A stretch of DNA of 64,000 nucleotides from Kribbella pratensis. GTDB taxonomy: Bacteria > Actinomycetota > Actinomycetes > Propionibacteriales > Kribbellaceae. How positions within the stretch are numbered: the first letter of the stretch is position 1; each line of letters opens with the position of its first letter. The notes below the pieces were generated by a model. That model made no database searches and was not told the origin of the DNA. It saw nothing but the letters and a program-made list of their open reading frames with translations. A program made the position numbers and the translations under genes. Below, piece after piece: positions 1 to 64,000 of the stretch. Location: contig NZ_SODP01000001.1 of NCBI RefSeq assembly GCF_004365355.1, positions 999,473-1,063,472 on the forward strand, in the 5' to 3' direction.

Positions 1-1
1 C

Positions 2-331
2 GAGGAGCTGTTCGCATTCGTCCGCCGCGACCTGCGGGACTTCTGGCTCCCGGCGACGCGCAAGCGGACCAACTGGTACGCCGACATCTGGGTCGACCTC
101 AGCCTGCTCACGCTCGCCCGTGCCCACGTGACGCTGGCGACGGGCGACCTGATCACCAAGCGCGCCGCGCTCGACGTACTGCCCGGTCTCGGGGCGCCCA
201 CGTCGGTGGTCGACGACATCAGGGCACGCCGCTACGGACCAGTGCCCCGGACGTGGCCGTGGTGGCGGCACCGCCGGGGCGTGCTGGCCCGGCGATTCAC
301 GAGTACGGCGATTCCCGCCGTACTCAGTTGA
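2..331 (+). CDS. C-terminal part of a DUF4111/aminoglycoside adenylyltransferase-like protein (partial)
   Basis: The window opens inside this frame, which runs from base 2 to a TGA at 329-331 (109 residues visible, no start). The segment ARAHVTLATGDLITKRAA resembles the helical C-terminal domain (DUF4111) that follows the nucleotidyltransferase domain in AadA-like aminoglycoside 3''-adenylyltransferases. The catalytic domain lies off the window, so substrate and activity cannot be judged. The end is very Arg/Trp-rich. Its last bases overlap the end of the convergent YbaK-type gene by 8 bp. Confidence 0.6.
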   Translation, partial: EELFAFVRRDLRDFWLPATRKRTNWYADIWVDLSLLTLARAHVTLATGDLITKRAALDVLPGLGAPTSVVDDIRARRYGPVPRTWPWWRHRRGVLARRFTSTAIPAVLS

Positions 332-794
332 CCGTGACCGGCGTCCCCTCGGTGAGCTTGAGCAGCTCGTCGTACGTCGTCGGGAAGACCGAGTGCGGGA
401 TGCCGGCCGCGGCCCAGATCACGTCGTACTGCTCGAGCGCGGTGTCCACGTACGTCGGGACGCGGCCCGGGTGCCCGACCGGGGCGACGCCGCCGATCGA
501 CTGACCGGTGTGCTCCTTCACGAATTCCGGGGTGGCCCGCTTCAGCTTGGCGATCCCGAGCTCGGCGGCGACCTTCGCGGTGTCCACGCGGTGCGCGCCC
601 GAGGTGAGGATCAGGACCGGTGCGCCGTCGCCGTTGAAGATCAGGCTGTTCGCGATCGCGCCGACCTCGCAGCCGAGCTCGGCCGCTGCGGCAGCCGCGG
701 TCGGCACTGCCTCGTCCAGGATCACGATCTCGCCGGTGGCGCCTGCCGCCGCGAGTGCGTCGGCGACCTTCTGCACATTGGGATGACTGCTCAC
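324..794 (-). CDS. YbaK/EbsC family aminoacyl-tRNA deacylase
   Basis: A 156-residue single-domain protein that matches the YbaK/EbsC fold along its whole length. Family members hydrolyse mischarged tRNA such as Cys-tRNA(Pro) in trans. Recognisable stretches are ANSLIFNGDGAPVLILTSG and the C-terminal TGQSIGGVAPVGHP, which contains the family's conserved GG-x(3)-P-x-GH loop. The start is GTG (792-794). Convergent with the partial gene at the window start. The exact mischarged substrate is not evident from sequence. Confidence 0.85.
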   Translation of the reverse strand: MSSHPNVQKVADALAAAGATGEIVILDEAVPTAAAAAAELGCEVGAIANSLIFNGDGAPVLILTSGAHRVDTAKVAAELGIAKLKRATPEFVKEHTGQSIGGVAPVGHPGRVPTYVDTALEQYDVIWAAAGIPHSVFPTTYDELLKLTEGTPVTVN

Positions 795-804
795 CTCAGT
801 GAGC

Positions 805-1368
805 TTATGCGAGCGGGGCCGCGCCGAACGACACGTTAAACCGGTCGCACCAGATCACCACGCTGCGAAAGTCCCCGAGCTTCACGTCGGCCGGGACCGG
901 ATAGTTCTGGTTGCCGTGGTTGCCCTTGAGGCTGCCCAGGCTCCGATAGGCGCCGTCGTCGAAGACATGCCAGCCCGCGCGGCCGGCGACCACCTCGGCG
1001 TCGCTCAGCCACACCTTCAGATCGGGGCCGTCGGAGGTGTCGAGGTTCTCGATCCGCAGCACCCGGCTGCCGTCCGGCAGCGCGAGGACGGCGACCGTGC
1101 CGGACGTCCGGTGTTCGTGAGCGATCAGCTTCCCGGTCAGGAGAACCTTCGGCCGGGGCTTGACAACCGGCGTCGGAGTTGCCGGGTGCGCAGAAACTGT
1201 CGGTGGCGTGGTCGACGATGAAGTGGTGGAGATCGGAACAGTGCCGGGCAGCGCCTCGTCGACGACCTTGTCGGTGAGCAGCCGCCACGGCTGGAAGAGC
1301 GGCAGCGCGACCGCTGTGACCACGACGGCAACCGCCGCCGCGGCGATTCCCGCTGTCCGTCTTCGCAT
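805..1368 (-). CDS. DM13-domain exported protein
   Basis: 187 residues. An N-terminal hydrophobic segment (about residues 7-27, after MRRR) looks like a signal anchor. A Ser/Thr/Pro-rich linker (about 45-70) follows, then a DM13 domain (about 75-187) with typical motifs: SDGPDLKVWLS, the LKGNHGNQNYPVP loop, and the near-terminal FRSVVIWCDRFNVSFGAA. DM13 domains are thought to take part in extracellular redox or electron transfer. I chose the ATG at 1366-1368 rather than the longer frame because it gives a clean signal anchor and has GGAAGGACGAACG just upstream. It is probably cell-surface attached. Confidence 0.8.
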   Translation of the reverse strand: MRRRTAGIAAAAVAVVVTAVALPLFQPWRLLTDKVVDEALPGTVPISTTSSSTTPPTVSAHPATPTPVVKPRPKVLLTGKLIAHEHRTSGTVAVLALPDGSRVLRIENLDTSDGPDLKVWLSDAEVVAGRAGWHVFDDGAYRSLGSLKGNHGNQNYPVPADVKLGDFRSVVIWCDRFNVSFGAAPLA

Positions 1369-1723
1369 CGTTCGTCCTTCCGTCCCGGGCTTCCCAGTCT
1401 GGCGTCCGGAGGCGTCGCGTGGCGGCGCGCCGGAATTACGGGCCGTTGACGATTGTCGGCGGGCGACGATACGCTTCCAGTGTTCGAACAGATGTTCGAT
1501 TACCTCGGCTCCGGTTTCGTCGGGAGGCCGGACCGGGGTGAGTCGGACAGCTGGACGGCTCCGGTGCGGAGTTGCGGCCGCATCGGAATCCGGTGGTCCC
1601 GGCGGGCCGGGCACCGGGGTGGACCTCGACCCCCACCCCGGGCCCACCCGCCGGGCCTCGGACCCGGCAGTGAAACAGGGACTGCCATCGATTACAGGCG
1701 GCGTACAGAGGAGGCGATGGGCC

Positions 1724-2254
1724 ATGTGGGAGTTCGACGACGCTGTCGAGGTGCACTCGGTGTTCGTGGACGGCATCGAGACCCCGGACCAGTTCCTCTG
1801 GCGCGGTCGCCTCTGGCGGGTCACCGCGCTCAAGTCCCAGTGGACCGAGACCGCCGTCTGGTGGGAGCGCGGCATCATCGGCCCCGGGACCATCCACGAC
1901 CCACGCGTCCAGCGCCCGGCGCAGTCCGAAGTGTTGCCGGCCCGGATCGACGCGGCCATGGTCGCCGAAGCCTGCTCGGCGGCACGCAGCACACGTCCGA
2001 CCCGGGTCCATCCGGCCGGCGTGGCGGCGGCAGCGACCCCCCGCTCGCACGCCGCCGCCACGCTCTCCTCCGCGCAGCCGGCTGCCGAGGCGAGCCCGGC
2101 GGCCGTCGGAGTGCTGGATGCGGACTGGGGACCGGAGCGCACGGTGTTCCGCGTGGAAGCGGGCTCCGGGCGGTATGGCCGCCGTGAGCTGTTCGATCTC
2201 GCCCACGACCCGCACTCGGGTCGTTGGCAACTGGAGAGGGTGACCGACCGATGA
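1724..2254 (+). CDS. DUF6504 family protein
   Basis: 176 residues. The N-terminal half (about 1-60) carries the family signature VDGIETPDQFLWRGRLWRV followed by Trp-rich WTETAVWWERGI. The C-terminal third has another conserved block (FRVEAGSGRYGRRELFDLAH). An Ala-rich spacer separates the two. The ATG follows an AGAGGAGG Shine-Dalgarno at 1708-1714. The stop overlaps the next start (ATGA), so it is translationally coupled to the HEPN gene downstream. Function is unknown. This pair is commonly found together in actinobacteria. Confidence 0.8.
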   Translation: MWEFDDAVEVHSVFVDGIETPDQFLWRGRLWRVTALKSQWTETAVWWERGIIGPGTIHDPRVQRPAQSEVLPARIDAAMVAEACSAARSTRPTRVHPAGVAAAATPRSHAAATLSSAQPAAEASPAAVGVLDADWGPERTVFRVEAGSGRYGRRELFDLAHDPHSGRWQLERVTDR

Positions 2255-2724
2255 CTGTTTCACCGGTATCGCCGGCAGCTGCCGGCGCGGCCAGCCGAGA
2301 GCTGTCCCGTGCCCGCGCCGCACTGGCCGAGGCCACGGAGACCACCGACCACCTGATCCGCTACTCGAGCGCGCACGTCGCGGCGCTCCGGGTCGCGGCC
2401 GCGGTGCTCGCCGTCCGCGCTCGCCCGGTCCGCTCGGGCAGCCGCCGCCGGGTCCAGCGCAACGCCTGGGTGCTGCTGGCCGAGGTCGCACCGGAGTTCG
2501 GCGAGTGGGCCACGTTCTTCGCCGCCGGTGCCTCCCAGCGTGCCGCCGCCGAGGCGGGCCTGGAGCGGGCCGTCACCACGCGCGAGGCCGACGACCTGGT
2601 CCGCGCGGTCGACACCTTCTACGGCCAGGTGGAGGCCAGCCTGCGACTGTCCACCACCCCGGTGCTCACCGCAACCACCGACCCGCAGTCCGTTCTGACC
2701 CAACCCTGGATGCAAGCCAGCTGA
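2251..2724 (+). CDS. SAV_6107 family HEPN-domain protein
   Basis: 157 residues, largely helical and Ala/Arg-rich, matching the actinobacterial SAV_6107-type HEPN family: an N-terminal helix with many small residues, central VQRNAWVLLAEVAPEFGEWA, and C-terminal EADDLVRAVDTFYGQVE. HEPN proteins are often nucleic-acid-binding or RNase-like, but no clear RxxxxH motif is visible here, so catalysis should not be assumed. Start ATG 2251 overlaps the previous stop, indicating coupled translation with the DUF6504 gene. Confidence 0.75.
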   Translation: MTVSPVSPAAAGAASRELSRARAALAEATETTDHLIRYSSAHVAALRVAAAVLAVRARPVRSGSRRRVQRNAWVLLAEVAPEFGEWATFFAAGASQRAAAEAGLERAVTTREADDLVRAVDTFYGQVEASLRLSTTPVLTATTDPQSVLTQPWMQAS

Positions 2725-2760
2725 CCAGTCTGGCGCTGAGGCACTGAGGAGATCCCGACC

Positions 2761-3009
2761 GTGAACGAACAGCCGAGAGGCCTGGGCAAGGACCTGTGCG
2801 GTCGTGTGCACGCCCACACCGGCGCCGAGTGCTACCTGCCTGACACCCACTACCCGCGACCTCACCACTCGCTGACCGATCAGACCTGGCATGACGGCCT
2901 CTGCACCCAGTGCGCCGGTTCCGGCATCCAGGCGGATGCCCTCTGCTCAGCCTGCAACGGCACCGCCTTCGAGCCATTGACGCTTCCGGAGACCTACCAA
3001 CCCGGCTGA
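2761..3009 (+). CDS. Small zinc-ribbon-like hypothetical protein
   Basis: 82 residues starting at GTG 2761 after a GAGGAG at 2746-2751. The C-terminal half holds CTQCAGSG, then CSACNGTAF about ten residues later. These are two CxxC knuckles of the DnaJ central-domain type (CxxCxGxG), so zinc binding is likely. The N-terminal half is His-rich (TGAECYLPDTHYPRPHH). I do not recognise a specific family. It follows the HEPN gene by 36 bp and may share its transcript. Confidence 0.6.
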   Translation: MNEQPRGLGKDLCGRVHAHTGAECYLPDTHYPRPHHSLTDQTWHDGLCTQCAGSGIQADALCSACNGTAFEPLTLPETYQPG

Positions 3010-3062
3010 TCACCCCGCCCGTTGTTCCTTGCTGGCACCGGGAGGGAACTAAGGTCAGCCAG

Positions 3063-4274
3063 GTGAGTGACCTTCCTGTTCTGGATGCTGAGGACCAGCG
3101 GGTGCTGGGGAGCTTGCTGGAGAAGCAGGCGACCGTGCCGGCGTCGTACCCGCTCACCGCTAACGCGCTGCGGACGGCGTGCAATCAGACCAGCAATCGG
3201 GATCCGGTCGTCGATTACGACCAAGCGACCGTGGAGCGGGTCGCGCGGTCGCTGCGGGATCGCGAGCTGCTGCGGATCGTTTGGGTCGACACCGGTCGGC
3301 GGACGTTGAAGTACCACCAGACCCTCGACGAGAGGCTCGGACTCGAGCCGGACGAGCGCGCGCTGATCACCGTGTTGCTGCTGCGTGGTGCACAGGCGCC
3401 GGGTGAGCTGCGGACGCGGACCGAGCGGCTGCACAAGTTCGACGACCGCACCGATGTCGAGGCGTGTCTGCGGCGGATGGCCGCACGCCCCCAGCCACTG
3501 GTGCGTGAGCTCGAGCGCCGCGCCGGTCAGCACGACCGCCGGTGGATTCACCTCCTCGGTCCGGTGCCCGAAGAGGAGGCAGTCGCCGCCGTCGAGTCCG
3601 TTGACCGCGACACGGTCCTCGCCGATGGCACCGAAGCGCGCGACGCCCGCGTGCGTTCGTCGTACGACGCGGTGGCGGCGGCGTACGCGGATCAGCTGCT
3701 CGACGAGCTCGACGGGTTGCCGTTCGAGCGGTGGCTGCTCGACCGGGTCGTTGCCCAGGCCAACGGTCTCCCGGTGGTCGAGGTCGGCTCTGGTCCCGGG
3801 CACATCACGGCGTACCTGGCCGAGTACGGCGTGGACGCCGTCGGTGTCGACATCTCGCCGGAGATGGTCGCCGAGGCACGCCGGCGCTTCCCGGATCGCA
3901 CGTTCGAGGTCGGCGATCTCCGCCGACTCGGTCGTCCACCGACCAGCTCCGGTTGGGCCGCGGTCCTCGCGTGGTACTCGCTCATCCACCTCGCCGCCTC
4001 AGAGCTCCCCGACGCGATCGCTGCACTCACTCGTCCACTCGACCCAGGCGGTTGGCTGGTGCTCGCCCTCCACGCCGGCGCAGAGGTCCGCCACGTCGAG
4101 GAGTTCCTAGGCCACGAGGTCGACCTCGACTACGTACTCCACGACCCAACCCAGATCGTGAACATCCTCGAGTCCGCAGGCCTCGTCAACATCGAGTGGT
4201 ACCTACGCGGCCCCCTCCCCACCCGCTCCGAAACCACCCGCCGCCTATACGTAATCGCCCACACCCCCTCCTGA
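3063..4274 (+). CDS. YceH/DUF480 winged-helix domain fused to a SAM-dependent methyltransferase
   Basis: 403 residues with two recognisable parts. Residues about 1-175 are a YceH (DUF480) tandem winged-helix domain (LDAEDQRVLGSLLEKQ; YPLTANALRTACNQTSNRDP). Residues about 200-403 are a class I methyltransferase with motif I PVVEVGSGPGHITAYLAEYG and acidic loop AVGVDISPEM. In most bacteria YceH is a separate protein, so this is a domain fusion. GTG 3063 was chosen because DUF480 homology begins a few residues later, although the open frame extends further upstream. Substrate unknown. Confidence 0.8.
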   Translation: MSDLPVLDAEDQRVLGSLLEKQATVPASYPLTANALRTACNQTSNRDPVVDYDQATVERVARSLRDRELLRIVWVDTGRRTLKYHQTLDERLGLEPDERALITVLLLRGAQAPGELRTRTERLHKFDDRTDVEACLRRMAARPQPLVRELERRAGQHDRRWIHLLGPVPEEEAVAAVESVDRDTVLADGTEARDARVRSSYDAVAAAYADQLLDELDGLPFERWLLDRVVAQANGLPVVEVGSGPGHITAYLAEYGVDAVGVDISPEMVAEARRRFPDRTFEVGDLRRLGRPPTSSGWAAVLAWYSLIHLAASELPDAIAALTRPLDPGGWLVLALHAGAEVRHVEEFLGHEVDLDYVLHDPTQIVNILESAGLVNIEWYLRGPLPTRSETTRRLYVIAHTPS

Positions 4275-5340
4275 CAAGCTCACGCCGGATCCACCCGGCC
4301 AGCCGTCGTGGGGCGGCGGCCAGCGCATCGTCCAGTCCGCCACCTGCCGCCTGCTACTCGTACGTCATCGCCGTAGGCCGTCCTGACACGTCGCTCCCGT
4401 GCCCGGCTCCACTCCGTCGGCGTCGTGCGGGTGATGGGCAGCGCATCGTTCAGCCCGCCACCTGCCACCTGCCACCCGCCGCTTGTACGTCATCGCGGTA
4501 CGCCGTCCTCACACGACGCCCCGTGCCCGGCTCCACTCGTCGGCCGTCGTAGGGGCGGTGGGCAGCGCATTGTGCGGCCTGCCGCTCGCACGTCATCGCC
4601 GTACGCCGTCCTGACAAGCCCCTGCCCCGGATTCACTCCGCCGGGCCGTGGTGAGGGCGGTAGCCATCGCATCGTTCCGTCCGCCGCCCGGCGCCCATCG
4701 CGCGTACGTCATCGCGGTACGACGTCCTGACACGACGCCCCCGTCCCCGGCTCCACTCCGCGGCCCGCCGTCCTCCGCCTGTGTCTCATCGCCCGTACGC
4801 CGTCCTGACAGCCCCGCCCCGGACCCACTCTGCCGACCGTGGTGAGGGCGGTGGCCAGCGCATCGTTCAGCCCGCCGCCCGCCGCCGTCCCGCGGCTGCT
4901 TGCAGTCCGTCGCCTGTTGCCTGCTGACCTCCGGCCGCGGCCTGCCGCCCTGCGCCCGAGACCTGAGGCCTGAGATCCTGCGCCTCCCGCCTGCCGCTCG
5001 TACGTCTTCGCCGTACGCCGTCCCGACACGACGCTCCCGTGCGCGGCTCCGCTCCGTCGGCCGTCGTGCGGGGGGCACCGCATCGTTCACCCCGCCGCCC
5101 GCCGCCCGCCGCCCGCCGCCCGCCGCCCGCCGCCCGCCGCCCGCCGCCCGCAGCCCGCAGCCCCCTGCCACGGCCGGCGGCTGCCCGCCGGCCTCCGCCT
5201 GTTGCCTGCCGCCCTCCGGCCGCGGCCTGCGGCTTGCCGACCGCCGCCCCTGCCTCGGCCCTGCGCCTGCGCCTGCGGTCCTGCGCCTGCGGCCTATCGC
5301 GCTCCGGCGGTCGCCTCAGCTGGTTTCAGCCGCGGAGCGG
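4275..5340. repeat. Degenerate GC-rich tandem repeat field with a 7-bp microsatellite
   Basis: About 1.07 kb without a credible gene. A degenerate unit of roughly 100-125 bp recurs, with landmarks CAGCGCATCGTTCAGCCCGCC (at 4321, 4439, 4563, 4664, 4856 and about 5073), GTACGTCATCGCCGTACGCC, GTCCTGACA and CCGGCTCCACTC. Copies vary and one is partial (around 4740-4800). At about 5093-5152 it runs into roughly nine copies of the heptamer CCGCCCG, then a decaying CCTGCCGCCC-rich tail. Open frames across it are low-complexity Pro/Arg/Ala products of the repeat and are not reported as genes. Confidence 0.75.
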
Positions 5341-5352
5341 CGGGTGGTCACG

Positions 5353-5712
5353 TCAGGCCTTGGCGTACGTCTCGGCTGCGAGTGACTCGAACTCCAGGCT
5401 GACGACTGGATCGTTGCCGACGACCCAGGCGTCGTGTCCTGGTTCGATGACGTAGGCGACGCCTGGCAGGAGTTGGGCTTTGGTGCCGTCGTTGTGGACG
5501 ATCTCCATTTCGCCGGAGAGCAGCGTCCCCACGTGGCGGACCTGGCAGGACTCGCCGCCGATGACGGGCTGGATGCACTCGGACCAGCGCCAGCCCGGTT
5601 GGAAGGTGAGCCGGGCGACGCTGGCGCCCGGCAGCTTGACGACGTCGACTCTCGTCTTGTCCGGTGAACGTTGTTCGTCCGGCTCGTCGAACGACTTGCT
5701 GAAGATGGCCAT
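5353..5712 (-). CDS. Cupin-domain protein
   Basis: 119 residues forming a single small beta-barrel cupin. The core includes FQPGWRWSECIQPVIG, HVGTLLSGEMEIVHNDG and YVIEPGHDAWVVGNDP. Cupins of this size bind small ligands or act as simple metal-dependent enzymes. The metal-binding His set is incomplete, so a catalytic role is uncertain. The gene is isolated between the repeat field and a divergent methyltransferase gene. The start is ATG with AGGGAGGG immediately upstream on the minus strand. Confidence 0.75.
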   Translation of the reverse strand: MAIFSKSFDEPDEQRSPDKTRVDVVKLPGASVARLTFQPGWRWSECIQPVIGGESCQVRHVGTLLSGEMEIVHNDGTKAQLLPGVAYVIEPGHDAWVVGNDPVVSLEFESLAAETYAKA

Positions 5713-5908
5713 GATCCCTCCCTGGTGATCGGCTCTCCCCTTCCGTTCACCATTGCTCCGCTGCCTGGCGGGCGATAGGTGTCAGGACTTATGGACTGCT
5801 TACGACGGGCGGCACAGGAGCACGCATGGGATCCGTCTGCCGGACCGGGGGTGAGGTGGAAGTAGGGTGTGGCGCGGCGGTGCTGATGGGGGACTGGCTG
5901 GAGGGTTG

Positions 5909-6655
5909 ATGGTGGATCGGCGACGGCGGAGCGTGCGTACGGCGTTGGTGGGCGAGGCGTTGCGCGTTGCGTTGGCAGGCCGGAGCCGGACCGATCCCGA
6001 CGGCGGGCTGGACATCGTCGACCTCGGCGGCGGCACCGGCGGGTTCGCGGTTCCGTTGGCGGTCGAAGGACATCGCGTGACGGTTGTCGATCCGAGCCCG
6101 GACGCGCTGGCCTCGCTGGAGCGACGCGCCAGCGACGAAGGCGTGAGCAAGCTGGTTCGTGGCGTCCAGGGCGACGCGGCCGAGCTCCCCGGATTGGCGG
6201 GGGAGTCGAGCGCGGACGCCGTACTGTGCCATGGCGTCCTCGAGGTCGTCGACGACCCGGTGCAGGCGCTGCAGGCGATGGCGTCGGTTCTGCGGGAGGG
6301 CGGCGTACTGAGTCTGCTTGTTGCCCAGCGCAACGCCGTCGTACTGGCGCGAGCGCTGGCCGGTCATCTGGCCGAGGCGCGGATCGCGCTACAGGACCCG
6401 GACGGGCGCTGGGGTGCGACCGATCCGATGCCGCGGCGGTTCGACGAGGCCGGGATCATCGCGCAGCTGGCCGATGCCGGATTCATGGTGCACACGGTGC
6501 ACGGGGTACGGACGTTCGCCGACCTGGTGCCGGCCGCGTTCGTCGACTCCGAGCCCGGCGCCGCGGACTCGCTGGCCGAGCTCGAACGCGCCGCCAGCCA
6601 GCACCCGGCGTTCCGCGCGCTGGCCACTCAGCTGCACATTCTCGCGACGCGCTGA
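5909..6655 (+). CDS. Class I SAM-dependent methyltransferase
   Basis: 248 residues. Motif I is IVDLGGGTGGFAVPLA (about residues 35-50) with VTVVDPSPDAL following and LCHGVLEVVDDP as motif IV. The C-terminal part resembles the tRNA/ubiquinone-type methyltransferases often found beside DUF3040 genes upstream of the actinobacterial dcw cluster. The ATG at 5909 or the adjacent GTG at 5912 follows a GGAGGG at 5900-5905. The GTG has the better spacing, and the two differ by one residue. Substrate is not determinable here. Confidence 0.8.
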   Translation: MVDRRRRSVRTALVGEALRVALAGRSRTDPDGGLDIVDLGGGTGGFAVPLAVEGHRVTVVDPSPDALASLERRASDEGVSKLVRGVQGDAAELPGLAGESSADAVLCHGVLEVVDDPVQALQAMASVLREGGVLSLLVAQRNAVVLARALAGHLAEARIALQDPDGRWGATDPMPRRFDEAGIIAQLADAGFMVHTVHGVRTFADLVPAAFVDSEPGAADSLAELERAASQHPAFRALATQLHILATR

Positions 6656-6912
6656 GCCGTACGCCGGATGTCCGGCGGGCGCGCCGGTCGCGACAGAGGG
6701 TGACGAGCGGGCTACCTGAGGCACGGTTACGGCGTCATCGCTGTGAACCGGCTGTGAGCGACACGCCGGAATACATGGGTTTGGGACCTGTTCTGCGGGG
6801 CAGTTGCCGGACCGTGACGCGCTGGACAGCCGGTCAGGGTTTCGTGTCAGCCACCTGCGGCCTAGACTGAAGGCGGCCTATCGAGATCGCGCTCATCATG
6901 GAGGGATCGACG

Positions 6913-7311
6913 GTGCCCCTCTCGGAAGAAGAGCAGCGCCAGTTCGAGCAGCTCGAACGCGCCCTCGCTGCGGAAGACCCGAAGTTCGTTTCCGCCATGC
7001 GGGGAACCAATGTGCGCTTGTACTACAAGCGGCGGGCAGTGCTTGCCGGCGTTGGATTTGTGCTGGGCATCGTGGTGCTGATGACCGGTGCGATCATCCC
7101 CAACACCATCATCGGCGTCATCGGCTTCGTGATGATGGTCGCGTGCCTGTACATCGCGGCGCTGAGCATGAAGCGGATCAGCAACGCGGGGGACTCCGAC
7201 GACATCCCACCGCCGCCGACCAAACGCCACCGGACCAAGCACGACTCCTCCGGCACCTTCATGGAACGCATGGAAGACCGCTGGCGCCGCCGCCGCGACG
7301 AAGACCTCTAG
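6913..7311 (+). CDS. DUF3040 domain membrane protein
   Basis: 132 residues. Begins with the DUF3040 signature VPLSEEEQRQFEQLERAL then AEDPKF, and has two hydrophobic segments (about 43-63 and 66-86) and a charged C-terminus with a run of Arg. GTG 6913 is preferred over the ATG at 6898 because the family normally starts at M-P-L-S and GGAGGG at 6900-6905 is correctly spaced. Function is unknown. It is a small inner-membrane protein usually found just upstream of mraZ. A strong terminator follows. Confidence 0.85.
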   Translation: MPLSEEEQRQFEQLERALAAEDPKFVSAMRGTNVRLYYKRRAVLAGVGFVLGIVVLMTGAIIPNTIIGVIGFVMMVACLYIAALSMKRISNAGDSDDIPPPPTKRHRTKHDSSGTFMERMEDRWRRRRDEDL

Positions 7312-7324
7312 CCCCACAACCTTC

Positions 7325-7361
7325 CCACCACACCCGTGCCCCCGCGGCACGGGTGTGGTGG
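7325..7361 (+). terminator. Strong hairpin terminator after the DUF3040 gene
   Basis: A perfect 16-bp inverted repeat (7325-7340 with 7346-7361; arm CCACCACACCCGTGCC) with a 5-nt loop CCCGC, followed by TTTCT. It begins 13 bp after the DUF3040 stop. The T-tract is short, as usual for high-GC actinobacteria. Confidence 0.85.
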
Positions 7362-7738
7362 TTTCTCTACCCGATGCCGAGCCGAGCCCACGCAGGCGAG
7401 CTGACGTCGCCACCCGCTCTATTCACCGTGAGCTCAAAGCCAAGCGCCGTTCCGACCGCCAGGCTGCGGTCTCGTGCACGGTGCATGGGGCGCGGAACCC
7501 AGGGGAGGATGCCGACGCTTGCGTCGGGTTGTAGGTAAGCGAGCGTGCTCGGCGTGGCTTGAGTGCAGTGGGCCGCGTAGGCGTGCGTTGCGAGGGCTTC
7601 AGGCGGGATGCCGCGGCTGTGCGTCGGGTGACGCGCGGGGGCGCTTGGCGTGGCTTGAGCGCGATGGGCGCGGTGCATACGGCTTGGTTTAAGCCGCAAG
7701 CAGGCTGAGTGCCCAGCCTGCCGTCACCCACGCGGAGC
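7362..7738. other. Gene-free stretch before the 39-bp repeat
   Basis: I see no supportable gene here. A phrase GGCGTGGCTTGAG occurs twice about 100 bp apart (7551 and 7648), within loosely similar surroundings (cgtgc-gttgcgag-ggcttcagg...). This suggests a further degenerate repeat. Confidence 0.5.
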
Positions 7739-8222
7739 CTCAGCTGCACCTCCTCGCCCTGGACCTGCGCCGAGCGCGCTCAGCGGCACCTACTGCTGCG
7801 AACCTGCGCCGGGCAGGCTCAGCTGCACCTCCTGCCCCGAACCCGCGGAGGGCACGCTCGGGCGACCAGTCGCCGTCAACCCGCGCCGAGCAGGCTGAGC
7901 TGCACCTCCCGCCGTGCACCGGCGCGGGGCCAGGTCAGCCGCGCCTCCTGCCCTGGACTGCGCCTCTTGCTCTGGAGCCACGGAGGAGCAGGCTCGGGCG
8001 ACCAGTCGCCGTCAACCCGCGCCGGGCAGGCTCAGCTGCACGTCCTGCATTGGACCTGCGCCGAGCGCGCTTAGCCGCACCTCCTGCCCTGAACCGATGC
8101 CGAGCACGCTCAGCTGCACGTCCCGCACTGGAGCTGCGCCGAGCGCTTAGCCGCACGTCCTGCCCTGAACCCATGCCGAGCACGCTCAGCCGTACGCCCT
8201 GCCGGGACCGCGCAGGGCGACC
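7739..8222. repeat. 39-bp minisatellite, about 12 units
   Basis: Unit starts can be placed at 7739, 7779, 7818, 7857, 7895, 7934, 7993, 8031, 8070, 8109, 8146 and 8185. Spacings are mostly 38-40 bp (one 59-bp unit carries an insertion). Consensus unit: CTCAGCTGCACCTCCTGCC, then CTGAACCTGCGCCGAGCACG. Two units (7857 and 7993) share a variant, CTCGGGCGACCAGTCGCCG, so sub-blocks have been copied. The array ends 16 bp past the stop of the minus-strand transglutaminase gene and so lies in its 3' region. Confidence 0.8.
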
Positions 8223-8237
8223 GTGGTCGCGGTGGGG

Positions 8238-10598
8238 TTAGTTGGTGTGGGGGCGGCGGTTGGGGAAGAGCAGAGAGCGTAGGCGGGCTAGGAGGAGGTC
8301 GAACTCGTCTAGGAGGTCGGAGGCTTCTGTGCTGCCTCGGCTTAGGTACCAGCGCCAAGATGGTGGGAGGAAGCGTGCGCGCCAGCGGCGGCGGCGTGGA
8401 GCCCGGGCCCAGAGCGCCTTGCGGATGGCGGATGCCTCCGGGCGGAGATCCAGCTCGGGGTCCGCGTCACCGGCGTAGCGGAGTGCTTCGATCCCGCGGG
8501 CCAGCTTGCGGGCCGCTGGATGGGTTTCGTCGGGGAGTTTGGTGAGGAGCCACTGGCCGGTCTGGCGTGGCGTGGAGATCTCGGACCAGTCCAGCCCCAG
8601 ATCTCGGGCCGTGTCGCGGATCTCCGCCCACAGCCCCTCGGCTCCTTCCCGGCCCGGCGGTCGCAGGAAGCGGCGTCGTCGGGTCGCCGCGCGGATCATC
8701 CACGGGATGCACAGCAGCAGACCGACCCCGAGGACGCCGGCGATGATCTGTCCGCCGCCGTTGGTAAACCAGTTGCCGGAGTCAACGATCGGGATGCCGC
8801 TCTGGTCCGGCAGGTTCGGGTCGTGCCGCGGCTTGTCGATGCCCAGGGTCTCGCCGGCGCCGGGAGTGCTCGGCACGGTGGTCGGCGCGGTCGTCGGGCT
8901 GGTCGAGTCACCGGTCGCGGGGACGGTCCAGTTCGGCGTGGCCGAGACGCGGGCCGACGGTGTCGGCTCGAACCGGACCCAGCCGATGCCCTGGAAGAAC
9001 AGCTCCGGCCAGGCGTGCATGTCGTGCATCCGGACGGTGAACTCGCCGTCCTTGCCGGCCTGCCCGGGCAGGAAGCCGATCCCGACCCGGGACGGGATCC
9101 CGATGATCCGCGCCATCAGCGCCATCCCGGTCGCGAACTGCTCGCAGTACCCGGTCTTGTTCTTCAGCAGGAAGTCCTCGAGCGCCGACATCCCGCTGCC
9201 CTTGGCGTTCGCGGTGCTGTAGGTGAAGTCGCCGCTGCGGAACCAGTTCTGGATCAGCACCGCGGCCTCGAACTTGTTGTCCCCGGCCGCAGCGGTGACC
9301 TCGAGCGTCTTCTGCTTGATGTCGTTCGGCGTTCGCTGCGGCACGTTCGACGTGTACTGGTCCGGGGCGCTCGTCGTGATCGAGTCGTGCAGCTCCTGCG
9401 GCGTCGGCTGCAGGTCGTACGACGTCAGCTTGTACTTCTTGCCCGCGACGATCGACCCGTCCGACGAGACCACGTCGAGCGCTTCCGCGTCGTACTGCCA
9501 GTCGCGCTTCAGCGAGATCGAGTGCAACGGGTAGGGGACCGGCGCGAACTGCGAGCGGAACGTCCGGGTGACGTCGATCTCCATGCTGGTCTGCGGGACC
9601 TTCGACAGGTCACCGCTGTATCCGGACGGGGCGGTCAGGTCACCGGTGATCTTGTGTGGCGAGTCGCGCTGCGAGATCCGCCAGGTGTTGCCGTCGAAGA
9701 GGTCCAGCGCCGTCAGCCGCAGGTACGTGCCGCCGGGCGAGCCGCCCTTGTAGGTGAGGGCGACGACGTTGTCGCCACGCTTCAGGTTCTTGCCCATGTC
9801 GAGCATCGGGTCGGTCGACGAGATCGACGCCCCGAGCCCGTTGCCGGTGCCGCCACCGGCCAGACCGTTGCCGATGACACCTTCCGGCAGGGCGGGCAGC
9901 AAGGCCGGCAGCAGCGCTGCGATCGCGACGACGGAAAGCCCGATCCGACGACCAGCCTGGCCGAGCGCCGACGCCTCGACCGGCTCGGCTGCGTCGAGGT
10001 GCGAGACTCCCGAGATCCGGCGGCCCCAGCGGCTGAGCCGACTGCGACCCTCCGCGGACAGCAGGAGGATGTAGCCGATCGCCGGCGGGATGAACAGCAA
10101 TGCAGGCAGCCCGCCGTGCACCGTCGCGGCCGGCACCGTGTACATGATCAGCAGCAGCAAGCCTGACCACGCCGCCTGCCGCAGCTGTACGGCGATGATG
10201 TGGATGAGGAGCCCGGTCGCCGTGATCACGGAGACCGCGAACAGGGTCAGATGCGAGTCCTGCGGCAGCGGTGCGCTGAATCGGTTGATCGAGTCCATCG
10301 CGTCGACCATCTGCGAGTTGAACTCGAGCGCGGTCGCCTTCCACGGGATCAGCCCGAACTTCATCGTCCCGTGCAGGAAGAACAGCGACAGCAGCTCCAC
10401 CAGCACGAACAGCTGGACGATCGGTACGACGATCCGCGGCGTCCGCAGGTTCTGCAGCAGGACCCCGATCCCCGTCACCAATGCGCACAGGAACGCGCTG
10501 ATGAACAGGAACGGCCCGGAGAACACCGGAGTCAGGACGAGCGAACCGAGAACGGTCGCTCCCCAAGCAGCGATAGAGATCCTTGCGTGACCGGTCAT
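8238..10598 (-). CDS. TgpA-like transglutaminase-domain membrane protein
   Basis: 786 residues. The N-terminal third holds about six membrane segments (DUF3488/TgpA part). A long extracytoplasmic region contains the transglutaminase-like core, with the Cys in NKTGYCEQFATGMALMAR, the His in MHDMHAWPELFF, and GWVRFEPTPS at the third catalytic position, where Glu stands in the usual Asp place. A Thr/Pro-rich linker, one membrane helix and a cytosolic DUF4129-like tail follow. ATG 10598 overlaps the DUF58 stop (ATGA), giving a coupled moxR-DUF58-tgpA operon. The role is unknown, presumably a cell-envelope protein modification. Confidence 0.88.
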   Translation of the reverse strand: MTGHARISIAAWGATVLGSLVLTPVFSGPFLFISAFLCALVTGIGVLLQNLRTPRIVVPIVQLFVLVELLSLFFLHGTMKFGLIPWKATALEFNSQMVDAMDSINRFSAPLPQDSHLTLFAVSVITATGLLIHIIAVQLRQAAWSGLLLLIMYTVPAATVHGGLPALLFIPPAIGYILLLSAEGRSRLSRWGRRISGVSHLDAAEPVEASALGQAGRRIGLSVVAIAALLPALLPALPEGVIGNGLAGGGTGNGLGASISSTDPMLDMGKNLKRGDNVVALTYKGGSPGGTYLRLTALDLFDGNTWRISQRDSPHKITGDLTAPSGYSGDLSKVPQTSMEIDVTRTFRSQFAPVPYPLHSISLKRDWQYDAEALDVVSSDGSIVAGKKYKLTSYDLQPTPQELHDSITTSAPDQYTSNVPQRTPNDIKQKTLEVTAAAGDNKFEAAVLIQNWFRSGDFTYSTANAKGSGMSALEDFLLKNKTGYCEQFATGMALMARIIGIPSRVGIGFLPGQAGKDGEFTVRMHDMHAWPELFFQGIGWVRFEPTPSARVSATPNWTVPATGDSTSPTTAPTTVPSTPGAGETLGIDKPRHDPNLPDQSGIPIVDSGNWFTNGGGQIIAGVLGVGLLLCIPWMIRAATRRRRFLRPPGREGAEGLWAEIRDTARDLGLDWSEISTPRQTGQWLLTKLPDETHPAARKLARGIEALRYAGDADPELDLRPEASAIRKALWARAPRRRRWRARFLPPSWRWYLSRGSTEASDLLDEFDLLLARLRSLLFPNRRPHTN

Positions 10599-11881
10599 GC
10601 GATACGTCCGCTCCGTAGTCCTAGGCCGGACCACACGGTGGGGAGGTGGTCGCCGCGGCGGACCCTGGCTACTCGCCAGCCGTTGCGGCGTAGTTCGTTC
10701 TCAGTAGCGTCGGTGGCGGCCGTGAGCCGGGCCGCCTTCTCGGTCGCCTCGGCGCCGACCGCCCAGCTCGCGGCGTCGAGCAGCAGCGCGACCCCGGTGG
10801 CTTGGCTGGTCCGCCAGCGGTTCAGCGCGATGACGTCGTCGGTGCTGCAGGCGCCGACGATCGCGATCACCAGGCTCGGCTCCTGCGCGTGCCGGTCGAC
10901 AGTCAGCAGCGGTGCGAGCTCGGCGTACTTGTGCTCTTCGACGGTCGCGCACTCGGTCAGCAACTCCTGCTGGTTGAGCGGCTGGTGCACCGAAGCGGAC
11001 GTCCGGTGGCTGATGGCGGACAGCGTGGTCGGCCCGCCGAGCATCGTGGTCACGTACCCGCGCCTGATCCGGTCGATCCCGGCCGATGCGGCCGCGCTGA
11101 CGGCCCACTCCAGGCTGGACGACGGCCCGTGCCCGTGGTGCGAGATCGTCCGCGCGTCCAGGAACAGCGCGCACCGGCTCTGCCAGGGCTGCTCCTCGCG
11201 GCGGACCATCAGCTCACCGCGGCGAGCCGTGGACCGCCAGTGCACCCGGCGCAGGTCGTCACCGTCGCGGTACTCGCGAACCGTCGCGTCCTCTTCACCG
11301 GCAGAGGCGATCGCCCGCGGCCGGTTCTCGCCCGAGCCGGCCCGGTCCGCACCCAGCCGGATCTCAGGCAGCCGGTAGACCCGCGGAGTCACCAGCAGGT
11401 GCTGGCTGCGCGTGAACGTCCGGCTGGTCTCCACCAGCCCGAACGGGTCGGCCACCGTCAGCATCAGCGGCCCGACCTGGAACAGTCCACGGACGTCGGA
11501 CTTGACCGGGTAGGTGACCGTGCGACGCCAGTTCGGGCTGACGCGGTCGACGACGAATCGCGGCCGGTGACCCAGTACATAAGGAATGCGGTCCTCGAGC
11601 AGCAGCAGGCCCGCGGGCATCCGGCCCTGGTTGCTCAGGGTCAGCTCCACGGTGGCCTGAGTCCCGACCGGAACCTGGTCGGGCGCGAGGCTCCGCCGTA
11701 CCTGCAGCCGCAGCCGCGTCCGGCCGACGACGAGCGCCGCGACGACCGGCAACGCCGCCAGCAGGATGCCGACGCGCAGCAGGTCCTTCTGGCCGAGAAG
11801 TAGCGCGCACAGCGATGCGGTGAGACCGGCCGCGACGAACGCCCGCCCCCTGGTGGTCAGTCCGCGCAGTGCCTGCCGCAT
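10595..11881 (-). CDS. DUF58 domain protein
   Basis: 428 residues. Two hydrophobic segments near the N-terminus (about 12-28 and 34-52) precede a beta-rich region. The DUF58 signature follows: GEEDATVREYRDGDDLRRVH and WRSTARRGELMVRREE. A von Willebrand A-like C-terminal region comes after that (CALFLDARTISHHG). Such proteins accompany MoxR AAA ATPases and transglutaminase-domain proteins and are thought to act as their membrane partners. The gene lies 3 bp downstream of the moxR stop and overlaps tgpA. Confidence 0.88.
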   Translation of the reverse strand: MRQALRGLTTRGRAFVAAGLTASLCALLLGQKDLLRVGILLAALPVVAALVVGRTRLRLQVRRSLAPDQVPVGTQATVELTLSNQGRMPAGLLLLEDRIPYVLGHRPRFVVDRVSPNWRRTVTYPVKSDVRGLFQVGPLMLTVADPFGLVETSRTFTRSQHLLVTPRVYRLPEIRLGADRAGSGENRPRAIASAGEEDATVREYRDGDDLRRVHWRSTARRGELMVRREEQPWQSRCALFLDARTISHHGHGPSSSLEWAVSAAASAGIDRIRRGYVTTMLGGPTTLSAISHRTSASVHQPLNQQELLTECATVEEHKYAELAPLLTVDRHAQEPSLVIAIVGACSTDDVIALNRWRTSQATGVALLLDAASWAVGAEATEKAARLTAATDATENELRRNGWRVARVRRGDHLPTVWSGLGLRSGRIA

Positions 11882-11884
11882 GTC

Positions 11885-12880
11885 TCAGTCCCGGCGGGTG
11901 CGGGGGAGGGCCACGCTGGACACCAACCCGGAGATGATGTCGGCTGCACCGCGCCCACCGAGATGCGCCTCAGCCGCTGGGAGCACCCGGTGCGCGAGGA
12001 CCGGCACCGCGAGCTCCTGGATGTCGTCCGGCAGCACGAACTCGCGTGCGTCGAGCGCGGCCGCCGCACGCGCCGCCCGGATCAGGTGCAGCGTCGACCG
12101 CGGGCTGGCGCCGAGCCGGAGCTCCTGCGACCGCCGGGTCGCCCCGACCAGGGCGACGGCGTACTCCTTCACCGACTCGGACACGTGCACGGACTGCACC
12201 GTCTTCACCAGCCGCAGGATCTGCTGGCCGTCGGTGACCGGCTGCAGACTCAGCAGTGGGTCGTCGGCGGCGTGCCCGTCGAGCATCCGCAGCTCGGCGG
12301 CCGGCTCCGGATAGCCCATCGAGACGCGGGCCATGAACCGGTCCCGCTGCGCCTCGGGCAGCGGGTAGGTGCCTTCCATCTCGATCGGGTTCTGCGTCGC
12401 GATGACCATGAACGGAGAGTCCAGGTGGTACGTCGTGGTGTCGACGGTGACCTGGCGCTCCTCCATCGACTCCAGCAACGCGGCCTGGGTCTTCGGCGAG
12501 GCACGGTTGATCTCGTCGCCCACCACGATGTTCGCGAACACCGCGCCGGGCTTGAACTCGAAGTCGCGGATCTCCTGGTTGAAGACGGAGACGCCGGTGA
12601 TGTCCGACGGCAGCAGGTCCGGCGTGAACTGGATCCGGCGCACGGTGCAGTCGATCGACTTCGCCAGCGCCTTCGCCAGCATCGTCTTGCCGACGCCCGG
12701 CACGTCCTCGATCAGCAGATGTCCCTCGGCCAGCAGCACGGTGATGGCGACCTCGACAACGTCGGGTTTGCCCTCGATCACCTGCTCCATGGCCCGGCGG
12801 ACGCGGCCCGCCACCTCGGACAGCTCGTCGAAGTCCCCGGCTCCTGCCAGCGGCGAGCTGGTCGCGGTGGTGCTGCTCAC
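11885..12880 (-). CDS. MoxR family AAA ATPase
   Basis: 331 residues from GTG 12880. Walker A is EDVPGVGKTMLAKALA. Walker B is VVGDEINRASPKTQAALLE. Sensor and arginine-finger elements are ATQNPIEMEGTYPLPEAQRD. The C-terminal lid follows. MoxR ATPases act as chaperones in maturing cofactor or surface complexes, usually with DUF58 partners. GTG 12880 has GGGGAGGA seven bases upstream, and the encoded N-terminus matches family length. An in-frame ATG at 12982, also with a GAGGG, would add 34 low-complexity residues. First gene of the moxR-DUF58-tgpA operon, divergent from mraZ. Confidence 0.88.
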   Translation of the reverse strand: MSSTTATSSPLAGAGDFDELSEVAGRVRRAMEQVIEGKPDVVEVAITVLLAEGHLLIEDVPGVGKTMLAKALAKSIDCTVRRIQFTPDLLPSDITGVSVFNQEIRDFEFKPGAVFANIVVGDEINRASPKTQAALLESMEERQVTVDTTTYHLDSPFMVIATQNPIEMEGTYPLPEAQRDRFMARVSMGYPEPAAELRMLDGHAADDPLLSLQPVTDGQQILRLVKTVQSVHVSESVKEYAVALVGATRRSQELRLGASPRSTLHLIRAARAAAALDAREFVLPDDIQELAVPVLAHRVLPAAEAHLGGRGAADIISGLVSSVALPRTRRD

Positions 12881-13125
12881 TCTGTGTCCTCCCCATTCGT
12901 TGACTGCCGACACATTCTCACCCGCTGTAGGGGTCGGGCCTAGAGCGGCGGGGGTTTCGTTACCTGGTGTTTCGGAGTTCATCGGCGCACGCCCTCACGG
13001 GGTCGGAGTCGTCCCTCCAAGCGTACGGGCGGGAAAAGCCTGCGTGCGCCGTACGACGTTGCTGGCCCGCAGAAGGTTCACGACCAACTGCGCCGAATGG
13101 TTCATCAGTTCCCCGGCGGAGCGGA

Positions 13126-13225
13126 GTGGAGGAAAGGGAGTGGAGCGGAGTGGAGGAAAGGGAGTGGAGCGGAGTGGAGGAAAGGGAGTGGAGCGAAGTG
13201 GAGGAAGGGCGTGGGGCGATGTGGA
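13126..13225 (+). promoter_or_regulatory. Extended array of paired GTGG boxes (24-bp tandem repeat) upstream of mraZ
   Basis: GTGG occurs at 13126, 13140, 13150, 13164, 13174, 13188, 13198, 13211 and 13221. From 13140 on the boxes form pairs 10 bp apart, and the pairs repeat every 24 bp (AGTGGAGCGG, then AGTGGAGGAAAGGG). The box core matches that of the proximal mraZ operator. Binding by MraZ is inference from the family's preference for tandem short G-rich boxes near its own gene. Confidence 0.6.
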
Positions 13226-13316
13226 GGACTCGACGGCTGAGCCGGCAGCGACACGCGGGAAAGCAGGCGCGGATTCAGGCGGCGCGGGGGCGGAATGGGG
13301 CGGAAGTTGGTTGACG

Positions 13317-13364
13317 GTGGTGGAAAGTGGAGTAAGGTGGAGCGCAGTGGAACTGAAGTGGTGG
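13317..13364 (+). promoter_or_regulatory. Candidate MraZ operator, GTGG boxes at 10-bp spacing
   Basis: GTGG at 13317, 13327, 13337, 13347 and 13358 (with an overlapping copy at 13361), most followed by A. The 10-bp phase puts all boxes on one face of the helix. It lies 45-90 bp upstream of the mraZ start. MraZ proteins are ring-forming repressors that bind tandem short repeats upstream of their own operon, so autoregulation of the dcw cluster is the likely role. Confidence 0.7.
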
Positions 13365-13408
13365 AAACACTCGCCTGAGTCGGAGAGTCCGCAACGGGGA
13401 GGTGGAGC

Positions 13409-13840
13409 GTGTTCCTCGGAACTCACTTCCCCAAGCTCGACGACAAGGGCCGGCTGTTCCTGCCGGCGAAGTTCCGCGACGAGCTGGCCGACGGTCTGGT
13501 GATCACGCGTGGGCAGGAGCGATCGCTGTCCGTGTGGCCGGAGCGTGAGTTCGTCCAGCTGACCGAGCAGTTGAAGCAGGCTCCGATCACCAACAAGGGT
13601 GCGCGGGACTACCTACGGATGTTGTTCGCCGGCGCCTCCAACGAGATGCCGGACAAGCAGGGCCGGGTCACCATCCCACCGATGTTGCGTGATTACGCGT
13701 CACTGGATCGCGACTGCGTCGTCATCGGGGCGATGAACCGGGTGGAGATCTGGAACACGGAGAACTGGAACCGGTACTCCGCGGAGCAGGAGCAGGCGTT
13801 CGCCGACCTCTCCGAGGAAGTGCTGCCAGGCATCTTCTAG
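13409..13840 (+). CDS. mraZ: Transcriptional regulator MraZ
   Basis: 143 residues with two AbrB-like (SpoVT/MraZ) repeats. The first starts at [20 protein letters not shown]. The second contains [20 protein letters not shown]. This is the full family length. Start GTG 13409 follows GGGGAGG at 13397-13403. MraZ sets expression of the division and cell-wall cluster by binding repeats upstream of itself, and a matching GTGG array lies at 13317-13364. It is the first gene of the dcw cluster, separated from rsmH by a structured leader. Confidence 0.96.
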
Positions 13841-13881
13841 CTGCACAGATGAACAGCTGAACAGAGTGCGAGGACACACCG

Positions 13882-13997
13882 ACCGTCCGGTGAGATCACG
13901 GGTCCGACTTCCGACCTGCCGTGTTGGCGCCACTTCCCCGGCGCCAAGACCATCAGGTACTTCCCCGGGAGGCGTACCCGCGATCTGACCGGACGGT
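13882..13997 (+). ncRNA. Structured RNA leader upstream of rsmH (candidate mraW RNA motif)
   Basis: An outer stem pairs 13882-13897 with 13982-13997 (15 of 16 positions; arm core ACCGTCCGGT). It encloses two hairpins. The first is a perfect 8-bp stem, TTGGCGCC at 13924-13931 with GGCGCCAA at 13940-13947, with loop ACTTCCCC. The second closes with GGTAC (13956-13960) and GTACC (13974-13978). ACTTCCCCGG occurs at both hairpins (13932 and 13959). A conserved structured RNA called the mraW motif has been described in actinobacterial 5' regions of this gene. I assign it by position and structure, not by model search. Confidence 0.55.
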
Positions 13998-14062
13998 GCT
14001 GTCTACGTACCACAAGACCTGCGGGGGCAGGGGTCGCTCCCGCGGCGACGGGAAGGGTCGAG

Positions 14063-15028
14063 ATGAACGCTGCGGAGCGGCATGTGCCGGTGATGCTGGA
14101 GCGCGTGGTCGCGCTGCTGGCGCCGGCACTCGCGCATCCCGGCGCTGTCGTCGTCGACGCGACCCTCGGCCTCGGCGGTCATTCCGAGGCGTTCCTGCGG
14201 GAGTTCCCCGACGTACGGCTGATCGGCTTCGACCGGGACCCGGCCGCGCTGCGGCTGGCCGGCGAGCGACTGGCGCCGTACGAGGACCGGATCACGCTCG
14301 TGCACGCCGTGTACGACGAGCTTCCGCGCGCACTGGCGGATCTCGGGGTGCCGGCGATCGACGGGATCCTGTTCGATCTCGGCGTCTCGTCGATGCAGCT
14401 GGACGAGGCCGACCGCGGGTTCGCGTACGCACAGGACGCGCCGCTGGACATGCGGATGGACCCGACCGGCCCGACCACGGCGGCCGACATCGTCAACACC
14501 TACAGCGCGGCCGACCTGGCCCGGATCCTGTTCCAGTACGGCGAGGAGAAGTTCGCCCGCCGGATCGCGGACCGGATCGTGCGCGAGCGAGAGACCGAGC
14601 CGTTCACCAACAGCGCGCGGCTGTCCGAGCTGGTGCGCAACGCGATCCCGCAGGCGGCCCGGCGTACCGGGGGACACCCCGCGAAGCGGACGTTCCAGGC
14701 GCTGCGGATCGAGGTGAACGGCGAGCTCGACGTACTGCGTCGTGCCCTGCCCGCGGCACTGCAGGGGCTGGCGTTGCACGGGCGGATCGTGGTGATGAGC
14801 TACCACTCGCTCGAGGACCGGATCACCAAGCAGGCGTTCGCGGCCGCCACGAAGTCCGACGTACCGGACGACCTGCCGGTGATCCCGGCCGGACATGAGC
14901 CCTATCTGAAACTGCTGACCCGCGGCGCCGAGCGCCCGACCGAGGAAGAGGTCGCGGCGAACCCGCGCGCCGCGTCCGCTCGGGTCCGGGCGGCGACACG
15001 AATCCGGGAGAAGGGACTGGTGGCTTGA
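14063..15028 (+). CDS. rsmH: 16S rRNA m4C1402 methyltransferase RsmH
   Basis: 321 residues, usual for RsmH/MraW. The SAM-binding motif [16 protein letters not shown] is at about residues 30-45, with FDRDPAAL after it. Other family blocks are [26 protein letters not shown] and [11 protein letters not shown]. It methylates N4 of C1402 in the ribosomal P site. ATG 14063 follows GGGAAGGG. The stop is immediately followed by the overlapping start of ftsL (TGATG), so the two are coupled. Confidence 0.97.
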
Positions 15029-15681
15029 TGAGTACTGTCTTCAGTCCGCAGAAGGCGCGGGTGACGCCGGTCGCCAGTGGCACAGCAAAGAAGCGTTCCG
15101 AGCCGCGGCTGCGAGTTGTGTACGGCGCGCCCTTCCGGCCGCCGCGGATGCCGTTCGTCATCTTCGTCGTCTCGCTGCTGGCCGCCGGGCTGGTCGGTCT
15201 GTTGCTGCTGAACACGCAGCTGCAGAGCGGGACGTTCCAGGTGACCAAGCTGAGCAGCCAGGCGGATCAGCTCCGCGACCAGCAGGAGCAACTGGAGAAG
15301 CAGGTCCGCACGCTGGAGTCGCCGCAGAACCTGTCCGACCGGGCGCTGCGGATGGGCATGGTGCCGAACCCGAACCCGGTGTTCCTGCGGCTGTCCGACG
15401 GGCGGGTGCTCGGTGTGCCGGCCGAGGGCAAGGCCGGGACCGGAACGGCGATGTTCGGCCCGGGTACTCCGACCGGCACCACCACTACCAAGCCGACCAC
15501 AACAACACCGGTGAAGCCGACGACGAAGCCGACCACCACGACACCGGTGAAGCCGCCGGCCGGCACCACCAAGCCGCCCGCGAACACCACCAAGCCTCCG
15601 ACGGGTACGACGAAGCCGCCGACCGGGACGACGAAGCCGCCGGTCACGACGAAGAAGCCTGCTACGACCACACGGGGATGA
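15028..15681 (+). CDS. ftsL: FtsL-like septum-formation protein with Thr/Pro/Lys-rich tail
   Basis: 217 residues. A cytosolic N-terminus (about 1-40) is followed by one membrane helix (MPFVIFVVSLLAAGLVGLLL, about 42-61), an extracytoplasmic coiled-coil (about 75-100, rich in Q/E/L) and a conserved RALRMGMVPNPNPVFL. The last 65 or so residues are repeats of TTKPT, TTTTPVKP and GTTKPP, an extended disordered or wall-spanning tail. FtsL acts in the FtsQLB divisome complex. ATG 15028 overlaps the rsmH stop. The position between rsmH and ftsI supports the call despite low sequence conservation. Confidence 0.88.
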   Translation: MSTVFSPQKARVTPVASGTAKKRSEPRLRVVYGAPFRPPRMPFVIFVVSLLAAGLVGLLLLNTQLQSGTFQVTKLSSQADQLRDQQEQLEKQVRTLESPQNLSDRALRMGMVPNPNPVFLRLSDGRVLGVPAEGKAGTGTAMFGPGTPTGTTTTKPTTTTPVKPTTKPTTTTPVKPPAGTTKPPANTTKPPTGTTKPPTGTTKPPVTTKKPATTTRG

Positions 15682-15685
15682 TCGG

Positions 15686-17884
15686 ATGACGGATCGACGG
15701 GGAAACGAGCCGCCACGCAAGCGTGGAGCGACACCGGGCCGGGAGAACCCACCCCGCAAGGCTCAACCCCGTCGTCCATCCACTACGGACAGTGCCCGCA
15801 CGACCCCACCCCGGCCCGAGTCCACCCGCGACCGCCTCCTCCGCAAAGCTCGCGAAGAGGAGCAGGCGGCGGCGCGTCGTCCGGTGAAGAAGGCGGCAGC
15901 GAATCCGCGGCCGGTGAAGAAGGCCGCTGCGAAGCGGCCTGCTCCCGGGGGTGCGGCGCCGCGCAAGCAAGTTCCCGCCAACGGCGCGGCCAGGAAGACG
16001 GCCAAACGTCCGGTGAAGAAGACCTCCGGCAAGAAGCGGCCGCCGCAGAATCGGCCTCAGCCGCGGCCCAGGAAGCCGAGGGTACGCAAGGCGCCGCGGA
16101 TGTTGCGGTTGGGGCGGCCGACGGTCCGGTTGCGGGTGACGTTCGGGGTCATGGCGTTCGTACTGTCGCTGTTCGCCGGGCGGCTGGTGCTGCTGCAGGG
16201 CGTGGACCCGGACAGCTACGCGCAGGCGGCGACCCGGGAGAACACCAAGCCGTTCATCCTGCACGCGACCCGCGGTGCGATCACCGATCGCAACGGCGTC
16301 GAGCTGGCCGTGTCCGAGGACGCGGTCGCGATCACCGCCGACCCGACGCAGACCAAGCCGGTGGCCCAGCAGCTCGCCTCGATCATCGCGCCGAAGGTGA
16401 CCGGTACGACGTACGGCAAGCTGGTCGCGGCGATGACCGGCAAGGGCCGCTTCACGTATCTCGCGCATCAGGTCCCGCCGACGACATGGAGCGCGATCCA
16501 GGCCGAGATCAAGACCGCGAACGCGACCATCGCCCAGCAGAACAAGGGCAAATCGCAGGACCAGGCGGCCCCCCTGCTGGCCGGGCTGTACACCGAGGAC
16601 GACCCGATCCGCAGCCACCCGAACGGCAGCATCGCCGCGACCGTGGTCGGTGTGACCGGTGCCGACGGCAAGGGACTGTCGGGGCTCGAGTACGGGCTGA
16701 ACGACAAGCTGTCCGGCCACGACGGCAGGGCGATGTACGAGGTCGACACCAAGGGCAACAAGATCCCGAACGCGAACCACACGGTCGAGGAGCCGAAGCC
16801 CGGTGTCGGCGTGCAGCTGACCCTGGACACCGATCTGCAGTTCTTCGCCGAGAAGCGGATCGAGCAGGCGGTTAAGCAGTACAAGGCCAGCTCCGGCACG
16901 GTGATCGTCGAGGATGTGAAGTCCGGTGAGCTGCTGGCGATGGCCAACTACCCGACCTTCGACCCGAACAAGCCGTACAAGCCCAGCGACCTGAACAACC
17001 CCGCGCTGGAGCGCACCTACGAGCCGGGCAGTGTACAGAAGGTGGCCACCATGGCCGCGCTCGCCGACGCCGGCCTGATCGACCTGAACACCAAGCTCCG
17101 GGTGCCGGGCAGCATCGAGGTTCAGCGGCGCAAGATCAAGGACCACTGGGACCACGGACCGATGAACCTGACCATCGCCGGTGTGGTCGCGAAGTCGTCG
17201 AACGTCGGCACGATCATGGCCGCGCAGCAGATGCGGATCCCGCAGTTCGTGAAGTACCTGCACGACTTCGGGTTCGGCCAGCCGACCGGCCTGAACTTCC
17301 CCGGCGAGAGCAACGGGAAGCTGATGGAGGGCGACGAGTGGCCGGAGATCACCCGGTCGAACGTCGCGTTCGGCCAGGGCCTGTCGGTGAACGCGGTGCA
17401 GATGGCGGCAGCGGTGAACACCGTTGCCAACGGCGGCGTCTACGTACCGCCGAAGCTGGTCCGCAACTACGTCGACGCGAACGGCACAGTGATCCCGAAC
17501 CAGACCGCGGCGCCGCACCGGGTGGTGAGCGAGAAGGCTGCCAAGGAGGTCGCCACGATGATGGAGGCGGTGACCGCCAAGAAGGGCACGGCGCCGCAGG
17601 CCGCGATCGACGGCTACCTGGTGGCCGGGAAGACCGGTACGGCGCAGGAGGTCGACTCGGCCTGCAGCTGTTACCGCAAGTGGGCCACTTCTTTTGCCGG
17701 ATTTGCTCCGGCCGACAACCCGCGCTTCGTTACCTACGTCGTACTGCACGACCCGAGTGACGGAGTTCGGGGTGGTGGCCTGCAAGGAGGACCGGTGTTC
17801 CGAGACGTGATGAGCTACGCGCTGCAGAAGTACGTTGTCCCGCCGACCGGAGCAAAGCAGCCCGACGTCCCGATCACCTGGTGA
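15686..17884 (+). CDS. ftsI: Septal peptidoglycan transpeptidase FtsI (PBP3-type, class B PBP)
   Basis: 732 residues. A basic Lys/Ala/Pro/Arg-rich cytosolic tail of about 135 residues (KKAAA and KRP patterns) precedes the membrane anchor (VTFGVMAFVLSLFAGRLVLL, about 152-171). The PBP dimerisation domain and transpeptidase domain follow, with SxxK in YEPGSVQKV, SxN in VAKSSNVGT and KTG in VAGKTGTAQE. It crosslinks septal murein with FtsW. The N-terminal tail is much longer than in E. coli FtsI. It starts 4 bp after ftsL and its stop overlaps murE. Confidence 0.95.
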   Translation: MTDRRGNEPPRKRGATPGRENPPRKAQPRRPSTTDSARTTPPRPESTRDRLLRKAREEEQAAARRPVKKAAANPRPVKKAAAKRPAPGGAAPRKQVPANGAARKTAKRPVKKTSGKKRPPQNRPQPRPRKPRVRKAPRMLRLGRPTVRLRVTFGVMAFVLSLFAGRLVLLQGVDPDSYAQAATRENTKPFILHATRGAITDRNGVELAVSEDAVAITADPTQTKPVAQQLASIIAPKVTGTTYGKLVAAMTGKGRFTYLAHQVPPTTWSAIQAEIKTANATIAQQNKGKSQDQAAPLLAGLYTEDDPIRSHPNGSIAATVVGVTGADGKGLSGLEYGLNDKLSGHDGRAMYEVDTKGNKIPNANHTVEEPKPGVGVQLTLDTDLQFFAEKRIEQAVKQYKASSGTVIVEDVKSGELLAMANYPTFDPNKPYKPSDLNNPALERTYEPGSVQKVATMAALADAGLIDLNTKLRVPGSIEVQRRKIKDHWDHGPMNLTIAGVVAKSSNVGTIMAAQQMRIPQFVKYLHDFGFGQPTGLNFPGESNGKLMEGDEWPEITRSNVAFGQGLSVNAVQMAAAVNTVANGGVYVPPKLVRNYVDANGTVIPNQTAAPHRVVSEKAAKEVATMMEAVTAKKGTAPQAAIDGYLVAGKTGTAQEVDSACSCYRKWATSFAGFAPADNPRFVTYVVLHDPSDGVRGGGLQGGPVFRDVMSYALQKYVVPPTGAKQPDVPITW

Positions 17885-19476
17885 TGGTGACGCAGGGTCA
17901 GGTAGGAGTCACAGGGTCCGGAGCGGTAGCCTCAGGGCCCGTGTCCACCCCTACCGCCGCAGGCGGCGCGGTCGCAGCGATCAGGCCACGGCACGTGGTG
18001 CCGGTCAGCCTCGCCGACCTCGCGAGCGTCGCCAACTCACCTGTCCCGGCAGAGTCAGCGGGGCCGCCGGTGACGGTCACCGGCGTCACCCTCGACTCGC
18101 GCTCTGTCCTCGCCGGCGACCTGTACGCCGCTCTGCCCGGTGCGGTCACGCACGGTGCGGAGTACGTCGCGAAAGCCCAGCAGGCGGGCGCAGTCGCCGT
18201 ACTGACCGATCCCACCGGCGCTGACCGGGCTGCTGCGAGCGGTCTGCCGGTGCTGGTCGTCGACAACCCGCGCAGCGTGCTCGGCGCGGTCGCGTCCCGC
18301 GTGTACGGCGAGCCGACCAGCGAGCTGCGGCTGCTCGGGGTCACCGGGACCAACGGCAAGACCACGACCAGCTTCCTGCTCGACGCAGTACTGCGGAGGC
18401 TCGGGCCGGCAGCGTTGATCGGGACGATTCAAACGCGTGTTGGCGACGAGGTCGTGAAGAGCGTCCGGACCACTCCGGAGGCCACCGACCTGCAGGCGCT
18501 GTTCGCGGTGATGCGGGAGCAGGCGGTCGCGTGGTGCGCGATGGAGGTGTCGAGCCACGCGCTGGCGATGGGGCGCGTCGACGGCGCCCGGTTCGCGGTC
18601 GCGGGCTTCACCAACCTCTCGCAGGACCATCTGGACTTCCACAAGACGTTCGAGGACTACTTCCAGGCGAAGGCCTCGTTGTTCACTCCGGAGCGGTGTG
18701 ATGTCGCGGTGGTGACCATCGACGACGAGTACGGGCGCAGGCTCGCCGCGCAGACCGTCGTACCGCTCGTGACCGTGTCGACCAAGGGGGACGCGGACTG
18801 GACGGTCGCCAATCGGCATCAGTCCGAGCACGGCACGACGGTGTTCGACGTCCGCGGGCCGGACGAGACGCTGACGCTCGAGATCGCCCTGCCGGGAGAG
18901 TTCAACGTCGCCAATGCGCTGCTCGCGACCGTGATGCTGCGACAGGCCGGCGTACCCGCTGATGCGATCGCGGCCGGTCTGCGGACGGCGACGGTGCCCG
19001 GGCGGATGGAGCTGTTCACCCGCGAGGACGGCCTGGTCGTGATCGTCGACTACGCGCACACCCCGGACGCGGTCGAGCTGGCGCTGCAGGCGGCTCGTGG
19101 CGCGACCAAGGGCCGGCTGTTCGCCGTCGTCGGCTGTGGCGGTGACCGCGACCCGTGGAAGCGGCCGGCGATGGGCGCCGCCGCTGCCCGGACCGCGGAC
19201 GTGGTGATCGTGACCGACGACAACCCGCGCAGCGAGGACCCGGCGACGATCCGCGCTGCCGCCATTGAGGGTGCGCGGGAGGCGGTTCCGGGCGTCGACC
19301 TGCACGAGATCGGCGACCGCCGGCAGGCCATCGCGTCCGCGATCGAGCTGGCCGGCCCCGGCGACACCGTCGTCGTACTCGGAAAAGGCCATGAGACCGG
19401 CCAGGACGTCGGCGGTGTGATCCACCCGTTCGACGACCGCGAAACCGTGCGTGACCTGTTGGAGGCAGACCGGTGA
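17884..19476 (+). CDS. murE: UDP-MurNAc-tripeptide synthetase MurE
   Basis: 530 residues with the three Mur ligase domains. The ATP loop is [13 protein letters not shown], followed by EVSSHALAMGRVDG and YAHTPDAVE. The specificity motif reads DDNPRSEDP, the DNPR form typical of diaminopimelate-adding MurE, so it is expected to add DAP to UDP-MurNAc-L-Ala-D-Glu. ATG 17884 overlaps the ftsI stop (TGATG). A GTG at 17941 is an alternative that would drop about 19 poorly conserved residues. Its stop overlaps murF. Confidence 0.95.
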   Translation: MVTQGQVGVTGSGAVASGPVSTPTAAGGAVAAIRPRHVVPVSLADLASVANSPVPAESAGPPVTVTGVTLDSRSVLAGDLYAALPGAVTHGAEYVAKAQQAGAVAVLTDPTGADRAAASGLPVLVVDNPRSVLGAVASRVYGEPTSELRLLGVTGTNGKTTTSFLLDAVLRRLGPAALIGTIQTRVGDEVVKSVRTTPEATDLQALFAVMREQAVAWCAMEVSSHALAMGRVDGARFAVAGFTNLSQDHLDFHKTFEDYFQAKASLFTPERCDVAVVTIDDEYGRRLAAQTVVPLVTVSTKGDADWTVANRHQSEHGTTVFDVRGPDETLTLEIALPGEFNVANALLATVMLRQAGVPADAIAAGLRTATVPGRMELFTREDGLVVIVDYAHTPDAVELALQAARGATKGRLFAVVGCGGDRDPWKRPAMGAAAARTADVVIVTDDNPRSEDPATIRAAAIEGAREAVPGVDLHEIGDRRQAIASAIELAGPGDTVVVLGKGHETGQDVGGVIHPFDDRETVRDLLEADR

Positions 19477-20864
19477 TCCCTGTCAGTTGCGGCGAGATCG
19501 CCGATGCCGTTCGCGGCGAGCTCGTGGGTGTCGAACCCACGGCTGTCGTCGACGGCTCGGTGGTGATCGATTCGCGAGCCGCGGAACCGCGCGGGCTGTT
19601 CGTCGCCCTGCCCGGTGAGCGTGTCGACGGGCACGACTACGTCGGTACGGCGACCGCGGCCGGCGTCACCGCCGCGCTGACCACCCGGCCGATCGAGGGG
19701 AGTCCGTGCATCGTCGTCGACGACACGCAGCGGGCTCTCGGCGACCTGGCTCGGCTCGTGGTCGGCAGGCTGCCGGATCTCACCGTCATCGCGCTCACCG
19801 GCTCGTCCGGCAAGACCAGCACCAAGGACCTGATCGCCCAGGTCATCCGGCCGTACGGCGAGACCGTTTCGCCGGAAGGCTCGTTCAACAACGAGATCGG
19901 TCACCCGCTCACCGCGCTGCAGGCGACCGAAACCACGAAGTACCTGGTCGCCGAGATGGGGACCCGGCACCAGGGCGACATCGCCTATCTGACCGGGATC
20001 ACGCCGCCGGGCATCGGCCTGGTGCTGAACATCGGCACCTCGCACATCGGCGAGTTCGGCTCCCAGGACAACATCGCGATCGCCAAGGGCGAGCTGATCG
20101 AGGCGGTGCCGGCGGACGGCATCGCGATCCTGAACGCCGACGACCACCGGGTGGCCGCGATGCGGAGCCGGACGCAGGCCCGCATCCTGACCTTCGGCGA
20201 GGCGGCCGAGGCCGACATCCGCGCGGAGGGCGTCAAGCTCGACGCGGAGGGACGTCCGGCGTTCGTCTTGCACATCGGGGACTTCAGCGGCGACGTACAA
20301 CTGCAGTTCATCGGCGAGCACTATGTGTCGAACGCCCTCGCTGCGGCGGCGGTCGGGTCGGCGATCGGCCTGACGCCCGGGCAGATCACCGACGGCCTGA
20401 ACGCGGCCACCCGGGTGTCTGCCGCGCGGATGGAGCTGACCGAGCGGGCCGACGGTGTGACGATCATCAACGACGCGTTCAACGCCAACCCGGACTCGAC
20501 GCGCGCGGCGCTGAAGTCGCTGGTCGCCATCGGCCGTTCGCGCGGTGCACGGACCTGGGCCGTGCTCGGCGAGATGCTCGAGCTCGGCGACACCTCCGCC
20601 GACGAGCACGATGCGATCGGGCGCCTCGTCGTCCGGCTCGACGTGAACCGGCTGCTCGTGGTGGGTGAGGGAGCGAAACCGATCCACCTCGGCGCCTCGC
20701 TGGAAGGCTCCTGGGGCAACGAGTCCGCGTTCGTCGACACGATCCCGGAAGCGCTCGAGCTGCTCAGGTCCGAGCTGCGCGCGGGCGACGTCGTACTGGT
20801 GAAGTCTTCGAAGGGCTCGAAACTGCGCAGCCTCGCTGACGCATTGCTGGAGGACGTGCAGTGA
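19473..20864 (+). CDS. murF: UDP-MurNAc-tripeptide D-alanyl-D-alanine ligase MurF
   Basis: 463 residues. The Mur ligase ATP loop is [17 protein letters not shown], and the central domain has [15 protein letters not shown] and [13 protein letters not shown]. The C-terminal domain has [16 protein letters not shown]. It adds D-Ala-D-Ala to complete the pentapeptide precursor. GTG 19473 overlaps the murE stop by 4 bp, and its own stop overlaps the mraY start in the same way, giving a tightly coupled chain. Confidence 0.96.
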
Positions 20865-21928
20865 TCTCGATCCTGTTCGGTGGCGCCGTCGCGATGGTGC
20901 TGACGCTGATCGGCACGCGCTGGGCGATCAGATGGCTGGCCAAGCGCGGCTACGGCCAGGAGATCCGCGCGGACGGCCCGACCTCGCACCACATCAAGCG
21001 CGGTACGCCGACCATGGGCGGCGCCGTGTTCATCGTCGCGACGATCGTCGGGTACTTCGCGGCGAAGCTGTTCACGATGACGCCGCCGAGCGCCTCGGCG
21101 CTCCTGGTGCTGTTCCTGTTCGCGGGAATGGGCGCGGTCGGCTTCCTGGACGACTTCATCAAGATCTTCCGGCAACGCAGCCTCGGCCTGCGCAGCAAGG
21201 CGAAACTGGCCGGCCAGACCTTCGTCGCGGTGGTGTTCGCGGTGCTCGCGCTGCAGTTCCCGGACGAGCGCGGGCAGCGGCCGGCCTCGCCGTTCATCTC
21301 GTTCATCCGTGACATCGGCTGGCTGGAGCTGCCGGCCATCCTGGTGATCATCTGGATCCTGCTGCTGATCGCCGGTATGTCGAACGGCGTCAACCTGGTC
21401 GACGGTCTGGACGGTCTGGCGACCGGCGCGTCGATGATGGTGTTCGGCGCGTACACGCTGATCTGCATCTGGCAGTTCAACCAGAGCTGTGCGACCGCGA
21501 ACGGTGTCGGCGCCAAGTGTTACGAGGTCCGGGATCCACATGACCTGGCCGTGGTCGCTGCCTGTCTGACCGGCGCGCTGTTCGGCTTCCTGTGGTGGAA
21601 CGCCTCGCCGGCGAAGATCTTCATGGGTGATACCGGTTCGCTGTCGCTCGGTGGCGCGCTGGCGGGTATGGCGGTGATGACCCGGACCGAGCTGCTCGTG
21701 CTGCTGCTCGGCGGCCTGTTCGTGATCGTCACCGCCTCGGTCATCCTGCAGGTCGGGTACTTCAAGGCCACCAAGGGCAAACGCCTGTTCCGGATGGCGC
21801 CGCTGCATCACCACTTCGAGATGCTCGGCTGGGAACAGGTCAACATCGTGATCCGCTTCTGGATCATCCAAGGACTGTGTGTGGTGATCGGACTCGGGGT
21901 CTTCTACGCAGAATGGGTGACCGGATGA
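20861..21928 (+). CDS. mraY: Phospho-N-acetylmuramoyl-pentapeptide transferase MraY
   Basis: 355 residues, polytopic membrane protein of about ten helices. Signature motifs are [36 protein letters not shown] (catalytic Asp region), [14 protein letters not shown] and the terminal [12 protein letters not shown]. It transfers phospho-MurNAc-pentapeptide to undecaprenyl phosphate to make lipid I. GTG 20861 overlaps the murF stop. The stop overlaps the murD ATG (ATGA). Confidence 0.97.
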
Positions 21929-23361
21929 CGCTTGAGACACGCACCGACGACGGCTGGGCGACGACGCGGTTCGTCGTTGTCGGCTTCGGGACGGCGGGCT
22001 ATGCGTGCGCGGACTCGTTGATCCAGGCCGGCGCCGAGCACCTCGTCGTACTCGATGATCGCGACAACGAGGCGCTGCGCGAGAAGGCGGTGATCCTGGA
22101 GACGCTCGGCGCCACGATCACCCTCGGCCCGGGCAGTACGGCGGAGTTGCCGAAGGACGTCGACGTGGTCGTCACGTCTCCCGGCGTACCGCCGCATGCG
22201 CCGTTGCTCGCGCAGGCGGCCGAGCGCGAAGTACCGATCTGGAGCGAGATCGAGCTGGCGTGGCGACTGCGCGACCCGGCGAACCCCGCACCGTGGTTGT
22301 GCATCACCGGCACCAACGGCAAGACGACGACGGTGCAGATGCTGACCGCGATGCTGCAGGCCGCCGGCCTCCGCACTGTTGCCGCGGGCAACGTCGGGCT
22401 GCCGTTGCTCGAGGCCGTGATGGACCCCGAGCCGTACGACGTGATCGCGGTCGAGCTGTCCAGCTACCAGCTGCACTACACACACTCGATGTCGGCGCAC
22501 TCGGCCGCTGTGCTGAACATCGCGCCGGACCACGTCGACTGGCACGGCTCGCTGGATGCGTACGCCAAGGACAAGGGCCGCATCTTCGAGAACTGCCAGA
22601 TCGCGTGCGTGTACAACGTTGCCGACCCGGCGACCGAGCAGCTCGTGATGGACGCGGACGTGATCGAGGGCTGCCGCGCGATCGGCTTCACCCTCGGCAC
22701 ACCGGGACTGTCGATGCTCGGGATCGTCGACGACCTGCTGGTGGATCGGGCGTTCGTCGAGCAGCGCGCCACGTCGGCGCTCGAGCTGGCGATGATCTCC
22801 GATGTCACGCCCGCTGCTCCGCACAACATCGCGAACGCGCTGGCCGCGGCGGCGCTGGCGCGGGCGTTCGGCGTACCGGCGACCGCGATCCGCGACGGGC
22901 TGCGGGGATTCCGCCCGGACAAGCACCGGATCGCGCACGTCGCGGAGGTTGCCGGGGTCAACTATGTGGACGATTCGAAGGCAACCAACCCGCATGCCGC
23001 GCAGGCTTCGCTGCTCGCGTACGAACATGTGGTGTGGATCGCCGGCGGTCAGGCCAAAGGCGCGACGTTCGACGAGTTGGTGATCGCGGCCCGCCGTCGG
23101 TTGCGTGCCGTCGTGCTGATGGGCCAGGACAAGCAGGTGATCGCCGAAGCTCTCGAGCGACACGCACCAGATGTCCCGAGGATCGTCGTCGAGGCAACAG
23201 ACACTGGAGCTATGCAGATCGTGGTGGGGGAGGCGGCGAAGCTCGCACAGGTGGGTGACACCGTGCTGCTCGCGCCTGGCTGCGCATCCTGGGACATGTT
23301 CGCCAACTACGGAGCCCGTGGGGACGCCTTCACCGAAGCCGTGCGCGCGCTCGGTAACTGA
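21925..23361 (+). CDS. murD: UDP-MurNAc-L-alanine D-glutamate ligase MurD
   Basis: 478 residues. An N-terminal Rossmann-like domain ([18 protein letters not shown]) is followed by the ATP loop [30 protein letters not shown], the [12 protein letters not shown] motif and [11 protein letters not shown]. The C-terminal part includes [19 protein letters not shown]. It adds D-Glu to UDP-MurNAc-L-Ala. ATG 21925 overlaps the mraY stop. A longer upstream extension in the same frame lies inside mraY and was rejected. Confidence 0.96.
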
Positions 23362-23376
23362 TCCGGAGGTGATCGC

Positions 23377-24627
23377 GTGACCTCGATCGCGGATCAGCCC
23401 GAGGGCAGGAAGAACGGCGAGCGGGCCTGGGTCGCGGCGATCCGGGACGTGCTCGACCGGCCGCTGACGTCGTACCACATCGTGCTCGGCGCGACCGGGC
23501 TGCTGCTCGTGCTCGGGCTGATGATGGTGCTGTCGGCATCGAGTGTGCTGTCGCTGCGCGTCAACGGGAACAGCTACACGATCTTCGTCCGGCAGCTGAT
23601 CTGGGTCGTGGTCGGCCTGCCGATGGCCTACGTCGCCTCGCGGATGACGCCCCGGCATTTCCGCATGCTCGCGTACGTCGCGCTGCTCGGATCGATGTTC
23701 CTGCTGGTGCTGACCTACATCCCGGGCCTCGGCGTCGGCGTGAACGGCAACACCAACTGGCTGAACCTCGGCGGACCGCTGCAGATCCAGCCGAGTGAGT
23801 TCGCCAAGCTGGCGATGGTGATGTGGTGCGCGGATCTGTATGCCCGCAAGGAGAAGCTGCTCACCCAGTGGAAACATCTGCTGGTCCCAATGGTGCCGGT
23901 CTGCGGTCTGGTGATCGCGCTGGTCGTCGGCCAGCACGACCTCGGTACGGCGCTGGTGCTGATGGCCGTGATGATCGGCATGATCTGGATCGTCGGCGCG
24001 CCGACGCGGCTGTTCGTCGCGACGATCCTCGTGGTCGGCGCGGTGGCGACGTACTTCGTTAACGCGGAGAAGTACCGGATGCAGCGGGTCACGTCGTTCC
24101 TCGACCCGTTCTCGGACCCGATGGGCGTCGGCTGGCAGGCGTACCACTCGTTCTACGCACTCTCGACCGGCGGCTGGTGGGGCGTCGGGATCGGCAACAG
24201 CCGGCAGAAGTGGAGCAACCTGCCGGAAGCGCACACCGACTTCATCTTCTCGGTGATCGGTGAGGAGCTCGGCCTGGTCGGGTCGCTCACCGTGCTTGCT
24301 CTGTTCCTCACGCTGGCGTACGCCGGGGTGCGGATCGCGACGCGGAACACCGAGCCGTTCGTGCGCTATGCGGCGGCGGGGATCACGATCTGGATCATGG
24401 CCCAGACACTCGTCAACCTTGGCGCCGTGATCGGACTGCTACCCATCGTGGGTATCCCGCTCCCGCTTTTGTCGTACGGTGGTTCCGCACTGCTGCCGAC
24501 GCTGATCGCGATCGGCATGCTGCTGTCCTTCGCGAAGGCCGAGCCCGGCGCGCAGGCTGCCCTGAAAGAGACCAGGCGGCCCCGGTTCGGGTGGCTGCCT
24601 TCGCGGCGTACGCCGCACCACAAGTGA
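23377..24627 (+). CDS. ftsW: Septal peptidoglycan polymerase FtsW (SEDS family)
   Basis: 416 residues with about ten membrane segments. SEDS hallmarks include NTNWLNLGGPLQIQPSEFAK, the PEAHTDFIFSVIGEELG loop and GIPLPLLSYGGSALLPTL. It polymerises lipid II at the septum together with FtsI. GTG 23377 follows CCGGAGG at 23363-23369, fifteen bases after the murD stop. It lies between murD and murG, the usual order. Confidence 0.95.
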   Translation: MTSIADQPEGRKNGERAWVAAIRDVLDRPLTSYHIVLGATGLLLVLGLMMVLSASSVLSLRVNGNSYTIFVRQLIWVVVGLPMAYVASRMTPRHFRMLAYVALLGSMFLLVLTYIPGLGVGVNGNTNWLNLGGPLQIQPSEFAKLAMVMWCADLYARKEKLLTQWKHLLVPMVPVCGLVIALVVGQHDLGTALVLMAVMIGMIWIVGAPTRLFVATILVVGAVATYFVNAEKYRMQRVTSFLDPFSDPMGVGWQAYHSFYALSTGGWWGVGIGNSRQKWSNLPEAHTDFIFSVIGEELGLVGSLTVLALFLTLAYAGVRIATRNTEPFVRYAAAGITIWIMAQTLVNLGAVIGLLPIVGIPLPLLSYGGSALLPTLIAIGMLLSFAKAEPGAQAALKETRRPRFGWLPSRRTPHHK

Positions 24628-24649
24628 ACCCGCGGGAGCGTTGAAAGCT

Positions 24650-25738
24650 GTGCCCAGCATCGTTCTGGCCGGCGGCGGTAGCGCCGGCCACACCTCACCC
24701 CTGATCGCCACCGCCGACGCCCTGCGCCGGATCGACCCGACCGTCGAGATCCTCGCGCTCGGGACCGAGCGCGGCCTCGAGACCCGCGTCGTACCGGAGG
24801 CCGGCTACCGGCTGGAGCTGATCCCGCCGGTGCCGCTGCCGCGCAGACCGACGCCGGCGCTGCTCGCCGTACCGGGGAAGATGCTGGCCTCGGTCAGCGC
24901 GGCCCGCCGGGCGCTCGACGAGGCCAAGGCCGACGTCCTGGTCGGATTCGGCGGCTACGTCTCCACCCCGGCGTACGTCGCTGCCTGGCGGCGGAAGACG
25001 CCGATCGTCGTCCACGAGGGCAACGCGGTGCCGGGGATCGCGAACAAGTTCGCCGCGCGCTACTGCACGCAGTACGTCAAGACGTCGTTCCCGGGCACCG
25101 AGCTGCCGCACGCCGAGTACGTCGGGCTGCCGATCCGGCGCGCGATCTCCACGCTGGACCGGGCAGCACTGCGGGCCGAGGCGCGGCAGTTCTTCGGCCT
25201 GGACCCGGATGCGCCGACGCTGTTCGTGACCGGCGGGTCGCAGGGAGCACGGCAGATCAACGAGGCCGTCTCCGGCGCTGCCGCGGACCTGCAGGCGGCC
25301 GGCATCCAGGTCCTGCACGCGATCGGCCCGAAGAACAGCCTCGAAGTGCCGCAGACCGGCCGCTACCCGTACGTCGTCCTGAACTACGTCGACCGGATGG
25401 ACCTCGCGTACGCCGCGGCCGACCTGGTGGTCTGCCGCTCGGGAGCGAACACGGTCACCGAGGTGTCCGGTGTCGGACTGCCCGCGATCTACGTACCGCT
25501 GCCGATCGGTAACGGTGAGCAGCGACTGAACGCGAAACCGGTCGTCGACGTCGGCGGCGGAGTGCTGATCGACAACGCCGAGATGACCGCGGACTGGATC
25601 CGGGCGAATGTGCCGCAACTTCTGCACGACCGCGAGCGTCTGACAACCATGTCCACAGCTGCGACCGGTGTGATCCGGACGGATGCCGACGAGCGATTGG
25701 CGCGGATCATCCTGGATGTGGTGAGGTCTGCTTCGTGA
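24650..25738 (+). CDS. murG: Lipid II synthase MurG (N-acetylglucosaminyltransferase)
   Basis: 362 residues, GT28 family. The N-terminal glycine loop is LAGGGSAGHTSPLI, with VGFGGYVSTPAYVAAWR and HEGNAVPGIANK. The C-terminal donor-binding domain has FVTGGSQGARQINEAV and CRSGANTVTEVSGVGLPAIYVPLP (read as two adjacent motifs). It adds GlcNAc to lipid I on the inner membrane face. The start is uncertain. GTG 24650 gives the canonical N-terminus, while TTG 24641 would add three residues. Its stop overlaps murC. Confidence 0.95.
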   Translation: MPSIVLAGGGSAGHTSPLIATADALRRIDPTVEILALGTERGLETRVVPEAGYRLELIPPVPLPRRPTPALLAVPGKMLASVSAARRALDEAKADVLVGFGGYVSTPAYVAAWRRKTPIVVHEGNAVPGIANKFAARYCTQYVKTSFPGTELPHAEYVGLPIRRAISTLDRAALRAEARQFFGLDPDAPTLFVTGGSQGARQINEAVSGAAADLQAAGIQVLHAIGPKNSLEVPQTGRYPYVVLNYVDRMDLAYAAADLVVCRSGANTVTEVSGVGLPAIYVPLPIGNGEQRLNAKPVVDVGGGVLIDNAEMTADWIRANVPQLLHDRERLTTMSTAATGVIRTDADERLARIILDVVRSAS

Positions 25739-27195
25739 TCGTCACCGCACCTGACACGCTCCTGCCTGCCGAAAAGCTGGGCAGAGTGCACTTCGTAGGA
25801 ATCGGCGGAGCCGGTATGTCCGGGATCGCCCGGATCATGGCCTCGCGCGGGATCGAGGTGTCCGGATCCGACGCCAAGGACGGCAAGGTGCTCGCCGCGC
25901 TCCGCGCGCTCGGCGCGACCTGCTGGGTCGGTCACGCCGCCGAGCACGTCAAGGACGTCGACACTGTGGTGGTGTCGACCGCGATCCGCGAGACCAACCC
26001 CGAGGTGGTCGCCGCCCGCGAGGCCGGGATCCCGATCCTGCCCCGGGCCGCCGCGCTGGCCTCGGTGATGGTCGGCCGCCGCACGCTCGCGGTCGCCGGG
26101 ACGCACGGCAAGACGACCACGACGTCGATGCTCACGGTCGCGCTGCAGCACTGCGGCGCCGACCCGTCGTACGCGATCGGCGGCAACCTCAACGAGTCCG
26201 GGTCGAACGCGCACGACGGCAACGGCGACCTGTTCGTCGCCGAGGCGGACGAGTCGGACAAGTCGTTCCTGACGTACACGCCCGAGGTGTCGATCGTCAC
26301 GTCGGTCGAGCCGGACCACCTGGACAACTACGGCGACGAGGCCAGTTACCGCAAGGCGTTCGAGGAGTTCTGCGATCGCGTGCTGCCCGAGGGCTTCATG
26401 GTGATCTGCCAGGACGACGCCGGTGCCCGGCGGCTGGCGGAGTACGCGCGCGCCCGCGGCATCGACGTACGGACGTACGGCGAGTCGGAGGACGCGGATC
26501 TGCATGTCACCGAGATCACCGCGAACGGCGCCACGCAGTCGTTCGTGCCCGTGTACCGCGGCCGGAGGCTGCCGATGGTGCAGCTGCAGCAGGCGGGTAA
26601 GCACAACGCGCTGAACGCGTCGGCGGCGCTCACGGTCGGGCTGGGGCTCGGGTTCTCCGCGGCCGACCTGGCCGAGGGGCTCGCTGCGTTCACCGGCACC
26701 GGGCGGCGGTTCGAGTTCAAGGGGCTCGAGGACGGTGTGCGGGTGTTCGACTCGTACGCGCACCACCCGACCGAGCTGGCCGTCGACCTGACCGCGGCGC
26801 GCACGGTGGCGGGGGAGGGGCGCGTGATCGCGTGCTTCCAGCCGCACCTGTTCAGCCGGACGCGGATCTTCGCCAAGGAGTTCTCCGAATCGCTGGCGCT
26901 GGCCGACGAAGTCGTGGTGATGGACGTGTTCGCGGCCCGCGAGGACCCGGAGCCGGGTGTCACCGGGGCGTTGATCGCGAACCACGTGCCGCTGAAGCCG
27001 GACCAGGTCCGGTTCGAGCCGTCGTGGTCCGCCGTACCGCAGCTGGTCGCGGACCTGGCCGAGCCGGGTGATCTGGTGGTGACGCTGGGCGCGGGGGACG
27101 TGACGCTGATCGGCCCGGAAGTCGTTGGTCTGCTGGCCGAACGCGCCGCCACCCGCGAGCCTGCCGAGTCAACGCCGGTAGCTGTGGTGGAGTAA
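25735..27195 (+). CDS. murC: UDP-MurNAc L-alanine ligase MurC
   Basis: 486 residues. The N-terminal domain is HFVGIGGAGMSGIARIM. The ATP loop is VAGTHGKTTTTSMLT, followed by EADESDKSFLTYTP, SVEPDHLDNYGDE and YAHHPTELAVDL. It adds the first L-Ala to UDP-MurNAc. GTG 25735 overlaps the murG stop (GTGA). The C-terminal tail after LAERAA is short and unconserved. ftsQ begins 18 bp later. Confidence 0.96.
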   Translation: MIVTAPDTLLPAEKLGRVHFVGIGGAGMSGIARIMASRGIEVSGSDAKDGKVLAALRALGATCWVGHAAEHVKDVDTVVVSTAIRETNPEVVAAREAGIPILPRAAALASVMVGRRTLAVAGTHGKTTTTSMLTVALQHCGADPSYAIGGNLNESGSNAHDGNGDLFVAEADESDKSFLTYTPEVSIVTSVEPDHLDNYGDEASYRKAFEEFCDRVLPEGFMVICQDDAGARRLAEYARARGIDVRTYGESEDADLHVTEITANGATQSFVPVYRGRRLPMVQLQQAGKHNALNASAALTVGLGLGFSAADLAEGLAAFTGTGRRFEFKGLEDGVRVFDSYAHHPTELAVDLTAARTVAGEGRVIACFQPHLFSRTRIFAKEFSESLALADEVVVMDVFAAREDPEPGVTGALIANHVPLKPDQVRFEPSWSAVPQLVADLAEPGDLVVTLGAGDVTLIGPEVVGLLAERAATREPAESTPVAVVE

Positions 27196-27213
27196 TTGGG
27201 TGGGGTTTGTTGA

Positions 27214-27954
27214 ATGAGCCAGAGCGTTGATCTGGCTCGGGCACAGCAGCGGTTCGCGCGCCGGCAACGGCTGGTGCGCTGGCGGAGTTGGCTGCCGTGG
27301 GCGATCGGCGGCGGCCTCGTTGTCGTGGCCGGGCTGATCGTCTGGTTGTTCTACTTCTCTTCCGTGCTGGCTGTCTCGGGTGTGCGGATCAGCGGCGCCG
27401 ACACGGTGCCGCTGGCAACGATCGAGCAGACCGCGGCCGCACCGATCGGCACCCCGCTGGCGAAGGTGGACCTGCGGTCGATCGCCGACCGGGTGCGGAC
27501 GATCCCGGCGGTCGCGGACGCGCAGGTGACCCGCGCCTGGCCGAACAAGATCGTGATCGTCGTCACCGAACGGGTTCCGGTCGTGGTCGTCACGGACGGC
27601 TCGCGCTACGAACTGGTCGACGCGACCGGTACGTCGTACCGCACCGTGCCCGACCGGCCGGCCGGACTGCCGGAGGCGAAGGTCACCGGCGTACGGCGCG
27701 ACGTCACGATCCATTCGGTGGTGACGGTTTCGGCCGCCCTGCCGGAGACCTTGCGGGCGCAGGTGCGTTCGATCTCGGCAGCGTCGCCGGACTCGATCAC
27801 GCTGAACCTGAGCTCGGATGTGAAGGTCGTTTGGGGTAGTTCCGATGACAGTGCGCGCAAGGCCGGGGTACTGAGCGTGCTGATGAAGCGCCAGGCGAAG
27901 GTGTACGACGTCTCGGCGCCCGATCTCCCTGTCACCAAAGGGGAAAAGCGATGA
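27214..27954 (+). CDS. ftsQ: Cell division protein FtsQ
   Basis: 246 residues. A basic cytosolic N-terminus (about 1-28) is followed by a single membrane helix (WAIGGGLVVVAGLIVWLFYF, about 29-48). The POTRA domain (VLAVSGVRISGADTVPLATI) comes next, then the beta domain containing RAWPNKIVIVVTERVPV. It is the FtsQLB scaffold at the division site. The position between murC and ftsZ is canonical. It is followed by about 170 bp before ftsZ, where a separate ftsZ promoter could lie. Confidence 0.95.
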   Translation: MSQSVDLARAQQRFARRQRLVRWRSWLPWAIGGGLVVVAGLIVWLFYFSSVLAVSGVRISGADTVPLATIEQTAAAPIGTPLAKVDLRSIADRVRTIPAVADAQVTRAWPNKIVIVVTERVPVVVVTDGSRYELVDATGTSYRTVPDRPAGLPEAKVTGVRRDVTIHSVVTVSAALPETLRAQVRSISAASPDSITLNLSSDVKVVWGSSDDSARKAGVLSVLMKRQAKVYDVSAPDLPVTKGEKR

Positions 27955-28125
27955 AGTATCACATCCCGGGACAGTGTGGTTTCTTGGCGGCGAGGCGCGT
28001 GGACAGCGCCAGAAGGCGTCACGTACCGTGCGGCGTAATCTAAAGTTGACATAAGTCTAAGCATGTACTTGAGGTTCAGTCTTTTCGCTGGACAACGGGA
28101 AAGCAACGAGGCGAGAGGCGCGGAC

Positions 28126-29781
28126 GTGGCGGCACCGCAGAACTACCTGGCACTCATCAAGGTCGTAGGTATCGGCGGGGGCGGCGTGAACGCCGTCAAC
28201 CGGATGATCGAGCACGGTCTGAAGGGCGTTGAGTTCATCGCCATCAACACCGACGCGCAAGCGCTGTTGATGAGCGACGCGGACGTCAAGCTCGACATCG
28301 GCCGCGAGGAGACCCGTGGTCTGGGCGCCGGCGCGAACCCGGCGATCGGGCAGAAGGCTGCCGAGGACCACGCGGAGGAGATCGAGGAGGCGCTGAAGGG
28401 CGCCGACATGGTCTTCGTCACCGCCGGTGAGGGCGGCGGCACCGGCACCGGCGGCGCGCCGGTGGTGGCGCGCATCGCCCGCTCGCTCGGCGCGCTGACC
28501 ATCGGTGTGGTGACGCGGCCGTTCTCGTTCGAGGGCAAGCGGCGCGCGACCCAGGCGGAGGACGGCATCGCCACCCTCCGCGAGGAGGTCGACACGCTGA
28601 TAGTGATTCCGAACGACCGCCTGCTGACGATCTCCGACCGCGCCGTCTCCGTGCTGGACGCGTTCAAGCAGGCCGACCAGGTGCTGCTGCAGGGTGTCTC
28701 CGGCATCACCGACCTGATCACCACGCCCGGTCTGATCAACGTCGACTTCGCCGACGTCAAGGCGGTCATGTCGAACGCCGGCTCCGCGCTGATGGGCATC
28801 GGCTCGTCCCGCGGCGAGGACCGCGCGGTCGCGGCCGCCGAGGCGGCCATCTCGTCTCCGTTGCTTGAGGCAAGTATCGAGGGTGCGCACGGCGTGCTGC
28901 TGTCGATCGCGGGCGGATCCGACCTGGGCCTGTTCGAGATCAACGAGGCGGCGCAGCTGGTCTCGGAGTCCGCGCACTCCGACGCGAACATCATCTTCGG
29001 CGCGGTCATCGACGACGCCCTCGGTGACGAGGTCCGCGTCACGGTGATCGCAGCCGGCTTCGACGGCGGCATGCCCAAGCGTCGCGAACAGGCGATGAAC
29101 CAGGCGCGGCCCCAGTCCTCGCGCCCCCAGAGCTACTCGGCCCCGATGACCGGCACCTCAACCCCGCCGGGCCAGCAGTCCGGCCAGCCCGGCGGCCAGC
29201 AGTCCGGTCAACCTGGGACCGGCTCGCCGTCCGCGGGTCAGTTCACCGGTGGCCAGCAGGGCGCAAGCCAGCCTGGGACCGGCTCAGTGTCCGGCGGTCA
29301 GTTCGGCGGCGGCCAGCAAGGCACGGGCCAGCCCGGGCAGACTCCAGGCGCCGCCCAGCCGACGCAGCAGAGCGCGCCGACGCATTCGGTGCCCGGCCAG
29401 CAGCCGGGTCAGACTCAGGCGGCCCCCACGGGCCAGCCGACCGACGACACGGTCCCGGTCCCGGCTCCCACCGAGCCACGCCCGGGCGTCGGTACGACGA
29501 ACTCCGCCCGCCCGCAGTCCGGCGACCCGGTCCGCACTGTCCAGCCAGGTCAGTCGGCCCCGCACACCCCCGCCTCGCCGACCGCTCCGTCGACCCAGCA
29601 CTCCTGGCCGACGAACGGTCCGAGCAGCAGCGGCGGCAATGGGATTGGCAGCGGCGGCGGCAATGGGAGCGGCAGCGGCAGCGGTGCGGGTGCCGCCGGC
29701 ACCAACCAGACACCGCCGTCCAGCCGCCCGAAGAAGCCGGAGCCCGAGGAAGACCTCGACATCCCCGACTTCCTGAAGTAA
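28126..29781 (+). CDS. ftsZ: Cell division GTPase FtsZ with a very long disordered linker
   Basis: 551 residues. The tubulin-like GTPase core (about 1-316) has [13 protein letters not shown], the signature [13 protein letters not shown] and the T7-loop region [12 protein letters not shown] Gly/Gln/Pro/Ser-rich linker of roughly 215 residues (about 320-537) contains imperfect repeats of [12 protein letters not shown]. The conserved C-terminal peptide [11 protein letters not shown] follows. GTG 28126 gives the family N-terminus [12 protein letters not shown]. The frame extends upstream but without homology. The linker makes this protein about 150 residues longer than typical actinobacterial FtsZ. 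Confidence 0.96.
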
Positions 29782-29857
29782 GCCCGGACCGAGGGGCAGA
29801 AGGCGGGGGAGGCGAGCGAGACCTCCCGCCCGGCCAGGCGCCGGGGCCCACGCCATC

Positions 29858-29903
29858 AAGCCGGGGGCTGAGACAGGTTATTTCCTGTCCCAGCCCCCGG
29901 CTT
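29858..29903 (+). terminator. Hairpin after ftsZ
   Basis: A 20-nt arm at 29858-29877 (AAGCCGGGGGCTGAGACAGG) pairs with 29884-29903 with a single mismatch and a 6-nt loop TTATTT. It lies 77 bp past the ftsZ stop. The 3' arm is also the first unit of the 20-bp tandem repeat. It is a plausible transcription terminator for the dcw cluster. Confidence 0.6.
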
Positions 29904-30000
29904 CCTGTCCCAGCCCCCGGTTCTGGTCTCAGGGCCCCGGCTTCTTGTCCCAGCCCGGGGCTTCTTGTCCCAGCTCCCGGCTTCTTGTCCCAGCCCCGGG
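29881..30000. repeat. 20-bp tandem repeat, six units
   Basis: Six units with an exact 20-bp period: starts at 29881, 29901, 29921, 29941, 29961 and 29981. Consensus CTTCTTGTCCCAGCCCCCGG. Unit 3 is the most divergent (TTCTGGTCTCAGGGCCCCGG). It lies between the ftsZ stop and a decayed copy of the ftsZ end. Confidence 0.9.
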
Positions 30001-30004
30001 TCGG

Positions 30005-30055
30005 GCCGCCCGAAGAAGCCGGAGCCCGAGGAAGACCCCGGACTTCCTCAAGTAA
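30005..30055 (+). pseudogene. Decayed second copy of the ftsZ 3' end
   Basis: Bases 30005-30037 are identical over 33 positions to 29723-29755, which encode [10 protein letters not shown] near the FtsZ C-terminus. After that the copy lacks 8 bases, shifting the frame, and then resembles the ftsZ end again (GGACTTCCTCAAGTAA against CGACTTCCTGAAGTAA). No functional reading frame is supported. Confidence 0.85.
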
Positions 30056-30057
30056 CT

Positions 30058-30126
30058 CCCCAACCTTGTGCACCCACCAACCACTTTGCGCTCGCGAAAC
30101 TGGTTGGTGGGTGCACAAGGTTGGGG
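30058..30126. terminator. Perfect 26-bp inverted repeat between convergent genes
   Basis: Arm 30058-30083 (CCCCAACCTTGTGCACCCAC, then CAACCA) is perfectly complementary to 30101-30126, with a 17-nt loop. It sits 4 bp from the end of the convergent ArsR-type gene (30131) and downstream of ftsZ, so it could terminate transcription from both sides. Confidence 0.75.
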
Positions 30127-30130
30127 CTCG

Positions 30131-30646
30131 TCAGGCAGGCGGGGCGGGCTGGCGGGGGCGGTAGACGGTGACGAGAACGCCGTAGCGGGACTCGGCTGGG
30201 CCGGCGTCGGTGAGTTCGTGGACCATTCGGTCGAGTGTCGCGGCGAGTTCCGCGGCCTGGGCGGCGGTGAGCCGGATGTTCCGCAGGTTGAACAGCGGGT
30301 CGTCGTCCGCGCTCTCGAGCTCGGCGGCGACAGCCTGGAGAGCGACGGTGTTGGCCGCCCGCGCGCCTTCACCGACGAAGTCGAACCGACGCACCGACCG
30401 TCGGTAGTACTGCTCGGTCCCGCCGCGCACCTGCCGGGTCTCGGCCACGTGCACCATCCCGGCGTCACGCAGTACGCCCAGGTGGTGGGCGACGTTGCCT
30501 TTGGCTGTCCCGAGCGCAGCGGCCAGCTGGCTGATCGTGGCCGCCTCCTGCCCGAGCGCGAACAGCAAGCGGTGCCGTAGCGGGTGCCCGAGCGCCTTGA
30601 ACTGCGCGGCGCTCGACACCTCCAGGTGATCGACAATCTCGGCCAT
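30131..30646 (-). CDS. ArsR-type winged-helix transcriptional regulator
   Basis: 171 residues. An N-terminal winged helix (about 8-85) contains FKALGHPLRHRLLFALGQ and the recognition region AKGNVAHHLGVLRDAGMV. A C-terminal region with two helices follows (AAQAAELAATLDRMVHEL). No metal-binding Cys motif is present, so it probably senses something other than metals. It is divergent from an S41 peptidase gene, with dyad-symmetric sequence overlapping both -35 regions, so joint regulation of the two genes is likely. Confidence 0.85.
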   Translation of the reverse strand: MAEIVDHLEVSSAAQFKALGHPLRHRLLFALGQEAATISQLAAALGTAKGNVAHHLGVLRDAGMVHVAETRQVRGGTEQYYRRSVRRFDFVGEGARAANTVALQAVAAELESADDDPLFNLRNIRLTAAQAAELAATLDRMVHELTDAGPAESRYGVLVTVYRPRQPAPPA

Positions 30647-30651
30647 GGATC

Positions 30652-30681
30652 AAGCGTCGAGATTTCTTGACGCTTTGTCAA
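30652..30681. promoter_or_regulatory. Nested operator dyads in the ArsR/S41 divergent promoter
   Basis: AAGCGTC (30652-30658) and GACGCTT (30669-30675) form a perfect 7-bp dyad. TTGAC (30667-30671) and GTCAA (30677-30681) form a second one overlapping it. TTGACG on the plus strand and TTGACA on the minus strand are the probable -35 boxes of the two genes. A bound regulator would block both. Confidence 0.6.
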
Positions 30682-30703
30682 ACCGCGTGCTCTACTGCTG
30701 CCC
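30667..30703 (+). promoter_or_regulatory. Promoter of the S41 peptidase gene (leaderless)
   Basis: -35 TTGACG (30667-30672), 18-bp spacer, -10 TCTACT (30691-30696), then seven bases to the ATG at 30704. The transcript would start at or next to the start codon. No Shine-Dalgarno is present. Confidence 0.6.
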
Positions 30704-31687
30704 ATGCACACCGAAGAGATCAGGGCCGTCGTCGGCCGGCTGGGCGCGCTCGTCGCGGAGTACTACGTCTTCCCCGAGATTGGCGCCGAGGTCGCGGACC
30801 GGCTCGCCGCGGCCGTCGCCGAAGGTCGGTACGACGACCTCGCGACGCCGGAGCAGTTGGCCGAGCGAGTCACGGCCGACCTGCAGGTCGGAAATCGCGA
30901 CAAACATCTGCGCCTCATCTTCCGCCGCGACGGACTGCCGGACGAGACCGACCCGGTGGCCGAGGAAGCGCATTGGCGGCGCCGTGCAGCGCTCGACGCC
31001 GGCGGGATGGCGCGCGTCGAACGGCTCGACGGCAACATCGGGCTGCTGGAGATCCGGCCGTTGCTCTATCCCCCCAATCTGGCCGGACCGGCGGTCACGG
31101 CAGCGATGTCGCTGCTCGCATCGACCGACGCTCTGCTCATCGATCTGCGCCGCTGTGTGGGTGGATCGCCCGATCAGGTCGCCTATGTCTGCAGTCATCT
31201 GCTCGACTCCGACGAGGCGATCCATCTGCACGATCTGGTCAAACCGGCCGACGGTTCGACGCGGCAGTTCTGGACCACGCCGTACGTGCCGGGTCCGCGG
31301 TTCAGCGGCACCAAGCCGATCTGGGTTCTGACCAGCCCCGCGACGTTCTCGGGCGGCGAGGAGTTGGCGTACAACCTGCAGCAGTTCGGGCGGGCCGTCG
31401 TCGTGGGCGAGCGGACCGGCGGCGGGGCGCACCCGCGCGAGGGGTTCAAGTTGCACGAGCAGCTCGAGGCGAGTGTGCCGGTGGCGCGTTCGGTGAGCTC
31501 GATCACGGGGACCAACTGGGAAGGCACCGGCGTCGTTCCCGACCTCGACGTACCGGCGGATGAGGCCTTCGCCTACGCGTATCGCCTGGCGGCCGAGTAT
31601 GTGCTCGAGTTGCCGTCCGAGCCCGAGCGGAACGGTGTGACCGACGAGGCGCGGGCGGTGCTGGGTGCGGGCGTCGCCGCTGGGTAA
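30704..31687 (+). CDS. S41 family (tail-specific protease-like) peptidase
   Basis: 327 residues. An N-terminal helical region (about 1-100) is followed by an S41 core: NIGLLEIRPLL, ALLIDLRRCVGGSPDQVAYV and TSPATFSGGEELAYNLQQF, with the nucleophilic Ser expected in TFSGGEE. VVGERTGGGAHP and GTNWEGTGVVPDL follow. No signal peptide and no PDZ domain are evident, so it is probably cytosolic. Related proteins are annotated as retinol-binding-like S41 peptidases. Its TAA stop lies inside the -10 hexamer of pgeF. Confidence 0.85.
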   Translation: MHTEEIRAVVGRLGALVAEYYVFPEIGAEVADRLAAAVAEGRYDDLATPEQLAERVTADLQVGNRDKHLRLIFRRDGLPDETDPVAEEAHWRRRAALDAGGMARVERLDGNIGLLEIRPLLYPPNLAGPAVTAAMSLLASTDALLIDLRRCVGGSPDQVAYVCSHLLDSDEAIHLHDLVKPADGSTRQFWTTPYVPGPRFSGTKPIWVLTSPATFSGGEELAYNLQQFGRAVVVGERTGGGAHPREGFKLHEQLEASVPVARSVSSITGTNWEGTGVVPDLDVPADEAFAYAYRLAAEYVLELPSEPERNGVTDEARAVLGAGVAAG

Positions 31688-31696
31688 TCTTCAGTC
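31685..31696 (+). promoter_or_regulatory. Candidate leaderless promoter -10 of pgeF
   Basis: TAATCT at 31685-31690 with six bases to GTG 31697. The first three bases are also the stop codon of the upstream S41 gene. No clear -35 was identified. Confidence 0.45.
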
Positions 31697-32422
31697 GTGT
31701 TCGGCTACGACGAGGTTCTCTCCGCCGCCCGGGTCGTCTTCACCGATCGGTACGGCGGCGCCAGCAAACCGCCGTACGGCGAATTCAACCTCGGTGGGTA
31801 CGGCGAGGACGCCGAGCGGATCGCCGAGAACTTCCGCCGGGTCGCGACCGCCTTCGAGGTGGAGCCCGACGCGGTCGTCCGGGTCAGCCAGGTCCACGGA
31901 CGCGACGTCCACGTCGTCGGGCCGGACGACGCGCTACCGCTCGAGCAGAACCCGAAGGCCGACGGGCTCGTCACGACACGCTCCGACGTGGTGCTGGCCG
32001 TCCGCGCCGCGGACTGCCTGCCCGTCTTGCTGGTTGGAGACGGCGTCATCGGTGCGGCCCACTCCGGACGCAAGGGCATGTACGTCGGCATCGTGCCGGC
32101 GACCGTCGACGCGATGCGCGACCTCGGCGCTTCGCACATCACCGCCGTACTCGGACCGTATGCCTGCGGGAAGTGCTACGAAGTACCCGAAGAGATGCGC
32201 GCCGAGGTCGCCGAGCGCGTACCGGCGGCGTACTCCGAGACGAGTTGGGGGACACCCGCGCTCGACGTGGCTGCCGGGGTGAAGGCGCAACTGGCCGAGC
32301 TCGACGTCGAGGTGATCGACGCGACCGCGTGCACGATCGAGTCCGGCAACTTGTACTCGTACCGGCGCGAAGGCCCGACCAGCGGCCGGATGGCCGGCCT
32401 CATCAAGCTGGTGACGCGATGA
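31697..32422 (+). CDS. pgeF: PgeF/YfiH family (polyphenol oxidase/purine nucleoside phosphorylase-like, LACC1-type)
   Basis: 241 residues. Metal-binding and active-site motifs are LAVRAADCLPVLLV, GAAHSGRKGMYVG and LGPYACGKCYEVPEE. Family members have been described as multi-copper oxidases, as nucleoside phosphorylases, and as editing factors for peptidoglycan precursors (E. coli PgeF). Its place after ftsZ beside yggS and sepF is typical of actinobacteria. GTG 31697 lies six bases after TAATCT, suggesting a leaderless transcript. The stop overlaps yggS (GATGA). Confidence 0.88.
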   Translation: MFGYDEVLSAARVVFTDRYGGASKPPYGEFNLGGYGEDAERIAENFRRVATAFEVEPDAVVRVSQVHGRDVHVVGPDDALPLEQNPKADGLVTTRSDVVLAVRAADCLPVLLVGDGVIGAAHSGRKGMYVGIVPATVDAMRDLGASHITAVLGPYACGKCYEVPEEMRAEVAERVPAAYSETSWGTPALDVAAGVKAQLAELDVEVIDATACTIESGNLYSYRREGPTSGRMAGLIKLVTR

Positions 32423-33132
32423 CGGATCGCGCCGACGAGCTGCGCGGCAACCTGCTGCACGTTCGGGAGCGGATCGAGAAGGCTTGTCAGGCGGCCGGGA
32501 GATCCCGGGACGAGGTCACCCTCGTCGCGATCACCAAAACCTTTCCAGTCAGCGATGTGCGGGCACTGGCGGCCCTCGGGGTCCGGGACGTCGGGGAGAA
32601 CCGTGAGCAGGAGCTCAAGGTGAAGGCGCCGGAGTGCACGGACCTCACCTGGCACTTCGTCGGCCAGCTGCAGTCGAAGAAGGCCAGGTCTGTTGTCCGG
32701 AACGCGTCGATCGTCCACTCCGTCGATCGATCGTCACTCGTCGAAGCGCTGTCCAAGGCCGCGGTCGCCGAGGAGAAGACGGTGCGCTGCCTGATCCAGG
32801 TGAGCCTTGCGGCGTACGGACCGGCCGAGGCGGCGACCGGCGCGGGGCGTGGCGGCGTCGAGCCTTCCGACGTACCCGAACTGGCCGCGGCGATCGCGGC
32901 AGCGGACGCACTGGAGCTCGGGGGAGTGATGGCTGTCGCGCCGTTGGGATCGGACCCCGGCGAAGCCTTCGCCGGCCTGCGGGACGTAGCGTTGGGGCTA
33001 CGCTCCGAACACCCCGGCGCCGACTGGATCTCGGCCGGAATGACCGGTGATCTGGAGGCCGCGATCAAGCATGGCGCGACACACGTCCGGCTCGGGCGCG
33101 CCTTACTCGGTACGCGTCCTCCACTCGGTTAG
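32419..33132 (+). CDS. yggS: YggS family PLP-homeostasis protein
   Basis: 237 residues, a single PLP-dependent TIM barrel of the YggS/PLPBP type. The PLP lysine lies in LVAITKTFPVSDV. Other conserved blocks are DVGENREQELKVKAPE, WHFVGQLQSKKARSV, the phosphate loop GLRSEHPGADWISAGMTGDL and HVRLGRALLG. It keeps PLP and amino-acid pools balanced and has no known catalytic reaction. ATG 32419 overlaps the pgeF stop, and translation is coupled. Confidence 0.93.
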   Translation: MTDRADELRGNLLHVRERIEKACQAAGRSRDEVTLVAITKTFPVSDVRALAALGVRDVGENREQELKVKAPECTDLTWHFVGQLQSKKARSVVRNASIVHSVDRSSLVEALSKAAVAEEKTVRCLIQVSLAAYGPAEAATGAGRGGVEPSDVPELAAAIAAADALELGGVMAVAPLGSDPGEAFAGLRDVALGLRSEHPGADWISAGMTGDLEAAIKHGATHVRLGRALLGTRPPLG

Positions 33133-33213
33133 TGTCGACATCGTGCAGGTTTTGCTTCCTGCTCACCGTTGTACTCGAAGTCTCGTCGAACCGGATCGAG
33201 GTGCTGGAGGGCC

Positions 33214-33768
33214 ATGAGCGGCGCACTGCGCAAGATGGGTGTGTACCTCGGCTTGGTCGAGGACGGGGAGCGCTACAACGCGCGGTACGACGACTACGAG
33301 TACGACGAGTACGACGATGACGCAGTCGACGATGTTGACGGGGACTCCCACGAGACCGAGCCGGTACCTGCCGGCCGGGAGAGCCGCGAAGCTCGCGAGC
33401 ACCGCGAGGACCGTGAGAACACCAGCGGCGCCACGGTCAGCAAGTTCCCAGACCGGCGCGGGGTCGCGCCGTCCCCGGAGGTTACCGAGTTGGCCCGCAT
33501 CACCACCGTGCACCCGCGCAGCTACAACGAGGCGCGCGTCATCGGTGAGCATTTCCGCGACGGCACCCCCGTCATCATGAACCTGACCGAGATGGATCAC
33601 GCGGACGCCAAGCGACTGGTCGACTTCGCCGCCGGGCTGATCTTCTGCTGCCGTGGATCGATCGAGCGGATCACCACCAAGGTGTTCCTGGTCTGCCCGC
33701 CGAACGTCACGGTCGCCGCCGAGGAGAAGGAGAAGATCGCCGCGGACGGGTTCTACAACCAGAGCTGA
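33214..33768 (+). CDS. sepF: Cell division protein SepF
   Basis: 184 residues. The N-terminal membrane-targeting helix is [18 protein letters not shown]. An acidic linker rich in Asp/Tyr/Glu (about 20-60) and an Arg/Glu stretch follow. The SepF core (about 95-175) has [37 protein letters not shown] and [12 protein letters not shown]. It anchors FtsZ to the membrane by binding the FtsZ C-terminal peptide, the sequence found duplicated at 30005-30055. ATG 33214 follows CTGGAGGG. Confidence 0.95.
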
Positions 33769-33818
33769 TGCTCTGGTTGGCTCCTGGCCTTCCGCCGTCT
33801 TCTACACTCATTGACGAC

Positions 33819-34124
33819 ATGGTTGCTCTAGCGCTCGTCCTCAGTGTTCTCAGCTGGGTGCTGCTCGCCTTCTTCCTGGTGCTGGTGGCGCGGTTCGTGC
33901 TCAGTCTGATCGTCATGTTCGCGCCCCAGTGGCACCCGAAGGGTCCGCTGCTCCTGTTCTTCGAGCTGATCTACTCGATCACCGATCCGCTGCTGAAGCC
34001 GTTGCGGCGGATCCTGCCCCCGATCGGGGCGGGCGGGGTGCGGATCGACCTGTCCATGCTGATGCTGTTCGTCATCGTCTCGGTGGCGATGTCCATCAAC
34101 TCAACGGCTTTGCGGTCGTTGTGA
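33819..34124 (+). CDS. YggT family membrane protein
   Basis: 101 residues. Two hydrophobic segments (about 2-30 and 75-97) flank the YggT signature ITDPLLKPLRRILPPIGAGG. Function is unclear. YggT proteins have been linked to osmotic stress and to division-site assembly. ATG 33819 was preferred to the frame opening at 33768, which overlaps sepF. TACACT at 33803-33808 may be its own -10, giving a very short leader. Placed between sepF and divIVA as usual. Confidence 0.88.
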   Translation: MVALALVLSVLSWVLLAFFLVLVARFVLSLIVMFAPQWHPKGPLLLFFELIYSITDPLLKPLRRILPPIGAGGVRIDLSMLMLFVIVSVAMSINSTALRSL

Positions 34125-34207
34125 GGGTGGGAAACGCGAGGACAGGGTAGGTAGAGTCTCGGGAAAACGGGGCAGTGTCTACCAGGCCGCTCCGCTGGGC
34201 AGGACCG

Positions 34208-34237
34208 TTGTCGACCGCCCGGATTCCGTCATAAGAC
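34208..34237 (+). promoter_or_regulatory. Possible divIVA promoter
   Basis: TTGTCG (34208-34213), 18-bp spacer, TAAGAC (34232-34237), about 85 bp upstream of the divIVA ATG. The hexamers are reasonable but not strong, so this is a suggestion only. Confidence 0.35.
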
Positions 34238-34321
34238 AACGAAGCGATAACGTGATCTACTGAGTCGCCGGGGTGCAACACCACGGGGACTCCGCCAAGA
34301 CACAGACAAACGAGGTGAAAG

Positions 34322-35083
34322 ATGCCGCTGACGCCGGATGACGTCCGCTCGAAGCAATTCACGCCCGTCCGACTACGGGAGGGCTACGACGTCACAGAGG
34401 TCGACTCATTCCTCGACGAGGTCGAGGCAGAGCTCGAGCGACTTCTCGCCGAGAACGAGGAGCTGCGGGCCAAGCTCGCTGCGGCTCAGCGCGCGGGTGC
34501 GGACCAGCAGCGGCCGGTCGTCGACCAGACCGCCGCCCTGCCGCCTGTCGTGCAGCAGCCCAAGCCCCCGGTCGTGGTCGAGAAGCCGGAAGAGAAGCCC
34601 CCGGTAATGCCCGCGGTCGCGGCGGCCGGTGCGGCTGCGGCGGCCGGCTCGGTCGGCGACGCCTCCAGCTCGGCCGTCCGGCTGCTGGAGATGGCCACCA
34701 AGCACTCCGACGACCTGGTCCAGGAGGCGAAGGACACCGCCGACAAGATCATCGGTGAGGCCCGCGCCAAGGCGGAGCGCCTGGAGAACGAAGCGCGTGG
34801 CAAGGCCGATCGGATGACCGGTGAGGCCCGTGCCCGCGCCGAGAAGCTCGACGGCGAGATCGCGGAGCGTCGTGCGCAGATGCTCGGCACGCTGGAGAAG
34901 CAGAAGGGTCAGCTCGAGCGCACGATCGACGACCTGCACGCGTACGAGCGTGAGTACCGCAGCCGCCTGAAGACGTATTTCACCGAGCAGCTGAAGGCGC
35001 TCGGCAACGGCGACGACACGCTCAGCCCGCGCAACGGCTTCCGCCCGGAGGCCCGCGCCCAGGCTCACGGTCACGGCGTGTAA
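34322..35083 (+). CDS. divIVA: Polar growth protein DivIVA (Wag31)
   Basis: 253 residues. The N-terminal DivIVA domain reads LTPDDVRSKQFTPVRLREGY, then VTEVDSFLDEVEAEL. A Pro/Val/Ala-rich variable spacer (about 65-115) follows, then a long coiled coil (about 120-235) with repeats of EARAKAERLENEARGKADRM. It recruits the elongation machinery to the poles. AACGAGG precedes the ATG. A rho-independent hairpin follows the stop. Confidence 0.95.
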   Translation: MPLTPDDVRSKQFTPVRLREGYDVTEVDSFLDEVEAELERLLAENEELRAKLAAAQRAGADQQRPVVDQTAALPPVVQQPKPPVVVEKPEEKPPVMPAVAAAGAAAAAGSVGDASSSAVRLLEMATKHSDDLVQEAKDTADKIIGEARAKAERLENEARGKADRMTGEARARAEKLDGEIAERRAQMLGTLEKQKGQLERTIDDLHAYEREYRSRLKTYFTEQLKALGNGDDTLSPRNGFRPEARAQAHGHGV

Positions 35084-35099
35084 ACAACACCTCGTTGAG

Positions 35100-35128
35100 G
35101 AGGCGGTGCTTTCCGGCGGCACCGCCTC
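35100..35128 (+). terminator. Terminator after divIVA
   Basis: 10-bp perfect stem, GAGGCGGTGC (35100-35109) with GCACCGCCTC (35119-35128), loop TTTCCGGCG, then TT. It ends the sepF-yggT-divIVA region. Confidence 0.8.
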
Positions 35129-35180
35129 TTCGTCATGTCTGGACACTTTTGACACACCGTCCCAGCACGGTGACAGGGTG

Positions 35181-35639
35181 TCAGGGCCAGGCGAGAGGTT
35201 CCTTCCGGCCGCTCAGCGTCTCGACGTCGCTGAGTCGCAGCCGGTAGGGCGCAAGTCTGAGTAGTGCGGGTGATTCCCCGGCCGGTCCATCGGGGAACAC
35301 ACTCCAGAAGTCGTAGCCGAGCGGCGCCGGAGCATCTCGATACAGCTCCCACACTCGCTGCCGGGTCGCCACGTCCGCGACCCACTCCGCCTCGCAATCC
35401 GCGATGGCCACCTCGTGACCGGGCTCCCAGTAGGTGCAGCTCAGGTACGGACTGTGCGCGAGATGCCGCACCTTCACCGGCGTCTTCCGCGTCACGATCC
35501 AGCCGGTCAACTCGTCGCCGTCGAGCTCCCAGATCGGGTGCAGGATCCGGCTCCGCGGCCGGTTGTCCGGCCCGACGGTCGCGACACCGCACCAGACGAT
35601 CCGGTGCGCTCTCTCGATGAACTCCTTTTGCACAACCAT
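35181..35639 (-). CDS. Pyridoxamine 5'-phosphate oxidase-like flavin-binding family protein
   Basis: 152 residues, split-barrel fold: MVVQKEFIERAHRIVWCG, RPRSRILHPIWELDGDELTG, VRHLAHSPYLSCTYWEPG. Such proteins bind FMN, F420 or haem and act as small oxidoreductases. The ATG at 35637-35639 lies inside a perfect palindrome. An ATG seven codons further upstream (35660) would run into the divergent MarR start and is less likely. It is probably the regulated target of the MarR gene. Confidence 0.82.
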   Translation of the reverse strand: MVVQKEFIERAHRIVWCGVATVGPDNRPRSRILHPIWELDGDELTGWIVTRKTPVKVRHLAHSPYLSCTYWEPGHEVAIADCEAEWVADVATRQRVWELYRDAPAPLGYDFWSVFPDGPAGESPALLRLAPYRLRLSDVETLSGRKEPLAWP

Positions 35640-35658
35640 GGTTGTGTATTCTAGCGAC
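35631..35658. promoter_or_regulatory. Overlapping divergent leaderless promoters with palindromic MarR operator
   Basis: CACAACCATGGTTGTG (35631-35646) is a perfect 16-bp palindrome containing the minus-strand start codon. The next bases TATTCT (35647-35652) are a good -10 for the MarR gene, 6 bp before its ATG. On the other strand TAGAAT (complement of 35648-35653) is a -10 lying 8 bp before the minus-strand ATG. The two -10 elements therefore overlap, and one bound dimer could control both genes. Confidence 0.65.
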
Positions 35659-36120
35659 ATGGATCTGGATCTGTCGCTGGTCTCGTTGTTCGCCGGCTGG
35701 GCACTGGCCGACGAGGTGCAGCGCCGCCTCACCGACGACGGCTTCGGCGATGCGCGCTTCGCCGACGGCGTCGTGTTCCAGCATCTGGTCGGCGGGCCGG
35801 TGACAATCACCACGCTGGCGGACAAGCTCGGCGTCACCCAGCAGGCCGCCTCGAAGACCGTCGCCGATCTGCAGGCGCGCCGGTACGTCGCCCGCCGCAC
35901 CGACCCGGACGACGCCCGGGCCAAGCAGGTCCACCTGACCGATCACGGACAGGCGGTGATCGAAGCCGCCCGCAAGCACCGGGCAGCAATCGATCGGGAG
36001 CTCCGCAAATCCCTGGGCGACCACCGAGTCGAGGAGGCACGGCAACTACTCACCGACGTGATCGACAGCCTCGGCGGCACCGCCCCGATCCGCACCCGAA
36101 CCGTCCGCCCACCCCACTGA
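35659..36120 (+). CDS. MarR family transcriptional regulator
   Basis: 153 residues. The winged helix (about 35-105) contains TITTLADKLGVTQQAASKTV, then RRYVARRTDPDDARAKQVHL for the wing. The flanking helices form the dimer interface. The ATG at 35659 lies six bases from a TATTCT hexamer and has no Shine-Dalgarno, so the mRNA is probably leaderless. The adjacent palindrome CACAACCATGGTTGTG suggests autoregulation and control of the divergent flavin-binding protein gene. Confidence 0.88.
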   Translation: MDLDLSLVSLFAGWALADEVQRRLTDDGFGDARFADGVVFQHLVGGPVTITTLADKLGVTQQAASKTVADLQARRYVARRTDPDDARAKQVHLTDHGQAVIEAARKHRAAIDRELRKSLGDHRVEEARQLLTDVIDSLGGTAPIRTRTVRPPH

Positions 36121-36156
36121 CAACCCTCACACGCAGCCCCGGGCCTCCGGCGCCAA

Positions 36157-36193
36157 CCTGCACCCCGGCCCGCGATGCAGGGCGGGGTGCAGG
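36157..36193. terminator. Hairpin between convergent MarR gene and ileS
   Basis: A perfect 11-bp stem, CCTGCACCCCG (36157-36167) with CGGGGTGCAGG (36183-36193), and a 15-nt loop, placed between the two convergent stops. Likely bidirectional. Confidence 0.65.
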
Positions 36194-36204
36194 ATGAACG
36201 GGCG

Positions 36205-39200
36205 TCAGGCCTTGGTGAGCCAATACGTCAGCCGCAGGTCCTCTTCGGTGCCGGTGGCAACGTCGGCGGACTCGGTGGGGGCGGACTGGTTCAGCTCGAC
36301 GGCGAGGACCTCGCGGGCGATCTCGTCGGCGTGCTTGCCCAGGGCATCGGTCAGTTCGGCGTCGGTCGAGGTCAGCCAGACCTTGATCCGGTCCGAGACC
36401 TCGAGGCCGGCGTTCTTCCGGGCCTCCTGCAACGTCCGGACCACCTCGCGGGCCAGGCCGGCCTGCCGCAGCTCGGGCGTCACCTCGAGGTCGAGGGCAA
36501 CGGTCTCGCCCTGCTCGTTGACCACCGACCAGCCTTCCTTCGGCCGCTCGGACAGCAGGACCTCGGCCTCGCTCACCCGGACGTCCTCGCCGTCGACGAC
36601 GACCGACGCCGTCCCGGTCTCCTTCAGCTCGACCGCGAGCGCCCCGGCGTCCGCGGCGGCGATCGCGGCCGCGACCACCGGCGTCTGCTTGGCGAACCGC
36701 TTGCCGAGCTCACGGAAGTTGCCCTTGGCAGAGAACTCGACCAGGTCCGCGCCGGCCGCCGACAACGGCTCGACCGTGCCCACGTTCAGCTCGTCCGCGA
36801 TCTCCTGCAGCAGCTCCGGCGACAGGTCCGCGATCGCGGCCGATCCGACCAGGGCGCGGGCCAGCGGCTGGCGCGTCTTCACCTTCGCCTCGGCGCGGGC
36901 CGACCGGCCGAGCTCGACGACCCGGCGGGCCATCGACACGTGCTGCGCCAGGACGTCGTCGATCAGCGTCTCGTCGTACGTCGGGAAGCTCGACAGGTGG
37001 ACCGACTCGGGCAGCTCCGGCGTGACCGGGCGGAACACGTCCTGCCAGACCCGCTCGGTGACGAACGGCGTCAGCGGCGCCAGCACCCGCGTCAGCACGT
37101 CGAGCGTCTCGTGCAGGGTGGCCAGCGCGCCGGCGTCACCGGCCCAGAACCGGCGGCGCGAACGGCGGACGTACCAGTTCGACAGCACGTCGACGAACGA
37201 GTTGATCAGCAGACCGAGCCGCTGGGTGTCGAACGCGGCGTACGCCTCGTCGGTGTCGCGGACGAGCCGGTGCGTCTCGCTCACGAGCCACCGGTCCAGC
37301 ACCGAACGGTCGGCGACGGCCGGAGCATCCGTCGGCGACCAGTCGGCCAGCCGGGCGTACAGCGCGTGGAACGCGACCGTGTTCCAGTAGGTCAGCAGCA
37401 CCTTCCGGACGATCTCGTTCAGCACGTTCGGCCCGATGCCGCGAGCCTTCCACGGCGAGCCGGACGCGGCCATGAACCAGCGCACCGCGTCCGCGCTGTG
37501 GTTGTCCATCAGCGGGATCGGCTCGAGGATGTTGCCCAGGTGCTTGGACATCTTCCGGCCGTCCTCGGCCAGGATGTGTCCGAGGCAGACCACGTTGCGG
37601 TACGACGACTCGTCGAAGACCAGCGTGCCGATCGCCATCAGCGTGTAGAACCACCCGCGGGTCTGGTCGATCGCCTCGGAGATGAAGTCGGCCGGGTAGG
37701 TCGTCGCGAACTTCTCCTTCGACCCCTCCGCCCACGGGTAGCCCCACTGCGCGAATGGCATCGAGCCCGAGTCGTACCAGGCGTCGATCACCTCGGGCAC
37801 GCGGTGCGACTCCGCACCGCAGGTCGGGCAGTCGAAGGTGATGTCGTCGACGTACGGCCGGTGCGGGTCGGTAGCGCTCAGGTCGCGCCCGGCCAGCTCA
37901 CCGAGCTCGGCCAGCGAGCCCACGCACACCTGGTGGTCGTCGGCGCAGCGCCAGATCGGCAGCGGCGTACCCCAGAAGCGGGAGCGGGAGACGGCCCAGT
38001 CGATGTTGTTGCGCAGCCAGTCGCCGTACCGGCCCCATTTGACCGAGTCCGGGTACCAGTTGGTCTGCTCGTTCTCGCGGAGCAGGGCGTCCTTCACCTG
38101 GGTGGTGCGGATGTACCAGGACGGGAGTGCGTAGTACATGACCGGGGTGTGGCAGCGCCAGCAGTGCGGGTACGGGTGCTCGTACGGCACGTGCTTGAAC
38201 AGCACACCGCGCGCGTCGAGGTCCTTGACCAGGTCCTCGTCGGCCTTCTTGAAGAACTGCCCGCCGACCAGCGGCACGTCGGCGTTGAAGTGACCGCTCG
38301 AGTCCACCGGGTTCACCACCGGCAGGTTGTACGCGCGGCCCACCGCGAGGTCGTCCGCACCGAATGCGGGGGACTGGTGCACCAGGCCGGTGCCGTCCTC
38401 GGTCGTGACGTAGTCCGCGAGCACGACGTAGTGGGCCGGCTCGTCGAACGGCACGAGCTCGAACGGCCGCTGGTAGGTCCACAGCTCCATCTCGCGGCCG
38501 ACGTACTCGTCGGTGACCGTCCAGCCTTCGCCGAGCCGATCGAGCAGCGGCTTGGCGACGACCAGCGACTCCACGCCGTCGGTGGCCACGACGTACTCGA
38601 CGTCGGGGTGTACGGCGACGGCCGTGTTGGAGACGAGGGTCCACGGGGTCGTCGTCCAGACCAGCAGAGAAGCCTTGCCGCCCAGCGGACCGGAGGTCAG
38701 CGGGAAGCGGACGTACACCGACGGGTCGACGACGGTCTCGTAACCCTGGGCGAGCTCGTGGTCGGACAGGCCGGTGCCACAGCGCGGGCAGTACGGCGTG
38801 ATGCGGTAGTCCTCGACCAGCAGACCCTTGTCGTGGATCTGCTTGAGCGACCACCAGACCGACTGGACGTACTCCGGGTCCATCGTCTTGTACGGGTGCT
38901 CGAGGTCGACCCAGTAACCCATTCGGACGGTCAGCTCGTTGAACGCGTCCACATGCCGCAGCACCGACTCGCGGCACTTGGCGTTGAACTCGGCGATGCC
39001 GTACGCCTCGATGTCGTTCTTGCCGCTGAAGCCGAGCTCCTTCTCCACCGCGACCTCGACCGGGAGGCCGTGGCAGTCCCAGCCGGCCTTCCGCTCGACC
39101 CAGAACCCCTTCATGGTCCGGTAGCGCGGGAACACGTCCTTGAAGACGCGGGCCTCGATGTGGTGCGTGCCCGGCATGCCGTTCGCGGTGGGCGGGCCCT

Positions 39201-39357
39201 CGTAGAAGGTCCACGGCTGACCGCCGGCGGACTGCTCGAGGCTCTTGGCGAAGGTGTCGTGCTCGTCCCAGAGGGTGAGCACCTCGCGCTCGAGCGCGGG
39301 GAAGTCGACCTGAGCGGGAACCTGCCGCCAGGGGGTATGTGGGTTCTCTGCCGCCAT
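36205..39357 (-). CDS. ileS: Isoleucyl-tRNA synthetase
   Basis: 1050 residues, the usual length of the long bacterial/eukaryote-like IleRS class. The HIGH-type motif is PPTANGMPGTHHIEARV and the KMSKS-type motif is GRKMSKHLGNIL. The editing domain (about 180-390) includes LLVWTTTPWTLVSNTAVAV. The tRNA-binding C-terminal half follows. ATG 39357 is preceded by GAAGGACG. The region upstream is a T-box leader whose helix can hide this Shine-Dalgarno, so expression is expected to rise when tRNA-Ile is uncharged. Confidence 0.96.
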   Translation of the reverse strand: MAAENPHTPWRQVPAQVDFPALEREVLTLWDEHDTFAKSLEQSAGGQPWTFYEGPPTANGMPGTHHIEARVFKDVFPRYRTMKGFWVERKAGWDCHGLPVEVAVEKELGFSGKNDIEAYGIAEFNAKCRESVLRHVDAFNELTVRMGYWVDLEHPYKTMDPEYVQSVWWSLKQIHDKGLLVEDYRITPYCPRCGTGLSDHELAQGYETVVDPSVYVRFPLTSGPLGGKASLLVWTTTPWTLVSNTAVAVHPDVEYVVATDGVESLVVAKPLLDRLGEGWTVTDEYVGREMELWTYQRPFELVPFDEPAHYVVLADYVTTEDGTGLVHQSPAFGADDLAVGRAYNLPVVNPVDSSGHFNADVPLVGGQFFKKADEDLVKDLDARGVLFKHVPYEHPYPHCWRCHTPVMYYALPSWYIRTTQVKDALLRENEQTNWYPDSVKWGRYGDWLRNNIDWAVSRSRFWGTPLPIWRCADDHQVCVGSLAELGELAGRDLSATDPHRPYVDDITFDCPTCGAESHRVPEVIDAWYDSGSMPFAQWGYPWAEGSKEKFATTYPADFISEAIDQTRGWFYTLMAIGTLVFDESSYRNVVCLGHILAEDGRKMSKHLGNILEPIPLMDNHSADAVRWFMAASGSPWKARGIGPNVLNEIVRKVLLTYWNTVAFHALYARLADWSPTDAPAVADRSVLDRWLVSETHRLVRDTDEAYAAFDTQRLGLLINSFVDVLSNWYVRRSRRRFWAGDAGALATLHETLDVLTRVLAPLTPFVTERVWQDVFRPVTPELPESVHLSSFPTYDETLIDDVLAQHVSMARRVVELGRSARAEAKVKTRQPLARALVGSAAIADLSPELLQEIADELNVGTVEPLSAAGADLVEFSAKGNFRELGKRFAKQTPVVAAAIAAADAGALAVELKETGTASVVVDGEDVRVSEAEVLLSERPKEGWSVVNEQGETVALDLEVTPELRQAGLAREVVRTLQEARKNAGLEVSDRIKVWLTSTDAELTDALGKHADEIAREVLAVELNQSAPTESADVATGTEEDLRLTYWLTKA

Positions 39358-39575
39358 CTCATCGTCCTTCGTCGCCACTGACCTGCGGGACGAGGGACGA
39401 AGCACCGGCTCGGCGCCGGCACCGCGCGGTACCACCCTCCTTGGTATCCCTTCGCGAGATACCCACTTCCTTTTGCTGCCGCTGCCGGTTCTAATAGGTC
39501 CCTTACAGACCGTTCTTCCGGCGGCTCCGGGGTGATCGCCCCATCACTGCCTTGCGGATCGCGGTTGTCAGTGTA
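39358..39575 (-). promoter_or_regulatory. T-box riboswitch upstream of ileS (translational type)
   Basis: On the minus strand, AGGGTGGTACCGCG (39438-39425) is the canonical T-box sequence. Further upstream a short stem I carries GGGCGATCACCCC with the Ile specifier ATC at 39536-39534, followed by GGAGCCGCCGGAAGAACGG. Just before ileS, 39389-39400 can pair with 39362-39373 (11 of 12 positions), which holds the Shine-Dalgarno GAAGGACG. This fits the ultrashort stem I, translation-controlling T-boxes known for actinobacterial ileS. TACACT (39575-39570) is a likely -10. Confidence 0.88.
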
Positions 39576-39829
39576 CGGCGTCGTACGAGCTGACTACGAA
39601 TCGTTAATCGTTCTTGGGGGAGTTGCCGATGAGCCGACTGAAACGTTCGGTGACGTAGCGTAGTCGCTGAGACGGGGCTGTGACGCGCGGAACGTCGAGC
39701 GAACTTGAAGAACCGACTACCGTATGTCCACGGTCTGCGCGTCGGGCTGGCACGTGGTGATCACGTGGCCTACTGTCTTGCGACCAGTCCGCTTCAGTCT
39801 CCGACGAAGGCAGGGGGTAGCTGATCAGC

Positions 39830-40531
39830 ATGGCTACATCGGCACAGAAGAAATCCGCCCCCCAACGCTCTGCCGCGGCCAAGAAGAGCGCTGCGAAGAA
39901 GTCCGAGCCGGTCCAGAAGACGACGGCCCGCAAAGCCCCGGCGAAGAACACACCGACGAAGGCGTCGCCGGCCAAGAAGACTCCCGCGAAGAAGTCGGCG
40001 TCGACTTCCACCGCGGCAAAGAAGGCTCCGGCCAAGAAGATCCCTGCCAAGGAAGCTCAGACGAAGAGGGTGGCCATGAAGACGAACGAGAACAGGACCC
40101 CGGCCACTGCGCCGGCGAAGTCCGCTGCACATACGGCCGAAACCTTCAAGGTGAAGCCGGGCGAGGATCCGTGGACCGCTGCCGAGCTCGCCGAGCTCCG
40201 CACGGAACTGGAGGGTGAGGTCGAGCACCTCAAGGAGGAGATCCGCGACGCCGAGCAGGAGATCGCGGGCCTGTTCCGCGACGGCAGCGACGGCGCCGGG
40301 AACGACCAGGCCGATGTCGGGTCGACCACCCTGGAGCGGTACCACGAGCTGTCGCTGGCCAACAACGCCCGCGACATGCTGAACCAGATCGAGTTCGCGC
40401 TGACCCGGATCGACGACGGCACGTACGGCGTCTGCGAGAACTGCGGCAACGCGATCGGCAAGGGTCGGCTGCAGGCGTTCCCGCGTGCGACACTGTGCGT
40501 GTCATGCAAAGAACGCCAGGAACGCCGCTGA
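39830..40531 (+). CDS. DksA/TraR-type zinc-finger protein with histone H1-like N-terminal tail
   Basis: 233 residues. Residues about 1-100 are Lys/Ala/Pro/Thr repeats (AAKKSAAKKS, APAKKTPAKK, AAKKAPAKKIPAK) resembling histone H1 or mycobacterial HupB tails. Residues about 105-233 form a DksA/TraR fold, a coiled coil (LRTELEGEVEHLKEEIRDAE) then a C4 zinc finger with Cys 202, 205, 223 and 226. The domain suggests binding in the RNA polymerase secondary channel, and the tail suggests DNA binding. Possibly a nucleoid-linked transcription factor. Upstream of lspA. Confidence 0.82.
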   Translation: MATSAQKKSAPQRSAAAKKSAAKKSEPVQKTTARKAPAKNTPTKASPAKKTPAKKSASTSTAAKKAPAKKIPAKEAQTKRVAMKTNENRTPATAPAKSAAHTAETFKVKPGEDPWTAAELAELRTELEGEVEHLKEEIRDAEQEIAGLFRDGSDGAGNDQADVGSTTLERYHELSLANNARDMLNQIEFALTRIDDGTYGVCENCGNAIGKGRLQAFPRATLCVSCKERQERR

Positions 40532-40554
40532 ACGACCCTGCCTCGTCTCACCAG

Positions 40555-41127
40555 GTGGGAGACACAGACACCACGGAACCGGCCGACGACCCGTCGGCCG
40601 GTTCTCCGTCGTCCCCGCCACCCTCACCGCCGGTTCGATCCTGGAAATGGATGGGGCTGTTCGGTGCGGTCGGCCTGGTGATCCTGCTGCTCGACCAGGT
40701 GACGAAGGCGCTCGCGCTGGCTCACCTCACGCCGGGTGAACCGGTGAATGTGGTCGGGTCGCTGCTCAAGTTCAACCTGATCCGGAATCCGGGCGCCGCG
40801 TTCAGTCTGGGGACCGGTTACACGCCGTACATCTCGGCGATCCAGATCATCGTCGCGATCGGCGTGGTCTACCTGTCCCGGCGGCTCGGTTCGGCGGGCT
40901 GGGCGGTCGCGTTCGGGCTGCTGTTCGGCGGCGCGGTCGGAAACATCATCGACCGGATCTTCCGGGAGCCGTCGGCGTTCCACGGGCACGTGGTCGACTT
41001 CTTGCAGACGCCGCACTGGGCGATCTTCAACGTCGCGGACATGGCGGTGACGTCGGCCGCGATCCTTTTGGTGATCCAGACCCTGCGCGGGGTCAAGCTC
41101 GACGGGACGCGGGAGCAGCAGAAGTGA
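40555..41127 (+). CDS. lspA: Lipoprotein signal peptidase LspA
   Basis: 190 residues from GTG 40555. A cytosolic Pro/Ser/Asp-rich N-terminus is followed by four membrane helices. Conserved boxes are [25 protein letters not shown], and the two catalytic aspartates in GNIIDRIFR and [11 protein letters not shown]. It cleaves signal peptides of diacylglyceryl-modified prolipoproteins. The start is uncertain. GTG 40495 and ATG 40504 in the same frame overlap the dksA-like gene, and none has a clear Shine-Dalgarno. Its stop overlaps rluD (GTGA). Confidence 0.92.
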
Positions 41128-42065
41128 CATCCGGAACCTCAGGGACCTCCCGGACCGTGATGGTGCCGGACGGTCTCGCGGGGGAGCGGCTCGACGCGGC
41201 GCTGTCCCGGTTGTTCGGCGTGTCTCGGACGAAGGCGGCCGAGATGATCGAGTCCGGCCTGGTCCAGGTCGACGGGTCGCCCGCGCCGAAGTCCGCGCGG
41301 GTCGCGGCCGGTGACCTGCTCGACGTCGAGTTGCCGGCACCGCCGTCCGAGGTGACCGTCGTACCGCAGACGGTGGACAACCTGCGGATCGTGTACGACG
41401 ACGACGAGATCGTCGTCGTCGACAAACCGGTCGGAGTCGCGGCGCACCCGTCGCCCGGGTGGACCGGCCCGACCGTCATCGGCCACCTGGCCGGCGCAGG
41501 CTTCACCATCTCCACGAGCGGCGCTGCCGAGCGCAAGGGCATCGTGCACCGGCTCGACGTCGGCACGTCCGGGCTGATGGTCGTCGCCAAGACGGAGTAC
41601 GCGTACACCGTCCTCAAGCGCGCCTTCAAGGAGCGGACGGTCAAGAAGATCTACCACGCGCTGGTGCAGGGTCACCCCGACCCGTTCACCGGCACCGTGG
41701 ATGCGCCGATCGACCGGCACCCGCACCACGACTACAAGTTCGGCGTGGTGGCCGGCGGCAAGCCGAGCGTGACCCACTACGAGACGCTCGAGGCGTTCCG
41801 GTACGCGACGCTGCTCGAGATCACCCTCGAGACCGGCCGCACCCACCAGATCCGCGTCCACATGTCCGCGATCGGCCACCCGTGCTGTGGCGACCTCACC
41901 TACGGCGCCGACCCGGTCCTGGCCGAGCGCCTCGGCCTCACCCGCCAGTGGCTGCACGCCATGCGCCTCGGCTTCACCCACCCCGGCACCGGCGAGTACG
42001 TCGAGTTCACCTCGGAGTACCCCGCCGACCTCGACCACGCCCTGGACCTCCTCGTCGACGCCTGA
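41124..42065 (+). CDS. rluD: Pseudouridine synthase of the RluA/RluD family
   Basis: 313 residues. An N-terminal S4 RNA-binding domain (about 20-80: [20 protein letters not shown]) precedes the synthase domain. The catalytic Asp is in [20 protein letters not shown], with [20 protein letters not shown] later. It isomerises uridines in 23S rRNA (RluD sites are inferred from family). GTG 41124 overlaps the lspA stop, and lspA-rluD is a common pair. Confidence 0.92.
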
Positions 42066-42092
42066 AGCTCGGCTCAGGCCGTAGGCTGAGGC

Positions 42093-44405
42093 ATGGCCGA
42101 GTCGAAGGTCACGGGGACGGCTCGTGGGCGGCTTCCGGCCGAGTTGACGAGTTTCGTCGGACGGCGTCGCGAGCTGAGCGCGACCAGGCGACTGTTGTCG
42201 GGCAGCCGTCTGCTGACCCTGACCGGCTCCGGTGGCGTCGGCAAGACCCGGCTGGCGCTCCGGATGGCCACGGAGGTACGGCGTACGTTCTCCGACGGCG
42301 TGTGGTTCGTCGAACTCGCCGCTCTCCGGGACGCCGGTCTGCTGGGGCTCACGCTGGCGAACGCACTCGAGCTGAGTCAGGTCTCGGCGAATCCGACCGC
42401 GGATCTCGCGGACTACCTGGAGGACAAGCACCTTCTGCTGGTGCTCGACAACTGTGAGCAGGTTGCCGAGGCGTGCGCCGTCATCGTCAGCAAGCTGCTC
42501 GCGGCCGCACCACAGCTCAGAATCCTTGCGACCAGCCGCCACGTACTCGGAGTGGAAGGGGAGCAGGTCCTTTCAGTGCCTCCGCTGTCGACGCCCCCCG
42601 AGGAGGGCCCGGCCGCCGACGCCGACCAGTACGAGTCATTGCTTCTCTTCACCGATCGGGTCCGCGCGGTGCTGCCCGAGTTCGTGATCGACCAGACCAA
42701 CCGGGCCCAGGTGATCGAGGTGTGCCGGCGGCTGGACGGCGTACCACTCGCGCTGGAGCTCGCGGCGGTCTGGATGCGGACGCTGTCGCTGTCGCAGATC
42801 ATCGAACGGCTCGAAGACCGCTTCGGCTTGCTCTCGAGCGGCCGACCGGCCGGGCCGCCGAGGCAACAGGCGCTGGATGCCGCGATCGGCTGGAGTTACG
42901 ACCTGTGCTCGCCGCCGGAGCAGATGCTCTGGGCTCGGCTGTCGGTCTTCTCGGGCGGCTTCGACCTGGAGGGCGCGGAGGAGGTCTGCACGGGTGACGG
43001 CATCGCCCGGGCCGACGTGCTCGGCCTGGTCGCCGGCCTGTTGAACAAGTCGATCATCACGCGCCGAGCGGCCGGTACCCATCCGACCGCCTGGTACGAG
43101 ATGCTCACGACGATCAGTCAGTACGGCGGCCTGCGGCTGGCCGACCGGACCCGCGAGTACCGGCTCCGCCACCGCGACCACTACCGGACACTGGCCGCGC
43201 AGTGGGAGGCGGACTGCTTCAGCCCTCGGCAGGCCGACTGGTACCTGCGGATGCGTCGCGAGCACGACAACGTGCGAGCGGCGCTGGACTTCTGCCTGGC
43301 TGAGCCGGGCGAGGGCCCGGCCGCACTGGAGATCGCGGCCCCCATCTGGAACTTCTGGTTCGCGGGATTCCTGCGCGAGGGCCACCGCTATCTCACCCGC
43401 GCGCTCGATGCCGCGCCGGAGCAGACACCGCTGCGGGCAGTGGGGTTGTGGGCCGGGAGCTACCTCGCCATGTTCCTCGGGGAGGCGGACCAGCTCAGCC
43501 GGTTGCTGACCGAGTGCGACGAACTCGCCGAACGGTACGACGATCATCGGCTCCGAGCCCGGATCGCGGAGGTGTCAGGGCACGCGGCGATCTACCAGGG
43601 CGATCTGGCCGGAGCCGTCGATCGTTTGGAGCCGGCACTGGCCGGCTATCGCGCCGTGGGGGACGCGCTCGGTGAGTTCGACATCCTCATCTTGTTGTCC
43701 GCGGCAACGTTTTTCCTGGGTGATCCGCGGGTCGGGGAGTTCAGCCAGGAGGCGTTGAACCTGGCCGAGGCCCATGGCGCCGCGTCGTCGAGGGCGTACG
43801 CGCTGTGGAGCGTCGGGATCGTGCAGTGGCGGGATCACGAGGAGGTCGCCGCGGCGACGCGGTCGCTGCGGGACGCGATCCGGCTGTGGCAGCCGCTGAA
43901 CGACCGCACCGGGATCGGGTTCTGCGTCCAGGCACTGTCCTGGTGTCGCGGGTCCGCGGCGCCCGACGAGAGCGCCGCTCGCCTCATGGGGGCATCCCGG
44001 GCCGTCTGGCGCTCCAGCGGTGCGCATGTCGACGAGACCACGCCGTACAGCCAGTTCGACGATCGGACCGAGGAGCGGATCCGGGCGGCGATCGGTAGCG
44101 CCGCATTCGACCGGGCGTTCGCGCGCGGCGCCGCGTACTCCTTCGAGCAGGCTGTCGCGCTCGCGCTCGGGGAGGAAGCCGAGCGCGACGGGGTGGCCAA
44201 GTCGGGGATGGCGGGCCGGCTGACGCCTCGCGAGCACGAGATCGCCGTGCTGATCGGCGAAGGTCTGAGCAACCGGGAGATCGCCGTCCGCCTGGTCATC
44301 TCCCAGCGCACCGCCGAGACCCACGTCGAGCACATCCTCACCAAGCTGGGCTTCGCCTCCCGCGCCCAGGTGGCGAGCTGGGTCACCGAGCATCCTGACC
44401 GGTAA
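42093..44405 (+). CDS. Large LuxR-type regulator with NB-ARC-like ATPase domain
   Basis: 770 residues. The N-terminal STAND/NB-ARC ATPase has FVGRRRELSATRRLL, Walker A LTGSGGVGKTRLALRM (about 43-58) and Walker B LLLVLDNCEQVA. The central region is helical (TPR-like). A C-terminal LuxR HTH (about 705-765) reads LTPREHEIAVLIGEGLSNRE, then RTAETHVEHILTKL. It acts as an ATP-dependent signal-integrating activator, and the ligand is unknown. ATG 42093 lies five bases after TAGGCT, consistent with a leaderless mRNA. A 370-bp gap follows. Confidence 0.88.
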   Translation: MAESKVTGTARGRLPAELTSFVGRRRELSATRRLLSGSRLLTLTGSGGVGKTRLALRMATEVRRTFSDGVWFVELAALRDAGLLGLTLANALELSQVSANPTADLADYLEDKHLLLVLDNCEQVAEACAVIVSKLLAAAPQLRILATSRHVLGVEGEQVLSVPPLSTPPEEGPAADADQYESLLLFTDRVRAVLPEFVIDQTNRAQVIEVCRRLDGVPLALELAAVWMRTLSLSQIIERLEDRFGLLSSGRPAGPPRQQALDAAIGWSYDLCSPPEQMLWARLSVFSGGFDLEGAEEVCTGDGIARADVLGLVAGLLNKSIITRRAAGTHPTAWYEMLTTISQYGGLRLADRTREYRLRHRDHYRTLAAQWEADCFSPRQADWYLRMRREHDNVRAALDFCLAEPGEGPAALEIAAPIWNFWFAGFLREGHRYLTRALDAAPEQTPLRAVGLWAGSYLAMFLGEADQLSRLLTECDELAERYDDHRLRARIAEVSGHAAIYQGDLAGAVDRLEPALAGYRAVGDALGEFDILILLSAATFFLGDPRVGEFSQEALNLAEAHGAASSRAYALWSVGIVQWRDHEEVAAATRSLRDAIRLWQPLNDRTGIGFCVQALSWCRGSAAPDESAARLMGASRAVWRSSGAHVDETTPYSQFDDRTEERIRAAIGSAAFDRAFARGAAYSFEQAVALALGEEAERDGVAKSGMAGRLTPREHEIAVLIGEGLSNREIAVRLVISQRTAETHVEHILTKLGFASRAQVASWVTEHPDR

Positions 44406-44779
44406 CGGTCGCGACGCCGATCACGCACCTACGTAGTCAGATCCGTAGTCGTCCCGATGCCCGCCCGCCGCGATCCGGGGAAGCTGTTGGACAACGTTGT
44501 CGTCCCACGACGTTGCCGCGGTCCCCTCCCGCGACCCTGCCGCCTGGCTCTCCTCCGGCCCGGGCGGCAGCCCGGCCGGCGGACCTGGCGTCCTGAGACC
44601 CCTGCTCGGCGCCAGGTCCGCCGTTCCATGCCACCTGAACTGGTGTGGAAGTGGTGTGCTCCACGCCCGGATAGCGGGCGCTGCGGGACGCCGCCGGTGA
44701 GCCGGTCCGGAAGTGTCGGCGGGGCCGCATAGGCTGTCCCAGTCCACCTCACTCCGCGCCCTGGGAGGTCCGCGTCGAT
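44406..44779. other. Gene-free region before dnaE with a 13-bp inverted repeat
   Basis: No gene is supported. A perfect 13-bp inverted repeat, GGCGGACCTGGCG (44578-44590) with CGCCAGGTCCGCC (44610-44622) and a 19-nt loop, could terminate the LuxR gene or form part of a leader. TAGGCT at 44730-44735 is a possible -10 for dnaE, giving a leader of about 40 bases. Confidence 0.5.
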
Positions 44780-47700
44780 ATGGCGTCCAGCGACAGTTTT
44801 GTGCATCTCCACGTGCACACCGAGTACTCCATGCTGGACGGCGCCGCGCGGATCGACGAGTTGTTCAAGACTGCCCAGGAGATGGGGCAGCCGGCCATCG
44901 CCACGACCGACCACGGCTACGTGTTCGGGGCGTACGAGTTCTGGAAGACCGCGAAGAAGTACGACGTCAAGCCGATCATCGGCGTCGAGGCGTACCTGAC
45001 GCCGCACACCCACCGCTCGGAGCGGAAGCGGGTCAAGTGGGGCGACGCGAACTCCGGCCGCGACGACGTCTCCGGCTCGGGTGCGTACACGCACATGACG
45101 CTGCTGGCGAAGAACACCTCCGGCATGCACAACCTGTTCAAGATGAGCTCGCTGGCCAGCCTCGAGGGCTACTACTTCAAGCCCCGGATGGACCGCGAGC
45201 TGCTGAACACCTACGGCCAGGGCCTGATCGCGACCACCGGCTGTCCGTCCGGTGAGGTGCAGACCCGGCTCCGCCTCGGGCAGTACAAGGAGGCCGTCGA
45301 GGCCGCCGCGGAGTTCCGCGACATCTTCGGCAAGGAGAACTTCTACTGCGAGCTGATGGACCACGGCCTCGGCATCGAGCGGGACATCCAGAAGGACCTG
45401 CTCAAACTGGCCAAGGACCTCGGCCTCCCGCTGGTCGCGACCAACGACCTGCACTACACCAAGCCCGAGGACGCCACCGCCCACGCCGCACTGCTGTGTG
45501 TCCAGTCCGGCTCGACGCTGTCCGACCCGAACCGGTTCAAGTTCGACGCGAACGAGTTCTACGTCAAGACGGCCGCCGAGATGCGCGAGGTCTGGAAGGA
45601 CCTCCCGGAAGCCTGTGACAACACGCTGCTGATCGCCGAGCAGTGCGACGTCAGCTTCACCGAGGGCGAGGGCCGGTTCATGCCGCGCTTCCCCTGCCCG
45701 GACGGCCACAACGAGGAGTCCTGGTTCGTCGCCGAGGTCGAGACCGGTCTGCACAAGCGTTACCCCGGCGGTGTCCCCGACCACGTCCGCAAGCAGGCCG
45801 AGTACGAGATCGAGGTCATCACCTCGAAGGGTTACGCGGGCTACTTCCTGGTCGTCGCGGACTTCATCAACTGGGCCAAGCAACACGGCATCAGGGTCGG
45901 TCCGGGCCGTGGTTCCGGCGCCGGCTCGATGTGCGCGTACGCGATGCGGATCACCGACCTGGACCCGCTCCAGCACGGCCTGATCTTCGAGCGCTTCCTG
46001 AACCCTGAGCGCATGTCGATGCCCGACTTCGACATCGACTTCGACGACCGCCGCCGCCCCGAGGTGATCCGCTACGTCACCGAGAAGTACGGCGACGACC
46101 GGGTCGCGATGATCGTCACCTACGGCACGATCAAGGCCAAGCAGGCGATCAAGGACGCCGGCCGGGTGCTGGACTACCCGTTCGCGATGGGCGACCGGAT
46201 CACCAAGGCGATGCCGCCGGCGGTGATGGGCAAGGACATCCCGCTGTCCGGCATCTTCGACTCGCAGCACAAGCGGTACTCCGAGGCCGGTGAGTTCCGG
46301 CAGCTGTACGAGGCCGACCAGGACGTCCGCAAGATCGTCGACACCGCCCGCGGCCTGGAGAACCTGAAGCGCCAGTGGGGTGTGCACGCGGCCGGCGTGA
46401 TCATGTCCAGCGAGCCGCTGATCGAGCTGATCCCGATCATGCGCCGCGAGCAGGACGGCCAGGTCATCACCCAGTTCGACTACCCGAGCTGCGAGACGCT
46501 CGGCCTGGTCAAGATGGACTTCCTGGGCCTGCGCAACCTGACGATCATGGACGACGCGGTCAAGAACGTCGAGGCCAGCCGCGGCATCACGCTGGACCTG
46601 GACCAGCTGGCCAAGAGCCTGGACGACGGGCCGACCTTCGAGCTGCTCGGCCGCGGTGACACGCTCGGCGTGTTCCAGTTCGACGGTGGTCCGATGCGGG
46701 CGCTGCTGCGGCTGATGAAGCCGGACAACTTCGAGGACATCTCCGCGGTCGGCGCGCTCTACCGGCCCGGTCCGATGGGCGCGAACAGCCACACCAACTA
46801 CGCCCTGCGCAAGAACAAGCAGCAGGAGATCAGCTACCCGCACGACGAACTCGCCGTCGCGCTCGAACCGATCCTGGGGACGACCTACGGTCTGATCGTC
46901 TACCAGGAGCAGGTGATGGCGATCGCCCAGCAGCTGGCCGGCTACACGCTCGGCAAGGCGGATCTGCTCCGCCGGGCGATGGGCAAGAAGAAGCGCGAGG
47001 TCCTGGACGCCGAGTACGTCGGCTTCTCCGAGGGCATGAAGGCGAACGGCTTCTCCGACCAGTCGATCAAGGCGCTCTGGGACGTGCTGGTCCCGTTCTC
47101 CGACTACGCCTTCAACAAGGCGCACTCCGCGGCGTACGGCCTGGTGTCGTACTGGACGGCGTACCTGAAGGCGAACTACCCGGCGGAGTACATGGCCGCT
47201 GTTCTGACGTCCGTGAAGGACGACAAGGACAAGATGGCCATCTACCTGAACGAGTGCCGGCGGATGGGCATCAAGGTGCTGCCGCCGGACGTCAACGAGT
47301 CCGACTCGAACTTCACCCCGGTCGGCACCGACATCCGCTTCGGTCTGTCCGCGATCCGCAACGTCGGCGTGAACGTGGTCGCCGAGATCGTCGCGGCCCG
47401 CGAGGAGAAGGGGCGGTTCACCGACTTCGTCGACTTCATCGACAAGGTGTCGCTGCCGGTCTGCAACAAGCGGGTGATCGAGTCGCTGGCCAAGGCCGGT
47501 TCGTTCGACTCGATGAACCACGCGCGCCGGGCTGTGGTCGCAGTGCACGAGCAGGCCGTCGACGAAGCCATCGACCTCAAGCGGAACGAGGCGCACGGCC
47601 AGTTCGACCTGTTCTCGATGGGCGACGACGAGGCCGACGAGGGTGAGGGCAACAGCCGCCTGACCGTCACCGTCCCCGAGATCGAGGAGTGGGACAAGGC

Positions 47701-48328
47701 GACCAAGCTGGCGCACGAGCGCGACATGCTGGGGCTGTACGTGTCCGACCACCCGCTGTTCGGCGTCGAGCACGTGCTCACCAACGGCAGCGACTGCACG
47801 ATCGGGCAGCTGCTCGCCGACGAGGACCGTCCGGACGGCAGCCGGGTCACGATCGGCGGCCTGGTCACCGCGGTCCAGCGGAAGGTGAACAAACGCGGCG
47901 ACATCTACGCGATCGTCACCATCGAGGACCTCGAAGGCTCGATCGAGGTGATGATGTTCTCCTCGGCGTACCAGCTGCACGCGCACCTGCTCACCAACGA
48001 CGCGATCATCCTGATGAAGGGCCGGGTACGCCGGCGCGAGGACCGGCTCGAGCTGAGCGGTGACGAGGTCGTCGTTCCCGACCTCACCGAGGGCCCGAGC
48101 GGACCGGTCGTGATCACGATGGCAGCCAACCGGTGTACGCCGCCGGTCGTCACGCAGCTGCGGGACGTGCTGAAGTCGCATCCGGGGATGACCGAGGTGC
48201 AGCTCAAGCTGCAGGCGCGGCAGAAGACCGAGATCTGGCGGATCGCGGACCAGTACCGCGTCACCCCGACGGCTTCGCTGATGGCGGACCTGAAGGCGCT
48301 TCTCGGTCCCTCCTGCCTGGCCAGCTGA
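44780..48328 (+). CDS. dnaE: DNA polymerase III alpha subunit DnaE
   Basis: 1182 residues. The PHP domain (about 1-210) starts FVHLHVHTEYSMLDGAARID. The polymerase core has GPGRGSGAGSMCAYAMRI and the catalytic MPDFDIDFDDRRRPEV. A helix-hairpin-helix region (LPPDVNESDSNFTPVG) and an OB-fold (about 1005-1080) follow. This is replicative DnaE1 size. A 1507-residue open frame on the opposite strand is a coding shadow. The gene is monocistronic-looking, with 370 bp upstream. Confidence 0.96.
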   Translation: MASSDSFVHLHVHTEYSMLDGAARIDELFKTAQEMGQPAIATTDHGYVFGAYEFWKTAKKYDVKPIIGVEAYLTPHTHRSERKRVKWGDANSGRDDVSGSGAYTHMTLLAKNTSGMHNLFKMSSLASLEGYYFKPRMDRELLNTYGQGLIATTGCPSGEVQTRLRLGQYKEAVEAAAEFRDIFGKENFYCELMDHGLGIERDIQKDLLKLAKDLGLPLVATNDLHYTKPEDATAHAALLCVQSGSTLSDPNRFKFDANEFYVKTAAEMREVWKDLPEACDNTLLIAEQCDVSFTEGEGRFMPRFPCPDGHNEESWFVAEVETGLHKRYPGGVPDHVRKQAEYEIEVITSKGYAGYFLVVADFINWAKQHGIRVGPGRGSGAGSMCAYAMRITDLDPLQHGLIFERFLNPERMSMPDFDIDFDDRRRPEVIRYVTEKYGDDRVAMIVTYGTIKAKQAIKDAGRVLDYPFAMGDRITKAMPPAVMGKDIPLSGIFDSQHKRYSEAGEFRQLYEADQDVRKIVDTARGLENLKRQWGVHAAGVIMSSEPLIELIPIMRREQDGQVITQFDYPSCETLGLVKMDFLGLRNLTIMDDAVKNVEASRGITLDLDQLAKSLDDGPTFELLGRGDTLGVFQFDGGPMRALLRLMKPDNFEDISAVGALYRPGPMGANSHTNYALRKNKQQEISYPHDELAVALEPILGTTYGLIVYQEQVMAIAQQLAGYTLGKADLLRRAMGKKKREVLDAEYVGFSEGMKANGFSDQSIKALWDVLVPFSDYAFNKAHSAAYGLVSYWTAYLKANYPAEYMAAVLTSVKDDKDKMAIYLNECRRMGIKVLPPDVNESDSNFTPVGTDIRFGLSAIRNVGVNVVAEIVAAREEKGRFTDFVDFIDKVSLPVCNKRVIESLAKAGSFDSMNHARRAVVAVHEQAVDEAIDLKRNEAHGQFDLFSMGDDEADEGEGNSRLTVTVPEIEEWDKATKLAHERDMLGLYVSDHPLFGVEHVLTNGSDCTIGQLLADEDRPDGSRVTIGGLVTAVQRKVNKRGDIYAIVTIEDLEGSIEVMMFSSAYQLHAHLLTNDAIILMKGRVRRREDRLELSGDEVVVPDLTEGPSGPVVITMAANRCTPPVVTQLRDVLKSHPGMTEVQLKLQARQKTEIWRIADQYRVTPTASLMADLKALLGPSCLAS

Positions 48329-48343
48329 TCGGCGCCGGAGCCG

Positions 48344-48988
48344 ATGCGGCACACTGTCGACGTGAGTCAAGAGTCGTCTCAGCCTTCGCCGTACGTGGCG
48401 CCGCCGTCGAGCAATCCGTTCGGCGCGCCTCCGGTGGAGGACCGCCCGCTGCCGTGGGCGAAGGCCGTGCTGGTGACGGTGGCGGTGTTCCTCGTGGCCG
48501 GTGTGGTTGCCGGCTGGGCGTGGCAGGAGTTCTCGCCGCTGGCGCAGTACACCGTGGACGAGCAGGGCGGTGCTTTGGGCGAGGAGCAGATGACCCGGAT
48601 CTTCGGGCCGGACGGGACGTTCACCTCGATCGGGTTCCTCACCGCGCTGGTGCTCGGCGGTGCGCTGTTCTGGTGGCTGCGGAACTACGGTCCGTGGTCG
48701 GTGGCGATTGTTGCCCTCGGCGCCTGCTTGGGGTCGGGGATCTGCTGGGGCGTCGGCATGCTGCTCGGGCACGACCCGATCGAGCCACGGCTGCAGGCTG
48801 CCCGGCCGGGTGATCTGGTGGCGGCTCCGCTGGAGTTGCATACCTGGACACCCGCGGCCGCCTGGCTGGTCGGCGCATCGCTGGCGTGTGCCGTCATCGC
48901 GGCCGCGACGTGGCGCGCGGACCCTGTTGCTCCGGTTGCAACCACTTCGCAACCTGCTGCGTCAGACCCTGCGCCCCCGGTCCACTAG
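48344..48988 (+). CDS. Hypothetical membrane protein (DUF2567-like)
   Basis: 214 residues. A Pro/Ser-rich cytosolic start is followed by about four hydrophobic segments: AVLVTVAVFLVAGVVAGWAW (40-60), SIGFLTALVLGGALFWWL, VAIVALGACLGSGICWGVGM and AAAWLVGASLACAVIAAATW. A Pro-rich end follows. The arrangement resembles actinobacterial DUF2567 proteins, which I cannot confirm. The start may be ATG 48344 or GTG 48362. It lies 15 bp after dnaE and may be co-transcribed with it and with the DUF3352 gene. Confidence 0.7.
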   Translation: MRHTVDVSQESSQPSPYVAPPSSNPFGAPPVEDRPLPWAKAVLVTVAVFLVAGVVAGWAWQEFSPLAQYTVDEQGGALGEEQMTRIFGPDGTFTSIGFLTALVLGGALFWWLRNYGPWSVAIVALGACLGSGICWGVGMLLGHDPIEPRLQAARPGDLVAAPLELHTWTPAAAWLVGASLACAVIAAATWRADPVAPVATTSQPAASDPAPPVH

Positions 48989-49036
48989 CCTTTGCAGGTC
49001 CGGCGGGTGAGGCCACCGGAGCCAGCGAGGGAGCTT

Positions 49037-50896
49037 ATGTCCGACCAGAACCAACCCCCCAACCCGCAGTACCCAGGCGCCGGCGGCCCGCAGTACGGTC
49101 CGCCGCCCGGTCAGCAGCCCGGCCAGAACCCTTGGCCGCAGCAGGGCCGGCCGCCGGTTCCGCCGCAGCAGGGTCAGCCGCCGCGGGGGCCGCAGGGGCA
49201 ACCGCAGGGACAGCCGCAGTACGGACAGCAGCCGGGGTACCCGCAGCAGCCGATGCACCCGCAGCAGGGTCAGCCGCAGTACGGCGGGCCGCAGCAGGGC
49301 CAGCAGTACGGGCAGCAGCATGGCCAGCAGCACAGCCAGGGCGGACCGCAGTACGGGCAGCCGGGACAGGCGTCGTACGAGCAGATGCACATCGGCGGTC
49401 AGCCGCCGCAGGGTCCGGGGTACGGCGGTCAGCAGGGCCAGCCGCAGTGGCAGCCGGAGCAGAAGAAGAAGCGCGGCAAGGTGATCCCGATCGTCGCCGC
49501 ACTGGCGATGGTCCTGGTCGTGGCCGGCGGCGGAATCTTTGCCTACGGCAAGCTTGCCGGCGGTAAGCAGCCGGCCGACGTCCTGCCGGGCACCGCCGTC
49601 GCGTATGCCCGCGTCGACCTGAACCCGTCCGCGGGCCAGAAGGTCGCGGCGATCCGGTTCATGATGAAGTTCCCGTCGGTGAAGGACAAGCTCGGCCTGA
49701 CCGGCGACACGGACGATCTGCGGCAGAAGCTGTTCGAGCAGATCAAGAAGTCCTCCGGCGACGACCTCGCCGACGTCGACTACGACAAGGACATCAAGCC
49801 CTGGCTCGGCGACCGCGCCGGCATCGCCGCGGTTCCGCCGGCCGACGGCAAGCGGGAGCCGACCGTCGTGGTCGCGGTCCAGGTGAAGAACCAGGACGCC
49901 GCGAACAAGGGCATGGACAAGCTGCTGGCGAACGAGGACAAGAAGCCCGGTCGTGCGTTCAGCGACGGGTACATGCTGCTCTCGGACGACCAGGCGACCG
50001 TCGACTCGGCTGTCGCGACCGCCAAGGACAACCCGCTGACCAAGAACGCCAAGTTCAGCGCGGACATGGACAAGCTCGGCGAGCAGGGCTTCCTGTCGGG
50101 CTGGGCGGACGTGAAGGGGGTCGCCTCGATCACCGGCAAGGTCGACTCGGGTCAGATCGCCGGCCTCGGCGACGCCACGACGGCGGTCGCGCTGCGGTTC
50201 GACGCGTCGTACGTCGAGCTGAAGGGGATCGGCCAGGGCGACAAGAGCATCAAGGTGAACTCGGGCGCCGACGCCGCCGACCTGATCTCGAAGCTGCCGG
50301 ACACCACGGCCGGCGCGATCGCGGTCTCCGGCGGCGACAACCTGATCGACACCGCGTGGCAGCAGGTGCAGAAGGCGGGCGGCGAGAACCTCAAGCCGAT
50401 GCTCGACCGGATCACCGAGGAGACCGGCCTGACCCTGCCGGACGACCTGAAGAGCCTGGTCGGTAAGAACCTCGCGGTCGCGATGGACAAGGACACCGCG
50501 AACGGGCCGAAGATCGCGGCCCGGATGGAGACCGACCCGGCGAAGGCGGAGCCGGTGGTGCAGAAGCTGACCTCGCTGCTGCGGCAGCGTTCGTCGGCCG
50601 ACATCCCGATCGAGACCGCGAAGGACGACGACACGCTGGTGGTCTCGACCAGCAAGGAGTACGCCGACCAGGTGCTGCAGGGCGGCAACCTCGGTGGGAC
50701 GGACAACTTCAAGCAGGCGCTGCCGGACACCAAGGGCGCCGTGATGATCGGGTACGTCGACTTCGAGGCCGCGGGCGCGGTCAGCGAGCGGTTCGCGGAC
50801 GACAAGGACCTGGCGGCGCTCCGCTCGGCGGGTATCGTCACCCGCTCGACCGGCGACGGTCAGGCCGAGTTCAGCCTGCGGGTCGTCGCGAAGTAG
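49037..50896 (+). CDS. DUF3352 domain protein with Gln/Pro/Gly-rich cytosolic tail
   Basis: 619 residues. The N-terminal 150 or so residues are low-complexity (QYGQQ, PPQQGQP, GGPQYG). A basic stretch EQKKKRGK and one membrane helix (VIPIVAALAMVLVVAGGGIF, about 156-175) follow. The extracytoplasmic DUF3352 region (about 190-619) has DVLPGTAVAYARVDLNPSAG and several GxxYVELKG-like strands. It is a secreted-side protein of unknown function. ATG 49037 is preceded by AGGGAG. A terminator follows. Confidence 0.82.
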   Translation: MSDQNQPPNPQYPGAGGPQYGPPPGQQPGQNPWPQQGRPPVPPQQGQPPRGPQGQPQGQPQYGQQPGYPQQPMHPQQGQPQYGGPQQGQQYGQQHGQQHSQGGPQYGQPGQASYEQMHIGGQPPQGPGYGGQQGQPQWQPEQKKKRGKVIPIVAALAMVLVVAGGGIFAYGKLAGGKQPADVLPGTAVAYARVDLNPSAGQKVAAIRFMMKFPSVKDKLGLTGDTDDLRQKLFEQIKKSSGDDLADVDYDKDIKPWLGDRAGIAAVPPADGKREPTVVVAVQVKNQDAANKGMDKLLANEDKKPGRAFSDGYMLLSDDQATVDSAVATAKDNPLTKNAKFSADMDKLGEQGFLSGWADVKGVASITGKVDSGQIAGLGDATTAVALRFDASYVELKGIGQGDKSIKVNSGADAADLISKLPDTTAGAIAVSGGDNLIDTAWQQVQKAGGENLKPMLDRITEETGLTLPDDLKSLVGKNLAVAMDKDTANGPKIAARMETDPAKAEPVVQKLTSLLRQRSSADIPIETAKDDDTLVVSTSKEYADQVLQGGNLGGTDNFKQALPDTKGAVMIGYVDFEAAGAVSERFADDKDLAALRSAGIVTRSTGDGQAEFSLRVVAK

Positions 50897-50909
50897 CAAC
50901 TCGCCGAAA

Positions 50910-50947
50910 AAGCCCCGGATCGTCCGCACGTGGATGGCCCGGGGCTT
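50910..50947 (+). terminator. Terminator after the DUF3352 gene
   Basis: A 9-bp stem, AAGCCCCGG (50910-50918) with CCGGGGCTT (50939-50947), preceded by AAA and followed by CTT. The loop is 20 nt. Confidence 0.7.
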
Positions 50948-50972
50948 CTTCGCGACCGTCTACAGTGCGGAC

Positions 50973-52226
50973 ATGGACACGGACCTGGTGGCACGGTTGC
51001 GGTCGACCTACGAGGATCTGCACGCCCATCCGGAGCTGTCCGGCGACGAGCACCGTACGGCGGGAATCGTCGCCGGCTGGTTGCGTGAGCAGGGCTTCGA
51101 CGTCCACGAGGGCATCGGCGGAGCCGGTGTCGCCGGGGTGCTGAGCCAGGGCGACGGCCCGACGGTGTTGCTGCGTGCCGACATGGACGCCTTGCCGGTC
51201 GCCGAAGAAACTGGTCTCCCGTACGCGAGCACGGTCGACGGCGTCATGCATGCCTGCGGCCATGACATGCACGTCACCTGCCTCCTCGGCGCCGCGGCCG
51301 AGCTGGCCGCCGCCCGCGACGCCTGGCGCGGGACGCTGGTGGTCGTGTTCCAGCCCGCCGAGGAGATCGGCGCCGGAGCTCAGGACATGGTCGACGACGG
51401 CTTGTACCAGAAGGTGCCGAAACCCGACATCGTTCTCGGCCAGCACGTGGCCCCGATCCCGGCGGGCACACTGGGGTTGCGGCCCGGGCCGTCGTTCGCG
51501 TCCGCCGATACGCTGCGAGTCACCTTGTTCGGCGTCGGCGGTCACGGCTCCCGCCCGGAGGCGACGGTCGATCCGGTCCTGCTCGCGGCGACGACCACCG
51601 TCCGGTTGCACACCGTGGTCTCCCGGGAGGTGGCCGGCAACGACACCGCCGTACTGACGGTCGGGGCGATCAACGCCGGCACGAAGGCCAACATCATTCC
51701 CGACACGGCCGAACTGCTGCTGAGTGTGCGCAGCTACACCGAGGAGGTTCGCGGCCGGGTGCTCGGAGCGATCGAGCGCATCGTCGCCGCCGAGGCGCAG
51801 GCTGCCGGGGCCCCGCGACCGCCGACGGTCGAGCGACTCGAGGCCGTGCCTGCCGTGATCAACGATGCTGCCGCCACCGAACCGACGCGGCGGGTGCTGG
51901 AATCCGTCGTCGGCGCCGGACGGGTGGTCGACCCGGGCCTGATCACCGGCAGCGAGGACGTCGGCATTCTCGCCCAGGCCGCCGATGTGCCGATCGTCTA
52001 CTGGCTGCTCGGTGGAGCCGACCCGGCCGAGTTCGCCGGTGCCGAGTCGATGGAGCAGATTGTCCGGGTTGTGGCCGACCTGCCGTCCAACCACTCTCCG
52101 CACTACCACCCCGTCGCCAGCCCGACGATCGAGATCGGCGTCGACGCACTCGTCACCGCGGCCCGCCACTGGCTGGATTCTTTGCCGGGTGATGTCGAAA
52201 AGCCGGGATCGGGATCTACCTCCTGA
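50973..52226 (+). CDS. M20 family amidohydrolase/peptidase
   Basis: 417 residues. Metal-binding blocks are LRADMDALPVAEETGLPYAS, VMHACGHDMHVTCLLGA and VVFQPAEEIGAGAQDMV. The lid domain has GVGGHGSRPEATVDPV, and NHSPHYHP lies near the end. It resembles N-acyl-amino-acid or indole-acetyl-amino-acid hydrolases, and the true substrate is unknown. ATG 50973 is six bases after TACAGT (50961-50966) and lacks a Shine-Dalgarno, so it is probably leaderless. The longer frame from 50934 overlaps the terminator and was rejected. Confidence 0.88.
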   Translation: MDTDLVARLRSTYEDLHAHPELSGDEHRTAGIVAGWLREQGFDVHEGIGGAGVAGVLSQGDGPTVLLRADMDALPVAEETGLPYASTVDGVMHACGHDMHVTCLLGAAAELAAARDAWRGTLVVVFQPAEEIGAGAQDMVDDGLYQKVPKPDIVLGQHVAPIPAGTLGLRPGPSFASADTLRVTLFGVGGHGSRPEATVDPVLLAATTTVRLHTVVSREVAGNDTAVLTVGAINAGTKANIIPDTAELLLSVRSYTEEVRGRVLGAIERIVAAEAQAAGAPRPPTVERLEAVPAVINDAAATEPTRRVLESVVGAGRVVDPGLITGSEDVGILAQAADVPIVYWLLGGADPAEFAGAESMEQIVRVVADLPSNHSPHYHPVASPTIEIGVDALVTAARHWLDSLPGDVEKPGSGSTS

Positions 52227-52258
52227 GTGAAAGCACCTTCACGCGAAGGAGAACCACC

Positions 52259-52630
52259 ATGAACCACATCAGCGAGATCCGGACCGTCGGCGTACCGGTG
52301 ACCGACCAGGACCGTGCGGTCGCCTTCTACACCGAGACCCTGGGCTTCGAGGTCCTGATGGACACCCCGCTGCCGCAGTTCGGCGGCCGCTGGCTCCTCG
52401 TCGCGCCGGCCGGTTCGTCCGCGAGCATCGCCCTCGTGCCGGCGTCGGACGGCAACCCGGCCGGCGTCGACACCGGGATCCGCATGGGCAGCCCTGATGC
52501 CAAGGCCGCCCACCAGCACTTCCTCGACGCCGGCGTGGACACCGACGAACTCCTCGAGTGGCCCGGCATCCCGCCGATGTTCAGCCTCCGCGACCAGGAC
52601 GGAAATCGGCTCTACATCTCGCAGGTCTGA
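52259..52630 (+). CDS. VOC family protein (glyoxalase-like)
   Basis: 123 residues, two beta-alpha-beta-beta-beta modules: VGVPVTDQDRAVAFYTETLG at the start and MFSLRDQDGNRLYISQV at the end. These are typical of small glyoxalase/bleomycin-resistance/dioxygenase proteins. Start ATG 52259 follows GAAGGAGAA, a strong Shine-Dalgarno. It is 32 bp downstream of the peptidase gene and may be on the same transcript. No specific substrate can be inferred. Confidence 0.86.
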   Translation: MNHISEIRTVGVPVTDQDRAVAFYTETLGFEVLMDTPLPQFGGRWLLVAPAGSSASIALVPASDGNPAGVDTGIRMGSPDAKAAHQHFLDAGVDTDELLEWPGIPPMFSLRDQDGNRLYISQV

Positions 52631-53386
52631 CTACAGCCGTACGCCGGTGAGCGAGGCGCAGGCCTCCAGAAATCCTTCCTGCGCCTCGCGATCCGAAGCC
52701 ACTGGATGAGTCCGATGCGGCTGCTGGTGGTAGTAGTACCCGCCGCTTCCCACGCCGGTCGCGGTCGCCAGCCACGCCTGGGTCAGGTGTGCCTGGCCGA
52801 GATCGCCCGGCGCACCCCGGCCACCCATCTTGGTCGGAACCCAGCCGGGGTCCACCGCGTTCGCTTCCACCTCCGGCCACAGCCGGGCGACCGCGAAGGT
52901 CAGCAGTACGTCGTGCAGCTTGGAGTCGGAGTATGCCTGGGCCCCACGCCATCGCCGTCGTACCCATTGGAGGTCGTCCAGCACCAGCTCTCCGCCGAGG
53001 TGCATGCCTGAGCTGAGGTAGATCAGCCGGTCCGGCCGGTCGATCAGCGCGGTCAGCAGGTACGCCGCGAGCGCGTTGATCGCGAACACGTGCTCCAGCC
53101 CGTCGACCGTCTCGATCCACGGCTCCTGGTAACCGACCGCCGCATTGTGTACGACGACCTCGAACCGGCCGGACTCGTTCGCCTGCCGCGCCAGATCCCG
53201 AGTCTCGTCGATACTCGCGAGGTCGCCGACGAGAGCCGCGGCCGCTCCGGGCACAGCCGCGAGTGCATCGCGGGCACGCTGCTGATTGCGTGCGTGCAGC
53301 ACGACCTCGTGCCCTTGCGCGACCAGCTCCTGCGCGAGCATCTGTCCGAGACCGTCCGCCGAACCGGTGATCAATGTCCGAGTCAC
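52631..53386 (-). CDS. Short-chain dehydrogenase/reductase
   Basis: 251 residues. The NAD(P) loop is TLITGSADGLGQMLAQELVA, with VVVHNAAVG, LIYLSSGMHLGG (catalytic Ser) and AYSDSKLHDVLL (catalytic YxxxK). The cofactor loop carries ARNQQRA, which suggests NADPH. GTG 53386 is used, though an in-frame GTG at 53395 is possible. It follows another SDR gene by under 20 bp on the same strand, so both are probably one operon. Confidence 0.85.
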   Translation of the reverse strand: MTRTLITGSADGLGQMLAQELVAQGHEVVLHARNQQRARDALAAVPGAAAALVGDLASIDETRDLARQANESGRFEVVVHNAAVGYQEPWIETVDGLEHVFAINALAAYLLTALIDRPDRLIYLSSGMHLGGELVLDDLQWVRRRWRGAQAYSDSKLHDVLLTFAVARLWPEVEANAVDPGWVPTKMGGRGAPGDLGQAHLTQAWLATATGVGSGGYYYHQQPHRTHPVASDREAQEGFLEACASLTGVRL

Positions 53387-53401
53387 AGGTCCCACTCTGC
53401 C

Positions 53402-54103
53402 TCAGACCAGCACATGGCCGCCGTCGACGGAGACGATCGAGCCGGTCGAGTAGGGCTGGTTCATCAGGTAGACGTACGCCGACGCGATGTCCTCGGGTTC
53501 GCCGACGCGTTGGACCGGCAGTTGGCGCGCGGTCTCGTCGTAGTCGAGTCCGCCGCGCCACAGCGGCGTACGGACGACGCCCGGCTTGACGGCGTTCACG
53601 CGGATCGGCGCCAGCTCGAGGGCAAGCGCCCGTACAGCGGAGTCGATCGCGCCGCAGATGCTCGCGGCGACCGACCAGCCCGGCCCCGGGCGATCGCCGG
53701 CTGCCCCGGTGGTGAGTACGACGGAACCGCCCGGCCGGATCTTGGATGCCGCCGCGCTGACCGCGCCCAACGCGGCGAAGTAGCGCAGCTCGAAGGCCCG
53801 CCTGGCCTTGTCGAGGTCGAGTGAGTCGATCTCGAGCAAGGTCAGCGCTTCGCCGGCCGTGAACACCAAGTGGTCGAAGGGCTCGATCCCGTTGAAGAAG
53901 GCGGCGACGGCGGCGGAGTCGGTGAGGTCGACGGCTTCGCCGGACGCGGAGTCCGGAAGGGCTTCGAGCGCACGCTTCACCGATTCCGGGTTGCTGGAGG
54001 CAACGATCACGGTCGCACCCTGGTCGGCGGCGAGTCGGGCGGTGGCGAGGCCGATGCCCGACGTACCGCCGAGGACGACGACGCGCTGGTTCTGCAGGGA
54101 CAT
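53402..54103 (-). CDS. SDR-fold protein lacking the usual YxxxK active site
   Basis: 233 residues. The N-terminal nucleotide loop is VVVLGGTSGIGLATARLAAD and the C-terminal segment has NAVKPGVVRTPLW and GSIVSVDGGHVLV. Where other SDRs carry Tyr-x-x-x-Lys, the sequence reads PGWSVAASICGAIDSAVRAL, without the Tyr or Lys. It may therefore be a non-catalytic or altered SDR. ATG 54103 is used. It is divergent from a LysR gene with a classical LysR box between them. Confidence 0.82.
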   Translation of the reverse strand: MSLQNQRVVVLGGTSGIGLATARLAADQGATVIVASSNPESVKRALEALPDSASGEAVDLTDSAAVAAFFNGIEPFDHLVFTAGEALTLLEIDSLDLDKARRAFELRYFAALGAVSAAASKIRPGGSVVLTTGAAGDRPGPGWSVAASICGAIDSAVRALALELAPIRVNAVKPGVVRTPLWRGGLDYDETARQLPVQRVGEPEDIASAYVYLMNQPYSTGSIVSVDGGHVLV

Positions 54104-54185
54104 GACATGACCTTTCGTGGTGGGGGATTCCTTTCCACGATGCGGTCGTCGGGCTGCCGCCGTCCAAGACCTGTTCCGGCCGCTG

Positions 54186-54204
54186 TAATACCCTGAAGGT
54201 ATTA
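54186..54204. promoter_or_regulatory. LysR-type operator ATAC-N7-GTAT
   Basis: TAATACCCTGAAGGTATTA (54186-54204) has 7-bp perfect arms around a 5-bp centre and contains ATAC-N7-GTAT, a classical LysR binding box. Its last base is the A of the LysR start codon at 54204. It lies between the LysR gene and the divergent SDR gene. Confidence 0.75.
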
Positions 54205-55073
54205 TGGACCTCGATCTCCGCAAGCTCCGGTACTTCGTGGCCGTCGCCGAGGAACTGCACTTCGGCCGGGCGGCGGAGCGGCTGCACATCGCGCAGCCGG
54301 TGCTGTCCCGGCAGATCCGGGCCCTTGAGGACGAGGTCAGGGCTCAGCTGTTCGTCCGCACCAAGCGGGCCACGGAGCTGACCCCGGCCGGGCGGCAACT
54401 GCTCGACGACGCGCGGCCCCTGCTGTCCGCGGCGGACGCGGCGCGTCGACGGGTGGCCCGAGCGGCGCGGGGGTCGAAGACGTTCACGATCGGCTTCATG
54501 CCGGGTCTCACTGTGACCGAAGCGGTCCGGGCGTTCGGCGCGAGCCACCCCGACATCGACGTCGAGCTGATCCGGACCACCTGGAACGACCAGGTCGACG
54601 TACTGCATGACGGGCGGGTCGACGTGAGCATCGTCCGGCTGCCGATCGACCAGGCCGGGTTGACCGTCCGCCCACTGTTCGAGGAGCCGCGGGTCGCGAT
54701 GCTCCCGTCCGATCACCGCCTCGCGGGCAAGCCCGTCATCGACATCACCGATCTCGCCGACGAGCACCTGCTGCAGGATCCGGACGCCGTACCGGAATGG
54801 CGCGACATCGCCCGTGAACTCCGCACCCGCACCGCGAAGCCCATCCCCATGATGCGCAGTGTCGAGGAGAAACTCGAACACGTCGCCACCGGCCGCGGGA
54901 TCTCGATCATCCCGCTCTCCGTCGCCACCTTCTACCAACGCTCCGACGTCGTCGCGGTCCCGGTCGACGATCTCGCACTCAACGCCGTCTGCCTGGCCTG
55001 GGTCTCCTCGCGCCGTTCGCGGCTCATCCACGACTTCGCCGCAATCGCACCGCAGGTCGCCTGGACCCCTTAG
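54204..55073 (+). CDS. LysR family transcriptional regulator
   Basis: 289 residues. The winged helix (1-60) reads LRKLRYFVAVAEELHFGRAA and IAQPVLSRQIRALEDEV. The ligand-binding domain (about 90-289) begins TFTIGFMPGLTVTEAVRAF. It probably senses a small metabolite and controls the divergent SDR pair. The ATG has no Shine-Dalgarno and abuts the operator, so it is likely leaderless and autoregulated. Confidence 0.9.
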   Translation: MDLDLRKLRYFVAVAEELHFGRAAERLHIAQPVLSRQIRALEDEVRAQLFVRTKRATELTPAGRQLLDDARPLLSAADAARRRVARAARGSKTFTIGFMPGLTVTEAVRAFGASHPDIDVELIRTTWNDQVDVLHDGRVDVSIVRLPIDQAGLTVRPLFEEPRVAMLPSDHRLAGKPVIDITDLADEHLLQDPDAVPEWRDIARELRTRTAKPIPMMRSVEEKLEHVATGRGISIIPLSVATFYQRSDVVAVPVDDLALNAVCLAWVSSRRSRLIHDFAAIAPQVAWTP

Positions 55074-55092
55074 ACGAGCGGCCGCTGGTGAG

Positions 55093-55665
55093 TCAGTGGC
55101 GAACGCGGTAGCGGATGTGGGTTGCCTGCGGGGTGTCGATCACTCGCGCGATCTCGAGCTCGATGCGTTCGGGCAGTACGTCGAACAGTCGCAGGCCGCC
55201 GCCGAAGAGCACCGGCACCTGGTCGATCTGCAGCTCGTCGAGCACGCCGGCCGCCAACGCCTTCTGCGCCGTGACCGCACCGTGCACCAGCACATCCTTG
55301 TCGCCGGCAGCTGCCTTCGCCTGGGCGATCGCGGTCTCGACGTCGCCCACGAACGTGACCTTCTCGTACGGCGAGGTCGCGGTCGGGTCGCTGGTGACCA
55401 CAAAGATCGGTACGCCGTGGTGGTCGCCGCCGTAGAAGTCGACCTGCTCGCCCGTACGGCGGCCGACCACGATCGCGCCGGTCGCCTCCAGCTCGTCCCA
55501 GATCACGGCGGCCTCGCCCGCGGGCCGGCCGACCTCGCCGTCCTCGTTCAGGTACCACTCGTGCAGCCGCATGAACTCGTCGCCACCCGGGTTCCCCACG
55601 CCGTCATTCGGGCCGGCGATGTAGCCGTCGGCGGACATCGACATCAACAACACAGCTGACGACAT
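55093..55665 (-). CDS. Dihydrofolate reductase-like (RibD C-terminal) family protein
   Basis: 190 residues. The start SSAVLLMSMSADGYIAGPND, then WDELEATGAIVVGRRTGEQ and VLVHGAVTAQKALAAGVLDE, and PVLFGGGLRLFD identify a RibD/DHFR-like reductase of the stand-alone actinobacterial type (often labelled YyaP/YwjB-like). It presumably binds NADPH, and the substrate is unknown. ATG 55665 has CAAGGAGAACG upstream. A longer frame to 55740 lacks homology. Confidence 0.86.
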   Translation of the reverse strand: MSSAVLLMSMSADGYIAGPNDGVGNPGGDEFMRLHEWYLNEDGEVGRPAGEAAVIWDELEATGAIVVGRRTGEQVDFYGGDHHGVPIFVVTSDPTATSPYEKVTFVGDVETAIAQAKAAAGDKDVLVHGAVTAQKALAAGVLDELQIDQVPVLFGGGLRLFDVLPERIELEIARVIDTPQATHIRYRVRH

Positions 55666-55746
55666 GAGCGTTCTCCTTGGCTCGGGGGTGCGGCTGACCC
55701 GCACCCTCTCTGCCTTCGCGTCGAAGAGAACCGCCCGCATTCGACA

Positions 55747-57579
55747 TCAGTCCGCGGCGAGTGTTTCCAGCACGCCGTCCCCGTACTTGGCCAGCTTGTT
55801 CTCGCCGACGCCGCTGATCCGGCCCAGCTCGGCCAGCGATGACGGCAGGTCGGTCGCGATCTGCCGCAGCGTCGCGTCGTGGAAGATCACGTACGCCGGA
55901 ACGCCCTGCTCCTTGGCCACCGCGCCCCGCCAGGCGCGCAGCCGCTCGAAGACCGGCGCCGCCTCCGGTGCCAGATCGACCGCCGCCTTCTTCCCGCCGG
56001 ACGACCTGGACGAGGAGCGGACCCGCTCGGGCTCCCGACGCATCATCACCTCACGCCGCCGACCGAGCACCTCGCCGCTCTCCTCGGTCAGCACGAGCGT
56101 GCCGTAGTCACCCTCGACGGCCAGCAGCCGCAGCGCCAGCAACTGCCGGACCACCCCGCGCCACTCGGTGTCCTTCAACTCGGTGCCGATCCCGAAGACC
56201 GTCAGCTCGTTGTGCCGGAACTGCTTGACCTTGTCGGTCTCCTTGCCGAGCAGGATGTCGACCAGTTGCCCGGCGCCGAACTTCTGCCCGCGCTCGTGCT
56301 GCAGCCGATACACCGTCGAAAGCAGCTTCTGCGCCGCGATCGTCCCGTCCCAGGACTCGGGCGGCGTCAAGCAGGTGTCGCAGTTCCCGCACGTGTCGCC
56401 GTGCTGTCCGAAGTACGCGAGCAACTGGGACCGACGGCATTGCACGGTCTCGCACAGCGCGAGCATCGCGTCGAGGTGTGAACCGAGCCGCCGTCGATGC
56501 GCGAGGTCACCCTCGGACGTGTCGATCATCTTCCGCTGCTGCACGACGTCCTGCAGGCCGTATGCGAGCCAGGCCGTCGACGGTAGTCCGTCCCGTCCGG
56601 CGCGACCGGTCTCCTGGTAGTAGCCCTCGACCGACTTCGGCAGATCGAGATGCGCGACGAACCGGACATCCGGCTTGTCGATGCCCATCCCGAAGGCGAT
56701 CGTCGCAACGACGACCAGCCCGTCTTCACGAAGGAAGCGCGACTGGTTCTCCGCGCGGGTCCGGCTGTCGAGGCCGGCGTGGTACGGCACGGCCTCGATC
56801 CCGTTCTGCGTCAGGAAGGCCGCGGTCTTCTCGACACTGTTGCGGGACAGGCAATACACGATGCCCGCGTCGCCGGCGTGCTCGGTGCGCAGCAGGTCGA
56901 GCAGTTGCCGCTGCGGGTTGTCCTTCGGAACGATCCGGTACTGGATGTTCGGCCGGTCGAAGCTCGCGACGAAATGCTTGGCCTCGGACAGGTTCAGCCG
57001 GGTGGCGATCTCCTTGTGTGTCGCCTCGGTCGCCGTCGCGGTCAACGCGATCCGCGGCACGTCTGGCCAGCGCTCGTGCAACTCGGACAGCATCAGGTAG
57101 TCGGGCCGGAAGTCGTGCCCCCACTGCGACACGCAGTGCGCTTCGTCGATCGCGAACAGCGCGATCTTGCCCTGGTCGAGCAGCCGCACGGTCGACTCGA
57201 CCCGCAAGCGCTCGGGCGCGAGGTAGAGCAGGTCGAGCTCGCCGGCGAGGAACGCCTGCTCGACCTCGCGCCGCTGGTCGAAGTCCTGCGTGGAGTTGAG
57301 GAATCCAGCGCGCACGCCGAGAGCTGTCAGCGCATCGACCTGGTCCTGCATCAACGCGATCAGCGGCGAGATCACCACCCCGACGCCGGACCGCACCAGC
57401 GCCGGGATCTGGTAGCACAGCGACTTCCCGCCACCGGTCGGCATCAGCACCAGCGCGTCGCCGCCCGCGACCACGGTGTCGATGATCTCGGCCTGCTGAC
57501 CGCGAAAGGCGTCGTACCCGAAGACGCGCCGCAGCACTTGCAGGGCTTCGGAGTCAGGCAGTCCGGTTGTCTCGCTCAC
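55747..57579 (-). CDS. recQ: ATP-dependent DNA helicase RecQ
   Basis: 610 residues. Helicase motifs are [17 protein letters not shown] (I), [32 protein letters not shown] (II, DEAH), [14 protein letters not shown] (III) and [13 protein letters not shown] (VI). The RecQ zinc domain has four Cys, including CGNCDTCL. A winged-helix domain and a C-terminal HRDC domain (about 540-610) complete it. GTG 57579 follows TAGACT by seven bases (leaderless). The upstream frame extension overlaps the VOC gene in antisense and was rejected. Confidence 0.93.
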
Positions 57580-57592
57580 CCCGGCGAGTCTA
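57580..57592 (-). promoter_or_regulatory. Leaderless promoter -10 of recQ
   Basis: TAGACT on the minus strand (57592-57587), then CGCCGGG and the GTG start at 57579. No Shine-Dalgarno is present. Confidence 0.5.
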
Positions 57593-57650
57593 GTGAGATC
57601 AACCGACAGATGCCGACCCCAGCTCCGCAGCCTGTGGATACCGCCGTGGA

Positions 57651-58076
57651 CTACTGGGAGATTGCGCCCGCATACGTGCCGACGCTCCACAGATTGCCCT
57701 CGAAATCGCGCACGGTGAACCCGCGCGACCCGTAATCGGTGTCCTCCAGCCCGCGGACGACGACCGCGCCCGCGCCGATCGCCCCGCCGATCAGGCTGTC
57801 GGGATCGTCGTGCACGAGATAGACCGACTGCCGCTGATCGGTCAGCGCGGTGAACTCGTCCGGCTCGGTCTTCGCGTCGGCCGAGCCCAGCATGATCCCG
57901 CCGCCGGTCGGCCAGGACAGCTCCGCGTGGGCGATCGAGCCCTCCACGGCGCCTTCGTACGACGCAATGACGGTGAAGCCGAGTCCTTCGGTGAGAAACT
58001 TCAGTGCTGCCTGTCCGTCCCGGTAGTGCAGGCCGGGCCAGACGCCGATCACATTCTTCTCTGTCGCAGTGTTCAT
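57651..58076 (-). CDS. VOC family protein (glyoxalase/bleomycin-resistance-like)
   Basis: 141 residues. [20 protein letters not shown] at the start and [20 protein letters not shown] at the end are typical of the PhnB-like VOC subgroup. The ATG at 58076-58074 overlaps the stop of the AraC gene upstream (ATGA), so it is coupled to that regulator. It may be the regulated or ligand-binding partner of the AraC protein. Substrate unknown. Confidence 0.84.
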
Positions 58077-58915
58077 ACCTTCGAGACTTGTGCACTGGCG
58101 GGGATGAAGTCTTGAAGGTTTGGGAGTTCCTCGGTCATCCACTGACGCGGCGAGCAGCCGGCGATCGCCTGGAACTCGCGGGTCAGGTGCGCCTGATCGG
58201 CGTACCCGGCTGCGGCGGACAGATCGGCCAGCCGGGTCCTCGGATGGCGGCGGAGGTGTCCGGTGACGCGTTCGAAACGCAGTACCCGAGCCGCGACCTT
58301 CGGCGCCAGGCCGAGCTCCCGCGTGAAGCGGTCGGTGAGATGACGCCGGCTCCAGCCGACCTCGGTCGCGAGCTCCTGGATGCCGATCGCTCCGTGCGAT
58401 GTGCAGAGCCGCTGCCAGGCCCAGCCGACCTCCGGCTGGGCCGTGCCCGCGTTGCGTTGACCGAGTTGCTCGAGCAGCAAGCCTTCGATCAGGTCGAATC
58501 GTCTGTCCCAGCTCGGCTCCTCGCGCAGCTGCTCGGTCAGCTCACGCGCCGACCGGCCGAACACCTCGTCGAGCCCGACCACGATCGACGCGAGCTGACC
58601 TGCCGGCAGCCCGAGCAGCTCGCGGGCCGCCGGGGGAGTGAGCGAGACCTGCACGCCGGCGCGGCTGTCGGTCTGGCCGATGTGCACGGCGGTGGAGTGC
58701 AGCCCGCCGGCCAGGGCGTCGTACTTGTCGACTGGTCTGCCCGGCCATGCGACGCCGAGCGGCTCGTCGAGCGTGATGACGAGCGTCATGAAGCGCGACG
58801 GCAGGCCGCGGTGCAGCTCGGGCGGATACCCGTCCGAGGCGTAGCCGATGAGGTCGCCGACATACGGCCGCAGGGCAGGGTGGACCGGCCGCGTGTGGTG
58901 CTCCATCCCTGCCAT
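58073..58915 (-). CDS. AraC family transcriptional regulator
   Basis: 280 residues. The N-terminal sensing domain (about 1-160) is followed by a double HTH (about 175-265: [21 protein letters not shown] and [18 protein letters not shown]). ATG 58915 lies six bases after TAGCCT on the minus strand and has no Shine-Dalgarno, so a leaderless start is favoured. GTG 58921 is the alternative. It is co-translated with the VOC gene downstream. Confidence 0.87.
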
Positions 58916-59037
58916 GACCACAGGCTAGATCCAGCCCCGGACAGATTCACCCACTCCACAATCCGGGACCCGCGTACCGCCATCCGGACGAGCGTGGCAA
59001 CATCAGTAGCGTCGTTCTACTGCGAGGAGATGTCGTC

Positions 59038-60888
59038 GTGCCTGCTCTGAGGTCCCGTACCGTCACCCACGGCCGCAACATGGCAGGCGCCCGCGCGCTC
59101 ATGCAGGCCTCCGGGGTAGCCCGCGAGGACTTCGGCAAACCGATCATCGCGGTCGCGAACAGCTTCACCGAGTTTGTCCCCGGCCACACCCACCTCGCAC
59201 CCGTCGGGCGGATCGTCTCCGAGGCGATCCACGCGGCCGGTGGCATCGCCCGCGAGTTCAACACGATCGCCGTCGACGACGGGATCGCGATGGGCCACGG
59301 CGGCATGCTGTACAGCCTGCCGTCGCGGGACCTGATCGCCGACTCGGTCGAGTACATGGTCGAGGCGCACTGCGCCGACGCGCTGGTCTGCATCTCGAAC
59401 TGCGACAAGATCACCCCCGGCATGCTGAACGCCGCACTCCGGCTGAACATCCCGACCGTGTTCGTCTCCGGCGGCCCGATGGAGGCCGGCCGGGCCACGC
59501 TGGTCGACGGCACCGTCCGCAAGCTCGACCTGATCGACGCGATGTCCGAGGCCGTCAACGAGAACGTCTCCGACGCCGACATCCTGCGGATCGAGGAGAA
59601 CGCCTGCCCGACCTGCGGTTCGTGCTCGGGCATGTTTACCGCGAACTCGATGAACTGCCTGACCGAGGCGATCGGCCTCTCGCTGCCTGGCAACGGTTCC
59701 GTGCTCGCCACCCACACCGCCCGCCGCGCGCTGTACGAGAAGGCCGGCGAGACCGTCGTACAGATCACCAAGCGGTACTACGACAACGACGACGCGACCG
59801 TGCTGCCGCGGAACATCGCGACCAAGGAAGCCTTCGGGAACGCGATGGCACTGGACATCGCGATGGGCGGGTCGACCAACACGATCCTGCACCTGCTCGC
59901 GGCCGCGCAGGAGGCCGAGGTCGGCTTCGACCTCGACGACATCAACGCGGTCTCGCGCCGGGTCCCGTGCCTGGCCAAGGTCGCGCCGAACGTCGCGCCC
60001 GGCGGCACGTACTACATGGAGGACGTGCACCGCGCCGGCGGCATCCCCGCCATCCTCGGCGAGCTGCACCGCGCCGGACTGCTGAACGAGAACATCCACA
60101 CCGTGCACAGCGACTCGATCGACGAGTGGCTGAAGACGTGGGACCTGCGTGGCGGATCACCGTCGCCGGAGGCCGTCGAGCTGTGGCACGCGGCGCCGGG
60201 CTGCAAGCGATCCGCGACTGCCTTCTCGCAGTCCGAGCGGTGGGAGACGCTCGACACCGACGCGGCCGGCGGGTGCATCCGCGATCTCGAGCACGCGTAC
60301 TCGAAGGACGGTGGTCTCGCCGTACTGAAGGGCAACCTGGCCGTCGACGGCTGTGTCGTGAAGACGGCCGGCGTGGACGAGTCGATCTGGTCCTTCCAGG
60401 GACCCGCGGTCGTGTGTGAGTCGCAGGAGGAGGCCGTCGAGAAGATCCTGGCCAAGCAGGTGCAGCCGGGTGACGTCGTCGTGATCCGGTACGAGGGGCC
60501 CAAGGGCGGGCCGGGGATGCAGGAGATGCTGTACCCGACGTCGTTCCTCAAGGGCCGCGGTCTGGGCAAGGTCTGCGCATTGGTCACCGACGGCCGCTTC
60601 TCCGGCGGTACGTCGGGACTCTCGATCGGGCACGCTTCTCCCGAAGCGGCGTCCGGCGGCACGATCGCCCTGGTCCAGGACGGCGACCAGATCCGCATCG
60701 ACATCCCCGGCCGTTCCATCGAGCTGCTGGTCGACGAGGCCGAGCTGACCTCCCGCCGAGAGGCCCTCGGCGGTGTGTACGCGCCGAAGAACCGCGAGCG
60801 CAAGGTCTCCGCCGCGCTCCGGGCGTACGCCGCGATGGCGACCAGCGCCGACCGCGGCGCCGTCCGGGACGTCTCCAAGCTGGGCTGA
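59038..60888 (+). CDS. ilvD: Dihydroxy-acid dehydratase IlvD
   Basis: 616 residues, normal length. Iron-sulfur ligands lie in [13 protein letters not shown] and [13 protein letters not shown]. Other family blocks are [33 protein letters not shown] and [16 protein letters not shown]. It converts dihydroxy acids to 2-keto acids in Ile/Val synthesis. GTG 59038 follows GAGGAGATG. The stop is 92 bp before the RiPP operon. Confidence 0.96.
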
Positions 60889-60917
60889 TGCCCTGCGCGA
60901 CTTCCCTTGCCGACTCA

Positions 60918-60947
60918 TTGTGGCGGTACCGCTGCCGGGCGTAGCTT
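60918..60947 (+). promoter_or_regulatory. Possible promoter of the ATP-grasp RiPP operon
   Basis: TTGTGG (60918-60923), 18-bp spacer, TAGCTT (60942-60947), 34 bp before the first precursor ATG. The spacer contains the palindrome GCGGTACCGC (60923-60932), which could be an operator. Weak hexamers, so tentative. Confidence 0.35.
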
Positions 60948-60980
60948 GGTCGCAGGGGATGCCTGACCTGGGGAGGGGTC

Positions 60981-61232
60981 ATGGGGGACGAGCGGGAGGA
61001 ACGATTCCGTGCTGCGCTCGACGAGGGGCGCAAGCCGGCGGTGTTCATGTTCCAGCCGACGAGCTTCGAGCAGGTGACGCCGGAGCGGCTCTCGGAGTGG
61101 GAACGCAGTGTCCAGGAGGGTTTCGGCCTGAACACGTACGGGTTCGAACGGGACGTGTTGCTGCGATCCGCGTCGTGGTCGAACTGCGGCAACGGCCAGA
61201 TCTGCGCCGACGACTCCGACTGGCACGAGTGA
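60981..61232 (+). CDS. Candidate ATP-grasp RiPP (graspetide-type) precursor A
   Basis: 83 residues with GGGGAGGGG just upstream. The leader carries PAVFMFQPTSFEQV (19-32) and RLSEWERSV (36-44), closely matched in precursor B. The C-terminal core (about 63-83) is SASWSNCGNGQICADDSDWH plus E. It offers Ser 63, 65 and 67 as donors, Asp 77, 78, 80 and Glu 83 as acceptors for ester bonds, and Cys 69 and 75. It has no Lys. Calling it a precursor rests on size, the shared leader and the adjacent ligase gene. I do not recognise the leader as the microviridin type. Confidence 0.72.
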   Translation: MGDEREERFRAALDEGRKPAVFMFQPTSFEQVTPERLSEWERSVQEGFGLNTYGFERDVLLRSASWSNCGNGQICADDSDWHE

Positions 61233-61244
61233 GGGGCCGGGGCG

Positions 61245-61469
61245 ATGACGGAACCGAACGCGGGTAGCAGCAAGGCGCCGGTGGTCTTCATGTACCAGCC
61301 GTCGCGGTTCGATCTGGTGCCGACGGACAAGCTGCACGAGTGGGAGCAGCGCGTCCGCGACGACGTCGGGCTGCCGGTGGAGTTCGCGCGCAACGGCGGT
61401 GGATCGGAGTGCTTGTCCGCGACGTTGCCGAACGACTGCATGGACGACTGCGACTACCTGGCCGAATAG
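61245..61469 (+). CDS. Candidate ATP-grasp RiPP (graspetide-type) precursor B
   Basis: 74 residues, 12 bp after precursor A. The leader has PVVFMYQPSRFDLV (12-25) and KLHEWEQRV (29-37), matching A. The core (about 50-74) differs in its first half: NGGGSECLSATLPNDCMDDC, then DYLAE. Possible donors are Ser 54, Ser 58 and Thr 60. Possible acceptors are Glu 55, Asp 64, 67, 68, 70 and Glu 74. Cys are at 56, 65 and 69. Both cores end in C-x-D-D-[SC]-D-[WY]-x(1,2)-E. The TAG stop is directly followed by the ligase ATG. Confidence 0.72.
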   Translation: MTEPNAGSSKAPVVFMYQPSRFDLVPTDKLHEWEQRVRDDVGLPVEFARNGGGSECLSATLPNDCMDDCDYLAE

Positions 61470-62456
61470 ATGACCCGGCCGTCGATCGCGGTACTGACGT
61501 TCACCGATGATCTGCACGCGCTGGTGGTCCAGGCGCACCTCCGCCGCAACCGCGGCGCGCTCTGTGAGGTCGTCGAGGTGGACTCGATGGCGGATCGGCC
61601 CGATGGACTGAGCTGGTCGACGGAACCGGGATTCGGTACGTCGGTGCCGACGCGCGACGGCGGCCGGCTCGATCTGGCCGGCTGCGACGCGATCTGGTTC
61701 CGGCGCTGGAACCATCCGCAGCGGGCCGGACGCGAGTTGACCGAGGAGGCGCATCGGGAGGTCGTCGACGCGAGTTGTGCGAGCACCCTGATGGGGGCCT
61801 TGCGCAACGAGTTCGACGGGCGCTGGGTGAGTCACCCGGACGCGACCCGGCGGGCCGAGAACAAGCTGATCCAGTTGCGGGCGGCCGCGGACGCCGGGTT
61901 CGTCGTACCGCGGACGCTGGTCAGCCAGGATCCGGCCGAGATCCGGCGCTTCTGCTCGGTGCTCGGCGCGCAGGTCATTCTCAAGGCTGTTCGTGGCACG
62001 CCGAGCAGTCAGCTCTACACGCTGCCGGTGACGCCCGATCATCTGGCCGACGACGATGCGCTGCGGCTCTGTCCGACGATCTTCCAGGAGTATGTGCCCG
62101 GGACGCGGCACCTGCGCGTGTTGTGCTGCGGTACGACGTCGTACGCCGTGGCGATCGATTCGCCGGATCTCGACTGGCGGCGGAACCTCGACGTACCGAT
62201 CGAGCCGGTGAGCCTTGACCCGGTGATCCAGCAAGCGCTGGCGCGCGTGCTGGAACTGCTGGACCTGCGTATGGGGGTGGTCGACCTCAAACTCGATCCC
62301 GACGGTCGGCCGGTCTGGCTCGAGCTGAACCCGCAAGGGCAGTTCCTGTTCGTCCAGGGTCTGACCGGCCTGGACCTCACGGCCGGCTTCGGCGATTTCC
62401 TCTGCGAAGAGGCCTTGAGCGGTGCTGTCAGAGCTCGAGGTCGAACGCCAGGTTGA
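61470..62456 (+). CDS. ATP-grasp peptide ligase, MvdD/TgmB-like RiPP maturase
   Basis: 328 residues, the length of graspetide ligases. An N-terminal pre-ATP-grasp domain (1-120) contains AIWFRRWNHP. In the ATP-grasp fold Lys 132 (ENKLIQLRAAADAGF) and Lys 172 (VILKAVRG) are expected to bind ATP, followed by IFQEYVPGTRHLRVLCCG (Glu 207), DLDWRRN and the metal site VVDLKLDPDGRPVWLELNP (Asp 272, Glu 285, Asn 287). It would join side chains of the two precursors as macrolactones or macrolactams. The ATG is fused to the precursor B stop. No transporter, protease or methyltransferase is adjacent. Its end overlaps the convergent toxin gene by 29 bp. Confidence 0.85.
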   Translation: MTRPSIAVLTFTDDLHALVVQAHLRRNRGALCEVVEVDSMADRPDGLSWSTEPGFGTSVPTRDGGRLDLAGCDAIWFRRWNHPQRAGRELTEEAHREVVDASCASTLMGALRNEFDGRWVSHPDATRRAENKLIQLRAAADAGFVVPRTLVSQDPAEIRRFCSVLGAQVILKAVRGTPSSQLYTLPVTPDHLADDDALRLCPTIFQEYVPGTRHLRVLCCGTTSYAVAIDSPDLDWRRNLDVPIEPVSLDPVIQQALARVLELLDLRMGVVDLKLDPDGRPVWLELNPQGQFLFVQGLTGLDLTAGFGDFLCEEALSGAVRARGRTPG

Positions 62457-62730
62457 TCGCCTCGGCCAGGAGCGGCTCCTGGTCAGGGTGCAGGTGGCCG
62501 ATCAGACGACCGAGCTGGGCCTTCGGAATGGTCTGGATGTTGTCGCAGGAGATCGCGCTCGGGTGATCGAGCCCGTTGTCCGGACCGACCAGTACTTCGG
62601 TGGACAGCCCGCGGATCGTGCTGGTGATCGGCGCGACGGTGACGTTGGTGAGGCGAGGGCGGATCAGCTCCCGGGTCAGCACCACCACCGGCCGCGGTTT
62701 GTCGAGCCGGGCGATGTGCAGCGCGCGCAT
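62428..62730 (-). CDS. MazF/PemK-like toxin
   Basis: 100 residues. LDKPRPVVVLTRELIRPRLT, NVTVAPITSTIRGLSTEV and CDNIQTIPKAQLGRLIGHL match the PemK/MazF mRNA interferase fold. The N-terminus is short compared with most MazF proteins. ATG 62730 overlaps the antitoxin stop (TGATG), so it is coupled. Its 3' end overlaps the convergent RiPP ligase gene. Confidence 0.85.
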   Translation of the reverse strand: MRALHIARLDKPRPVVVLTRELIRPRLTNVTVAPITSTIRGLSTEVLVGPDNGLDHPSAISCDNIQTIPKAQLGRLIGHLHPDQEPLLAEAINLAFDLEL

Positions 62731-62966
62731 CAGTCGAGATCGCTGAGCACGGTGCCCGAGACCGCGGTCGCGAGCCCGTCCAGATCGTCGTACCCACCCT
62801 GCTCGCTCAGAATCGCCAGATCGCGCGCGGCCAGCTCCCGCCGACGCTCCCGCTCCATCGCCCGCGCCACCACAGACGCCCGACTCGTCGCCTTGTCGGT
62901 CGCCACAAGCTCATCCATGAAGTCCACCAGCTCATCCGGCAGCCGGACCGTAATCTGCTTACTCAT
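62730..62966 (-). CDS. Ribbon-helix-helix antitoxin (MazE-like)
   Basis: 78 residues. The N-terminal RHH DNA-binding unit is SKQITVRLPDELVDFMDELV, followed by TSRASVVARAMERERRREL. The acidic C-terminus (GGYDDLDGLATAVSGTVL) is the expected toxin-binding tail. It precedes the MazF-like gene with a 1-bp stop-start overlap and probably represses the operon. Confidence 0.85.
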   Translation of the reverse strand: MSKQITVRLPDELVDFMDELVATDKATSRASVVARAMERERRRELAARDLAILSEQGGYDDLDGLATAVSGTVLSDLD

Positions 62967-63017
62967 ACCAAAACCATACCGCCCCGGGATTCATCTCGGT
63001 AGGGCGGTCCGACCGAC

Positions 63018-63689
63018 TCAGTTGGGGGAGAGGGTGGACCAGCTGATGAGGTCGAAGGCGGGGAGGGAGGGGAGGGCGGTGATGGCGGCCAGTTCGTTGT
63101 CGATGAGGCCTACTAGTTGGGCCAGGCGGGTGGTGACATCGGTGGCCTCGAGGAGTTTCTGGCGGTCGGGGGTCATGAGTTTCATGGCCGCGGACATCAG
63201 GTAGGACAGCGTGCTGGGGTCGTCGGGGAGTTCGCCGAGGTGCAGGCCGGGGCGGCTGATCTCGCTGACGGCCTCGGCGTACTTCCGGAAACGCTTGACC
63301 GCGACCATCGCCGTACCGAGCGGGTCGTCGCCGAGGTCGTCGTCCAGCCACTCGACGTCCGCGACCAGGTAGTCGCCGGTGCCGTCGAGCTCGGAGACCT
63401 TGAAGCGCCGGTTGCCGGTCAACGTCACCTCGACCGGGCCGTCGTCGTCCGCGTCGAGCGTGATCTCGGAGATCGTCGCCGCGCAGCCGGTCCCGTACAG
63501 CGACCGGAACACCCGCTCACCCAGCTCGTACCCGTCCCGGACGGCGAGTGCCCCGCACACCAGTTCGCCGCCGTTCTCGACCAGGTCGCGGACCACCGCG
63601 CGGCCCTGGACGTCGGTCACCGGAATCGGGAGCACCAGCCCGGGAAAGATCACCGTGTCGACAGTGAGCAACGGCAGGCGGGAGTCCAT
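63018..63689 (-). CDS. LON peptidase substrate-binding domain protein
   Basis: 223 residues. LPLLTVDTVIFPGLVLPIPV at the start and the beta-rich LTGNRRFKVSEL region are the Lon N-terminal domain. The C-terminal half is helical (LSYLMSAAMKLMTPDRQKLLE). There is no ATPase or protease domain. Such stand-alone LON-domain proteins lie beside hisD in many actinobacteria, and their role is unknown. Divergent from hisD. The ATG is at 63689. Confidence 0.88.
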   Translation of the reverse strand: MDSRLPLLTVDTVIFPGLVLPIPVTDVQGRAVVRDLVENGGELVCGALAVRDGYELGERVFRSLYGTGCAATISEITLDADDDGPVEVTLTGNRRFKVSELDGTGDYLVADVEWLDDDLGDDPLGTAMVAVKRFRKYAEAVSEISRPGLHLGELPDDPSTLSYLMSAAMKLMTPDRQKLLEATDVTTRLAQLVGLIDNELAAITALPSLPAFDLISWSTLSPN

Positions 63690-63778
63690 ACAACGGAGCC
63701 TAGGCCATCCACTTGACCATTACGCGGGGTGACAGCCCGGCTTGTGGATACGGCGCAGGGACGACGGGCCCTCACCAC

Positions 63779-63790
63779 TAGACTGACGGC
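63779..63790 (+). promoter_or_regulatory. Leaderless promoter -10 of hisD
   Basis: TAGACT at 63779-63784, six bases before the hisD ATG. The same hexamer and spacing occur at recQ. There is no Shine-Dalgarno. Confidence 0.5.
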
Positions 63791-64000
63791 ATGATTCGCC
63801 GCGTCGACCTGCGGGGCCGAGTGGCAGCCGGAGAGGTCCTGAACCTCGAAGCCCTGGTCCCCCGAGCCGTGTTCGACGTCGAGGCAGCTCTCGACGTCGT
63901 CCGACCCATCTGCCTGGACGTCCGCCATCGCGGCCTCGAGGCGATCAGGGAGTACGGCGAGAAGTTCGACCATGTGCGCGTCGAGGACATCCGGGTCCCG
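63791..64000 (+). CDS. hisD: Histidinol dehydrogenase, N-terminal part (partial)
   Basis: The first 70 residues are visible before the window ends. MIRRVDLRGRVAAGEV, then DVRHRGLEAIREYGEKFDHV is the typical HisD N-terminus (RRVDLRG and ALxEYxxKFDxV pattern). HisD performs the last two steps of histidine synthesis. ATG 63791 follows a TAGACT hexamer closely (leaderless). Confidence 0.88.
   Translation, partial: MIRRVDLRGRVAAGEVLNLEALVPRAVFDVEAALDVVRPICLDVRHRGLEAIREYGEKFDHVRVEDIRVP

What the first reader, a model, noticed from the sequence alone, without database searches (positions are those of the whole stretch)
13126..13225. Regular 24-bp array of paired GTGG boxes far upstream of mraZ
Nine GTGG boxes lie at 14/10/14/10/14/10/13/10 spacing, using the same core as the proximal mraZ operator about 90 bp downstream. 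MraZ forms rings that bind tandem boxes. This extra platform is much longer than the few boxes described for other MraZ operators and could give cooperative or looped repression, or reach the divergent moxR promoter.
Basis: partly seen in the sequence, partly recalled or inferred. Interest (0 to 1): 0.7.

Follow-up and report, generated by a model that had tools for sequence, protein, structure and literature searches.

The report
Remote MraZ operator upstream of mraZ
Upstream of a cell-division gene cluster in a soil bacterium (Kribbella) sits a second, remote set of what look like binding sites for the cluster's own repressor MraZ; related paired sites, usually turned the other way round, recur in many actinobacteria, which points to an overlooked second switch point, still untested at the bench.

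Summary
The array is real: nine GTGG boxes at 13126-13224, spaced 14/10/14/10/14/10/13/10. It is locus-specific: GTGGAG-N4-GTGGAG occurs four times in the 8.37-Mb genome, all upstream of mraZ.

The window belongs to Kribbella. Of 23 clade-mates (window included) with the region held, 22 carry paired boxes there, forward in 12, inverted in 10, with at least three orientation changes on the tree. Of the 14 Kribbella outside that clade none has an upstream pair, but 8 have an inverted pair behind mraZ.

Beyond Kribbella, 62 of 132 mraZ loci (130 actinobacterial) carry an inverted 10-bp pair at -500 to -125, 6 a forward one; an equally long stretch further upstream has 2 of 129. Thirteen genomes of one genus without detectable mraZ have none upstream of rsmH. 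The pairs occur with or without divergent moxR.

Best reading: a remote auxiliary MraZ operator, widespread, whose window copy is forward and expanded in 24-bp steps. MraZ binding is strongly inferred, not shown; looping or cooperation with the promoter operator is inferred, and helical phasing was inconclusive. New variant of a known kind.

The parts
13126..13224 (+). Distal array: nine GTGG boxes, four complete 10-bp pairs (13140/13150, 13164/13174, 13188/13198, 13211/13221) plus box 13126 with a degenerate partner at 13116
13118..13228 (+). 24-bp tandem repeat, 4.7 copies; unit GGAGCGGAGTGGAGGAAAGGGAGT
13317..13364 (+). Proximal MraZ-type operator: boxes 13317, 13327, 13337, 13347 at 10-bp steps, 13358 at 11, with overlapping GTGGTGG at 13320 and 13361
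   Evidence: boxes at 10-bp steps seen in all 38 Kribbella loci; 10-bp and 20-bp spacings in 115 and 114 of 136 other loci at -130 to -15
13311..13316 (+). Probable -35 element TTGACG of the mraZ promoter
   Evidence: my reading of the sequence; not reported by the strict sigma-70 consensus scan; inference
13333..13338 (+). Probable -10 element TAAGGT (TANNNT), 16 bp after the -35, inside the proximal boxes
   Evidence: my reading; TANNNT lies in 141 of 362 proximal pairs and in none of the distal pairs counted; inference
13244..13259 (+). Conserved block GGCAGCGACACGCGGG between distal array and promoter; function unknown
   Evidence: seen in the printed and aligned upstream regions of the window's near relatives
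13409..13840 (+). mraZ (143 aa, GTG start), the presumed binder
   Evidence: Pfam MraZ E=2.1e-40; model matches M. pneumoniae and M. genitalium MraZ, including DNA complexes
11885..12982 (-). Divergent moxR-type AAA ATPase, start codon 144 bp from the first distal box
   Evidence: (AAA_3 E=3.7e-64)
14063..15028 (+). rsmH (mraW); in eight Kribbella species without an upstream pair the mraZ-rsmH gap carries an inverted pair

Best explanation
The array is a remote auxiliary operator for MraZ, the repressor encoded just downstream. The primary operator (13317-13364) overlaps the probable mraZ promoter; MraZ bound there should block RNA polymerase. The distal boxes start 96-191 bp upstream of the first proximal box, hold no -10 element, and are best explained as extra MraZ landing sites that raise MraZ occupancy at the promoter, most simply because one multi-subunit ring, or two touching rings, bridge distal and proximal DNA. 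In the other actinobacteria that have such a site it is one or a few inverted pairs; in the window's lineage it is forward and has grown by 24-bp duplications. Shown here: the boxes, their concentration at mraZ, their recurrence, and their absence upstream of rsmH in one genus where mraZ was not found. Strongly inferred: that MraZ binds them. Inferred: that they strengthen autorepression, and by bridging.
For: Locus specificity: 4 matches in 8.37 Mb, all upstream of mraZ; in 38 Kribbella genomes (324 Mb) 125 matches, 82 at the mraZ locus (38 proximal, 44 distal, the distal ones in 27 genomes), 43 elsewhere; that background predicts 0.008 distal matches. Recurrence in Kribbella: 30 of 38 loci with a distal pair, 0.55 in shuffles. 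Outside Kribbella, at -500 to -125: inverted pair in 62 of 132 loci (four near-duplicates dropped), forward in 6, five of those six at -143 to -174 where they may be promoter operators; an equally long stretch at -950 to -575 has inverted pairs in 2 of 129 and forward in 1. Shuffle expectations: 0.38 of 57 loci (-450 to -115) and 0.54 of 79. Spacing: distances between inverted GTGG boxes peak at 10 bp, 65 of 132 loci, next best 21, against 2 of 129 in the control stretch. Same core and 10-bp step as the proximal operator. Genomes without mraZ: 0 of 13 have pairs within 900 bp upstream of rsmH. Orientation needs at least three changes among Kribbella that have upstream pairs, and 8 species without an upstream pair have an inverted one behind mraZ.
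Against: No binding or expression data. Described MraZ sites have three to four boxes at 10 bp ((AAAGTGKN3)3 in M. gallisepticum, PMC5282649; four repeats in B. cenocepacia, PMC7761207; a four-box M. genitalium complex); a pair is shorter than any of these. Helical phasing between distal and proximal sites, expected for short loops, was not shown (Rayleigh p 0.41 at 10.5 bp, 0.037 at 10.0, 0.040 at 11.5; eight periods tried, distances not phylogenetically independent). 70 of 132 loci, and 21 of 34 families of the class draw, show no inverted pair by this definition, so it is not required for MraZ control. Seven Kribbella loci with both regions held have no qualifying pair. The 13 control genomes without mraZ are all one genus code, so this is one lineage, not thirteen tests; a fourteenth genome without a match (G170, 93% complete, 850 contigs) was not examined.
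Confidence: 0.6

Rival explanations
1. The distal boxes are MraZ sites serving the divergent moxR-DUF58-transglutaminase genes rather than mraZ.
For: In Kribbella and other loci moxR diverges from the same gap; inverted pairs point towards moxR; 27 of 63 loci with divergent moxR carry an inverted pair.
Against: 30 of 47 loci with a co-directional DUF3040 gene and no moxR hit in the upstream stretch held carry the inverted pair too (the four near-duplicates are not dropped in these counts). The 14 Kribbella outside the window's clade have no pair in the moxR-mraZ gap, and 8 have one behind mraZ. In the window itself the boxes point away from moxR. No -10-like element lies in any distal pair counted.
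Confidence: 0.12
2. The sites bind MraZ but act without contacting the promoter: as a local reservoir or sponge, or as a roadblock to transcription entering or leaving mraZ.
For: Variable copy number, position and orientation fit loose constraint; sites behind mraZ and sites between DUF3040 and mraZ could block polymerase.
Against: In Kribbella the upstream gene diverges, so no read-through from it reaches the array. The strong inversion bias outside Kribbella, 62 inverted to 6 forward, is not predicted by a sponge.
Confidence: 0.15
3. The boxes are recognised by another DNA-binding protein that shares a GTGG-like core.
For: The commonest distal linkers (AGCGAA, AGGAAA) differ from the promoter linkers with TA (AGTAAG, AGTAAA); pairs rather than triplets or quadruplets.
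Against: Concentrated at the mraZ locus in Kribbella, same core and 10-bp spacing as the proximal operator, not found upstream of rsmH in 13 genomes of one genus without detectable mraZ.
Confidence: 0.08
4. A tandem-repeat expansion without function (slippage at a G-rich stretch), or a G-rich stretch acting through non-B DNA such as a quadruplex.
For: The near-identical 24-bp units look like a local expansion: the nearest relative has two pairs. A G-quadruplex in the S. aureus mraZ promoter region is reported (PMC11796246, abstract and passages seen).
Against: Explains the copy number, not the recurrence of 10-bp GTGG pairs in 22 of 23 clade members and 62 of 132 other loci, nor the sharp 10-bp peak.
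Confidence: 0.05

Closest known systems
Promoter-proximal MraZ operators (E. coli, recalled; M. gallisepticum, PMC5282649; B. cenocepacia, PMC7761207; M. genitalium four-box complex, PDB title)
   Same: GTG(G)-core direct repeats at 10-bp steps upstream of mraZ, read by an oligomeric MraZ ring; the window's proximal operator 13317-13364 looks like this kind.
   Different: In the passages I saw those are single clusters of three to four boxes. Here a second set of pairs lies further upstream (or behind mraZ), mostly inverted outside Kribbella, with 22-24 bp often between pairs.
Auxiliary operators of looping repressors (lac, gal, deo, ara; recalled, from no call)
   Same: A primary operator at the promoter and further copies some distance away on either side.
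   Different: MraZ boxes have a direction and MraZ is a ring; no loop has been shown here, and the phasing test was inconclusive.
Control of mraZ by MtrA in Dietzia (PMC9602371, passages seen); control of ftsEX by MraZ in C. glutamicum (recalled)
   Same: Control at or by the head of the dcw cluster in actinobacteria.
   Different: The passages seen describe MtrA binding the mraZ promoter region; none of them mentions remote or inverted MraZ boxes.

Membership tests
MraZ operator | GTG-core direct repeats at 10-bp steps | tested here: inconclusive
   Met within each pair; between pairs the step is 13-14 bp. Described sites have three or more boxes at 10 bp (PMC5282649, PMC7761207, passages).
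MraZ operator | Found at mraZ and tied to the presence of mraZ | tested here: met
   0 of 13 genomes of one genus without detectable mraZ, which is one lineage only
MraZ operator | Overlaps the promoter it controls | tested here: not met
   86 bp lie between the last distal box and the probable -35, and no distal pair counted holds a TANNNT element; the proximal operator meets this feature, given my reading of the promoter
MraZ operator | Bound by MraZ | not testable with these tools
   needs EMSA or footprint
MraZ protein family | MraZ domain (twice) and fold | tested here: met
   PF02381 E=2.1e-40, two stretches; model mean pLDDT 86.9, best PDB match 1n0e E=4.9e-13, also DNA complexes 9r4j and 9sz7
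Auxiliary looping operator | Distance-phased cooperation with the primary operator | tested here: inconclusive
Dispersed genomic repeat | Copies elsewhere in the genome | tested here: not met
   all four exact matches lie at mraZ

The most novel reading that the evidence does not exclude
Many actinobacteria control their division cluster with a two-site MraZ switch: forward boxes at the promoter and inverted pairs about 90-270 bp away, bridged by MraZ rings, so that the ring reads DNA at two places at once. Lineages re-site, invert or multiply the remote site, and the window holds the forward version with the most complete pairs (four) among the 38 Kribbella loci examined.
Probability: 0.4. 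Interest if true: 0.75.

Novelty: new variant of a known kind. Interest (0 to 1): 0.6.

Why it matters
MraZ heads one of the most conserved gene clusters in bacteria, yet why a repressor that reads three or four boxes should be a ring of eight or more subunits (recalled) is unclear. A recurrent remote operator would give the spare subunits a possible job and makes the question testable with one deletion. It would also change how mraZ promoter fragments are cut for reporter work in actinobacteria, since short fragments would miss the remote site.

Tried and rejected
Dispersed repeat or mobile element: rejected. moxR operator as general purpose: not supported. Helical phasing as evidence for looping: inconclusive, not used (16 loci without a recognisable promoter box were left out there). 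A reversed-letter control motif in the class sample (9 of 79 loci on the reverse strand, 2 of 79 forward) was set aside because GGTG overlaps real GGTGG boxes; shuffles, a far-upstream control stretch and the spacing spectrum were used instead. In one search the far-upstream control was mis-cut for the few loci with short upstream sequence; one search repeats it with correct bounds and equal length (-950 to -575, 129 loci) and is the one cited. The one-mismatch genome search (89 forward, 83 reverse; control 74 and 108) shows that single weak matches carry no information in the genome at large. Three boxes at 10-bp steps in the own genome: 7 matches (control 4 and 13), 2 of them the proximal operator; the other five do not resemble the distal unit and were not followed up. 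The sigma-70 consensus scan found no promoter; the -35/-10 are my reading. Rfam: one sub-threshold mraW RNA match. The first alignment of six upstream regions was wrong because two loci were not oriented; redone. Of the 6 forward matches among 132 loci, five sit at -143 to -174 and may be promoter operators of genes with longer leaders; not sorted further.

Rows dropped: of 79 loci, 21 Kribbella were left out of the 'other' set (the genus is counted instead), and L101 for lack of upstream sequence, leaving 57, two of which (L119, L120) are titled Clostridiales and Bacillota. Of the class draw, genus g72 (G193, contig end) was not fetched. Four near-duplicates were dropped. Two of the 132 loci (L071, L079) have less than 500 bp upstream; G004 has 186 bp.

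Papers: MraZ searches listed nothing I recognised as being on remote or inverted MraZ boxes; only passages of PMC9602371, PMC8475190, PMC7761207, PMC5138195, PMC11796246 and PMC5282649 were seen, the other listed papers by title and start of abstract only. The library holds open-licence papers only; the E. coli MraZ paper was not held, and no paper on the 2026 M. genitalium MraZ-DNA structures was listed.

Full report
Observation. The window holds nine GTGG boxes from 13126 to 13224 with the stated spacings, inside a 24-bp tandem repeat of 4.7 copies. Their number in 100 bp is the maximum of the whole 64-kb window on either strand and was not reached in 2000 dinucleotide shuffles of the intergenic region (9 against at most 8; ten-bp pairs 7, three of them proximal, against at most 2). 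The boxes form pairs 10 bp apart; a degenerate extra half stands at 13116.

Surroundings. moxR (AAA ATPase) diverges from 12982, mraZ starts at 13409, rsmH at 14063. The proximal operator (boxes 13317, 13327, 13337, 13347, 13358) lies between and behind a probable -35 TTGACG (13311-13316) and -10 TAAGGT (13333-13338), read by eye; the consensus scan did not report them. The MraZ protein is ordinary: Pfam MraZ, and a model of mean pLDDT 86.9 that matches M. pneumoniae and M. genitalium MraZ, among them cryo-EM complexes with promoter DNA and with a four-box promoter, released in 2026 (entry titles only).

Locus specificity. GTGGAG-N4-GTGGAG occurs four times in the 8,365,383-bp genome, three in the distal array and one in the proximal operator. 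In the 38 genomes of the genus (324 Mb) there are 125 matches: 82 lie within -700 to +900 of an mraZ start, of which 38 are the proximal operator and 44 are distal, in 27 genomes; 43 lie elsewhere, a density that predicts 0.008 distal matches. A dispersed repeat is not what this is.

Relatives in the genus. With a pair defined as GTGG-N6-GTGG and at most two departures from AG after the boxes, distal pairs occur upstream (-450 to -115) forward in 12 and inverted in 10 of 38 loci, and downstream of mraZ (+432 to +760) inverted in 11 and forward in none; any of these in 30 of 38, shuffles 0.55. On a tree of moxR, mraZ and rsmH the window belongs to a group of 24 (support 100/100; the root is not inferred); of the 23 with upstream sequence held, 22 have the pairs and one (G011) does not. 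Forward and inverted forms need at least three changes on that tree. The nearest relative G019 (97% identity over the genes) has two forward pairs where the window has four, so the extra 24-bp units look recent. Of the 14 species outside that group none has an upstream pair; 8 have the inverted downstream pair and 6 have neither by this definition. Twelve of those 14 have only 174-218 bp between moxR and mraZ. Three species of the window's group have both kinds.

Beyond the genus. Of 57 other loci from named genomes, 33 have an inverted upstream pair and none a forward one (-450 to -115; shuffles 0.38 and 0.09). In a class-wide draw (158 genomes searched, 144 with mraZ) I fetched 79 loci: one for each of 70 of the 72 genera with mraZ (not the window's own, and not one whose contig ended too soon) and nine further loci of the window's order; 30 have an inverted pair (-500 to -125; shuffles 0.54), 6 a forward one (shuffles 0.35). 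Both sets together, four near-duplicates dropped: 62 inverted and 6 forward of 132, 130 of them actinobacterial by title or draw; an equally long stretch further upstream gives 2 inverted and 1 forward of 129. By family in the class draw, 13 of 34 families have at least one locus with an inverted pair; f29 (4 of 4), f2 (10 of 11), f5 (3 of 4) and f16 (4 of 6) are rich, f10 (0 of 4), f15 (0 of 6) and f17 (0 of 4) have none. The distance between inverted GTGG boxes peaks at 10 bp (65 of 132; next best 21 of 132, at 7 and at 22 bp); in the control stretch 2 of 129. A 22-bp step also occurs between pairs in Kribbella.

Link to MraZ. Fourteen genomes of the draw have no mraZ match: 13 of family f18, genus g19, and G170, which is fragmentary and was not examined. 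I take f18 to be Streptomyces, a guess that no call confirms. The 13 have rsmH, and none of 13 has a pair within 900 bp upstream of it. They are one genus code, so this is one lineage, not thirteen tests. Distal pairs lack the TANNNT element (0 of 25, 20, 16, 53 and 47 pairs in the five sets) that 141 of 362 proximal pairs hold, so they are not second copies of the promoter.

Whose operator? Inverted pairs occur in 27 of 63 loci with divergent moxR, 30 of 47 with a co-directional DUF3040 gene, and 6 of 26 with neither hit in the stretch held. A shared function for a divergent gene is therefore unlikely; what the loci share is the mraZ promoter. Distances from the promoter box to the nearest inverted pair run from 86 to 344 bp in 64 loci, 22 of them at 86-100 (near-duplicates not removed there). 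A test for helical phase was inconclusive.

Mechanism. Most likely MraZ binds the distal pairs and this raises its hold on the promoter, by bridging or by ring-to-ring contact. That MraZ binds such repeats as an octamer is stated for Mollicutes (PMC5282649 and PMC7761207, passages seen). The orientation bias is unexplained: by my own reasoning, forward and inverted remote sites would need different DNA paths on one ring. The changes of orientation within Kribbella show that either can be kept.

Known or new. MraZ, its promoter-proximal repeats and autorepression are known. My searches of the held library listed no paper that I could recognise as being on remote or inverted MraZ boxes; subscription papers are mostly not held, so prior description cannot be ruled out. 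I file it as a new variant of a known kind: an MraZ operator with remote, often inverted, paired boxes.

Noticed in passing
window 13840-14063: The mraZ-rsmH gap holds a stretch that is strikingly alike in the 38 printed Kribbella loci and gives a sub-threshold match to the mraW RNA (RF01746, 19.3 bits against a cut-off of 50, E 0.71; 13924-13947). In eight Kribbella species without an upstream pair the inverted MraZ-type pair follows behind this stretch.
   Followed up: partly
window 13244-13259 and 13075-13104: Two further blocks shared by the window and near relatives in the moxR-mraZ gap: GGCAGCGACACGCGGG, and GGTTCA twice, 24 bp apart in the window. Possible sites of another regulator or of the moxR promoter.
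   Followed up: no
L095, L096, L100, L104, L110, L116, L121, L133, upstream of mraZ: In several loci of Arthrobacter/Sinomonas type inverted boxes stand both near the end of the DUF3040 gene, before a hairpin-like stretch, and again about 90 bp before the promoter boxes (by eye); some carry CCACTTTCCAC, a 7-bp step (21 of 132 loci show a 7-bp inverted step).
   Followed up: partly
G053, G072, G087, G100, G113, G123, G133, G143, G153, G162, G171, G180, G189: All 13 sampled genomes of family f18, genus g19, have rsmH but no mraZ match: apparent loss of mraZ in one lineage.
   Followed up: partly
L018 (G035), L019 (G016), L020 (G006): Three Kribbella species carry the forward upstream array and the inverted downstream pair together.
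   Followed up: no
   Followed up: no
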